From NCBI GenBank assembly GCA_012727635.1, contig JAAYGQ010000085.1:1-47521 (forward strand): 47,521 nucleotides of DNA. The letters are read 5' to 3'. The translations under genes and the position numbers were made by a program. The stretch comes from Tissierellia bacterium. GTDB taxonomy: Bacteria > Bacillota > Clostridia > Peptostreptococcales > Acidaminobacteraceae. Under the pieces are notes generated by a model that saw nothing but the letters and a program-made list of their open reading frames with translations, searched no databases and was not told where the DNA came from. Of this stretch, positions 1-47,521 are shown one piece after another. Position 1 is the stretch's first letter, and every line of letters starts with the position of its first letter.

Positions 1-271
1 CAACATAGACTACAAAGCTCGAAACATAGTATCAATAGTGAATTTCCTAAGTATCAATCTTACCATTTTTCTAATTACTTTAAGTTTTTATTAGAGTCAA
101 TTTTAAATTTTAAATTGCCTCTAAATCCACAATAAAGGCATATTTAAATCTTTTCTATTAAGATCTCTATATGCCTCTATTAATATCAGTTTATTTAAAA
201 ACATACCGTGATTTAATTTAGAATAATTAAATTCAAAACCCATCGAACTTATGTATTTAGAAATTGTATTT

Positions 272-1009
272 TCAAACAAGTGTGCTACCGCAATATTCGC
301 ATTCTCCCAACCCGCCACTTAAAATTGTATTGCTCGCCCCGCAGCCCGGACATTGTACTTTTCTTGGACCAGCAATTTTTGTCGAAAACTGAATATTTGC
401 CATAGCTGCCATTGTCGATCTAGGCATAACCAAATTCCTTTGTTGCAAATCAAGATAAGAATCTGGAAAGTAGCCCCCATCGAGCATAAGCTGTAAATCA
501 GCGCAGGTTTTCTCATAAGTAGCAGGGAAAGCAGCTGCAATACTATCTAAAGAATACTCATTCCCCCCATTAATAATAGCTGTATAACGAGAAAAATCTG
601 TTGAACGTTTCATAAATCTTTTGCCGTAGAATATAAGCACTGCGCCACCGCCAATTAATGATATAAGACCTGAAAACCCATTTGCTTTCGAACCCATTAA
701 ACCAGACACAATAAGGACGCTGCCAAAAATTATCATTGCCTTACCATTCTGTTCATAGGCATGTTTTTCTGAAGTAACCTTTTTAATGAGCAAGTATATG
801 CCAGCCGGGGGAAATAGAAAAAATAGCATCACTTTCCCCCAAGTGAGTTCTTGCTGAGGGGGAGTAGCGTTGTCAAACTGCCCATAAGATTGTTTTTCTG
901 ATGTAAGCTTTTTGATAAGTAAGTATATTCCAACAGGGAAAAAAAATATAAACCACAGTATTATGACAACCCAAGAAACTTCTTTTTTTACTGATGAAGA
1001 TCTAGACAT
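272..1009 (-). CDS. Membrane protein with duplicated TM-containing N-terminal segment and C-terminal zinc ribbon
   Basis: ORF 245 aa; two copies of 'FP.GIYLLIKK.TSEK..Y.Q'; C-terminal CPGC...CEYC ribbon. Confidence 0.75.
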   Translation of the reverse strand: MSRSSSVKKEVSWVVIILWFIFFFPVGIYLLIKKLTSEKQSYGQFDNATPPQQELTWGKVMLFFLFPPAGIYLLIKKVTSEKHAYEQNGKAMIIFGSVLIVSGLMGSKANGFSGLISLIGGGAVLIFYGKRFMKRSTDFSRYTAIINGGNEYSLDSIAAAFPATYEKTCADLQLMLDGGYFPDSYLDLQQRNLVMPRSTMAAMANIQFSTKIAGPRKVQCPGCGASNTILSGGLGECEYCGSTLV

Positions 1010-1403
1010 AAATCTACCTCCCTTTTATTGAATAACTAGAGAATCTAATTCACAGGACATTTTTTAAACTCTTTTATCTCTACTTATCTTAGACACTTAG
1101 CTACAAATTCTTATAAAATATCGCGTCCCTTTATTAGCATGTCTCTAATCAATAAATGTAATTGTTTTAAGCATAAATAATATAACTTTAATTAGAAACT
1201 ATATAAGAATACTTTGTATTTACAAGTAATTCTATAGCTTATTTGCGCAAGCAATTCTTACTTTTTTCCTGTCTTTAAACAAAAATTCTGAAAAACATTA
1301 TTTGGTTATAACCTTTACTCGCTTTATCGAAATAACAAAATAAACTTGAAATTATTTCAACATAAAAGACTATATAAAATCAGAAAATCTATGTATTATT
1401 CGC

Positions 1404-2708
1404 TTACTTAAATTTTTGACCGCATTCAAGACAAAACTTTGGACTTCCATCGATTGGCGTGTTGCAATTTGGACAAGTTTTTTTCAGCGATTCCCCACAC
1501 TCGGGACAAAACCTAGTGTTTTTGCCTGGTAGTATTGCCCCACAATATCTGCAAGGCTGAGGAAATTGGTAATTACACTCTGGACAAGAATCAACTCCAA
1601 GCTTCGAATCAGCTCCGCATTCCGGACAGGGATTGTACTTCTTTCCGCATTCAGGACAGAAATTCATGCTTTTATTGAATTCTTTCATGCACCCGACACA
1701 AAGCACGATTTCTTTTTTTATACTGCCTTCACTTTTAAACAAATCACACCCGCAATTTGAACAAAAACCAATGTCTTTATCCATTGTAGAATTGCAACTC
1801 GGACATTTTTGTGTGTTATTAATTTGAGTATTGAGTTCTTTCGATATATCTCCTAATTGCCCACCAAAGGATCCACCCACTGCCGTCCCCATTGCAAGGC
1901 CAAGACCTGCTCCCATGAAGTTTGAAGAGGAAGAACTAGTATTCTTAGCGGCCCCCTCCAGCGTGTCAAATGAACGTTCCTGCTGATAGTTATAACCAAT
2001 AATATCCATTTCGGCTTTCTTAGATAAGGCGCTTTTTAATTGCTTTACGGCGGGATCATCTTCAGGAACGCTAATATCGTTCACATAGAAATTGACAAGA
2101 TGAATACCATATTCAGCAAACACAGGTTCAATTTTACTTTTAAGATATTCAGATAATTCATCAATATAGGCATTTATCTCTAGGATACCAATTTGTTTAT
2201 GTACCAAATAAGATGATATAGAGTCTTTCACTTTTGTTAAATACAGCCCACGAAAATACTTTATCAAATTAGTCTTGTCAAATATGGGAAGTGTTCCAAC
2301 AAGCTTCATTAAGAATTGCTCCGAGTTGTCAATTTTAATTCCGAATTGTCCAAAAGCCCGAAGCGGTACAAAAATTTTGTATTTTGGATCCTGTAATTGG
2401 ATAGGTGAAGTAGTCCCCCATTTTATGTCCATCGAATATACTTTATTTACAAACCACACTTCTGCCGTGAAGGGTGAAAGACCGCCAAAGGGAAGATTAA
2501 TGAATTTATTAATCAGTGGAATATTTGCTGTTTCAAGTGTATGGCGACCGCTTTGGAACACATCTAGTGCTCTTCCTTCTTTAAAAAGAACTGCTTCTTG
2601 AGATTCATTAACAATTAGCTGGGTCCAAGTACCAAGCTCTTCGCTTGGATATTTATAAGCAAAAACATTAGGGTTTCCATTATATTTGACTACTTTTATT
2701 ATTGCCAT
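1404..2708 (-). CDS. SPFH-domain (YdjI/virion-core-like) protein with C-terminal array of zinc ribbons
   Basis: ORF 434 aa; N-terminal SPFH-like sequence; Gly-rich linker; ten CxxC motifs, i.e. five tandem zinc ribbons. Confidence 0.8.
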   Translation of the reverse strand: MAIIKVVKYNGNPNVFAYKYPSEELGTWTQLIVNESQEAVLFKEGRALDVFQSGRHTLETANIPLINKFINLPFGGLSPFTAEVWFVNKVYSMDIKWGTTSPIQLQDPKYKIFVPLRAFGQFGIKIDNSEQFLMKLVGTLPIFDKTNLIKYFRGLYLTKVKDSISSYLVHKQIGILEINAYIDELSEYLKSKIEPVFAEYGIHLVNFYVNDISVPEDDPAVKQLKSALSKKAEMDIIGYNYQQERSFDTLEGAAKNTSSSSSNFMGAGLGLAMGTAVGGSFGGQLGDISKELNTQINNTQKCPSCNSTMDKDIGFCSNCGCDLFKSEGSIKKEIVLCVGCMKEFNKSMNFCPECGKKYNPCPECGADSKLGVDSCPECNYQFPQPCRYCGAILPGKNTRFCPECGESLKKTCPNCNTPIDGSPKFCLECGQKFK

Positions 2709-2868
2709 GACAGCACCTTTCTATATTCGAGCTTCATCTTCGTCGATTCTTGAACATCGACATTTAATCAGTAAACCATCGTCTTGAAATGTTCCTGCTT
2801 TAGTAATTCAATTGGTTTTAAACACAATGTATTTTGTAAAAATCCTAACAGCCTTAATGAACTTAGAC

Positions 2869-3246
2869 TTATCCCGCCTTTGAACCATTGGGTACCGGCT
2901 TTTCTGGCTGTGCCAATACCGGTATGATACCGTCAGCGTAGCCTATATCAAATAGCATGCCTTGGGATATCTCGCCAAACATTTTTTTGGGAGCAAGATT
3001 GACAACAAACAATGCTTGATGGCCAATTATTTCCGCTGGGTTATCTCTTTCTTTTTTTAGTCCAACCAAAATCACGCGGTTAAAGTCTCCAAAATCTACC
3101 ACTAGCTTTACCATTTTATCAGATTTTTCTATGTCTTCAACGGTAAGAATGGTCCCTACCCTAATATCAATCTTATCTAGGTCTGCCATCTCAATATTGT
3201 CTTTTACATTGTTCACTGCTTCTTCCTCTCGGTCTTTGTTTTTCAA
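2869..3246 (-). CDS. tRNA-binding domain protein (CsaA / MetG C-terminal-like)
   Basis: 'DKIDIRVGTILTVEDIEKSDKMVKLVVDFG...NLAPKKMFGEISQGMLF' is typical of the tRNA_bind fold; apparent TTG start, so start uncertain. Confidence 0.85.
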   Translation of the reverse strand: MKNKDREEEAVNNVKDNIEMADLDKIDIRVGTILTVEDIEKSDKMVKLVVDFGDFNRVILVGLKKERDNPAEIIGHQALFVVNLAPKKMFGEISQGMLFDIGYADGIIPVLAQPEKPVPNGSKAG

Positions 3247-3256
3247 AGACAGTTTT

Positions 3257-4132
3257 TTACTTATTTTTTGTCAGGTACTTTTCTTCTAAAGCCCTAGCCG
3301 AAGGGGTAGCGGCAATGCCTCCTAGAGCTGTCTCCCTTAGTGCCTCGGGTAACATCCTTCCTACCTGATACATGGCCTCTACAACCTCATCAAAGGGAAT
3401 CGGTGAAGTAAGTCCAGCCATGGCTAGATCGGCGCTTATAAAGGCATTAACGATGCCCGAAGCATTACGCAAAGAGCAGGGAAATTCTACAAACCCCGCA
3501 ATGGGATCGCAAACCAGCCCCATAATATGTATAAGAGCAAAGCTCGCAGCGTGGAAAGCGGCTTGCGGTGACCCTCCCATAAGTTCTACCAGGGCGGCCG
3601 CTGCCATGGCCGCTGCTGTACCACATTCAGCTTGACAGCCTCCATCGGCTCCACTAATGGTTGCCGATATAGCAACGATTTTTCCAACAGCTCCCGCCGT
3701 ATAAAGACCTAGGACTAGATCATCTTCATTTAAGGAAAGTTTTTCCTTGGCACTCATAAGGGCCGCAGGCAAAATACCCGACGCTCCCGCCGTAGGAGCA
3801 GCCACAATTCTCCCCATAGATGCATTTACTTCGGAAGTTGAAAGAGCCCTGGCCATGGCTGATAGGATAAATTCACCGCTTAGTGAAGCTTCTTTTCTGT
3901 GATTCCACAACTTTTTAGCACTGCCACCGGTCATTCCCGATAGGGAAAAAACTTCCTTTTTAAGACCCAAAGAAGAAGAATCCGCCATAATAGCTAGGAC
4001 CTCCTTCATATTTGCATCCAGTTGCTGGGCTGTTAGAGCTCCGCTACTGGCTTCATCTTCTCTCGTTAGCTGGCCTATGCTAGATTTTTTCTCTTCACAT
4101 TCTTTTAGGATATCTGCTGCTTTGTAAATCAT
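3257..4132 (-). CDS. sdaAA: L-serine ammonia-lyase, iron-sulfur-dependent, alpha subunit
   Basis: 'GRIVAAPTAGASGILPAAL' and Cys motifs 'CQAECGTAAAMAAAAL', 'CDPIAGFVEFPC'. Confidence 0.95.
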   Translation of the reverse strand: MIYKAADILKECEEKKSSIGQLTREDEASSGALTAQQLDANMKEVLAIMADSSSLGLKKEVFSLSGMTGGSAKKLWNHRKEASLSGEFILSAMARALSTSEVNASMGRIVAAPTAGASGILPAALMSAKEKLSLNEDDLVLGLYTAGAVGKIVAISATISGADGGCQAECGTAAAMAAAALVELMGGSPQAAFHAASFALIHIMGLVCDPIAGFVEFPCSLRNASGIVNAFISADLAMAGLTSPIPFDEVVEAMYQVGRMLPEALRETALGGIAATPSARALEEKYLTKNK

Positions 4133-4785
4133 TTTTCCTCCACTGCGCCGACGCTGGCTAAATAATAAAAATCCAGAGATTCAAGAGATTTAAAGGTCGA
4201 CAGATCCATTTTCCCATCGAGTTCAAGGACCATGGTGGCAAGTCGTCTTTGGCGAGTGACCTTCATTGTGGCAATATTAACGCCAGTACCGGCCATAAGG
4301 GCACTGATTTTTTGAATCATTCCCAGTTGGTCTTCATACTGAAGAACCAAAGTGGGATAATCTCCCTGGAGGGACACTTCGGTGCCGTTAATTTCAATGA
4401 TTTCCACCCGCCCTCCCCCAAGACTTGATCCGGTAACACTAAAGGACTGATCAAAAACAATCTTTACCGTATTAGGGTGAACGTATCCAAGATCTTTCTC
4501 ATGAAAATCAAAGGCAATCCCTGCTTGCTCTGCTAAGCTAAAGGCACCAACTATTCTTTCATCATAGGTGGTCAGGCCCAGTACCCCTGCCACTAAAGCA
4601 AGGTCCGTCCCATGACCTCTATAGGTTTTAGCGAAGCTTCCATGGAGATAAAAATCCACTTGATGAGCTTCTTCTTGATATATCATCGCGGCAATATTTC
4701 CCAGGCGAAGGGCCCCCGCCGTATGGGAGCTGCTGGGGCCAATCATTACTGGGCCTAAAATATCAAAAAGGCTAATTTCTTTCAT
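4129..4785 (-). CDS. sdaAB: L-serine ammonia-lyase, iron-sulfur-dependent, beta subunit
   Basis: 'FDILGPVMIGPSSSHTAGALRLGNIA'; C-terminal ACT domain; 4-nt overlap with sdaAA. Confidence 0.95.
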   Translation of the reverse strand: MKEISLFDILGPVMIGPSSSHTAGALRLGNIAAMIYQEEAHQVDFYLHGSFAKTYRGHGTDLALVAGVLGLTTYDERIVGAFSLAEQAGIAFDFHEKDLGYVHPNTVKIVFDQSFSVTGSSLGGGRVEIIEINGTEVSLQGDYPTLVLQYEDQLGMIQKISALMAGTGVNIATMKVTRQRRLATMVLELDGKMDLSTFKSLESLDFYYLASVGAVEEK

Positions 4786-5687
4786 TAAAACTCCTTACTC
4801 AGTCTGTGCCTAAGCTCCTCATAATCCTGTTCCAGGCTTTTTAGGGGTGTATAGAAAAGATTGGCTCCCCGCACCGGTAGACTTTGAACCAAAACGCCTT
4901 CTTTTGTAAGGGAGTCCTGAGCGCCATAGCCCTTGCCTGTTCCTACAAGATCAATGATAACAAGTCCTCCGACATTCATTAGAATCAGGCTCTCTTCAAT
5001 AAGATCCCTGGCTGTGTTATTTAGCTCTTCTTCTTTTCCTACACCGTTAACATCTATAACAAGACCCGCCCGAGTGGGCTCGAAAAAAAGAACAATTCCC
5101 CTATCATCGATTTTCCCTCTACGCAGGCGTAGTATTTTTTCTTCCAGCTCCATAAAATAATAACTGTCGCCCTCTTCTTTAAAGGGAGGTCGATGCACTA
5201 GACCCAATTGGTTTTTTATTTCGATCTCTTTTTGTTTTTGTCTTAGCTCATCATATTCTTTTCTAACCTGGTACAAAGGCTTCTTTAATGCTTCTCTTCT
5301 AAAATAGACACCACTTAGATCTAGTTCTTCTAATAAACCGCGATAGGTGGTAGGTATTTCTCTAGAAAAAGAAAGGCTCTGGCCTGCCCTTAGAATCAGA
5401 CTCTCTCCCATAAGACCATAGGAACGAGTAACCAGAGGGTGTTTATCCTCTTGTCTTTTTAAAATCTCGAAGGTTTCAATGGCTCCTAGATGGACCTTTT
5501 CTTGGCATAGACCCTTAAAAGGTCCAAGATCAATAAGATAACCCAGACCTTCTATTTTTTCGAGAACCTTTCCCCGATAAACTTCTCCCCTTTCGCCTTC
5601 TTTTAAAAAACTTCGTCCTTGGATCAGTCGATCATACTCAAAAACAAAGCGGCGGCGATAGGTAGCCGTCTCGTAACTGATTACCAC
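4785..5687 (-). CDS. Ribonuclease E/G family protein, short form
   Basis: S1-like N-terminus 'GEVYRGKVLEKIEGLGYLIDLGPFKGLC'; catalytic-like 'TRAGLVIDVNG' and 'NVGGLVIIDLVG'; only 300 aa. Confidence 0.8.
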   Translation of the reverse strand: MVISYETATYRRRFVFEYDRLIQGRSFLKEGERGEVYRGKVLEKIEGLGYLIDLGPFKGLCQEKVHLGAIETFEILKRQEDKHPLVTRSYGLMGESLILRAGQSLSFSREIPTTYRGLLEELDLSGVYFRREALKKPLYQVRKEYDELRQKQKEIEIKNQLGLVHRPPFKEEGDSYYFMELEEKILRLRRGKIDDRGIVLFFEPTRAGLVIDVNGVGKEEELNNTARDLIEESLILMNVGGLVIIDLVGTGKGYGAQDSLTKEGVLVQSLPVRGANLFYTPLKSLEQDYEELRHRLSKEF

Positions 5688-6298
5688 AGGCTACTTCCTT
5701 CCCTATCATAAACATCCATGAGCCGTACATTGTAGCCATGCACTTCTTCTTCCTTTCCAAGAAGGGCCAAAAGAAGATCCGTTGGTTTAAGATTGGCTTT
5801 GCTTCCCGCCTGAAGAAGAAACTCATAGCCTTGAAGCTCTTCTTCAAAGGCCAGGATAAATTCTCGGGCATCTCTCTCGCGGTAATGCCCTTTTTTATTT
5901 CTTTTTGAAAAAAGTAGAGGATCACCATGTTCTATGACCCGGAGTTTTTCTTTATCACCGGTCAATAGATACCTGGCCGATTCAACAAGACTCATAAGGG
6001 AAGGGCTTTTTTCCACAACTTTATAAGAATGAAGGCTTAGCCCCCGAGGAAATTTAACTTTTTCTAAAAGGCTGGCCTCGGCACCCTCCATTAGTTCGAT
6101 TTCTAAAAGCAGTTTTTGTGCCTCGACTCCCACCGCCAGTGGCAGGGCGAAATTCATAAGGGGTCTGGGGTTAAAGCCCTGGGAATGGGCCATGGGAAGA
6201 CCGGCACTTTTAAAACAGCGCTCCAAGGTTTTCATCAGCTCCAAATGACTAAGGAACATCATAAGGCCTTCTTTTACCATCCACAGTCTAATCACCAT
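5681..6298 (-). CDS. TIGR03936/DUF2344-type radical-SAM-associated protein
   Basis: 'MFLSHLELMKTLERCFKSAGLPMAHSQGFNPRPLMNFALPLAVGVE'; start set at the internal MVIRLWMVKEG. Confidence 0.85.
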   Translation of the reverse strand: MVIRLWMVKEGLMMFLSHLELMKTLERCFKSAGLPMAHSQGFNPRPLMNFALPLAVGVEAQKLLLEIELMEGAEASLLEKVKFPRGLSLHSYKVVEKSPSLMSLVESARYLLTGDKEKLRVIEHGDPLLFSKRNKKGHYRERDAREFILAFEEELQGYEFLLQAGSKANLKPTDLLLALLGKEEEVHGYNVRLMDVYDREGSSLW

Positions 6299-8096
6299 AG
6301 CAAATTCCTCCAAAGCTCTTAAGATTGACTCCACAGCCCAAGCAACCTTCCCGGCAATCCGGGGTCAGCTCGCCACTTTGCGCTGCTTGCCACTCTTTTT
6401 TAAGAAAGTCTTTTTTAACACCTACATCAATATGATCCCAGGGTAGCACCTCATCAAGAGAAAAGCTGATTTCTTTGTCCAGATCCATACCCAGCTCTAA
6501 AAAGGCTTCACGCCAGAAATTGATGTTGAAGTGTTCATCCCAGGCGTCCAAAAAAGCCCCCTTGTGATAGGCCCGCTCTAACACCTCTCCCATTTTTCTA
6601 CCACCTCGGCATATATGACCTTCGAGGACCGATGTCTTAGCATCGTGATAGTTATAGCGGAAATTTTTACCCCGTAGAAGTCCCTTTAGATAACGCTGTT
6701 TTTCTTGGAAATCTTCAACGTTTTCCTGGGCCATCCACTGAAAGGGCGTAAAGGGCTTGGGTACAAGACAGGAGGTGCTCACCGTTATCTCAAGATTCCT
6801 TTTTCCGGTCATCTCCTTATAAAGCTCAAAAACTCTCTTAGAAAGATCAGCAATGGCCTTTACATCCTCCATGGTCTCTCCAGGAAGGCCCATCATAAAG
6901 TAAAACTTTACCTTTTTATAGCCTTCTTTAAAGATTTCTTCCATGGTAGAAAAAAGGTCCGATTCGTCGACATTTTTATTTATAATATCTCTCATTCTTT
7001 GACTTCCCGCCTCGGGAGCAAAGGTTAAAGAGCCCTTTCGCTGATCCTGAAGAAGTCTAAGAACATCAATAGAAAAGGTATCCAGTCGCAAAGAAGGCAG
7101 GCTAAATCTCACGTGCTCCTCACTATATCGCTGGGTTAATTCATCCACCAGGGGATAGATCGCCGAATAGTCCAAAGTGGAAAGAGAACTTAAGCCCACT
7201 TCATCAAAGCCCCCTTCCTTTAGAAGGCTATCAATGGATTCAACCAGATTCTCAACACTTCTTTCCCTTACGGGGCGATAAATAATCCCTGCCTGACAGA
7301 AGCGGCAACCCTTAGTGCATCCTCTGAAAATCTCCATAACAGCCCTATCATGGACGATATCCATAAAGGGAGTGATCATTTGTTTTGGATAAAAACATTT
7401 GTCCAAATCATTTATCAGCGCTTTTTGAATTGGAAAGGGCGCCTCTTCAATTGTTGGACGCAGTCCCTGATATACATTCTCTTTATATTCTGGAGTATAG
7501 TATTTTGGGACATACACTCCTCGAAACTTCATGGCTTCTCTTAAAAAGATTTCTTTATTTTTTGTTTGGCTCCAGAGCCCCATGAGATCGAGCAAAACTT
7601 CTTCCCCATCTCCCAGAACAAAAAGATCTATAAAAGCGCTCATGGGTTCCGGATTAAAAGCACAGGGGCCACCGGCAATAATAGGAGGGTCTTCGGGCCC
7701 ACGGTCCTGGGACCTAAGGGCTAGGCCACCAAGATCTAGCATTTTCAGAACCGTTGTAAAACTAAGTTCATACTGAAGAGTAAAGCCGATTAAATCAAAA
7801 TCCTTCATAGGTCTTTTGTTTTCAATGGAAAAAAGCGGTGTTTTTCCCTCACGGATTAGTTTTTCCATATCACCCGCCGGCGCAAAAAGGCGCTCACACA
7901 AATAGTCTTCTTTTTCATTGATTAAACCATAGAGAATATGAAGGCCAAGATGGCTCATGCCTACCTCATAAAGATCGGGAAAGGCCAAAAGAAAGTCTGC
8001 CTTCACTTCCTGGGGATTTTTTATTATGGAGCCCCTCTCCTCACCTAAATAACGGGTGGGTTTTTCCACCTGTTTTAATAATTCTATAAATTTCAT
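6288..8096 (-). CDS. TIGR03960-type B12-binding-like radical SAM protein
   Basis: 'FRGCTKGCRFCQAGIIYRPVRERS' CxxxCxxC motif; 602 aa; adjacent to the TIGR03936-type partner. Confidence 0.9.
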   Translation of the reverse strand: MKFIELLKQVEKPTRYLGEERGSIIKNPQEVKADFLLAFPDLYEVGMSHLGLHILYGLINEKEDYLCERLFAPAGDMEKLIREGKTPLFSIENKRPMKDFDLIGFTLQYELSFTTVLKMLDLGGLALRSQDRGPEDPPIIAGGPCAFNPEPMSAFIDLFVLGDGEEVLLDLMGLWSQTKNKEIFLREAMKFRGVYVPKYYTPEYKENVYQGLRPTIEEAPFPIQKALINDLDKCFYPKQMITPFMDIVHDRAVMEIFRGCTKGCRFCQAGIIYRPVRERSVENLVESIDSLLKEGGFDEVGLSSLSTLDYSAIYPLVDELTQRYSEEHVRFSLPSLRLDTFSIDVLRLLQDQRKGSLTFAPEAGSQRMRDIINKNVDESDLFSTMEEIFKEGYKKVKFYFMMGLPGETMEDVKAIADLSKRVFELYKEMTGKRNLEITVSTSCLVPKPFTPFQWMAQENVEDFQEKQRYLKGLLRGKNFRYNYHDAKTSVLEGHICRGGRKMGEVLERAYHKGAFLDAWDEHFNINFWREAFLELGMDLDKEISFSLDEVLPWDHIDVGVKKDFLKKEWQAAQSGELTPDCREGCLGCGVNLKSFGGICYGD

Positions 8097-8149
8097 TTTC
8101 TACCTCGCTAGGGCAATTATACCTTAAGCTGGCAATAATGGGTAGAGGG

Positions 8150-8830
8150 CTAAAAGATCCCGGCTTCACGAAAACTAAAGCGCTCCTCTCTAGCGATGAT
8201 GACATGATCCAGTAGTGGAATCCCTAGGAGCTCCCCCACTTCCTTAAGGCGCTTTGTGACCTGCTTATCCTCTTCGGAGGGCTTTGGATCTCCACTGGGG
8301 TGATTGTGAACCACTAAAACTGAAGCCGCACCATTTTTTACCGCCTTTTTAAAAACTTCTCTAGGGTGAACTAAAGAACGGTTGAGGGTTCCAATACTCA
8401 CCACATCTTCACTTAGGATATTGTTTTTGCTATCTAGATGAAGGCAGATAAAAACTTCTTTTTGATAGTTTTGCATTTTTGTAAGCATATAGCTATAGAC
8501 TGCTCCGGGAGAAGAGACGTTCATTGGACTAAGTGGTGCTGTCTTTGCCCTACGGGCGATCTCTAGTCCACAAAGTATCCTTGAGGCCTTGGCAGGGCCA
8601 ATGCCAGGAAATTCCATAAGCTCATGAATCGTCATTTCTTCCAGTTGATGTAGACCCTTATCAAGGCTTGTTAAAAGCTCCTGAGCCAAAAAAAGTGCCG
8701 ATTGACTACGGGTTCCACTTCCCAAGAGTACAGCCAACACTTCGGCATTGCTAAGGGCCTCCACACCCTTTTCCATAATCTTTTCCCGGGGTCGCTCCCA
8801 GATAGGAAGCTGTGTTATTGGTATGTTCAT
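8150..8830 (-). CDS. radC: DNA repair protein RadC (JAB-domain)
   Basis: 'LPIWERPREKIMEKGVEALSNAEVLAVLLGSGT' and 'VVHNHPSGDPKPSEED'; start adjusted to MNIPITQLP. Confidence 0.93.
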   Translation of the reverse strand: MNIPITQLPIWERPREKIMEKGVEALSNAEVLAVLLGSGTRSQSALFLAQELLTSLDKGLHQLEEMTIHELMEFPGIGPAKASRILCGLEIARRAKTAPLSPMNVSSPGAVYSYMLTKMQNYQKEVFICLHLDSKNNILSEDVVSIGTLNRSLVHPREVFKKAVKNGAASVLVVHNHPSGDPKPSEEDKQVTKRLKEVGELLGIPLLDHVIIAREERFSFREAGIF

Positions 8831-8864
8831 CCTCCACCTCCATTTACAGTATAGAGGCAAAAAT

Positions 8865-8900
8865 AAAAAAGGAAGCCTCCTCTGGGGATTCTTCCTTTTT
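8865..8900 (-). terminator. Rho-independent terminator downstream of maf
   Basis: Minus strand AAAAAGGAAG...CTTCCTTTTTT, 10-bp stem followed by a T run. Confidence 0.7.
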
Positions 8901-8908
8901 AGAAGGGT

Positions 8909-9484
8909 CTATTTACCGCTTAAGAGGTCTACGGAAAACTCTTCCTTTAAAATACTGTAGAGGCGGTTAAGGGGAAGGCCCATAACATTGAAGTAGTCAC
9001 CTTCAATCCCCTCTATAAGAAGGCTTCCGAAACCCTGTATCCCATAGGCCCCAGCCTTATCGGTATACTCCCCGGTATCTAAATAGGCATTGATTTGCTG
9101 GGCGCTTAAAGGGGAAAATCGAACCTTGGTACAGACCACATCTTCAATAAGTTTACCGGTGTTTTTATCATGAAGAACCAAACCGCTGTACACTTCATGG
9201 CCCCGCCCTGAAAGAAGACTCAGCATCTCGAAGGCTTCGTCCCTATCTCTGGGTTTTCCCAAAACTCTACCGGCATAGACCAGGGTATCGCAGGCAAGAA
9301 GTATTCCACTGCGGTGTACATGCAGCCGGTCCTTTAACTTAAGTCTTGCGCTTTTAAGAACTAGTTTCTCAGGGTCTGTTTCATCCATGGGCTCAGCAAT
9401 ATCACTGGCGTCATAGACCACATCCGCACTAATCCGCGAAAGAAGTTCACGTCTTCGTGGGGAAGAAGATATAAGAACAATCAT
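8909..9484 (-). CDS. maf: Maf-family nucleoside triphosphate pyrophosphatase
   Basis: 'MIVLISSSPRRRELLSRI', 'LACDTLVYAGRVLGKPRDRDEAFEML', 'DKAGAYGIQGFG'. Confidence 0.95.
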   Translation of the reverse strand: MIVLISSSPRRRELLSRISADVVYDASDIAEPMDETDPEKLVLKSARLKLKDRLHVHRSGILLACDTLVYAGRVLGKPRDRDEAFEMLSLLSGRGHEVYSGLVLHDKNTGKLIEDVVCTKVRFSPLSAQQINAYLDTGEYTDKAGAYGIQGFGSLLIEGIEGDYFNVMGLPLNRLYSILKEEFSVDLLSGK

Positions 9485-10773
9485 CTCCTGCCTCCTTTTC
9501 TGCCTAGCACTTCTACTTTTACTTCACCAATAAGGTAGAAACTTCCCATAACAAAAATCTGATCCTCTTTACTGGCTTTTTCTAAAACTAGGCTCAGGGC
9601 TTTTTTGTAATCTCTATCGCCTTGGGCTATTACACCCCTCAGAGCTGCTTCTTTTTGAAGTTCCTCTACAGAAACCACCTGATCTCCCACGGGCTCTGTA
9701 AGAACCACTTCACGAAAAAGAGGAAGAACCAAATCAAGGACGTCTTTATAATCCTTATCGGAGCGCATTCCTAAAAGAAGCAGGCGGCGGCCCTTTTCTT
9801 CAGGGGTCAGGATTTGAGCCACAGCCTTAATGCCATGGGCATTATGGCCTCCATCAATAAATATAGCAGGATTATCCGCTATCTTTTCAAGGCGCCCAGG
9901 CCAGCGAGTCTTTAACAATCCTTTTTTTATTTCTTCTTCGCTCAAATCAATACGATTGTCGTCTCTTAAAATATGCAAGGTCTCGATGGCCAAAATCGCA
10001 TTGTCGATTTGATGTCTTCCAAGAAGACCAATCTTATACTGGCTTTCCTTGTAGCGAAAATGGTTTTCAACAAGATCACAACGTATAATCTCCAGTTGCG
10101 ATTCATCAATCGGATAAAAAGAAGTAGCTTCTTTATTGGCAGTATTTCTCAAAACCTCCATAACCTCAGGAAGCTGGAGGCCACTTACAACGGGAACCCG
10201 GGGTTTAATAATGCCGGCCTTCTCCCCGGCAATAGCTACAAGAGTATCTCCAAGATAGGCTTGGTGGTCTAGGGCAATCGGTGTAATCACCGATACAATG
10301 GGTTCTTCCACCGCGTTGGTAGCATCGAGTTTCCCGCCAAGACCCACTTCCATTACGGCGTATTCAAGGCCTATATCATCAAAAAACCAAAGGGCTGCAG
10401 CAGTGAGTATTTCGAATTCCGTTGGGTGGTCAAAGCCCTCGGCTACAAGTTCATCACAGGCGAGCTTAACTTTCTCAATACTCTTGGCAAGTTCAGAATC
10501 CTTAATAAGTTTGCCATTGTAGGAAAAGCGCTCATTATAGTGAACCAGATGGGGAGAACTGTAGAATCCGGCGCTATAACCCGCTTCTAAAATCACATTG
10601 TAAATCATGGCACAGGTGGAACCCTTGCCATTTGTTCCGGCAACATGAATGATCTTCAGCCTTCTTTCCGGGCTATCGAGCTTATTTAGAAGTCTTTTTA
10701 TATTGTCAAGACCCAGTTTTCTTCCCAGTTTGTAGGATTGATTTAAAAAGTCCAAGGCCTGTTCTATTCTCAC
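9481..10773 (-). CDS. folC: Folylpolyglutamate synthase / dihydrofolate synthase
   Basis: 'KIIHVAGTNGKGSTCAMIYNVILEAGYSAGFYSSPHL'. Confidence 0.95.
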   Translation of the reverse strand: MRIEQALDFLNQSYKLGRKLGLDNIKRLLNKLDSPERRLKIIHVAGTNGKGSTCAMIYNVILEAGYSAGFYSSPHLVHYNERFSYNGKLIKDSELAKSIEKVKLACDELVAEGFDHPTEFEILTAAALWFFDDIGLEYAVMEVGLGGKLDATNAVEEPIVSVITPIALDHQAYLGDTLVAIAGEKAGIIKPRVPVVSGLQLPEVMEVLRNTANKEATSFYPIDESQLEIIRCDLVENHFRYKESQYKIGLLGRHQIDNAILAIETLHILRDDNRIDLSEEEIKKGLLKTRWPGRLEKIADNPAIFIDGGHNAHGIKAVAQILTPEEKGRRLLLLGMRSDKDYKDVLDLVLPLFREVVLTEPVGDQVVSVEELQKEAALRGVIAQGDRDYKKALSLVLEKASKEDQIFVMGSFYLIGEVKVEVLGRKGGRR

Positions 10774-13400
10774 TGAATTTTCTCCTTTATAAGTTTTATT
10801 TTCCCGTGGAGCTCCTCTTCCAGTCTGAGAAAGGACTGGAGTTTTTCCTCTTCTTTTTCAACCAGTTCCGCTGGAGCTTTTCCAATAAAACCAGGATTGT
10901 CCAGCTTTCCTCTGCCCCGCTTGATTTCTGATTGAACCTTTTCCAAGTCTTTTTTTAGACGTTGAAATTCCTTTTCATGGTCGATTAACTCATCCAGGGG
11001 AAGATAGAGACTCAGTCCATCGAGAAGAATGGGTGAAGCATCGCCCACATCCTCCCTGGCAATACTAAGCTCCTCACTGGAAGCTAGAGCTTTAAAATAG
11101 CTTCCATAGGCAAGGACCTCCTGGGCTCTGGGCCCTTGAAGAAATACTCTGCCTTTTTTCGAAGGGGGAATATCCATTTCCGCCCGAAGATTTCGAATTC
11201 GAGTGATGGCTTCTTGTAACAGCCCCATCAACTCTTCTTCCTGGGGATAGTTACTTCCTACCTGTGGCCAGGTACTTTTAATAAGATGGCTTTTTCTTTG
11301 CGGTAAATGCTGCCAAATTTCTTCGGTAATAAAGGGCATAAAGGGATGAAGAAGCTGCAAAATCTCTTCCAGTACAAAAAGAAGCACTCCTTGCTTTCCT
11401 TCCTTTTTATCCATATTTTCGCTGTAAAGGGCTTCTTTACTTAGCTCTATAAACCAGTCACAATAATCATTCCATACAAAATCGACTACCCTATCGGCGG
11501 CTTGACCTAACTCATAGCGCTCTAGGCTCTTTTCTACACCCTGGGTGGTTTGGGACAGCTTAGAAAGTATCCACTTATCGGCAAGATCAAGAGCTTGTTC
11601 ATCGATGGGATAGGATTTATCTTCTAGGCTACCTAGGAGAAAGCGCGAAGCATTCCAAAGTTTATTGGCGAAATTTCTTGCTGCTTCAACTTTTTCAATC
11701 ATAAATCGCGTGTCGCTACCCACCGAGGTTCCACTGATTAACATAAAACGTAGAGCATCGGCGCCGTACTCTTCAATGATTTCCAGGGGATCCGTACCAT
11801 TATTTAGGCTCTTAGAAATTTTTCTTCCCCGGGCATCGCGAACAATCCCGTTAATTAAAGTATGGTGAAAAGGTGCAACTCCAATTTGCTTAAGTCCTGA
11901 GAACATCATCCGTACTACCCAGAAAAAGATAATGTCATAACCGGTAACCAGTACATCGGTAGGATAGAAATAATCCATCTCCGGTGTAGCATCGGGCCAG
12001 CCCAGAGTAGAAAAGGGCCAAAGGGCTGAGCTAAACCAAGTATCAAGGACATCTTCATCCTGGTGAATATGACCCCCACCACATTTCTCACAGCTTAGGG
12101 GCATTTCACGACTTACCATCATCTCGCCACAGTCTTCACAATAGTAAGCAGGAATTCGGTGGCCCCACCATAGCTGCCTAGAAATACACCAATCCTTGAT
12201 GTTTTCCAGCCAGTGATCATATATCTTTACAAAGCGTTCGGGAACAAACTCCATTTCGCCTTTTTCAACGCTTTCCAGAGCCAATTTTGCCATGCTATCC
12301 ATTTGAACAAACCACTGAAGGCTTTCCCGGGGTTCAATAGGTTGGTGGCAGCGGTAGCAGTGTCCGACGGAGTGGTTATGGTTTTTGACCTCCACAAGAT
12401 AGCCCTGCTCCTTAAGATCTTCTACAATTTTCTTTCTTGCCAAAAAGCGGTCAAGTCCGGCATAATTTCCACCCTCTTCATTTATAAGGGCTTTGGGCGT
12501 AAAGATATTAATAGACTCAAGATTATGACGCTTTCCGATTTCATAGTCATTGGGGTCATGGGCCGGAGTTACCTTAAGTGCTCCTGTGCCAAGCTCCCTG
12601 TCTACATATTCATCGGCTATAATGGGGAGTCTTCTTCCAACAAGGGGAAGAAGAGCATATTTACCAATTAGATTTTCATAGCGGGAATCCTGGGGGTGTA
12701 CCGCTATGGCCGTATCCCCCAACATGGTTTCCGGTCTAGTGGTGGCGATAATCAGTTTCTCCTGGCTGCCTTCAATGGGATAGCTAATGGAGTAAAAGGC
12801 TCCTTGCACATCTTCATGCTCAACCTCAGCATCACTAAGAGAGGTGCCACAGTCACTGCACCAGTTGATTAGCCTTGTGCCCCTATAGATAAGCCCTTCA
12901 TTAAAAAGTTTAACAAAGACTTCTACTACAGCCTTGGAACAGCCCTCGTCCATGGTAAAGCGTTCTCGGCGCCAATCGCAACTGTTACCCAGTTTTTTCA
13001 TCTGGTTGACGATGGTGCCACCATATTCTTCCTTCCACTGCCAGGCTTTTTCGAGGAATTCTTCCCGGGTGAGGTCTTCTTTATTTCGACCTTCTTCCCG
13101 ACGTATTTTATCCAAAATCTTTACTTCGGTTGCAATGGAGGCGTGATCCGTGCCGGGAAGCCACAGAGCTTCAAAGCCCTTCATTCTCTTATAGCGAATA
13201 AGGATATCCTGCATAGTGTGGTTAAGGGCGTGGCCCTCGTGAAGACTCCCTGTAATATTTGGTGGTGGTAGGACAATGGTAAAGGGCTTTTTGTCGGGAT
13301 TTACTTCAGCATTAAAATCTCCGCTTTCCATCCACATTGCGTAAATTCTATCTTCAAACTGGTGGGGATCATAGGTCTTGTCCATAATATGTTTTTCCAT
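10770..13400 (-). CDS. valS: Valine--tRNA ligase
   Basis: 'PPPNITGSLHEGHAL', 'KISKSLNNGTDPLEII'; start set at MEKHIMDKTYDP after AGGAGG. Confidence 0.97.
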   Translation of the reverse strand: MEKHIMDKTYDPHQFEDRIYAMWMESGDFNAEVNPDKKPFTIVLPPPNITGSLHEGHALNHTMQDILIRYKRMKGFEALWLPGTDHASIATEVKILDKIRREEGRNKEDLTREEFLEKAWQWKEEYGGTIVNQMKKLGNSCDWRRERFTMDEGCSKAVVEVFVKLFNEGLIYRGTRLINWCSDCGTSLSDAEVEHEDVQGAFYSISYPIEGSQEKLIIATTRPETMLGDTAIAVHPQDSRYENLIGKYALLPLVGRRLPIIADEYVDRELGTGALKVTPAHDPNDYEIGKRHNLESINIFTPKALINEEGGNYAGLDRFLARKKIVEDLKEQGYLVEVKNHNHSVGHCYRCHQPIEPRESLQWFVQMDSMAKLALESVEKGEMEFVPERFVKIYDHWLENIKDWCISRQLWWGHRIPAYYCEDCGEMMVSREMPLSCEKCGGGHIHQDEDVLDTWFSSALWPFSTLGWPDATPEMDYFYPTDVLVTGYDIIFFWVVRMMFSGLKQIGVAPFHHTLINGIVRDARGRKISKSLNNGTDPLEIIEEYGADALRFMLISGTSVGSDTRFMIEKVEAARNFANKLWNASRFLLGSLEDKSYPIDEQALDLADKWILSKLSQTTQGVEKSLERYELGQAADRVVDFVWNDYCDWFIELSKEALYSENMDKKEGKQGVLLFVLEEILQLLHPFMPFITEEIWQHLPQRKSHLIKSTWPQVGSNYPQEEELMGLLQEAITRIRNLRAEMDIPPSKKGRVFLQGPRAQEVLAYGSYFKALASSEELSIAREDVGDASPILLDGLSLYLPLDELIDHEKEFQRLKKDLEKVQSEIKRGRGKLDNPGFIGKAPAELVEKEEEKLQSFLRLEEELHGKIKLIKEKIQ

Positions 13401-13404
13401 TATA

Positions 13405-13660
13405 GCCTCCTGGCTTCTCATTATAAAAAAAACGGCTTGACGTTAGGGACGTCAAACCGTGGTACCACCCTATTTCTGCCTTTCGGCACTTTACAAGCGT
13501 TAAGGGGCTTTCCCCGCAAATCTAAAAGGCGACCTTCGTATCCACTATGGGAAGATTTTCACCAAACATCTTCTCTCTAGAGCCATAGGCGGAACTACTC
13601 TTCCTCTATTACTAATCTACAAGATGATAATAGGCCTTTTATCTCCCTTTGTCAATCAAA
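13405..13660 (-). promoter_or_regulatory. T-box riboswitch leader of valS
   Basis: Minus strand GGGTGGTACCACGG (13457-13470), then terminator CGGTTTGACGT-CCCTA-ACGTCAAGCCG-T8; upstream 'GAAGGTCGCC' gives a plausible GTC (Val) specifier (13531-13533). Confidence 0.92.
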
Positions 13661-15124
13661 ATGAAGAGGGATTTCTAGGAGGATACGACCTTCTTGCTGA
13701 GCACTCAAAAAATGATGGTTCTGAAGATATTCATCTATGATATCAAAACTTGAGGTACTTACGCAGCGGATCGGTCCATTGGTCTTGATTCTTTCGATAT
13801 TTATTCCAAAGGTTTCTTCCAGGATCCCGTAATGAAACATCTGCATAGCAATCTTGTATTTATCTTCTTTTTTTAGAGGTTGACCTGAAAATAGTACCTC
13901 CTGGACTTCCCCATGACCTTCCACTCTTACAGATACATTCTGGCTGTATTGATAAAATTCATGGGTCTCTCCGGCATAAACTTTTTTGAAAAAAGTCCCT
14001 AGCATATTTTTAAGCTCCTGACCATCGACGGTAAAGCTCATGATGGCTTCATCATAGGGAAAAATTTCTCTTAATTTAGAAAGGGTTACTATCTCCTCCA
14101 TCCTAGTACCCCGGATGGAACCCGATCCTAAAATAAACAGATCGACATCCAGCTGATTTCTGAACATATCAGCAAATAAGTTTCCCAGTTCTGTTTCCAC
14201 GTAACGACTAGGATGTTCTAGCGGTCTTTTGAGCCTTGAAATCAAACTATTGTACTTTATATCCACTTCCCTTGAATAGTTCTCCAAGACTTCGTCCAAG
14301 ACATAATCTCGGGGACAGTGACTATCATCTATGGGAATGGCCTCCCAGGTAAACTCATGAATGGAATTGGTATCCATATTGATAATAATATCAAAGCGTC
14401 CAATATGAGTACTTCCCGTACCCACCTGAGCGATAAGAATATCCTTTACCTTAGCTGGCTGATCCATCATGGTATGGGAGTGACCTCCTAAAATAAGGTC
14501 TACCCCGATTTCTTCGGGAAGCAGTCCTGCCAACTCTACATCCTTATCAAAACCAATATGGGTTAGCAAAACCGTGAAGTCAATATCAACATCCTTATAG
14601 TTGTTGCAGATATACTCGACCTCTCTGGCGGCTTCTCTCACATCAACAAAGGATCCTAAAAGGGGGTCGCGTCCTGCATAACTTAATATATCCTCGGTAA
14701 TTAGGCCAATAAAAAGAATGCGAATTCCACCTACCATCATAACCTGGTGACTCTTAAAAAGCCTGGTATTGGTAGGGCGAATATGAAGGTTGGCATTTAT
14801 AATAGGAAAGTGGGCGCAGCGCTCAAGAAACATTAAATGGGCCAGCCCATAGTCAATCTCGTGATTGCCCAGGGTCACAATATCGGGCCCGAGGAGATTC
14901 ATCACATCGATGGTGGACACTCCCCGGTACTCTTGATCGATAATGGAGCCCTGGAGCATATCTCCTGCAATGGCGTAGATAACATTTTCTTCTTCCCTGC
15001 GGACTTTTTGAACATAGCCCGACAGCAAGGAGAGACCTCCTAAGAGGGCCTCATTGTCCTCTTTTGCGAAAAAATCGCCATGAATATCGTTATTATGGAG
15101 TAAAGTAAGTTTTTTAAACTTCAC
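13652..15124 (-). CDS. Bifunctional UDP-sugar hydrolase/5'-nucleotidase family protein, no signal peptide evident
   Basis: 'LTLLHNNDIHGDF', 'TLGNHEIDYG', 'LILGGHSHTM'; GTG start overlapping the TGA of the upstream PspC gene, SD AAAGGAG. Confidence 0.9.
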   Translation of the reverse strand: MKFKKLTLLHNNDIHGDFFAKEDNEALLGGLSLLSGYVQKVRREEENVIYAIAGDMLQGSIIDQEYRGVSTIDVMNLLGPDIVTLGNHEIDYGLAHLMFLERCAHFPIINANLHIRPTNTRLFKSHQVMMVGGIRILFIGLITEDILSYAGRDPLLGSFVDVREAAREVEYICNNYKDVDIDFTVLLTHIGFDKDVELAGLLPEEIGVDLILGGHSHTMMDQPAKVKDILIAQVGTGSTHIGRFDIIINMDTNSIHEFTWEAIPIDDSHCPRDYVLDEVLENYSREVDIKYNSLISRLKRPLEHPSRYVETELGNLFADMFRNQLDVDLFILGSGSIRGTRMEEIVTLSKLREIFPYDEAIMSFTVDGQELKNMLGTFFKKVYAGETHEFYQYSQNVSVRVEGHGEVQEVLFSGQPLKKEDKYKIAMQMFHYGILEETFGINIERIKTNGPIRCVSTSSFDIIDEYLQNHHFLSAQQEGRILLEIPLHFD

Positions 15125-15528
15125 TTGGACTCCTTTCTCCCCCAAACCAAATAGGCACCTAGGCCAATTAGAATCAAGGGCCAGATTAGACCTCTTGCAA
15201 AGTGTGGCAGCAGAGGGATGAGATAGCGCTGTGCAAGAAGTACTACACCAATAAAGACCAATATTACTCCTAGGGCAAAGCCGGTATTGTTTTTCTCATC
15301 GGCGCCATAAACCTTTTGCTGTGCATTATAGGCCCTATCTTCAGGGTTAATAGGTTCCTTGGGTAAAACAATGGCCGCCAAAAAGTAAAAAAGTATCCCT
15401 ACTCCCATAAAACCCATAGCCACAAAAGCCAGCCTTATAAGTGTCACATCAATACGAAAATATTCAGCCATTCCACCGCATACTCCCGCTAGGATAGAAT
15501 CACTGTTTGATCGGTATAAGTGTTTCAT
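15121..15528 (-). CDS. PspC domain membrane protein
   Basis: 'LYRSNSDSILAGVCGGMAEYFRIDVTLIRLAFV...FYFLAAIVLPKE' plus two further TM segments. Confidence 0.9.
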   Translation of the reverse strand: MKHLYRSNSDSILAGVCGGMAEYFRIDVTLIRLAFVAMGFMGVGILFYFLAAIVLPKEPINPEDRAYNAQQKVYGADEKNNTGFALGVILVFIGVVLLAQRYLIPLLPHFARGLIWPLILIGLGAYLVWGRKESK

Positions 15529-15531
15529 TGC

Positions 15532-16482
15532 CTACCTCCCATTTCTTTTGGGGATTACAAGAGCCGCTATAATATAGGCTAACACTCCCGAGCCTCCCAT
15601 GACTGCAAATAGGAGCCAGGCAAGTCTTACTACATTGGAATCAATTCCAAAGTATTCGCCGATGCCGCCACAGACTCCTGCCAACCGGGCATCATCGCTT
15701 CGATAAAGTTTTTTTGACTTCATTGATTCTCCTTGGAAAAAATCTCTTTCTTCCTTTACTTCTTCCTCTACCTTTTTTTCTTGGTAGATCATGCGGTCCA
15801 TTTCCTCTGAGAGTTGTTGCAAAATAAGATTATCTACATCATAATAAAATCCATCAATTTTTCTAACAGGCAGTACATGAATCGAGGTACCGCTCATAAA
15901 GGCCCCTTCCATGGTAAAGAGCTCATCGGTGCGCACCGTTCTTTTCACCACAGTAATATTGAGCTTCTGGGCAATGTCAAGAACCTTTTGCCGAGTAACT
16001 CCCAGTAGGACATCTTCATCCTTGGCGGTAATCAGAACACCATCTCTAATAAAGAAAATATTGGCTCTCTCACACTCGCCGACTTCCCCGCCATAAACGT
16101 AAAGAAGAGAATAAACGCCCTTTTCTTCACGATAGCTTTTGGCCCGCTCAATAAGCTGGGGATCGATAAATTTGACTTGAGGGTTGTGGCGCAGATGTTC
16201 AAAGGTGGCAAGAAGCACTCCCTCTTTTTTCATCTCTTCGGTGGGGTAGGTTCCTTCCACGGTTTGAAGGGTATAGGCTCCATCGCCAACTTCAACTTCA
16301 ATGCGAAGATTGTGAGGGTCCTGTCTTTGGGCGGCAAGATCAACAATTTGTTTTTCCATGAAAGTCAGATCCATTGCTTCTTGGTTATAAAACTCCCAAG
16401 ATTTTTGTAATCTATCCAGATGCTCTTTTAAAAAAACGGGTTTTCCCTCTAACACTCGCAAAACTTCATAAATTTTTTCCAT
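15532..16482 (-). CDS. Class IV aminotransferase (BCAT/ADC-lyase fold) fused in frame to a C-terminal PspC domain
   Basis: N-terminal 'LKEHLDRLQKSW...VKFIDPQLIERAK...GECERANIFFIRDGVLIT...LLGVTRQKVLDIA', then 'LYRSDDARLAGVCGGIGEYFGIDSNVVRLAW...IPKRNGR' in one ORF. Confidence 0.85.
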   Translation of the reverse strand: MEKIYEVLRVLEGKPVFLKEHLDRLQKSWEFYNQEAMDLTFMEKQIVDLAAQRQDPHNLRIEVEVGDGAYTLQTVEGTYPTEEMKKEGVLLATFEHLRHNPQVKFIDPQLIERAKSYREEKGVYSLLYVYGGEVGECERANIFFIRDGVLITAKDEDVLLGVTRQKVLDIAQKLNITVVKRTVRTDELFTMEGAFMSGTSIHVLPVRKIDGFYYDVDNLILQQLSEEMDRMIYQEKKVEEEVKEERDFFQGESMKSKKLYRSDDARLAGVCGGIGEYFGIDSNVVRLAWLLFAVMGGSGVLAYIIAALVIPKRNGR

Positions 16483-16553
16483 ATATACCTCCAGTTGCAT
16501 GTCTTAAGTATACCACTTTTTGTAACAATTATTCATCTTTGCCCTGGAAAAGC

Positions 16554-16582
16554 TTGTTTATGAACATACGTTCTGATATGCT
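16554..16582 (+). promoter_or_regulatory. dinB promoter with LexA/DinR (SOS) operator
   Basis: TTGTTT-17 nt-TATGCT; GAACATACGTTC (16562-16573) lies in the spacer and matches Gram-positive GAAC-N4-GTTC. Confidence 0.8.
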
Positions 16583-16600
16583 CTTCTTAAAGGAGATCCT

Positions 16601-17830
16601 ATGTTTTTTCATGTTGATGTCAATAGTGCCTATTTAAGTTGGGAAGCCAGCTACCGCTTGATGCGCGGAGAAGAACTGGATCTTCGCACCATTCCTTCGG
16701 CCATCGGGGGCAATCCTGAAAAAAGGCGAGGGATAATTCTTGCGAAAAGTATGCCGGCTAAGGCCTATGGAATTCAAACCGGCGAAACCCTAGTCACAGC
16801 CTTTAGTAAATGCCGAGGACTTACCGTAGTAGCTCCCAATTTTACCCTCTATCAAAAATGTTCAGCCGCTCTAACGGAGCTGCTTAAAAGTTACACTCCC
16901 AAGGTTCGAGCTTTTAGTATCGATGAATCCTTTCTAGATATGGGCTCTGTAAAGGAGCCCATGGCTCTAGCCGATCAGCTAAGACAAGAGGTGGAAAATA
17001 CTTTGGGATTTACCGTTAATGTCGGTGTAGGCCCCAATAAACTCCTGGCCAAAATGGCTTCAGACTTTAAAAAACCCAACCGTGTACACAGCCTTTTTTA
17101 CGAAGAAATCCCACAAAAAATGTGGCCTCTTCCTGTGGGAGAACTTTTTATGGTAGGAAGAAAAACCCAGGAAAAACTTCTTCTAATGGGCATTGAGACC
17201 ATTGGCGATCTAGCCGGCGCCGACGCCCAGTTACTCTACCGCACCATGAAGAGCCACGGACTACTGATTCACGAATACGCCAATGGAAGAGAATTTTCCT
17301 CCATTGAAAGTTACAGTCCCTTTGAAGCCAAAGGGGTGGGAAATTCCACTACCCTACCCCGGGACATAGAGGACAAGGAGCTGCTGGAGCTCTATCTACT
17401 TGGTATCAGTGAAATGGTGTCCTTTCGCCTCAGAGCCATCAATAAAATGTCCTATGTAATGAGCATCCACTACAGGGATCGAAATTTTAAAACAAGAAGG
17501 CTCCAGAGAAAGCTCTCGGCTCCCTTAGATGCCACGCCCTCTATTTATAAACAGGCAAAGCTGCTTTTTTACGAACTTTGGGAGAAAGAGCCCCTGCGTC
17601 AAATCGGTATTTCCTTAAGTGAACTTGTCGGAAATCAGTCCTATGAACAAAGCTTTTTAGATGAAGATCAAGAAAAACTCAGAAAGGTCGATGCCACCAT
17701 TGATGATTTAAGAAACCGTTATGGAAAACAAATTATCCAAAGAGCCAGCTTCCTCTACGCTCCGGTGGATCCCATGATTGGTGGAGTGGGAGAAGATAAA
17801 AACGACCTTATACTTACCAGCAAGCTATAA
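16601..17830 (+). CDS. dinB: Y-family DNA polymerase (DNA polymerase IV)
   Basis: 'MFFHVDVNSAYLSWEA', 'KAYGIQTGE', 'FSIDESFLDMG', 'NVGVGPNKLLAKMASDFKKPN'; SD AAAGGAG. Confidence 0.95.
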   Translation: MFFHVDVNSAYLSWEASYRLMRGEELDLRTIPSAIGGNPEKRRGIILAKSMPAKAYGIQTGETLVTAFSKCRGLTVVAPNFTLYQKCSAALTELLKSYTPKVRAFSIDESFLDMGSVKEPMALADQLRQEVENTLGFTVNVGVGPNKLLAKMASDFKKPNRVHSLFYEEIPQKMWPLPVGELFMVGRKTQEKLLLMGIETIGDLAGADAQLLYRTMKSHGLLIHEYANGREFSSIESYSPFEAKGVGNSTTLPRDIEDKELLELYLLGISEMVSFRLRAINKMSYVMSIHYRDRNFKTRRLQRKLSAPLDATPSIYKQAKLLFYELWEKEPLRQIGISLSELVGNQSYEQSFLDEDQEKLRKVDATIDDLRNRYGKQIIQRASFLYAPVDPMIGGVGEDKNDLILTSKL

Positions 17831-17832
17831 AA

Positions 17833-17864
17833 AACCCCTTCTTGAGAAGGGGTTAGTTTTCTTG
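17833..17864. terminator. Bidirectional terminator between convergent dinB and ftsY
   Basis: AACCCCTTCT-TG-AGAAGGGGTT perfect inverted repeat; A/T runs on both sides. Confidence 0.8.
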
Positions 17865-18773
17865 TTCTTCAAAGATTCCTTTGACAAAATACTCAGGATC
17901 AAACTCTGCAATATCGTCGAGCTGCTCGCCCAGGGTCATAAAGACCACGGGTAAATCCAACCTGTCTTTTATAGCAAAGACAAATCCTCCCTTACTGGAG
18001 CCATCCATCTTTGAGAGAATCAGCCCATCGATCTTGGCATATTCCTTAAAGAGTTCGGCCTGGGTAAGGGCGTTTTGCCCCGTAGTGGCGTCAAGTACAA
18101 GAAGGGTGAAAATTTCCTCTTCCTTGTATTCCCGGTGGATGATCTTGGAGATTTTTCCAAGCTCCATCATAAGGTTTTTCTTATTATGAAGTCTTCCGGC
18201 GCTATCGCAGATAAGCACGTCGATTTGCCTACTCTTAGAAGCCTGTATGGCGTCATAAATTACACTGGCAGGATCGCTGCCCTCCTGATGGCGAATCATA
18301 TCCACTCCGGCACGTCCTGCCCAAACCGCCAGCTGCTCAATGGCGGCAGCCCTAAAGGTGTCAGCGGCGGCCAAAAGCACAGTTTTTCCATCCTTTACCA
18401 AAAGATTGGAGAGCTTGCCAATGGATGTGGTCTTACCGGCGCCATTTACACCGATAACAAGGATTACCTTGGGTGGATTCTTCCTATCGAAAACCTTCTG
18501 CGAGGAAATCTTTGAAACCAGTATTTCTTCAAGCAGGGGCTTAACCTCGGTGGGTGAGGAGAGCATTCCATCGTAGACCTTTTGCCTTAGCTCCTTTAAC
18601 ACCAGTTCTGTGGTCTCAAAGCCAAGGTCCGCCAGGATTAGAATTTCCTCCAGCTCTTCAAAAAACTCATCGTCGACTTCACTGTAATAGCCAAAGAGCC
18701 GATCGATCTTTGTGGCCAGGTTTTTACTGGTTTGGGTCAATGACGCTCGGAAGCGTTGGAATAAACTACTCAT
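17853..18773 (-). CDS. ftsY: Signal recognition particle receptor FtsY
   Basis: 'VILVIGVNGAGKTTSIGKL', 'AADTFRAAAIEQL', 'LILSKMDGSSKGG'. Confidence 0.97.
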   Translation of the reverse strand: MSSLFQRFRASLTQTSKNLATKIDRLFGYYSEVDDEFFEELEEILILADLGFETTELVLKELRQKVYDGMLSSPTEVKPLLEEILVSKISSQKVFDRKNPPKVILVIGVNGAGKTTSIGKLSNLLVKDGKTVLLAAADTFRAAAIEQLAVWAGRAGVDMIRHQEGSDPASVIYDAIQASKSRQIDVLICDSAGRLHNKKNLMMELGKISKIIHREYKEEEIFTLLVLDATTGQNALTQAELFKEYAKIDGLILSKMDGSSKGGFVFAIKDRLDLPVVFMTLGEQLDDIAEFDPEYFVKGIFEEQEN

Positions 18774-21700
18774 GATTCCTCCATTTTTAGGGATACCAGG
18801 GATGAAATCCCCTTTTCTTCCATAGAAACGCCATAAAGAGCATCGGCAAATTCCATAGTCCCCTTTCTGTGGGTAATTAGAATGAATTGGCTTCCCTCGG
18901 AAAACTCCTCAAGAAATGTACCAAAACGTTGAATATTAATATCATCCAAAGCCGCCTCAATCTCATCGAGAACATAAAAGGGAGCTGGTTTTGTCTTGAG
19001 CACTGCAAAAAGCAGAGCAATGGCGGTGAGGGCCTTTTCACCACCGCTTAAAAGATTCATATGTTGAAGCTTTTTACCCGGTGGCGAAGCTAAAATTAGA
19101 ATATCACTTCCCAATACGTCATCGGGATCTTCCAGTAGAATATCCCCCTGACCCCCTCGGAAGAGGTGGCTAAATATTTCTTTGAAATTCTCCCGGATGG
19201 CCACAAAGGTTGAGGAAAACTCTTCCTTCATTCTGCGCTCTAGGGAGTAGATGGTGCTCTCCAAATCTTTTTTGCTTGCGGCAATGTCTTCGAGCTGCTC
19301 CTTAAGAAAGCTGTGGCGCTGATCTACTTCATCGAATTCTTCCGGTGCCTTGAGATTGACGGGCTCCAGTTCCAACATTTCTTGGCGTATTTTCTTTCGA
19401 TGGGACCTTGGTACATCACAGTAAAGCTCAAGATCTTTAATTTGGAGCATACTCATCTCATATAGTCGCCACACTTCCTGGGACAGGGCATTTTTGCGTT
19501 CTTCAAAACGACTAAGACGAATCTCTTTTTTGCTTTGAATATCTCGCAGTTTATAAATTTCTTCGTCTAAGACTTCTCTTTTTTCCTCAAGCTCGGGGAG
19601 TTTGATTCTTAAAGTATCTATCTCCTTTTTCACTATAAAGGCCTGGCCGTCGAGCTTTTTAATCTCCCTTTGCTCCTGGCTGTAAATTTCGCGCAGGCTA
19701 TCGAGGTCCTCTAGAAGAAGGCGGTTTTCCTTGGCATATTCTCTTTCTTTGTACTCCTTATCCCGCTGCCTTTTCTCTTTTTCATCTTTTCGCAGTTCTA
19801 GATTTTTTAAATCCTCTTCCCATCGCTTCGTTTCTTCAAGGACTCGTGCCTCTTCAAGGCGCAAACTGAGATGTTTCTCACGAAGTTGATCTAGATTTTT
19901 TAGATCCGAGGAGGTCTCCAAACTCAGTAGATCTTTTTCTTCTTGTGCTAGGACTTCGAGGCGATTTGTAAGCTGCTCCCACCTCTTGTTGAGTTTTTGC
20001 CATTGAATCCTTTGTGTGTTAAGACTTTCTTCACTACGCTCCTTTTTAAAACTATTTAAACGTTCTTCGCTGTGAAGTATATTTTCTTTTTCTTTCATGG
20101 ATTTTTCTTCTTTAATTAAAAGGGTCTTTTCTTGAGCAAGCTTTTGTTCTAAGCCTTTGATCTCAAAACCAAGATTCTCATTATCGCGGATTTCTTTTTC
20201 AAGTTGTTTGAGAGAATTTTCTTTTTCTTGTTTTTCTTCGCGATCTTCGTCTAGTTTTAAGCTGATTTCAAAGGGACTGGCGCTGCTTTGCACGCCATAG
20301 TAGAAACCTTTATCCAGTCGCTCGCCCTTAAGAGTTACCCGCAGGCTATCGCCGGGGCCCTCTAAAGCCTCTTCTAAATTTTCGTAAACCAGAATTCCAG
20401 CAAGCAGACCTGTTCCAAGCTCGGGATCCTTTACGAAGCCATCAAGGCTGCCCAGACTTTTTTTATCTTGGTGCTTTTGCTGGGCAAAATCGTCATAGAT
20501 AAGGTTAACGGGATGATTTTCCACCTTTTTTGCCCAGTGGGAAAAGGGAACGCCTCGAAGGTCTAGGCTATTAATACCTTGGGCTAGGGCGGCCTCTAGA
20601 GCTTTTTCATAGCCCTTTTGGGGTCTGATTTTTTTATATAGGATATCTCCCCCCAGAAGCTTTCTTGCCTGCTCAAGGTTTTTCTCTCCTTCTTCTTCCC
20701 ATTTTTCATAGAGGGCAATATTTTTATCTAAAGCGGAAATTTCAGAAAGGAGCTCTGCTCGTCGGGTTTTTAAAAAGCTTTCTTTTTCTTGAAAAAGCTT
20801 TTTATCCTCTTCCAGTTGGAAATTTTCCCTACGCTGGCGAAGGAGTTGCCTTTCTAAAGCAGATCTGTTTTGAAACAGTCGGCTTTTAGTATCTTCCAGT
20901 TCGTAAAAGTTCTTAAAAAGTTCTGCTTTTTCCTTTTCCTGGTCCTTTATGAGCTCCTGGAGCTCCGCTCTTCTTTTGTCGATGTGATTGAGTTCCAGTC
21001 TTGTTTCCTGGAGCTCCGAAGTTACCTTTTCTTTTTTACTTTGAACTTCCTGGGCTCCCTTACTGTGGAGACTTTGAAGGCTACCTAGGCGATGAATCTC
21101 TTCATTGAGCTCTCTCAGCCTATTTTTTGTCAGCTCTTCTTTTATTTTTACCTCCTCTATTTTTAGGAGGAGATTTTCTTCTTTTTCAAAATAGCTTTCT
21201 TCGCTTCTTAGATGCTCCATTTCCCGCTGAAGTTGACGATGACGCTCTTCTTTAATGCGAAGTTCTACATAGTTTTCATCGCGGACTTTGGTTTTTTCTC
21301 GAAGAAGTTCTTGAAAGAGTTCAAACTGTTTTTCCCATTCATTTCTTTTTACTTCCAGAATTTCTCTTTCTTCCTGCAAAGTGCTTTTTTCTTGTTGCAA
21401 CTTTTCCAAATCGTAACCACTGCGTCTAAGGCTGCGATTTAGCTCTTCTTCTTCCTTTTCATAGCCAAGGTAATCTTCCTTGGCATAAAAAAGATCCAGT
21501 TCCTTGGCACTTTTAGATAGATCCAGATAACGAACCGCCTTTTCTTTTTCTCTTAAAAGAGGCTCACGTCGCTCATCGAGTTCCCCAAGAATATCCATCA
21601 TGCGTAGGTAGTGGTCTTCTACTCTAACTAGGCGCCTTTTGGCTTCCTCCTTTTTATAATGCAAAAGGCTTATGCCCGAGGCTTCTTCAAAAATCTTTCT

Positions 21701-22171
21701 GCGATCATCCTTATTTTCTTTAAGGATGTTATCGATATCACCCTGACTTATAAGAGAGTAGCCGGTGATGCCCACGGCGGTGTCCATAAAAAGTTGTCGC
21801 AGATCTTTAAGGCGTACGGAAAGACCATTGACCTTATAGGTGGATTCGCCACTGCGGTGAAGGATACGCTCAATACTGAGTTCATCTAGCCCCCCGGGAG
21901 AAAGCTGCTTCGCACCGGAGAAAATCAGTCTTACCGAGGCAAAGTTTTGAGAGGGTCTATGTTTTGTACCAGAAAAAATCACATCCTCCATGCGCCGGGC
22001 ACGTAAAGATGTGCTGCTTTGTTCGCCTAGAACCCAGCGGATAGCATCTATAATATTGCTTTTTCCACAACCATTGGGCCCCACAATGCAGGTTACCCCG
22101 GGTAAAAAATCGATATGGGTGCGATCTGCAAAGGATTTAAAGCCTTTGAGTTCGATGGATTTAAGAAACAT
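18770..22171 (-). CDS. smc: Chromosome segregation protein SMC
   Basis: 'GVTCIVGPNGCGKSNIIDAIRWVLGEQ', coiled coils, 'NLLSGGEKALTAIALLFA', 'FYVLDEIEAALDD'. Confidence 0.97.
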   Translation of the reverse strand: MFLKSIELKGFKSFADRTHIDFLPGVTCIVGPNGCGKSNIIDAIRWVLGEQSSTSLRARRMEDVIFSGTKHRPSQNFASVRLIFSGAKQLSPGGLDELSIERILHRSGESTYKVNGLSVRLKDLRQLFMDTAVGITGYSLISQGDIDNILKENKDDRRKIFEEASGISLLHYKKEEAKRRLVRVEDHYLRMMDILGELDERREPLLREKEKAVRYLDLSKSAKELDLFYAKEDYLGYEKEEEELNRSLRRSGYDLEKLQQEKSTLQEEREILEVKRNEWEKQFELFQELLREKTKVRDENYVELRIKEERHRQLQREMEHLRSEESYFEKEENLLLKIEEVKIKEELTKNRLRELNEEIHRLGSLQSLHSKGAQEVQSKKEKVTSELQETRLELNHIDKRRAELQELIKDQEKEKAELFKNFYELEDTKSRLFQNRSALERQLLRQRRENFQLEEDKKLFQEKESFLKTRRAELLSEISALDKNIALYEKWEEEGEKNLEQARKLLGGDILYKKIRPQKGYEKALEAALAQGINSLDLRGVPFSHWAKKVENHPVNLIYDDFAQQKHQDKKSLGSLDGFVKDPELGTGLLAGILVYENLEEALEGPGDSLRVTLKGERLDKGFYYGVQSSASPFEISLKLDEDREEKQEKENSLKQLEKEIRDNENLGFEIKGLEQKLAQEKTLLIKEEKSMKEKENILHSEERLNSFKKERSEESLNTQRIQWQKLNKRWEQLTNRLEVLAQEEKDLLSLETSSDLKNLDQLREKHLSLRLEEARVLEETKRWEEDLKNLELRKDEKEKRQRDKEYKEREYAKENRLLLEDLDSLREIYSQEQREIKKLDGQAFIVKKEIDTLRIKLPELEEKREVLDEEIYKLRDIQSKKEIRLSRFEERKNALSQEVWRLYEMSMLQIKDLELYCDVPRSHRKKIRQEMLELEPVNLKAPEEFDEVDQRHSFLKEQLEDIAASKKDLESTIYSLERRMKEEFSSTFVAIRENFKEIFSHLFRGGQGDILLEDPDDVLGSDILILASPPGKKLQHMNLLSGGEKALTAIALLFAVLKTKPAPFYVLDEIEAALDDINIQRFGTFLEEFSEGSQFILITHRKGTMEFADALYGVSMEEKGISSLVSLKMEES

Positions 22172-22179
22172 ATGTGATC

Positions 22180-23181
22180 CTAGTGAATGGGTACAAAGTG
22201 TCCTCCTTGTAAAAAGCCACCTCGTGGCACAGTGTCATTTAATGTATATACTAAAGAAATGCCTCTTTGTTCAAAGTAAATCACATTCTCCTTGCCATGA
22301 CCAAGAAGATAGGACAGTTCCTTAGGGTGAATTTCTATTTCCCAGGGGCCTACTATTTTTTTTAAGGCCTTTTGGTAGAGCCTGCCCATAACTAACCCCC
22401 GAAGGGCGGGATGATAGGGTCCGGCCACAATAGAATCTAAAAAGCTTTTTTCAGAAGAATAGAGTCCTAGGCGGATTACGGGGATTTGTGCTCCCATAAA
22501 AAGCGAAAGAATGTCGCTACAAATCTCCACGGTTTCTTCCAAATTCCATGGAGTATAAAATCCTTTATTCATCATATTTTCTAGAGGTGTTCCCTTAAGC
22601 ACTAAAGTCGGGTAAATTCTCACAAAGGCAGGTTTAAGGGAAATTATTTTCTCCGCTGTAAAAATAGCTGCATCGTAGTGATCCTCGGGCAGGCCCGTCA
22701 TCATCTGAAGGCCCAGGGCTATCTCTTTTTGGCGGACAAGGTTTACTGCTCGCAGGACATCTACAATGCCATGGCCCCGGCCGCTGGCCCGCAGGACACT
22801 AGTGTCCAATGACTGCACACCAAGCTCAATGGTAGATATGGGATAGTCCGATAAAAATGCCATCTCTTCTTCGTCGATGGCGTCGGGACGGGTTGAAAAA
22901 CGTATACCTTCTATACCATGCTGTCCCACATAGCTTCTAGCAATATCGAGATAAAAGGATTGTTCTTCTTTGGTGAGGGCAGTAAAACTCCCCCCAAAAA
23001 AGGCAATTTCCTTAGGTATAGCGTCTTCAAGGGTGCTTAAATAAACTTCTATGGTTCTTTTGATTTGTGCTTTATTAGGAAGCTCTGCCTTACCGGTAAT
23101 AAGTCGCTGATTGCAGTAAACGCAGTTATAGTGGCAACCTTGGTGGGAGATAAATATTGGAATATTACTGTGAATCTTCAC
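22180..23181 (-). CDS. Radical SAM protein (Elp3-like/oxygen-independent coproporphyrinogen oxidase-related)
   Basis: 'PIFISHQGCHYNCVYCNQ' CxxxCxxC; GTG start with GGGAGG SD, overlapping the rnc 3' end. Confidence 0.85.
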   Translation of the reverse strand: MKIHSNIPIFISHQGCHYNCVYCNQRLITGKAELPNKAQIKRTIEVYLSTLEDAIPKEIAFFGGSFTALTKEEQSFYLDIARSYVGQHGIEGIRFSTRPDAIDEEEMAFLSDYPISTIELGVQSLDTSVLRASGRGHGIVDVLRAVNLVRQKEIALGLQMMTGLPEDHYDAAIFTAEKIISLKPAFVRIYPTLVLKGTPLENMMNKGFYTPWNLEETVEICSDILSLFMGAQIPVIRLGLYSSEKSFLDSIVAGPYHPALRGLVMGRLYQKALKKIVGPWEIEIHPKELSYLLGHGKENVIYFEQRGISLVYTLNDTVPRGGFLQGGHFVPIH

Positions 23182-23833
23182 CCAAAACCTCCCTTGCAGC
23201 CCTTTGCTGGGCTTCTCTTTTGCTTGTTCCTTCACCGGTGGCGGCCAAAACTCCATCAATATACAGCCCTATTGAATAGAGGCGACTGTGATCGGGGCCT
23301 GAAACTCCAAGTACCTCATAATTAATCAGGCGCTGCTGTTTTTGACACTGAATTTGCAGGCTACTTTTGTAGTCAATATAGCCTCCACCCCTTTGGATTT
23401 CTTTCATATCTTCAACAAAATGATGCAGGAAAAACCGGTCGGCCTCTTCTAAACCAAGATCCATAAAAAGAGCCCCTATAAAAGCTTCAAAGCTATCACT
23501 CAGAAGGGATGGCCGTTGTCGCCCTTGGCTTAGTTCTTCCCCCTTGCCCAGAAGAAGCTCCTTATGAAGACCCAGTTTTTTTGCCATCTTCGAAAGAGAA
23601 GCCTCACAGACAATTGCAGCCCGAAGTCGACTCATTTCCCCTTCTCTTTGCGGGAGATGGGTAAAAAGGTAGCGACTGACAATAAGGTCAATTACCGCAT
23701 CACCAAGAAACTCGAAGCGCTGATTGTTTTCTTTTAGACCTTGTTCGTTTTGATAAGAAGGATGAACCATTGCCATACTATAAAGATTTGAATCCCTATA
23801 GGGAATCTCCAGTTTTTTCAATAAGTTCTTCAC
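23165..23833 (-). CDS. rnc: Ribonuclease III
   Basis: 'NQRFEFLGDAVIDLIVS', 'SDSFEAFIGALFMDLG', C-terminal dsRBD. Confidence 0.95.
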   Translation of the reverse strand: MKNLLKKLEIPYRDSNLYSMAMVHPSYQNEQGLKENNQRFEFLGDAVIDLIVSRYLFTHLPQREGEMSRLRAAIVCEASLSKMAKKLGLHKELLLGKGEELSQGRQRPSLLSDSFEAFIGALFMDLGLEEADRFFLHHFVEDMKEIQRGGGYIDYKSSLQIQCQKQQRLINYEVLGVSGPDHSRLYSIGLYIDGVLAATGEGTSKREAQQRAAREVLGEDSQ

Positions 23834-24812
23834 GCTTTAACCTTTCTATCAATGTTTTTTCAAGATCTTCCAACATGGCACTTTCTACATATTTTTCCAA
23901 GAAATACAGGGCGTTCATTATAGCTTTGGCATCACTGCTACCATGGGCTTTGGCTAGATATCCTTTCACCCCTAGAAGAGGTGCTCCTCCGTATTCTTTA
24001 TAATCAAGATGCTTCATAAAATCAATAAGAGAGTTCTTAATCAAAAGTGTACCGATTTTCCCTCGCAGTGTAGATAGAAGGTTTTCTTTAAGCAATCCAC
24101 CAAAGCTCTTTGCCATACCTTCTCCCAATTTCAAAATCACATTGCCGGTAAAGCCATCGGTTACAATTACATCGATGTCTCCCTTGGGAATGTCTCGGCC
24201 TTCGATACTGCCCACAAAATTAATTGGCAGGGCTTCTAGTAAAGGATAGCTCTCCTTTACAAGAAAATTGCCTTTTCCTGCTTCTTCGCCGATATTAACA
24301 ATGGCTACCCTGGGATTGGATTTTCCCATAACCTTTTCTTTATAGAGGCTGCCCATTAGAGCAAAATCCCTGATGGATGTAGGCTTTACATCGGCATTGG
24401 CTCCAGCATCCAAAAGAAGGGTCATCTCCTTTGCCGTTGGAAAGGGAACCGCCAGCGCCGGACGCTCAATACCGCCCAAACGACCTAACCTAAGAAGACC
24501 CCCGGCCATTAGAGCCCCACTGTTGCCCGCCGAGAGAAAACCGTCAATCTTTTTGTCTTTTAAATCTACGATCCCCCGAACCATAGAGGAATCTCTTTTC
24601 CTACGAATGGCTTCCACGGGAGCATCATCCCCGGTGATAAACTCCGTGCAGTTTACGATTTCAAAGGGACAAGAAGAATCGAACTTCAAGATTTCTTCTT
24701 TGCTTCCGTAGAGCACAAGATCTGCTTTAATCTTTTTTGCGGCGGCATAGGCCCCCTTTAAAATTTCATGAGGAGCATGATCTCCTCCATGTACATCAAT
24801 ACCAAGGCGCAT
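23796..24812 (-). CDS. plsX: Phosphate acyltransferase PlsX
   Basis: 'MRLGIDVHGGDHAPHEILKGA', 'SAGNSGALMAGGLLRLGRL', 'VTDGFTGNVILKLGEG'. Confidence 0.95.
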   Translation of the reverse strand: MRLGIDVHGGDHAPHEILKGAYAAAKKIKADLVLYGSKEEILKFDSSCPFEIVNCTEFITGDDAPVEAIRRKRDSSMVRGIVDLKDKKIDGFLSAGNSGALMAGGLLRLGRLGGIERPALAVPFPTAKEMTLLLDAGANADVKPTSIRDFALMGSLYKEKVMGKSNPRVAIVNIGEEAGKGNFLVKESYPLLEALPINFVGSIEGRDIPKGDIDVIVTDGFTGNVILKLGEGMAKSFGGLLKENLLSTLRGKIGTLLIKNSLIDFMKHLDYKEYGGAPLLGVKGYLAKAHGSSDAKAIMNALYFLEKYVESAMLEDLEKTLIERLKREELIEKTGDSL

Positions 24813-24868
24813 ATAAACCTCCTATTTGTAGTCTCGAGTATACCACAGCAACCCATCAAAATAAAGAA

Positions 24869-24903
24869 AGCCCCTTCCTTTTTACAAAAAAAGGAAGGAG
24901 GCT
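24869..24903 (-). terminator. Terminator downstream of the zinc-ribbon membrane protein gene
   Basis: GCCCCTTCCTTTTT...AAAAAGGAAGGAGGC hairpin; T-rich on the minus-strand 3' side. Confidence 0.65.
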
Positions 24904-24919
24904 CTTCTATAACATTACT

Positions 24920-25537
24920 TCAAATAATATTGATACCAAACCATTTAGCCATAATAACAAGTAAAATAATAGTAATATAGGTAAAGGCCACTACCACAGC
25001 ATATATTCGCTTGGCGGGACCCAGAAGCACACTTGGACCAGCAGATAAAATCATACTGAAGTTGAGCACTAAAACCATTAGCAGAAAGGGTCCTCGCACC
25101 ACAAAACTGACAAATAAAAGAAGCACCCCACCCAAAATACCCGGTAGACTATAATCGCCCACCCAGTCCATAAAATCCGGAAGTTCTCTTTTATCTCTAA
25201 AACCAAAGTGTTCAATTCCATAGGCTAGAAAAGCGAGGCCTCCTTGAGCCCCTAGAATAACCAAAAATACCAGTGGAAGGATTTTCCACTGTTTAACTAA
25301 TAAATAGGATGTGCCGGTAATAAGAAGACTATTAAAAATAAAAACCAGTAATGTATAATATTCCGGCCGCTTCATGTTAGTCACATCTGCTTTTTCATTG
25401 CGAAGAGGAGACTCATAATTTTGGTTCTTCTTGGGTAAAGCTCTAGTATACTCTTGATTTTCTCCACAGTAGGGGCATATACGAAAGTGGTCATCAATTG
25501 CTTTATTGCAGTATATGCACTTTTTCAATGTTTTCAC
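24920..25537 (-). CDS. Zinc-ribbon membrane protein of unknown function
   Basis: 'CIYCNKAIDDHFRICPYCGENQ' N-terminal ribbon; several hydrophobic segments. Confidence 0.75.
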   Translation of the reverse strand: MKTLKKCIYCNKAIDDHFRICPYCGENQEYTRALPKKNQNYESPLRNEKADVTNMKRPEYYTLLVFIFNSLLITGTSYLLVKQWKILPLVFLVILGAQGGLAFLAYGIEHFGFRDKRELPDFMDWVGDYSLPGILGGVLLLFVSFVVRGPFLLMVLVLNFSMILSAGPSVLLGPAKRIYAVVVAFTYITIILLVIMAKWFGINII

Positions 25538-25565
25538 CCCTTTTGAAAAAGCCCTCTAAGGGGCT

Positions 25566-25748
25566 TTATTCTTCGACAGCTAAAACTTCTGCGCCGTTAT
25601 ATTTGCCGCAATTAAGGCAAACATGATGGGGCATTTTCTTTTCGTGACAACTTGGGCACTCCACCAGGTGGGGTGCATTCATCTTAATATTGCTTGCTCT
25701 ACGCTTATCTCTTCGAGCTTTGGATGTTTTTCTTTTTGGAACTGCCAT
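25566..25748 (-). CDS. rpmF: 50S ribosomal protein L32
   Basis: 'MAVPKRKTSKARRDKRRASNIKMNAPHLVECPSCHEKKMPHHVC'. Confidence 0.97.
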   Translation of the reverse strand: MAVPKRKTSKARRDKRRASNIKMNAPHLVECPSCHEKKMPHHVCLNCGKYNGAEVLAVEE

Positions 25749-25767
25749 GGTATCTTACCTCCTAGTC

Positions 25768-26196
25768 TTATATTAATGTCAGCAACTTTTCAAGCCTTGG
25801 ATCCACTGGTTTATCACAAGTGCAGCCTTCGGTGTTAAGATTGGCGCCACACTGGATACAAAGTCCTAAGCAATCTTCTGAACAGATGATTTGCCCAGGT
25901 CTTTCGAGAACAAATTCCTGTCTTGCAATTTCTGCAAGGCTCATCCCCATCGTTTCTTGATCCAATTGCTCACAATAATCGATATGGATTTCACACTGAC
26001 AAGGTTCGAGGCAACGATCGCAGGTTGCGTTTTGAAGAGCATCCCCTTCAAATTCCAAGATGATCTCCTGATCAACTTTTCTTACGTTTCCCCGTATTTC
26101 TGCTTTATCAACAGTATCTCCACCAAGATCAAGTTCCAGTAACTGATCAAAATCAACCCTATCAACCTGTTGGAGAGCGTTTAAAAACTTCTTCAT
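25768..26196 (-). CDS. YceD/DUF177 family protein
   Basis: Directly upstream of rpmF; 'CDRCLEPC', 'CSEDCLGLCIQCGANLN'. Confidence 0.9.
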   Translation of the reverse strand: MKKFLNALQQVDRVDFDQLLELDLGGDTVDKAEIRGNVRKVDQEIILEFEGDALQNATCDRCLEPCQCEIHIDYCEQLDQETMGMSLAEIARQEFVLERPGQIICSEDCLGLCIQCGANLNTEGCTCDKPVDPRLEKLLTLI

Positions 26197-26220
26197 TTCA
26201 CACCTCGATATAACACTAAA

Positions 26221-26249
26221 AGTATAAACACAGTAGCGGTCTTTGTCAA
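26221..26249 (-). promoter_or_regulatory. Sigma-A-type promoter for the yceD-rpmF operon
   Basis: Minus strand TTGACA-17 nt-TATACT, just upstream of the yceD start. Confidence 0.8.
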
Positions 26250-26317
26250 GTTATTTTGTTTTGTCTTCTTAAAGAAAAGACCTCTATTGGGCTTTATATT
26301 CAGTAGAAGAATTTAAT

Positions 26318-27265
26318 TTAGTTTTTATCGAAAAAAGATCTTCCCTGGCTAAGAATATCCGCCCAAACACTAAGAGCCGTTGCTTCACCTCCGGCGCCGG
26401 GGCCCGAGAAGAAAAGCTCCTTAGTGTATTTTGTTTTAAATTCAATAGCATTGATTCCATCATCAATAGAGTAAAAAGGACTCTGTCTATCGACTTCCTC
26501 AAGGCCTACCTGAATGCCTTCTATGTTGGCCCGAGCTATCAGTTTAAGCTTATTTGAAGTCTTTATCTGAGCTGCTTTTTCAATGCCTTCTCTCTTAATT
26601 ACCTTAGGATAAGTGCCAAAGACCAGATTGGATAAAATTCCAATTTTATGAAGACTGTCAAAGCCCTGTAAATCAAGGCTAGGGTCAGCTTCAAGGTATC
26701 CCATATCATTGGCTTTTTCAAGGGCTTCTTTAAAACCCATACCCTGGGCTAGCCGGCTTAGAATATAATTTGTGCTTCCGTTTAAGATTCCGGTTATCTC
26801 CTGGATTTCTTCGAAAAAAAGACGATTTCTTAGAATATCCAAAATAGGAATCCCCGCTGCAACGGCGGCTTCATAGCTAAGCTCTACTTTATTTCTAACA
26901 GCCAGACTTTCCAGCTCTCCTTTACTTTCATAAAGGGCATATTTATTTGCCGTGACCACGGACTTTCCTTGACTCATCGCCTGGCGAATCATTGTGGTAG
27001 CCGGCTCTAGACCCCCCATAAGTTCAACTACAATATCCACATCTTCATCTTCTAAAATATCTTTGTAATTGTTGGTTACCATAGCCCTAGACTGAACTTT
27101 TCTACCTATGTCTCTTACATAAATCCATTTTAGATCAAAATCCAATTCTTCACCCTGAAGTCTTTTAAACTTTTCTAGAGCTCGGGGTTTTTCTTCTATA
27201 TAAAGTTTTTCTAGAGCTTTTCCTACTACACCATAGCCCAGTAGGGCCAGGGTAATTTTCTTCAT
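26318..27265 (-). CDS. hom: Homoserine dehydrogenase without an ACT domain
   Basis: 'LALLGYGVVGKALEKL', 'SVVTANKYAL', 'GILNGSTNYILS', 'EADPSLDLQGFDSLHKIGIL'. Confidence 0.92.
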   Translation of the reverse strand: MKKITLALLGYGVVGKALEKLYIEEKPRALEKFKRLQGEELDFDLKWIYVRDIGRKVQSRAMVTNNYKDILEDEDVDIVVELMGGLEPATTMIRQAMSQGKSVVTANKYALYESKGELESLAVRNKVELSYEAAVAAGIPILDILRNRLFFEEIQEITGILNGSTNYILSRLAQGMGFKEALEKANDMGYLEADPSLDLQGFDSLHKIGILSNLVFGTYPKVIKREGIEKAAQIKTSNKLKLIARANIEGIQVGLEEVDRQSPFYSIDDGINAIEFKTKYTKELFFSGPGAGGEATALSVWADILSQGRSFFDKN

Positions 27266-27304
27266 AGCAGGGTCCTTTCGTGTTACAATGCATTTATAAT
27301 TTTA

Positions 27305-28339
27305 TTGGAGGTTAAAATGGAAAATACCATAATAAAAAAAGCACAAAACTATTTTATAAAGGTGCTCTCCGGGATGGCTCTGGGGCTTTTTTCTTCCCTT
27401 ATTATCGGTCTTATTATTAAACAGATGGGCCTTCTTCTACACTGGGAATTTTTAGAAACCATTGGTATTTTTACCCAGCATTTAATGAGCGGTGCCATCG
27501 GTGCAGGTGTAGCCTATAGTATTGGCGCTCCCCCTCTGGCTGTTTTTTCTTCCATCATTGCCGGGGTTCTGGGAGCAGGGGCCTTGCGATTCCAGGAAGG
27601 ATTGCTTATTCTTAGCATCGGGGAACCTGTGGGTGCCCTTGTGGCTGCTCTAGCTGGAGCCGAAATGGGTCGACAGGTAGCAAAACTAAAACAACTTGAG
27701 ATCATCCTTATCCCCCTTACAACCATTATTGTAGGAGGTCTGGTGGGTCACTTTATTGCCCCGGCTATTTCGAGCTTCATGAGTGGCCTTGGAATATTTA
27801 TAAATTTTGCAACCACTCAAAAACCCTTTGTAATGGGTATCCTGCTTTCTGCAGTTATGGGAATGGTTCTTACTCTACCCATTAGCAGTGCAGCCCTGGG
27901 AATCAGTCTAGGCCTCAGCGGCCTGGCAGCAGGGGCAGCAACAGTAGGCTGTGCAAGCCATATGATTGGGTTTGCTGTGGCTTCCTATAGAGACAACGGA
28001 TTCTCCGGCTTTATCTCTCAAGGGCTGGGAACTTCAATGCTCCAAGTACCCAACATTGTTAAAAAACCCATCATTGCCTTGCCGGCCATTTTAACCTCTA
28101 TTATTCTAGGGCCTATTTCTACCCTAGTCTTTAAGATGCTTGGAACCCCCGTGGGGTCGGGAATGGGTACCAGTGGTCTGGTGGGGCAATTTGCAACACT
28201 GGAGGCCATGGGCTCTTCGGCTTTAGTGCCAATCATTACCATGCACTTCTTTCTACCGGCACTGCTGTCATTTGGAATTAGTGAATTTATGAGGAAAAAA
28301 CGACTTATAAGGCCCGGAGATATGAAACTGGACCTCTAA
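27305..28339 (+). CDS. PTS EIIC_2-like membrane protein
   Basis: Polytopic; 'GAIGAGVAYSIGAPPLAVFSSIIAG' and 'MGILLSAVMGMVLTLPISSAALGI' resemble the PTS_EIIC_2 family. Confidence 0.8.
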   Translation: MEVKMENTIIKKAQNYFIKVLSGMALGLFSSLIIGLIIKQMGLLLHWEFLETIGIFTQHLMSGAIGAGVAYSIGAPPLAVFSSIIAGVLGAGALRFQEGLLILSIGEPVGALVAALAGAEMGRQVAKLKQLEIILIPLTTIIVGGLVGHFIAPAISSFMSGLGIFINFATTQKPFVMGILLSAVMGMVLTLPISSAALGISLGLSGLAAGAATVGCASHMIGFAVASYRDNGFSGFISQGLGTSMLQVPNIVKKPIIALPAILTSIILGPISTLVFKMLGTPVGSGMGTSGLVGQFATLEAMGSSALVPIITMHFFLPALLSFGISEFMRKKRLIRPGDMKLDL

Positions 28340-29127
28340 AAATTCTCCCCCATGGCTATTGATTTAGCATAACTTGCCTGCATGGCTTTTTGCATAGCTC
28401 TTGCGCCGCCCCACTCTTCCAGAGCAAGAAGTCCTTCAATAGTGGTTCCACCGGGAGAAGTGACTTGGTCCTTGAGTTGAGCGGGATGAAGTCCCGTTTC
28501 TAAAAGCAATGCTCCACTGCCCTGCATTATCTGACCTGCCAGAAGATAGGCCTGTTTTCTTGGAATTCCCCAGGCAACGGCCTGATCTGCCATGGCTTCG
28601 ATAAGATTCATTAAAAAAGCCGGCATAACACCACAAAAACTTCCAAAAGCTTCCATTAGAGACTCATCCATATCATGGGACCAGCCGAAGCTATTAAAAA
28701 TATCTCTGAGCCGGTCCTTTTCTGTTTTAGTTAAACTATCACTAAAACACAGTCCACTAACGGACATGCCAATTTGTGCCGGTGTGGCAGGCATGGAGCG
28801 GAGGACTTTCACTTCTTCCATAAAAAAACTTTGAACTTGTTCTAAGCTAAAACCTGGAGCCATGGTCACGATAATTTGCTCTTTTCTAAGAACTCCCGAT
28901 AGCTCCTTTAAGAAATAAGGGTAATTTACCGGCTTTACCGCTAAAAAAATTACATCACTTTCATAGACCTCTTCCAAGGGTGATGGGCCAAAACCCAATT
29001 CCATTTCCAGTCTTCTGGCCGACTGCTGGGTTTTTACTGCGTATACCAGCTTGTCTTGACGTTTTTCTTTGATGCCTCTGAGCATGGCCAGACCCATATT
29101 ACCAAGGCCAATAAATCCAATAGTCAT
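28336..29127 (-). CDS. proC: Pyrroline-5-carboxylate reductase
   Basis: 'IGFIGLGNMGLAMLRGI', 'LRSMPATPAQIGMSVSGL', 'VTSPGGTTIEGL'. Confidence 0.95.
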   Translation of the reverse strand: MTIGFIGLGNMGLAMLRGIKEKRQDKLVYAVKTQQSARRLEMELGFGPSPLEEVYESDVIFLAVKPVNYPYFLKELSGVLRKEQIIVTMAPGFSLEQVQSFFMEEVKVLRSMPATPAQIGMSVSGLCFSDSLTKTEKDRLRDIFNSFGWSHDMDESLMEAFGSFCGVMPAFLMNLIEAMADQAVAWGIPRKQAYLLAGQIMQGSGALLLETGLHPAQLKDQVTSPGGTTIEGLLALEEWGGARAMQKAMQASYAKSIAMGENF

Positions 29128-29203
29128 TTTAATAACTCCTTTTAGCTTTCTATAGTGAGTTTACCCTAGAGCGAACAATGAAAACAAGATAGTAATGTTT
29201 TCC

Positions 29204-29231
29204 TTGAATATCTGGAGCATCACGGTATAAT
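29204..29231 (+). promoter_or_regulatory. Promoter for ackA
   Basis: TTGAAT-16 nt-TATAAT upstream of the ackA start. Confidence 0.6.
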
Positions 29232-29262
29232 AATAGCAGATAGAATTACAGGAGGAAAGAAT

Positions 29263-30459
29263 ATGAATATACTTGTTATTAACTGCGGTTCGTCTTCCCT
29301 AAAATTCCAATTGTTAAATATGGAAAACGAATCCCTTATGGCCAGCGGCCTTGTCGAGCGTATCGGTATTGCCGGTTCTCAAATGATCTTAAAGACAACC
29401 GATGGAGAAAAACATGTGGTGCAAACACCCATGAAGGATCACTCTGTCGCCTTAAAAATAGTGCTGGACGCCCTTGTGGATCCCGCCTATTCAATTATTA
29501 AAGACCTTAAAGAAATCGATGCCGTGGGCCACCGAGTCGTCCACGCCGGCGAAGAGTATTCTCAATCTGTTATCATCAACGACGAAGTGATAGAGGCTGT
29601 TGAAAAGTGTGTTGAGTTGGCCCCACTACATAACCCACCAAATCTCTTGGGAATCAACGCCATTATGGAGCTTATGCCCGGTGTTCCCAATGTTGCTGTC
29701 TTTGATACGGCCTTTCACCAAACCATGCCCCCGGAAGCCTTTATCTACCCTCTTCCCTATGAGTGGTATGAAGACCTTAAAATCAGGCGCTATGGTTTCC
29801 ATGGCACAAGCCACAAATACGTTGCCGAAAAAGCCGCCCAGTTCCTGGGAAAAGACATCGAGACTCTCAAAATCATTACATGCCATCTAGGCAATGGCTC
29901 CAGTATTACCGCTGTTAAATACGGTAAAAGTGTTGATACCTCCATGGGCTTTACCCCAATGGAAGGTCTGGTCATGGGCACCCGAGTTGGTTTTCTCGAT
30001 CCCGCCATTATCACTTATTTGGAAAAGAAAACCGAATACAACCTAGATCAAATTACCCATATCCTAAATCACAACTGTGGAGTTCTTGGTATAAGCTGTA
30101 TTTCCAGCGACTTTAGAGATCTGGAAGATGCTGCTTCTATCGGAGATTACAAAGCCAAACTGGCGCTGGAAATCTTCCGTCGTACGGTTAAAAAGACCAT
30201 TGCCGGTTATGCTGCCGTAATGGGTGGAGTCGATGTCATCGTCTTTACCGGTGGTATCGGTGAGAATAGTATTGTTGACCGTGCCGGTATTCTTAACGAC
30301 CTTGAATTTATGGGCATCTGCATTGACGAAGAAAAGAACAATACCCGGGGTGTAGAAAAATGCATCTCCAAGGATGATTGTCCCGTATCCATCCTGGTTA
30401 TCCCAACCAATGAAGAGCTGGCTATTGCCAAGGATACTAAAAAGCTGGTTGAGGGCTAA
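29263..30459 (+). CDS. ackA: Acetate kinase
   Basis: 'MNILVINCGSSSLKFQL', 'HRVVHAGEEY', 'FDTAFHQTMP', 'VFTGGIGENS'. Confidence 0.98.
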   Translation: MNILVINCGSSSLKFQLLNMENESLMASGLVERIGIAGSQMILKTTDGEKHVVQTPMKDHSVALKIVLDALVDPAYSIIKDLKEIDAVGHRVVHAGEEYSQSVIINDEVIEAVEKCVELAPLHNPPNLLGINAIMELMPGVPNVAVFDTAFHQTMPPEAFIYPLPYEWYEDLKIRRYGFHGTSHKYVAEKAAQFLGKDIETLKIITCHLGNGSSITAVKYGKSVDTSMGFTPMEGLVMGTRVGFLDPAIITYLEKKTEYNLDQITHILNHNCGVLGISCISSDFRDLEDAASIGDYKAKLALEIFRRTVKKTIAGYAAVMGGVDVIVFTGGIGENSIVDRAGILNDLEFMGICIDEEKNNTRGVEKCISKDDCPVSILVIPTNEELAIAKDTKKLVEG

Positions 30460-30483
30460 GCATCAGGAAACTGATGCTTTTTT
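30460..30483 (+). terminator. Intrinsic terminator after ackA
   Basis: GCATCAG-GAAA-CTGATGC-TTTTTT; GNRA tetraloop. Confidence 0.85.
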
Positions 30484-30486
30484 ATT

Positions 30487-31560
30487 ATGAAACTTTTAAT
30501 TGTTATTGCCGAATACAATCCCTTTCACCAGGGCCATAAATACCATTTAAAAATAGCTAAGGAAGAAACCGGGGCCAGCCACAGCCTTATTCTTATGGGA
30601 GGTAATTTCCTTCAGCGGGGTGATGTTGCCATTGAAGATAAATTTCTTAGAGCAAGAAGGGCCCTAGAGGGAGGCGCCGATCTAGTGGCGGAACTCCCCT
30701 TTATCTATGCGAGCTCCTGGGCCAGAGAATTTGCCCAGGGCGCCATAGAGATCGCTAATAAAATTCCTTTTCCCGTAACTTTAAGTTTTGGCAGTGAATC
30801 CGGTTCCCTAGAGGCGTTAGAGACCATACTAAAACAGGTCCAAGAGATCAAAAAAGACAATCGTCTTAACTATGGTGATCTTGTAAGGAAAAATCTGAAG
30901 ATCCTACCGGCAGGAGCCAACGATGTACTGGGGCTTGAATATTTGCGTGCTTTGGAAGATACAAAGAGTATTCACCAGGCCCACACTCTAAAACGAAGGG
31001 GACAAGACTATCACGGCGAAGAGATCCACCCTTTTCCGTCGGCCTCTTCGCTGCGCCGCAGCATTAAAAAGGGAGAAATCCATCACGACAATCCTATTTT
31101 CTTAGAAGAATTTAAGGATTATATCTACGGTGCTCTACTTACAAAGGATCTTTTCCCCACCTATGGAATGATTGAAGGTCTTGAAAACAGGCTTCTTAGC
31201 CACCTAAATCCCGGTCTAAGTATTGATGAATATATTGACGAACTTAAAACCAAACGCTATCGTCCCGCTAGGCTAAGGCGACTTCTAATCCATCATCTTC
31301 TTGGTTACACAAAGGCTGATTATAAGTATTTAAATGGTGTGGCCTATCTTAGGGCCCTTGCCTATACAAAAAAAGGCACTGAAATACTAAATATATTAAA
31401 GGATACCCCTTTAGCTATCATCCATCCCCTGCAAGCGCCCAGTGACCCAATAATAAAAAGGTCCCTGGAACTGGACCTTCTTGCCTCACGAGTGTATAAC
31501 TTTAAGGCGGGAAATCCTCCGGAAGATTACAAACGAAATCTCCTCTACCCACAAAAATAA
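30487..31560 (+). CDS. tmcAL: tRNA(Met) cytidine acetate ligase (TmcAL/YlbM)
   Basis: 'VIAEYNPFHQGHKYHL', 'GGNFLQRGDVAIEDKFLRARRAL'. Confidence 0.9.
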   Translation: MKLLIVIAEYNPFHQGHKYHLKIAKEETGASHSLILMGGNFLQRGDVAIEDKFLRARRALEGGADLVAELPFIYASSWAREFAQGAIEIANKIPFPVTLSFGSESGSLEALETILKQVQEIKKDNRLNYGDLVRKNLKILPAGANDVLGLEYLRALEDTKSIHQAHTLKRRGQDYHGEEIHPFPSASSLRRSIKKGEIHHDNPIFLEEFKDYIYGALLTKDLFPTYGMIEGLENRLLSHLNPGLSIDEYIDELKTKRYRPARLRRLLIHHLLGYTKADYKYLNGVAYLRALAYTKKGTEILNILKDTPLAIIHPLQAPSDPIIKRSLELDLLASRVYNFKAGNPPEDYKRNLLYPQK

Positions 31561-31583
31561 AGGAAGCCCAGGCTTCCTTTATT
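31556..31583. terminator. Bidirectional terminator containing the stop codons of both convergent genes
   Basis: AATAAAGGAAGCC-CA-GGCTTCCTTTATT, perfect 13-bp arms. Confidence 0.8.
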
Positions 31584-32301
31584 CATTTGTCGCAGTAATG
31601 ACACCACTGTAGGTATCCATTTCGAAAATCTTCGATACCATTATCCCATCGACCTTTTGCTCGGCCTTAATAACAATATGGCTAACAGAGTCATTCCAAG
31701 GCTCATAATAGACTTCACTTATATAGAGCTGGCCATAAATCACTTCGGTTTTCTTAATGGCTTGGAAGAGATCCATGTTTATTTTTCCCAGTAGCTCACT
31801 TAGGGGCACTTCCCCTAGAACTTCTGCTTTTTGTGAATTCTTATCAAGTTTCACTTCCCAGCCTTTCGTTTCTTTTTCAAAGGTAAAGAGGTAGCCCCCT
31901 TGAGAAATCTTTATCCCTCGAAGAATGGTAGTTCCACCCAGGGCCTCTCGGGCGAGAAAATGGGCTTCCTCAAGACTCAATTCCTCACTAGTTTCCTCTC
32001 TTTTTACTAGGGAAATTATTTTTTTCTCTTCAGGATCAATGAGGTAAACAAACTGCTCTCCCCCCTCTTCAACCAAAACTTCCAGTACAGCAATTCCGTT
32101 ATCAAGACGCCTTTTAAAGGTAATAATACTTGCCTTCTCACCGATCAATTGCAGAGCCATTTCCTCTGGAGTTAAAACTTCCTCTTCCTGCTCAATAACC
32201 ACCTCTTGGGGTGGCTCTTCCAAGGGCAAGGGGACTTTTTTTTCTTGACAACCCCAAAGAAGAAGTACCATCAGCGGCAGAAGTAATTTAAGCTTGCTCA
32301 T
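31579..32301 (-). CDS. Putative lipoprotein
   Basis: Signal and lipobox-like 'LLPLMVLLLWGCQ' followed by an acidic linker. Confidence 0.7.
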   Translation of the reverse strand: MSKLKLLLPLMVLLLWGCQEKKVPLPLEEPPQEVVIEQEEEVLTPEEMALQLIGEKASIITFKRRLDNGIAVLEVLVEEGGEQFVYLIDPEEKKIISLVKREETSEELSLEEAHFLAREALGGTTILRGIKISQGGYLFTFEKETKGWEVKLDKNSQKAEVLGEVPLSELLGKINMDLFQAIKKTEVIYGQLYISEVYYEPWNDSVSHIVIKAEQKVDGIMVSKIFEMDTYSGVITATNE

Positions 32302-33139
32302 TCTCATTTATCCTTTTCTCTAACAGTACTTGGTTTAAATGGGCTCCTACAATAAAAATATTCATATTTATTTGAAACCACAAAAGTAAAGCAATCACAA
32401 TGTTGAAAACTCCATAGACGAAATTACTTGTCAGGGACATGACTCCATTGAATAAATAACTCATAAGGGCCCAGCCAATAGCTGTTAATAGAGCGCCGGC
32501 CCATATATCGCGGTAGCCATATTTTTTTGTTCCCATTCGCATGTACACAAGAGATATAACTCCAAACAGCATGGCAAGAATAAAGAGCCACTGAAAAGTC
32601 TCTATAAGGGTTAAAAAATATGGGATTTTAAGTTTAAAAAGCAGTGTGCCAAGTTTCGTAAGTTTTACCACCGTGGGAATCAAAAGGATAATCAATAAAA
32701 GGAATATAAAGGCGAAATTTCGAAAGGAATCTATAAATCTTGCTTTGATAAAATTATGGCGGCTTCTATTGCCGGAAATTCGGTCCAGGGCTTTTCTTAT
32801 GGCTCCGATGGCCCGGGCAGAAGACCACAGTAGAAAAAATAGGGAATAACCAAATAATCCCGTATTGGGTCGATTGCTCTCTATAAAAGATTTAAGATTA
32901 TTGTGGACCTCGGCGGGAAAAAACTCTATTACTTTATCCAGAGCTCCATTGAGCTCAAAGGGAATAAAACCCATAATGCCAATAATGGCCATAATAAAAG
33001 GAAACATACTAAGAAGCAAATAAAAAGCCAAATAGGCGCTATAAATAACCCCTTGATCCTTTGAAAAACGCTGAATAACTTCGGTGATTAGTTGTGAGCT
33101 CTTTTTAAAAAAGAGGCCCAATCTTTCTGATAGGTTCAT
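32288..33139 (-). CDS. YihY/BrkB family membrane protein
   Basis: 'SAYLAFYLLLSMFPFIMAIIGI', 'FLLWSSARAIGAIRKALDRI'; polytopic. Confidence 0.9.
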   Translation of the reverse strand: MNLSERLGLFFKKSSQLITEVIQRFSKDQGVIYSAYLAFYLLLSMFPFIMAIIGIMGFIPFELNGALDKVIEFFPAEVHNNLKSFIESNRPNTGLFGYSLFFLLWSSARAIGAIRKALDRISGNRSRHNFIKARFIDSFRNFAFIFLLLIILLIPTVVKLTKLGTLLFKLKIPYFLTLIETFQWLFILAMLFGVISLVYMRMGTKKYGYRDIWAGALLTAIGWALMSYLFNGVMSLTSNFVYGVFNIVIALLLWFQINMNIFIVGAHLNQVLLEKRINENEQA

Positions 33140-33596
33140 CTTTAAGTACCTCGATATAGTGTTTTATATTTTGCTTATGTAAACAAAGCCCCGGGGCAAT
33201 CTCCGCTAAGGGCTCCAATACAAATCGCCTTTGCAGCATATGACGGTGAGGCAGGGTTAACCGGGGCTCCAGAATTTCGATATCTTCGTAGAGTAAAAGA
33301 TCGATGTCAATGGTCCTGGGTCCCCAGTGCTCATGGCGAACTCGCCCCAGTTTTATCTCCAGGGCTTGGGTCCTATCTAGAAGCTCCAGAGGCTCCAATT
33401 CTGTTTCCATCAAAAGAACAAGATTGTAAAAATCATCTTGATCGGTTTTTCCCCAGGCCTTGGTTTCATAAAGAGTACTTACTTTAAGAACCCGGCTTTT
33501 TTCAAAGTCATTGAGTCCTTTAACCGCTTCCTGGAGTAAAGATCTTTTTTCTCCTTGATTGCTACCTAAAGAGAGATAGACTTGCGCTGGCGACAC
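33105..33596 (-). CDS. folK: 6-hydroxymethyl-7,8-dihydropterin pyrophosphokinase
   Basis: 'VYLSLGSNQGEK', 'GPRTIDIDLLLY', 'LPHRHMLQRRFVLEPLAEIAP'; GTG start after GGGGGTGG. Confidence 0.93.
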   Translation of the reverse strand: MSPAQVYLSLGSNQGEKRSLLQEAVKGLNDFEKSRVLKVSTLYETKAWGKTDQDDFYNLVLLMETELEPLELLDRTQALEIKLGRVRHEHWGPRTIDIDLLLYEDIEILEPRLTLPHRHMLQRRFVLEPLAEIAPGLCLHKQNIKHYIEVLKDEPIRKIGPLF

Positions 33597-33934
33597 AATA
33601 CCACCCCCAGGGAGCCAAGATCTCCCGCCACGGGAGGTCTGAGTTTTTCTACAGTAATGCAAACCTCTTTTATACGCTCATCGTAGGCAAACAAGGCCTC
33701 TATCATAGCAAGGGACAGATTTTCAAGAAGCATATAGGGTCTTGCAAAGACTTCTTTTATTTCTTCGTAGCAAGCGGCATAATTCACCGTAGTTTCAAGA
33801 TTCTCTTCCGTGGTATTTCTCTTGTCAATCCAGAGTTCTGCCTGAAGTAAAAAGGGTTGACCCTCCTGTTTCTCCTGTTCGAAAACGCCGTGATACCCAT
33901 AGAGGCGCATATCCTTAATAATAAGTTTATCCAT
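33566..33934 (-). CDS. folB: Dihydroneopterin aldolase
   Basis: '[27 protein letters not shown]', 'TVNYAACYEEIKEVF'. Confidence 0.93.
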   Translation of the reverse strand: MDKLIIKDMRLYGYHGVFEQEKQEGQPFLLQAELWIDKRNTTEENLETTVNYAACYEEIKEVFARPYMLLENLSLAMIEALFAYDERIKEVCITVEKLRPPVAGDLGSLGVVLCRQRKSISL

Positions 33935-34712
33935 ACATAAGCCTTTCTGTTACTAAAAGCCCATCCCGGGTCATTTTTACATTGTGAACTCGTAGGTAGC
34001 TAGCTCCCTTTGTCACACCCCAAAGCGATGTGGCTAAGGTGGCATCATCTCTCTTATCGGCTCTTTTTTCACCTGTGATTTCACCGAGAAAACCCTTTCG
34101 AGAGGCTCCCAAAAGAAGGGGGAAGCCCAAGCTTTGGAGTTCATTAAATCGACGAAGAACTTCCCAGTTGTGAAAAAAAGTCTTACCAAAACCTATGCCT
34201 GGATCCAGAATGATAAGATCTTCTTTGAGCCCGGCTTTTAGAGCCGTTTCAATGCTTCTGTGAAGAGATATCTTTATGGCTTCTAAAAGGTCAATATCAT
34301 AGTGGCTGCCCTCTTGATTGTGCATAAGAATACTGGGCACTTGAAAAGAGGCCGCCACTTTTGCCATATCGGGATCCTTTTGAAAACCCCAAATGTCGTT
34401 GATCATCTTAGCTCCGGCTTCTAAAGCCCTCTGAGCAACCCAAGCTTTTTGAGTATCCACTGAAACGGGAAGAGACTCTTCCCTTTGGAGAATTTTAATC
34501 AGAGGAAGAATACGGCTTAGTTCTTCCTCCTTGCCCACAGGCTGATAACCCGGCCGTGTGGATTCGCCACCAATATCAAGATAATCAGCTCCTTGGGCTA
34601 AAATCTCTCGGCAGCGATTCAAACTTTCCTCTAAACCATTGTATTGACTGCCATCACTAAAGGAATCCGGCGTCACATTGACAATGGCGAGAATTTTTGT
34701 CCTTGGTTTCAT
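33927..34712 (-). CDS. folP: Dihydropteroate synthase
   Basis: '[19 protein letters not shown]', '[14 protein letters not shown]', '[13 protein letters not shown]'. Confidence 0.96.
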
Positions 34713-35266
34713 CTGATTAGCTCCAAGGCCTCTTGGCGACTCTTGGCGTCGGTACGAAAACCGCCCCTAACTGCCGAAGTAACGGTTTTACTTCCAGGTT
34801 TTTTGACTCCCCTCATACTCATGCATAGATGTTCGGCTTCAATAACAACTATGACTCCCCAGGGAGTGACTTCTTTCATAATGATATCGGCAAGGGTCGA
34901 GGTAATCCTTTCTTGAAGCTGAGGTCTTCTGGCAATATCCTCCAGGGCTCGGGCCAGCTTACTAAGGCCTACTACACGGCCTCCCTCTGGGATATATCCA
35001 ATATGGGCACGGCCGAAAAATGGCACCAGATGATGTTCACAGGTGGAATAAAAGGGAATATCCTTAACGAGGACAAGCTCATCATGGCTTTCTTCGTTGA
35101 ATTGCACTCTAAGATGACGGCCGGGATCTTGGCTAAGTCCGCTAAAAATTTCTTCGTACATCCGGGCAACCCGTGCAGGGGTATCCAGTAGGCCTTCGCG
35201 GTTAGGATCTTCTCCCACGGCTTCGAGAATCATACGAACGGCGGTCTCTATTTTTTCTTTATTCAT
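34709..35266 (-). CDS. folE: GTP cyclohydrolase I
   Basis: '[18 protein letters not shown]', '[22 protein letters not shown]'. Confidence 0.96.
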
Positions 35267-35333
35267 ATCTGCCTCCTTAAGCTAGTATACAAAAGATACC
35301 CCAACTTTGCTATACTTACACTTGGAGGTGAAA

Positions 35334-35936
35334 ATGAACTACAAAAAGATTCTTCCTAAAGAACCTGGAAATATACTGCCCTACAAACAATATAGCGTAG
35401 CTATTATTCTTCATGAGATTCAGGGAAAAGAATATATCCTATTAGAAAAACGAAGTCCTTTGCTGGCCTATCAACCCTCGGAAATCAGTCTTCCCGGGGG
35501 GAAAATAGAAGCCGGTGAAACAAAAGAAGAAGCCGCTGTTAGAGAGAGCTGCGAAGAACTTCTGCTTAGGACCCAGGAGCTGGAGGTCTATGGTCAGCTA
35601 GACAGCCTTCATACGCCCTATGGTATTGAAGTTTCCGTTTTTTTTATGAGGCTCCATCGACAAGAGCGGATTTCCAAATGGAATGATGCAGAAGTGCAAG
35701 AAGTCTTTTATTTTCCTTTGGAAAAACTATTAAAAAAAGTCCCCACATATTTTGTGGAGACTGCCCATATCTTTGATGAGGATTTTCCCTTTGAGTACAT
35801 TCAAGGTGGAAAAGATTATCCCTTTAAAACCATGAAGCTCCCCTATTATTTCTATCCTGTAGAGGATACATGGATATGGGGACTCACAGCAAGAATACTC
35901 CACTATTTTGGGGAAAAAATAAAAGAGATTTCCTAA
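35334..35936 (+). CDS. NUDIX hydrolase (CoA pyrophosphatase-like)
   Basis: NUDIX box 'GGKIEAGETKEEAAVRESCEEL'; start set at MNYKKILPKE after GGAGG. Confidence 0.88.
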   Translation: MNYKKILPKEPGNILPYKQYSVAIILHEIQGKEYILLEKRSPLLAYQPSEISLPGGKIEAGETKEEAAVRESCEELLLRTQELEVYGQLDSLHTPYGIEVSVFFMRLHRQERISKWNDAEVQEVFYFPLEKLLKKVPTYFVETAHIFDEDFPFEYIQGGKDYPFKTMKLPYYFYPVEDTWIWGLTARILHYFGEKIKEIS

Positions 35937-35964
35937 CCCTGTTCCTTTTGTCAGGGTTTTTTTT
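35935..35964 (+). terminator. Intrinsic terminator after the NUDIX gene
   Basis: AACCCTG...CAGGGTT followed by TTTTTTT. Confidence 0.75.
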
Positions 35965-37282
35965 ATAAAAGGCCTCGTTCCTTAAGTTTCTTCTCTATGG
36001 GTCCTTTGTATTCTTGGTAGCTAGGACTACCCAGCAAAGCCAACATATTGTTTTTATAGGCTTCGACACCGGGTTGATCGAAGGGGTTGACGCCGCCAAG
36101 ATAGGCACTCATAGCACAGGCTTTCATCATAAAATACATCAAATATCCTAGGGCTCTCTCACTGTACTCTTTGACCTCAAGAAGAAGATTGGTAACGCCG
36201 GCTTCTTCATGGGCAAGAAGAGTGGCCAGAAGAGCTTTTTTGCCCATAGAAAAAATTTCTTCTCCTTCAAGATACGCAAGGTCATCGTCGCCCTCCACCA
36301 CGGGAAGAATAAGACCACTGGGCTTACGTAGATCCAGAACGGTTTCAAAAAAGATTTTTGGACCCTCCTGGATGATTTGACCCAGAGAATGGAGATCCGT
36401 GGTATTAGCTACAGCCATGGGGAAAATCCCACCTCCATTTTTGCCCTCACTCTCACCAAAAAGTTGCTTGTACCACTCGGCGAATTGCCCCAGGGCCGGT
36501 TCATAGCTAACCAGAATCTCTAGGAGATTTCCTTTGTCGTAGAGGAGTTTTCGTGTCAGTGCATAGCGATAGGCAGTATTTTCTTTGAGTTTGGCAGAGG
36601 AAAAATCTTCCTCGGCCTGGACCATTCCTTCAATAAATCCTATAATATCAAGGCCCGCCACCGCCATGGGAAAAAGTCCAACGGCACTCATAACCGAGTA
36701 GCGCCCTCCAATATCTGCCGGAACCACAAAGCTCTCATAGCCTTCTTCTTCTACTTGGCGCCTAAGGGCTCCAGATTCAGCATCGGTAGTGGCAATAATA
36801 TAGCGCCCCGCCGCCTCCTGGCCATAGCGTTCTTGGAGTTCTTTTTTTAAAAATCGAAAGGCCAGGGCTGTTTCCACGGTTCGACCGCTTTTACTGATGA
36901 CATTGACAAAAAAACGCTTGTCGCAAAGATAGTCCAGAAGTTCTTGCATATAGGCGGCACTAAGATTGTTTCCACAAAATAATATTTCTGGCTTATTTGC
37001 TCCAAAGGCAGGTTTAAAGGCCCTAATTAAAGCATCGGCCCCCAAATAGGAACCTCCAATACCGGCCACGACCAAAACATCGGCTTCATCTCTTATCTTT
37101 GCCGCAAGGTCTAAAAGTCTTTCCATCTCCTTTGTTTCAAAGGAAGATGGAGCGTGAAGCCATCCCAAATATTCAGCGCCCAGTGAGGTCCTTGCCTCCA
37201 TGGCCTCGTGCAGCTCAGTAATTTCTCTTTGATAACTTTCCAGTTCTTCTATAGAATAAGGACTATTCTTTAATTTAAGCAT
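35963..37282 (-). CDS. pgi: Glucose-6-phosphate isomerase
   Basis: 'VVAGIGGSYLGADALIRAF', 'NVISKSGRTVETALAFRFL', 'GGVNPFDQPGVEAYKNNM'; start set at MLKLKNSP. Confidence 0.95.
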   Translation of the reverse strand: MLKLKNSPYSIEELESYQREITELHEAMEARTSLGAEYLGWLHAPSSFETKEMERLLDLAAKIRDEADVLVVAGIGGSYLGADALIRAFKPAFGANKPEILFCGNNLSAAYMQELLDYLCDKRFFVNVISKSGRTVETALAFRFLKKELQERYGQEAAGRYIIATTDAESGALRRQVEEEGYESFVVPADIGGRYSVMSAVGLFPMAVAGLDIIGFIEGMVQAEEDFSSAKLKENTAYRYALTRKLLYDKGNLLEILVSYEPALGQFAEWYKQLFGESEGKNGGGIFPMAVANTTDLHSLGQIIQEGPKIFFETVLDLRKPSGLILPVVEGDDDLAYLEGEEIFSMGKKALLATLLAHEEAGVTNLLLEVKEYSERALGYLMYFMMKACAMSAYLGGVNPFDQPGVEAYKNNMLALLGSPSYQEYKGPIEKKLKERGLL

Positions 37283-37425
37283 AGTAGACTCCTTTCGCTT
37301 TTCTTTATTCGAGTTTACCATATGTGTAATTTTTTTCCACTAGAGGCTTAAGATAGTGTATTATGTATTTTCTACGGTAGCTATGCTATTATAAGATAGA
37401 ATTCTTTCAATAATAAGGAGTTTTT

Positions 37426-38883
37426 ATGAATACACGAAAAAGCGGTTTGCTTTTGGCTCTGTCCTCTCTTCCTGGCCCCTATGGGATCGGCGGTTTTGGG
37501 CGCGAAGCCAAGAAATTCATTGATTTACTTCATAGATCAAGGCAAAGTTACTGGCAACTTCTTCCCCTAGGCCCCACGGGCTACGGTAACTCTCCCTATA
37601 GTAGCTTTTCTACCCAGGCCGGGAATCCTTTGTATATTGATTTAGAGGCTTTGATGATGGATGGTCTTATTACAAAAGAAGAGCTTCTTGAAGCTAGACA
37701 AGCCCAGGGACCGATAGATTATGATTTTATCACTGGCCAACGCCTTGCGCTTCTTAAAAAGGCCTTCACAAGGGTCCAGGATCCTCTGGAACAGGAGATT
37801 GCTCTCTATCAGGAGTTGAACCCATGGCTTGATGACTTCGCCTTATTTATGTGCTTAAAGGAGCTTCACGGAGGAAGGTCCTGGCTCCAGTGGAAAGAGA
37901 AATATCGCCTTAGAGAAGAGCTTGCTCTGCAAGAGATTCGAAGAGTCCATGGGAATAGCTATAATTTTTGGGTATTTACCCAGTATCTTTTTCATATTCA
38001 CAGGGAAATTTTTCACGACTATGCAAAGACAAAAGGGGTAGAAATTATAGGGGACATCCCCTTTTACGTAGCAGAAGACTCGGTAGAAGTTTGGTCCCGA
38101 CCGGAAATTTTTCTTTTAGGGGAAAAGGGCTTTGTTGCTGGAACACCACCGGATTTTTTTACCGATGAAGGTCAACTATGGGGAAATCCCATTTACAATT
38201 GGGAACGTATAAAAGAAGAAGACTTTTCCTGGTGGACCGATCGCCTACGCATACAAGCTTCCTTTTACCGGCGACTTCGCCTAGACCACTTCAATGCCTT
38301 TGCGCGCTACTGGACAATTCCCAAGGGTAGCTCCTCAAAGGAAGGCTGCATGCAAGAGGGCTATGGCTTCGAGATCCTTAGTCGCCTGGAGGACCTTATT
38401 GAAAAAGGCAGTTTTATTGCCGAGGATTTAGGCACCGAGACCGCAGCTGCAGAGATAATTAGAAGAGCCTTTTCCATTCCAGGAATGCGAATTTTACAGG
38501 TGGGCTTTTCTCCAGGTGAGGACAATCCCCACCTACCCCATAGCTATGAGAAGGATCTTTTTGTCTATACAGGCACCCATGACAATGAGCCCATTATGGC
38601 TTGGTACCAGGGGGCTCCTGCAGGAATTAAAGAAGATGTAAAGGCCTATCTTAATACTGATAAACCCCAGGCTCTGGACTTTGTTCGAATTCTTATGGCC
38701 AGCGCTGCCGATAGTGTTGTTGTACCCGTCCAGGATTTATTGGGTTTAGGCCCAGAGTCCAGAATGAACCTACCGGGAACTTTAGATAATAATTGGATCT
38801 GGCGACTAGAGAGTTTAGAAGTACTTAAACCCTTGGAGAAAATTCTTAGCCAGTACTCCCACACCTATAGGAGGAACTTTTGA
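37426..38883 (+). CDS. malQ: 4-alpha-glucanotransferase
   Basis: 'RKSGLLLALSSLPGPYGIGGFG', 'SYWQLLPLGPTGYGNSPYSSFS', 'RLDHFNAFARYW'. Confidence 0.96.
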   Translation: MNTRKSGLLLALSSLPGPYGIGGFGREAKKFIDLLHRSRQSYWQLLPLGPTGYGNSPYSSFSTQAGNPLYIDLEALMMDGLITKEELLEARQAQGPIDYDFITGQRLALLKKAFTRVQDPLEQEIALYQELNPWLDDFALFMCLKELHGGRSWLQWKEKYRLREELALQEIRRVHGNSYNFWVFTQYLFHIHREIFHDYAKTKGVEIIGDIPFYVAEDSVEVWSRPEIFLLGEKGFVAGTPPDFFTDEGQLWGNPIYNWERIKEEDFSWWTDRLRIQASFYRRLRLDHFNAFARYWTIPKGSSSKEGCMQEGYGFEILSRLEDLIEKGSFIAEDLGTETAAAEIIRRAFSIPGMRILQVGFSPGEDNPHLPHSYEKDLFVYTGTHDNEPIMAWYQGAPAGIKEDVKAYLNTDKPQALDFVRILMASAADSVVVPVQDLLGLGPESRMNLPGTLDNNWIWRLESLEVLKPLEKILSQYSHTYRRNF

Positions 38884-41246
38884 ATTTATTTAGTAAGGAC
38901 GCAATAATTTTTAATCTTAAAAACACCCTTCGCAGTGACTATGCTGTTTCATTGCAGCATGCTAAAAACTACGAAATTTATAATGCCCTGGTCAAAGTAA
39001 TCATGCGCCTTATAGCACCCTATTGGGAAAGCGATGTAGAAGGCCGTTTTGGAAGAAACGCCTATTATTTATCCAGCGAATACCTTATGGGCAGACTCTT
39101 AAGTAACAATCTTATCAATTTAGGCATTGAAAAAGAAGTAATGGAGAGCCTAGAAGAAATTGGGCTGGATTACAATGAACTAGAAAAAATTGAGGCCGAT
39201 GCCGGCCTTGGAAGTGGAGGCCTTGGTCGCCTTGCTGCATGTTTTTTAGATTCGGCAGCCACCCAGCACTACCCTCTACACGGTTACGGCATACGATATG
39301 AATACGGCATCTTTAAGCAAGAGTTTAAAGACAACCAACAAATTGAAAAGGCCGACAATTGGTTACGCTATGGCGAACCTTGGTCCATAAGAAGAGAAAG
39401 TGAAAAAAAGATCATCAGCTTTTCTGATCAAATGGTCTTCGCGGTACCCTACGATCTTCCTATTGTAGGCTATGAATCCAAGGTTATTAATACCCTGCGC
39501 CTATGGAGAAGTGAACCTATCGAAGAATTTAACTTTGCCCTTTTTAATGATCAAGACTATGATATGGCTCTACAGGAAAAAAATAGAGCCGAGGATATCT
39601 CCCGGGTTTTATACCCCAACGATACCCGAAGAGAAGGCAAGATACTGCGTCTAAAGCAGCAGTACTTTTTTACCTCGGCTTCCATTCAAGACCTAGTACA
39701 AAAACATCTTGGTAAACATGAGAGCCTTGAAAACTTCCATGAATACAATGCCCTCCAGCTCAATGATACCCATCCCGCCGTAGCCGTTGCTGAGCTTCTA
39801 CGAATTTTTTCCGATGACTATGGAATGGATATGTCCTTGGCTTTGAATATTGCTCAGAAAACTTTTAATTACACCAATCACACCATTTTAAGTGAAGCCC
39901 TAGAAAAATGGGAAGAAGGGCTATATCAACAAATCCTTCCCAGAATCCATCAGATTCTTTTATGGGTCGATGACAAAAGAAGAGAAGAACTTTTTGCAAA
40001 ACACAGTCCTGCAGAGCTTGTAGCTAAAACTTCGATATTTTCCGGTGGCATGATACACATGGCCAATCTCGCGGTTTTCGGTTCTACCAAGGTAAATGGT
40101 GTGGCAGAGCTCCACTCCTCTATTCTTAGAAAAGATGTCCTTAATGATTGGTACAATCTTTGCCCGGAGAAATTCACCAATGTCACCAATGGGATTACCC
40201 AAAGACGTTGGCTTCTGCTTTCAAATCCGGAACTTTCAAATCTCCTTAGCAGAACCCTTAGAAGTTCTGAATGGATTAAGGATTTAAGTCTATTGCGATC
40301 TCTTGGTGGAATCGAGTACGATCCCTCTTTCCTTCAAGAATTTAAGACCATAAAACGCATAAAGAAAAATCAATTGGCAGCGGAAATTTATGAAAAAGAA
40401 GGAATTCTAATCGATCCCAATAGCCTTTTTGATATTCAAATCAAACGCCTCCACGAATATAAAAGACAGCTCCTTAGCGCCTTTCATATCCTGGATCTCT
40501 ACCGAGGTCTGAAAGAGGGACGCTTTACCGACTTCACTCCACGGACCTTTATCTTTGGAGCCAAATCGGCACCGGGTTACCGAAGGGCCAAGGGAATCAT
40601 TTCCTACATCCTTCAGTTAGCAGAGAAAATAAACAAGGACCCGCAAATGGATGGACTACTAAAGGTAGTCTTTGTGACAAATTACAATGTTTCCTATGCA
40701 CAAAAACTCTTTCCTGCTGCAGATATTAGTGAACAGATATCCACTGCAGGAAAAGAAGCATCGGGGACAGGAAATATGAAGTTTATGCTAAACGGCGCTA
40801 TTACCCTAGGAACCATGGATGGTGCCACCGTAGAGATTGTCGAAGAGGCTGGAATAGACAATAATATTATTTTTGGCCTTAGCGCTGAAGAAATTAAGAA
40901 TATGAAAGACTATAATCCTAGATATTATTATGAAACCACTCCGGGTTTAAAGGGCATCGTTGATTCACTTATTGATGGAACCTTTGAAGATAAGGACGGC
41001 GTCTTTCGAGAAATCTATGACTCCCTGCTTCATCAAAATGGGTGGGAACATCCCGATCAGTACTTTGTCCTAGCTGACTATGACAGTTACCGGCAAGCCC
41101 AAAATAGGGCCGGAGAACTCTACAAAGACGAAGATTTATTTGCTAGAATGTGCATTCGCAATATGAACTCGGCAGGAAAGTTTTCTTCCGATCGCTCGGT
41201 GGAAGACTATGTAAGAAATATCTGGCATATTGAAAAAATAGACTAG
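38880..41246 (+). CDS. glgP: Glycogen/maltodextrin phosphorylase
   Basis: 'GRNAYYLSSEYLMGRLLSNN', 'LGSGGLGRLAACFLDS', 'EASGTGNMKFMLNGAITLGTMDGA'; TTG start overlapping the malQ stop. Confidence 0.96.
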   Translation: MNLFSKDAIIFNLKNTLRSDYAVSLQHAKNYEIYNALVKVIMRLIAPYWESDVEGRFGRNAYYLSSEYLMGRLLSNNLINLGIEKEVMESLEEIGLDYNELEKIEADAGLGSGGLGRLAACFLDSAATQHYPLHGYGIRYEYGIFKQEFKDNQQIEKADNWLRYGEPWSIRRESEKKIISFSDQMVFAVPYDLPIVGYESKVINTLRLWRSEPIEEFNFALFNDQDYDMALQEKNRAEDISRVLYPNDTRREGKILRLKQQYFFTSASIQDLVQKHLGKHESLENFHEYNALQLNDTHPAVAVAELLRIFSDDYGMDMSLALNIAQKTFNYTNHTILSEALEKWEEGLYQQILPRIHQILLWVDDKRREELFAKHSPAELVAKTSIFSGGMIHMANLAVFGSTKVNGVAELHSSILRKDVLNDWYNLCPEKFTNVTNGITQRRWLLLSNPELSNLLSRTLRSSEWIKDLSLLRSLGGIEYDPSFLQEFKTIKRIKKNQLAAEIYEKEGILIDPNSLFDIQIKRLHEYKRQLLSAFHILDLYRGLKEGRFTDFTPRTFIFGAKSAPGYRRAKGIISYILQLAEKINKDPQMDGLLKVVFVTNYNVSYAQKLFPAADISEQISTAGKEASGTGNMKFMLNGAITLGTMDGATVEIVEEAGIDNNIIFGLSAEEIKNMKDYNPRYYYETTPGLKGIVDSLIDGTFEDKDGVFREIYDSLLHQNGWEHPDQYFVLADYDSYRQAQNRAGELYKDEDLFARMCIRNMNSAGKFSSDRSVEDYVRNIWHIEKID

Positions 41247-41254
41247 AGGAAAAA

Positions 41255-42163
41255 ATGTACACAGAGTATAAGCTTGATAAAGCCTATGAAGAAGCAAAAC
41301 ACGTCTCCATCGATGACAATTCCCGAATTGTCATTTTCAGTGACGCCCATAGGGGAGATGGGAGCTTTACCGATGAATTTGCTCCCAATGAAAATATCTT
41401 TCTTCATGCTCTGCAATATTACTACAGTGAAGGATATAGCCTTATTGAAAACGGAGACAGTGAAGATCTATGGCTAAACAATGATTTCAAATATATTTAC
41501 TACGCCCATCCCGATGTGTATGAGCTTGTTCGTAAATTCCACAAACAAAATCGCTATACCATGATTTACGGAAACCACAATATGATTATGCGAAGCGAAA
41601 GCTACACCAAATCCAACTTTTGGCGAGTATTTGATTTCAATAGCGGCGAAGAGATCCCTTTTCTTGAGGACTTAGAACCTCTAGAAGCAATAAGACTGCG
41701 CTATCGGGATTTTATTGAAGATATATTCGTTCTTCATGGAAATCAAGGAGATCTTATAAACGACGAATTCTGGACGGGTTCACGCTTTTTTCTAAGAAAA
41801 CTCTGGAGACATTTAAAAAGCATAGGCTTTCAATCTCCCGTGTCCCCAGCCAAAAGCGAACAAAAGCGCCACAAAATTGAAAGAGTCTATTCAAAATGGA
41901 TGGAAAGAAATGAGCAAATGACTATTGTGGGCCATACCCATAGACCGAAATTTTCACAACCCGGTGATATACCCTATTTCAATACGGGAAGTGCCATCAG
42001 GCCCCGGCGAGTACAAGCCATTGAAATCCTTGGCGGATCCATTTCTTTAGTGGAATGGCGTATCCGCCCCACTGCCCTGGGAATACTTCAGGTAAAAAGA
42101 AAAATCGTCGACGGCCCCAAAGCCCTAAGCAAATATTTAAAAAGAAAGTCTGCCATAATATAA
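41255..42163 (+). CDS. Metallophosphoesterase
   Basis: 'IVIFSDAHRGDG', 'NGDSEDLW', 'IYGNHNMIM', 'IVGHTHRP'. Confidence 0.85.
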   Translation: MYTEYKLDKAYEEAKHVSIDDNSRIVIFSDAHRGDGSFTDEFAPNENIFLHALQYYYSEGYSLIENGDSEDLWLNNDFKYIYYAHPDVYELVRKFHKQNRYTMIYGNHNMIMRSESYTKSNFWRVFDFNSGEEIPFLEDLEPLEAIRLRYRDFIEDIFVLHGNQGDLINDEFWTGSRFFLRKLWRHLKSIGFQSPVSPAKSEQKRHKIERVYSKWMERNEQMTIVGHTHRPKFSQPGDIPYFNTGSAIRPRRVQAIEILGGSISLVEWRIRPTALGILQVKRKIVDGPKALSKYLKRKSAII

Positions 42164-42192
42164 AAAATCGGATTCTATCATCCGATTTTTTT
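42162..42192. terminator. Bidirectional terminator between the metallophosphoesterase and HNH genes
   Basis: AAAATCGGAT-TCTATC-ATCCGATTTT with flanking A/T runs. Confidence 0.8.
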
Positions 42193-42210
42193 CTTTAAAC
42201 AAATACAAGT

Positions 42211-43134
42211 CTATTTCTGTTCTTCTATAATTCTTCGCAGCTGGTCAACCCTTAGAATATCTCCCCTTTTACGGTGAATCATCCGGTGGCAATTAGAACA
42301 CAGACACTGTAAATCCTGATGAGGATCAACAAAAAGATCTTGGCGGGGATCAGGAAAGCCTACGGTATGATGGACTTCTATAAAGTCCTTTCCCAGCTCT
42401 CCATATACTTCTTCGAAATCAAAGCCACAGGCCATGCATCGTATTCCATGAAATTCAATGGCTTGTTTTCTTAAATAAGGTGACCTCTCATAGCGGGTTG
42501 TGTAATGTAAAAAACCGCCTCCCTCTCGCACTACGGATTCAAGATTGTCATTTTCTGAATGAGTTTCCTGCTGATAGAGGGAATACCCATAACGCTGAAG
42601 GGCTTCAATGAGATGTTTGTGAATTATCTCTTCTTTTTTTAAGCTCCTGAGCCCTTCAACCAGCTCAAAACCTTTAAATATGCCACGGAAGTCTCCTGTA
42701 ACGCCCATAAAATGAAGAACTCGAAGGGATTCAAAGCCCTTGGTCTTGTCCGAATCAAACAATAGATAGGCTTCATCCAACTCTCTTAAACTGAGTCCGT
42801 CGAAAAGGTAGGCATAGAGCATAGAATCCCTTAGACTTTCCGGCAAAATATCCCAGTCGCCTTTTCTTTTCGAGAAGCGTAGAGGAGGAATTTTTTTAGC
42901 AGCTAAAAGAAGTTTTTTAAAGTCCCCTGGGCTCTTATCAAAGATTTCACGGGCTTGTGTCAAGAAATCTTCAGAGCTTTCCCCACTGCTTTTCTCTTCA
43001 TAGAAAAGAACCATTTCTTCCCATAATTTTTCTTCGTTAAAACCTACTAGGTCCTTGGGAAAGGGTTTATTGTTTATATAGGCATCCAAAAGTAGAATGG
43101 CCTCATCTAAATTCAAGTTATCTGTTTCTTTCAT
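42211..43134 (-). CDS. HNH endonuclease-domain protein (McrA-like C-terminus, uncharacterised N-terminal region)
   Basis: 'CMACGFDFEEVYGELGKDFIEVHHTVG...LQCLCSNCHRMIHRK'; start set at MKETDNLN after GGGGGAGG. Confidence 0.8.
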   Translation of the reverse strand: MKETDNLNLDEAILLLDAYINNKPFPKDLVGFNEEKLWEEMVLFYEEKSSGESSEDFLTQAREIFDKSPGDFKKLLLAAKKIPPLRFSKRKGDWDILPESLRDSMLYAYLFDGLSLRELDEAYLLFDSDKTKGFESLRVLHFMGVTGDFRGIFKGFELVEGLRSLKKEEIIHKHLIEALQRYGYSLYQQETHSENDNLESVVREGGGFLHYTTRYERSPYLRKQAIEFHGIRCMACGFDFEEVYGELGKDFIEVHHTVGFPDPRQDLFVDPHQDLQCLCSNCHRMIHRKRGDILRVDQLRRIIEEQK

Positions 43135-43226
43135 ATCCTCCCCCTTTTTATTCATTTTAGCATATTTATCTATTTTCTTAATATATTTAGAGTTTTCTCT
43201 AATTATATTTTTCTCCAATATAAATA

Positions 43227-43267
43227 CTGACCCCCTAGGTTACTACCAATTCAACTCTGGGGGTCAG
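43227..43267. repeat. Inverted repeat CTGACCCCC...GGGGGTCAG
   Basis: Perfect 9-bp arms separated by 23 nt, between the HNH and encapsulin genes. Confidence 0.75.
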
Positions 43268-43305
43268 CATAAAATTATTTTCTTTACAATTTTTCTGTTA
43301 AAAAC

Positions 43306-44091
43306 CTATAGTTTATACTTTACAATAAGACTAGGATCCAAAACTCTAAAGGTGAAGGATTCAGTTATGAAAAATCGTACTTTCTTATTATCATGGGCTT
43401 GGTAACCAATGGAAAAATCACTTCCAAGGGTTAGCTCTAAATCCTCGTGATCATGGGGCAGCATATAGGCCCCATTAATAATGTGGTTAAAGATAATCTT
43501 GCCGCCAATAAGCTCTTCGATTCTTTTATCCAAGGGATAACCTGAACCCACTGAAAGTATTTTTTGGTGAACTTCTTCGCTAACAATAAGATCAAAGGGT
43601 CCTTTTTGGTAGGCCTTTTTTAGTTCAATCATGCCTCTACTGAGTGCTTCCATAATAGCGTTAGCATCAGTACCAAAGGCAATTGCCTTTCCTTCGAAAC
43701 TATGGTCTAAACCACGGATTCCGCCTTCTTCTAAACCATTATAGACGGCTTCTTCTTCAAAAAGAGCTAGGCTTTTGACAGCTTCTTCCAAAGGCGCATA
43801 TTCTATATCCTTAGCGCCCCGGGAGATATTGTCCAGTTCCCATCTCTCCATTTCGAATTCTACCCGTGCTTCTATTAAAGGCTGGACGTGATAGGTTCCA
43901 AAACAAACCCCCTCGCCTTCCTTCACATTTACAAGTCTTCCCTCGGAGATAACATTATAATCCCTACCCTTGGGTCCTAGAACCTTTACGACTTTTCTTG
44001 CGCTCAGATAGGACTTTAAAACTTCTTCTGCTCTCTGATCAATTTCTTTCCAAGCATCCTGTGAAATGGGTGCTAAATCTCTGTATAACAT
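43306..44091 (-). CDS. Encapsulin shell protein (family 1, linocin M18-like)
   Basis: 'MLYRDLAPISQDAWKEIDQRAEEVLKSYLSARKVV', 'WELDNISRGAKD...PLEEAVKSLALFEEEAVYNG', C-terminal 'FTFRVLDPSLIVKYKL'; adjacent EncFtn gene. Confidence 0.95.
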   Translation of the reverse strand: MLYRDLAPISQDAWKEIDQRAEEVLKSYLSARKVVKVLGPKGRDYNVISEGRLVNVKEGEGVCFGTYHVQPLIEARVEFEMERWELDNISRGAKDIEYAPLEEAVKSLALFEEEAVYNGLEEGGIRGLDHSFEGKAIAFGTDANAIMEALSRGMIELKKAYQKGPFDLIVSEEVHQKILSVGSGYPLDKRIEELIGGKIIFNHIINGAYMLPHDHEDLELTLGSDFSIGYQAHDNKKVRFFITESFTFRVLDPSLIVKYKL

Positions 44092-44099
44092 AAGTCCTC

Positions 44100-44444
44100 C
44101 TATTTAAGATCACCGATTTTCAATGAGTTACTTTGAGTTCCCTCTCCAGCCATGGCTAGTTCTTCAATATGTGCAACGGGGCCATCGGTAAATAAATATG
44201 TGCTTAATTCTTCGTCCCATTTGTCCATATTTCTACGCAGCCACTCAAGAAGCATACAAGCATGTTCAATCTCTTCATCTCTGTTGTGAGCCATAATTTC
44301 ACGTAGCTCCTCATCCTGGGATGCCTGAGCTCTTTGGTTATACCAATCTACTGCTTCTAGCTCTTCTTTTAAGCTTGTAATGGCCCGAGTGATATTTTGT
44401 GTTTTCTCATCTAGTTTTTCTAAAGGCTCATGATATTGTTCCAT
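44100..44444 (-). CDS. Encapsulated ferritin-like protein (EncFtn) with C-terminal cargo-loading peptide
   Basis: 'EELEAVDWYNQRAQASQDEELREIMAHNRDEEIEHACMLLEWLRRN'; C-terminal 'SNSLKIGDLK'. Confidence 0.93.
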   Translation of the reverse strand: MEQYHEPLEKLDEKTQNITRAITSLKEELEAVDWYNQRAQASQDEELREIMAHNRDEEIEHACMLLEWLRRNMDKWDEELSTYLFTDGPVAHIEELAMAGEGTQSNSLKIGDLK

Positions 44445-44521
44445 ATATATACCTCCTGTATATTCCTTTTTTGAATACCCAGCTTTGATATGTGTAAACG
44501 AAAAATATAAGATATAAGTAA

Positions 44522-44549
44522 AAATGAGCCGGATAATTCCAGCTCATTT
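44522..44549 (-). terminator. Probable terminator downstream of the M20 amidohydrolase gene
   Basis: AAATGAGC...GCTCATTT hairpin, T-rich on the minus-strand 3' side. Confidence 0.55.
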
Positions 44550-44595
44550 AGGGTTTATTCCGCAAATTTATAAAAGACTTTTATGGGTATATTTA

Positions 44596-45927
44596 CTATT
44601 CTTCTTCAAATTGATAAACATTTATGGTGGAGGAATCTTCAAGAAACTTTAGATATTCATCCCTAGTCATACTAGGTTTAAATTCCTTAATGATACTTTT
44701 TGCAAGACTTCCATCATCGTAGAGTAAATCAATTACCGTCATAGCAAAGGCCTTGGCAGGAATGATATAAGCAAGATTTGGGTCTACCATGGAAAATTCC
44801 CGCGTATGAGCAGCTCCGATAACACCACCAATCATGGGATGAATTCCCGGCATAATTTGGGTAAGGTCCCCAAAGTCCGTTGAACCGGCCATAGCCCCAC
44901 CCATTCTTATTTCTTCTTCTTTGATAAAGGAAAGCAAATTTTCTTTAAAGAGTTCGTCGAGATTGTTATCACTTTTTAAAGGCAGATAGCCTGGGATTTC
45001 CTGTATCTCAACCCTTGCTCCCACCGCCATGGCTCCGGCCTTAAGGCTTCTATTTACCTTCTTATTTGCCTCTTTCATTCCTTCGATGGTGCTTCCTCTT
45101 ACATAGGTTTCCATTTTTACATCGGCGGGGACAACATTTACGATATCTCCACCCTTGGTAATTATAGGGTGAACCCTAATATGATCTTCATCTTTAAAGG
45201 TTTCTCTTTGAGCATTGATATTGTTAAGGGCCAAAGTAGCCGCATTGAGGGCATTGATTCCAAGATGGGGTGCTCCACCAGAATGGGCCTCTCTACCAAT
45301 AAAATTTACTTTTTTACCAATAAAGCCATTGCTGGTTGTACCCAGCACAGCTTTAAGAGGTTCTTCATGGGAGGACGAATGCATCATCATAGATATATCG
45401 ATATGATCAAAGAAGCCCCGGGCTACCAGTTCTTGTTTCCCTCCGGCATATTTGATTTTTCCATCGGCAATGAGCTTGGATCTAAAATCAATTTCAATAA
45501 ACTCCTCAGCTGGCACGGCCATAAATTCGACGGAACCGCCCAAATGTTCAATCACGCCGGATTCAACAAGGCCAACGGCGCTACCTAGCATAGCTCCCAG
45601 TTGAATATGATGACCACAGGAGTGGGATGCCCCATCCTTACCAGCGTCGGGATGATCCACGCAGACAACGGAATCCAGCTCACCCATAACGCATATATTA
45701 GGCTGTCCTTCTTTTTTACCGGTATTGGCACGGCATCCGGTAATGGCTATGTTTTCTTCAACTTCTAGCCCTAACTTTCTTAAAAAAGCTGAGGTTTTCT
45801 TTGTAGTTTCGAATTCTTTGAAGCCAAGTTCTGGATTTTTATAAACGTCTAGGGTAAAGTCATGCAAGTTCTGAGCATGTTTATCTATGGCTTCGCAAGC
45901 CATAGTTTTCAACTGTTGTTTGTCCAT
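44596..45927 (-). CDS. M20-family amidohydrolase/aminoacyl hydrolase (AbgB-like)
   Basis: 'ICVMGELDSVVCVDHPDAGKDGASHSCGHHIQLGAMLG', 'EAHSGGAPHLGINALNAATLAL'. Confidence 0.9.
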   Translation of the reverse strand: MDKQQLKTMACEAIDKHAQNLHDFTLDVYKNPELGFKEFETTKKTSAFLRKLGLEVEENIAITGCRANTGKKEGQPNICVMGELDSVVCVDHPDAGKDGASHSCGHHIQLGAMLGSAVGLVESGVIEHLGGSVEFMAVPAEEFIEIDFRSKLIADGKIKYAGGKQELVARGFFDHIDISMMMHSSSHEEPLKAVLGTTSNGFIGKKVNFIGREAHSGGAPHLGINALNAATLALNNINAQRETFKDEDHIRVHPIITKGGDIVNVVPADVKMETYVRGSTIEGMKEANKKVNRSLKAGAMAVGARVEIQEIPGYLPLKSDNNLDELFKENLLSFIKEEEIRMGGAMAGSTDFGDLTQIMPGIHPMIGGVIGAAHTREFSMVDPNLAYIIPAKAFAMTVIDLLYDDGSLAKSIIKEFKPSMTRDEYLKFLEDSSTINVYQFEEE

Positions 45928-46079
45928 TCTTTTCTCCTCTTTTTGGTTAAACCTTCTAGTTTATCTACCTACGTAAAAAATGATACCCAAGGTATTAATC
46001 TATAATCCCGTGTTCAGTGAATTTAGCCGTATCCCATGGGTTGGTCTCTAATTCATCTAACAAGATTACATATAAATCT

Positions 46080-46286
46080 TCAGTTTTTCCTATTATCCCT
46101 GGTAATCCTTTTAAAATGTTTATAAAGACTTAGGAAAGCCACAACAATTAAAATTGCGGTAGAAAATCCGTAAACAGAAGATTTAAAACTAGAATTCAAG
46201 CCATCTAAATGGCTAACCACAGCTGAGCTCAAAATAGATATTAAAGTTATAGTGGTTAATAGCTTTTCACTTCCTTTTTTTAACAT
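46080..46286 (-). CDS. Small hypothetical membrane protein
   Basis: 68-aa ORF with two hydrophobic segments; no family recognised. Confidence 0.35.
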   Translation of the reverse strand: MLKKGSEKLLTTITLISILSSAVVSHLDGLNSSFKSSVYGFSTAILIVVAFLSLYKHFKRITRDNRKN

Positions 46287-46627
46287 CTTTAATCACATCC
46301 TTTACAATTCAAATAGCAATATCTACTGTCATGATTGAATTAATATCTGTATAATGCATTCCTTTAAATCAGATAGATGAAGTTTGAGTTTTCTATTATT
46401 GATTAGCTAATGCTATTCTATCATTAAATCTGAATTCTAATAAAGCTAATTATGCTTAGAGTAGTAAAGATTAATAACCAAAATATATTTTTAAAAAAGA
46501 AAGGCCCATTTGATTATATGGAAAAATCCTTGAGAATAGGTTATATGAATAACTTTAAATCCAAATAAATTCATTTAACTCAAAGAATAAAACCTGAATT
46601 ATGAACTGTCATTATTTACAATAAAAA

Positions 46628-46738
46628 GACTCTTCAACTTTTCCGGCGGTGAGAGAAATAGCAATAAGTGGCGTAACCCTCGGGTTGCGCTCCTTTGTTT
46701 TTCTGCTACTTATTATCAACACTTAGAATCGAAGAGCC
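46628..46738. repeat. Small inverted-repeat element with nested hairpins (MITE- or ncRNA-like)
   Basis: GACTCTTC/GAAGAGCC ends (one mismatch); AATAAGT/ACTTATT; GCGTAACC-CTCG-GGTTGCGC. Confidence 0.5.
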
Positions 46739-46831
46739 TATAAATGGAAGTTAACATGGATCACACTTACAATATATATGTTATTGTTTCCACTTTGAAC
46801 TAAACTGGAGCTAATTTCAAAAATCCAAACA

Positions 46832-47521
46832 CTATTTAAGGAAATTCAATACTGTTTCTACATGCATCGCAACCCCTATTGACATAGATTTTTCGTCTAT
46901 ATCAAAATTGGAGCTGTGATCTGAAAGCTCAACGTCACTTTCTGGATTTTTGCATCCTAATCTCCAAAATGCTCCCGGGACTTCTTGTAGGAAGTAGGCA
47001 AAATCCTCGGCCCCTAATCGAGGTTTTTGAATCGTTATAATATTCTCTTCTCCAATAACAGTTTCAGCTGCCATTTCTACTTCTCTAACCATTGCATCGT
47101 TATTAATTAGCACTGGATATCCTGGCTTGATATTCAGAGTAAAATCGGCACCCATCCCATGGGTAATTCCCTCTATTTGAGTTTTGAGTTTATTAGATAT
47201 GAATTCTTTTAAACCAGGGGCAAATGTTCTCATAGTACCAGTCATAAATACTTTATCACTAATGATGTTGCTTTGTGTACCACCCTTTATCGTGCCAACA
47301 GTTAATACAGCACTATCGGTTGGATCTATCTGCCTGCTTATTACTAGTTGAATGGCATTTATGACTTCTGCAGCGGCAACGATTGAATCAACACCTAAAT
47401 GTGGAGTTGCTCCGTGAGTAGATTTTCCAATAATTTCAATCTCAAATGTATTGGCCGATGCATTTGCAGTGCCATAACGAACTCCAATTTTACCTGTATC
47501 AATATCAGGAGCCATATGTAG
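46832..47521 (-). CDS. M20-family amidohydrolase, partial (N-terminus beyond window end)
   Basis: 'IEIIGKSTHGATPHLGVDSIVAAAEVINAIQ', 'PRLGAEDFAYFLQEVPGAFWRLGC'; frame open to the window edge. Confidence 0.9.
   Translation of the reverse strand, partial: LHMAPDIDTGKIGVRYGTANASANTFEIEIIGKSTHGATPHLGVDSIVAAAEVINAIQLVISRQIDPTDSAVLTVGTIKGGTQSNIISDKVFMTGTMRTFAPGLKEFISNKLKTQIEGITHGMGADFTLNIKPGYPVLINNDAMVREVEMAAETVIGEENIITIQKPRLGAEDFAYFLQEVPGAFWRLGCKNPESDVELSDHSSNFDIDEKSMSIGVAMHVETVLNFLK

Follow-up and report, generated by a model that had tools for sequence, protein, structure and literature searches.

DtolTA of Desulfobacula toluolica is a monomeric fold-type IV D-alanine transaminase that carries out a half-reaction, deaminating D-alanine and, weakly, D-glutamate, in which transamination is not completed (PMC11673721). 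In the accessible text of one Psp survey, PspC proteins possess two transmembrane (TM) helices, the first of them cryptic, around a conserved arginine (PMC11237479), and this text and that of a second survey list histidine kinase, Toastrack, LiaI-LiaF-TM, PspB, PspA and HAAS as partners to which PspC is joined in multi-domain proteins (PMC11237479, PMC9239133).

The window examined here, meaning the whole analysed stretch of 47,521 nucleotides, encodes a protein that combines features of both systems: a class IV aminotransferase (AT4) is followed in the same reading frame by a PspC domain, which DtolTA does not possess. Both domains are common, and PspC again appears as the membrane module of a larger protein, but here it is attached to a metabolic enzyme, unlike the signalling or membrane domains that are its partners in the accessible text of the surveys (PMC11237479, PMC9239133). 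The word 'aminotransferase' does not occur in the main text of either survey, in so far as that text was accessible, and a literature search for PspC together with aminotransferase returned no relevant paper, in agreement with the original prediction, which knew of no described enzyme with this architecture. Because an aminotransferase-PspC fusion was encountered neither in the surveys nor in the literature search, the architecture is judged to be new to the literature searched; it is built from known parts, and its function is one that we infer. The fusion is real and conserved at the level of the genus, with a retained internal start, and expression of two products is predicted from the sequence. 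The explanation that appears probable is a genus-level fusion of a DtolTA-like AT4 gene with a short pspC gene, such that the enzyme would be tethered to the membrane and free PspC would also be made.

The fused gene and its distribution

The reading frame of the fusion is open on the minus strand from 16500 to 15532 (Table 1). An ATG located 18 bases further upstream would give a protein of 322 aa, but the ATG at 16482 is the better start, because GGAGG lies 5 bases before it and the orthologue in a second species of the genus (genome G002) begins at the matching methionine. The AT4 part matches Aminotran_4 (PF01063; E 4.2e-34, residues 10-215 of 322, profile positions 2-223 of 223) with a score of 118.8 bits, surpassing the curated cut-off of 28.5 across the whole domain, and the PspC part matches PF04024 (E 1.6e-22, positions 1-57 of 58) with 79.5 bits against a curated cut-off of 25. 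Both domains are thus essentially full length, in line with the uninterrupted open reading frame that had been reported. Matches to defence-system models were not found, promoter and terminator scans of the locus gave results at chance level, and the coding strand has no terminator at the junction. A structure prediction for the 316-aa protein alone had a mean pLDDT of 37.7 and was discarded.

Table 1. Location of the fused gene, its parts and its downstream neighbour in the window
Feature	Position	Strand	Remarks
AT4-PspC fusion ORF	15532..16482	minus	316 aa; same fusion at G002:C53:7056-8033
Shine-Dalgarno GGAGG of fusion gene	16488..16492	minus	upstream sequence ACATGCAACTGGAGGTATAT
Class IV aminotransferase domain (Pfam Aminotran_4)	15856..16473	minus	Pfam profile match
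Schiff-base lysine codon (K104 of 316)	16171..16173	minus	aligned to K137 of DtolTA
Charged acidic linker, 27 aa	15724..15804	minus	stand-alone AT4 homologues stop within its first residues
Internal Shine-Dalgarno AAGGAG, 5 nt before internal ATG	15729..15734	minus	also in G002
Internal in-frame ATG	15721..15723	minus	start of possible free 63-aa PspC; 63 aa in G002 too
PspC domain of fusion	15547..15714	minus	Pfam PspC match
Second, long PspC gene, 135 aa	15121-15528	minus	PspC + LiaI/LiaF-like TM; Pfam

The second species carries the same fusion on contig 53, with 53% identity over residues 2-319 and no stops, and the downstream order is that of the window: a second pspC gene, then a nucleotidase-like gene. 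A frameshift or missed stop at the junction was sought by comparison of the two species and none was found, the frame being open in both; nor are the orthologues always two separate genes, since that of the second species is also fused. An assembly or sequencing artefact that joined two genes, to which the fragmentation of both genomes (250 and about 160 contigs) might point, is extremely improbable: two separate species, in independent assemblies, share the junction yet differ in the sequence of the linker, and the second fusion refutes this reading.

The fusion is known from only two species. At the levels of family (41 genomes), order (395) and class (391), searches at strict E-value limits (1e-30, 1e-38 and 1e-33, respectively) detected no further AT4-PspC fusion, although such limits could miss a distant one. 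A third genome of the genus (G001), 86% complete, gave no match to PspC and did not contain this AT4; completeness is 86-92% across the window's own genome (G000), G001 and G002. A scan of contigs with exact peptide patterns returned almost only stand-alone PspC genes, and the longer matches that were checked were not AT4 fusions.

The enzyme domain and its likely chemistry

Among solved structures, DtolTA (9j0u/9j0v) matches the enzyme best, with an E-value of 6e-24 across residues 8-238 and 69 of 231 aligned residues identical (30%). The lysine of VKFID aligns with K137 of DtolTA, which bears out its earlier assignment as the Schiff-base lysine, and the proposal that LLGVTR binds the cofactor is upheld by the alignment of its VT with the phosphate-binding residues V197 and T198. 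Residues K110 (Schiff base), E142 (N1-binding), R30, T169 and T205 (all three phosphate-binding) of the window enzyme (322-aa numbering) correspond to K137, E170, R53, T198 and T234, and the cofactor residues Y34, V36, R53, K137, E170, R173, N175, L194, V197, T198, R199 and T234 of DtolTA are all kept, but T232 is replaced by serine. Part of the O-pocket also differs (K91R, Y106Q, S142Q and R144I in the window enzyme), the first ~23 residues of DtolTA are missing, and the features sought as marks of a DtolTA-like enzyme, the E4-K91-Y106-R144 network and the N-terminal helix at 22-27, are not matched. Like the enzymes of genus g20, the window enzyme is without ~25 N-terminal residues present in most relatives, a region that helps classical enzymes to dimerise. 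Stand-alone AT4 proteins of 243 aa in two genomes (G021 and G032; most others have 250-290 aa) belong to the same subfamily, and several stand-alone AT4 genes share the place of the fusion next to a dinB-like gene; unlike the fusion, the AT4 proteins of sister genera are not joined to PspC, and most have the additional ~25 N-terminal residues.

By analogy with DtolTA, the enzyme may act on a D-amino acid, with D-alanine the likeliest candidate; an identity of no more than 30% to DtolTA and the differing residues of the substrate pocket make this assignment unsure. The D-amino-acid transaminase model TIGR01121 scores 77.6 bits, below its equivalog cut-off of 277.45, and no NCBIfam equivalog model reaches its cut-off for the window protein. 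The window's genome yielded a single further class IV enzyme, with an open frame of 341 aa, which is probably a branched-chain aminotransferase, judging from its length. Glutamate racemase (MurI) is present in the same genome, so the supply of D-glutamate is independent of the AT4, which is ruled out as the sole source.

The original prediction had allowed for a pABA-type enzyme. The window contains folE, folP and folK genes (identified from translations), and PabC shares the class IV fold, but a membrane-tethered aminodeoxychorismate lyase is a most improbable identity for this protein because no PabB was found in the genus or the sister genus: a chorismate-binding enzyme (PF00425) was not found in G000, G001, G002, G021 or G032. 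It is present in genomes G018, G030, G004 and G005 of other sister genera, and these carry an additional class IV gene, which adjoins it in three and is a fragment in G004. All aminodeoxychorismate lyase models remain below their cut-offs, TIGR03461 with 61.4 against 176.85 and the others lower. Thus the earlier interpretation stands as regards a real fusion and a membrane tether, and is set aside as regards pABA.

The PspC domain and the junction

The hydrophobic segment of the PspC domain has a mean hydropathy of 2.2-2.4 over 19 residues, and the conserved PspC arginine is kept (NVVRLAW). Tethering of the enzyme to the membrane, as predicted earlier, is borne out by the sequence, there being no stop between enzyme and membrane domain; translation of the enzyme to its end always runs on into the PspC part, which leaves the enzyme membrane-tailed unless cut, and since no stop separates the domains a soluble enzyme can arise only by proteolysis. 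The PspC equivalog TIGR02978 scores 41.4, below its cut-off of 104; the domain resembles the short PspC of tandem pairs (about 60-65 aa) in kind, in size and in being the first of a short-long pair, but elsewhere the short PspC is a separate gene. PspA/IM30 (PF04012) had no match in G000 or G002, with positive controls from E. coli and B. subtilis, nor was PspA found above the curated cut-off in the sister genomes tested; thus any Psp role would be of a PspA-free kind.

These observations bear on the putative link to an envelope-stress sensor offered in the original prediction, and on the idea of a sensor-enzyme, in which PspC would sense envelope stress and switch the enzyme, or the enzyme would sense PLP or a D-amino acid and switch PspC. 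PspC joined to histidine kinases and similar signalling domains is taken as a sensor module in the accessible text of the surveys (PMC11237479, PMC9239133), genus g85 has a fusion of the AT4 subfamily with a MocR-type regulator, and many genomes have AT4 and pspC close together; however, the present fusion includes neither a regulator nor a two-component partner, PspA is not found, and there is no sign of allostery in the sequence, which leaves a sensory role decidedly doubtful.

The linker between the domains is acidic, as had been noted (10 D/E against 5 K/R in 27 residues), and probably consists of a translated former intergenic stretch together with the end of the C-terminal helix. Identity between the window and the second species is 26% in the linker, compared with 58% in the AT4 and 56% in the PspC part, and the two linkers differ by ten residues in length. 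Both contain an internal Shine-Dalgarno sequence before an in-frame ATG, which, like the second pspC gene downstream, was absent from the original prediction. In the second species the junction reads AAGGAG-6 nt-ATG (in full, TAAGGAGG), in a codon phase that differs from that of the window; the signal is in phase 1 in one species and in phase 0 in the other, so that the likeness between the two junctions lies in the DNA signal rather than in the peptide. The matches comprise 6 and 8 bases in the two fused species. In pooled relatives, a match of at least 6 bases at a fitting distance precedes 42 of 2489 internal Met codons (1.7%), and a match of 8 bases precedes three of the 2489 (0.12%).

The 63-aa part that begins at the internal ATG agrees in length with the stand-alone short PspC proteins of sister genera, which have 62-63 aa. 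Because the Shine-Dalgarno sequence and ATG are kept in both species despite a linker only 26% identical and a different phase, the cell probably produces free 63-aa PspC in addition to the fusion, from the retained pspC start. In-frame internal starts that give paired products are an established phenomenon in bacteria (PMC11005335). Conservation of the signal in two related species could be partly due to chance, since codons for K, E and G residues can yield SD-like DNA.

Origin of the fusion and related gene arrangements

In a phylogenetic tree, the AT4 parts of both fusions and the unfused 243-aa AT4 of genus g20 form a fully supported clade; the g20 genes have the same location, with dinB-like and ftsY/smc genes as neighbours, and PspC was not found in that genus. 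In sister genera, AT4 stands alone or lies 1-11 kb from a tandem pspC pair. Elsewhere in the family and order, genera often have pspC in tandem, a short gene (about 60-65 aa) with its own start preceding a long one (about 130-165 aa), sometimes with a LiaF-like gene next. In 11 other genomes, AT4 and pspC are found on a common contig at a distance of 1.2-10.5 kb; random placement within 11 kb is expected in about 0.7% of 3 Mb genomes, and shared ancestry makes these cases dependent on one another. Both fused species have exactly two PspC domains, one fused and one long, which corresponds to those sister genomes that have one short and one long; since these are the only copies found, the fused PspC takes the position of the short pspC, and the long gene is the second, downstream member of the ancestral tandem pair. 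A tree of PspC built on 59 columns lacked resolution and did not group the two fused domains, and is too weak to prove descent of the fused PspC from the short copy.

The simplest history would be that a DtolTA-like class IV transaminase gene came to adjoin the tandem pspC pair and then lost its stop codon, which put the short pspC into its reading frame. What was once intergenic sequence, including the pspC ribosome-binding site (RBS) and ATG, would now be translated as the acidic linker; ribosomes may also initiate at the internal site, and the free 63-aa PspC would retain the function that the short PspC had ancestrally alongside the long one. The enzyme itself would face the cytoplasm on the inner membrane, near the cell-wall machinery. 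In genus g17 a tRNA-dehydratase-like gene lies between AT4 and pspC, and deletion of an intervening gene is plausible, but only that, because the window's genome keeps a more distant tRNA-dehydratase-like copy elsewhere.

A surviving RBS would mark an intermediate stage of gene fusion, with two genes already joined but the former stand-alone product perhaps still expressed. Conserved fusion and conserved neighbourhood together are a 'Rosetta stone' hint that PspC proteins and this little-known transaminase subfamily act together at the envelope. A more elaborate reading, that a dual-product gene invariably delivers a D-amino-acid transaminase to the inner membrane by its PspC tail and ties the D-alanine pool for cell-wall synthesis to a PspA-free envelope-stress module, with free PspC supplied from the internal start and the ratio of products set by the two RBSs, is unlikely.

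The AT4 subfamily is joined to other proteins also. In one genome (G051) it is fused in frame to PepT (peptidase T) in a protein of 688 aa (L143:5568-7634, minus strand), and in genus g85 it forms the C-terminus of MocR-type regulators of 727 and 731 aa (L141:3647-5830 and L142:3038-5233, both minus strand), in the order GntR, fold-type I aminotransferase, fold-type IV aminotransferase. Because of these fusions the subfamily appears prone to fusion, which supports as well the possibility of neutral read-through, namely that a stop was lost by accident, the tail is tolerated, the internal start supplies PspC, and tethering has no function. The retention of the RBS and ATG and the confinement of the fusion to one genus are consistent with such an accident. 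However, the two species share the open frame despite their deep divergence, across a linker 26% identical and with a net length change of whole codons, and neither species has regained a stop; functionless read-through is therefore considered rather unlikely, and the reading of a tethered enzyme with free PspC is preferred.

Several minor features of these genes were noted. In the PepT fusion, AAAGGA, a weak SD-like sequence, stands before what is likely to have been the start of pepT. The MocR fusion unites two unrelated PLP folds in a single protein, and two genomes of genus g85 (G355 and G362) have similar long open frames. In the window, the LiaI/LiaF-like TM segment that ends the long PspC is just below its cut-off, and a 5'-nucleotidase-like gene (13652-15145) directly follows, where relatives have a LiaF-like gene. 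A neighbourhood of AT4, pepT, UspA-like, tRNA-dehydratase-like, serine dehydratase and pspC genes recurs in the family (L034, L035, L036-L043). A strong internal Shine-Dalgarno sequence (AAGGAGGT) precedes an in-frame Met at codon 49 of a serine dehydratase alpha-subunit-like gene of the window (3257-4132, minus strand), of which the annotated start may be too early.
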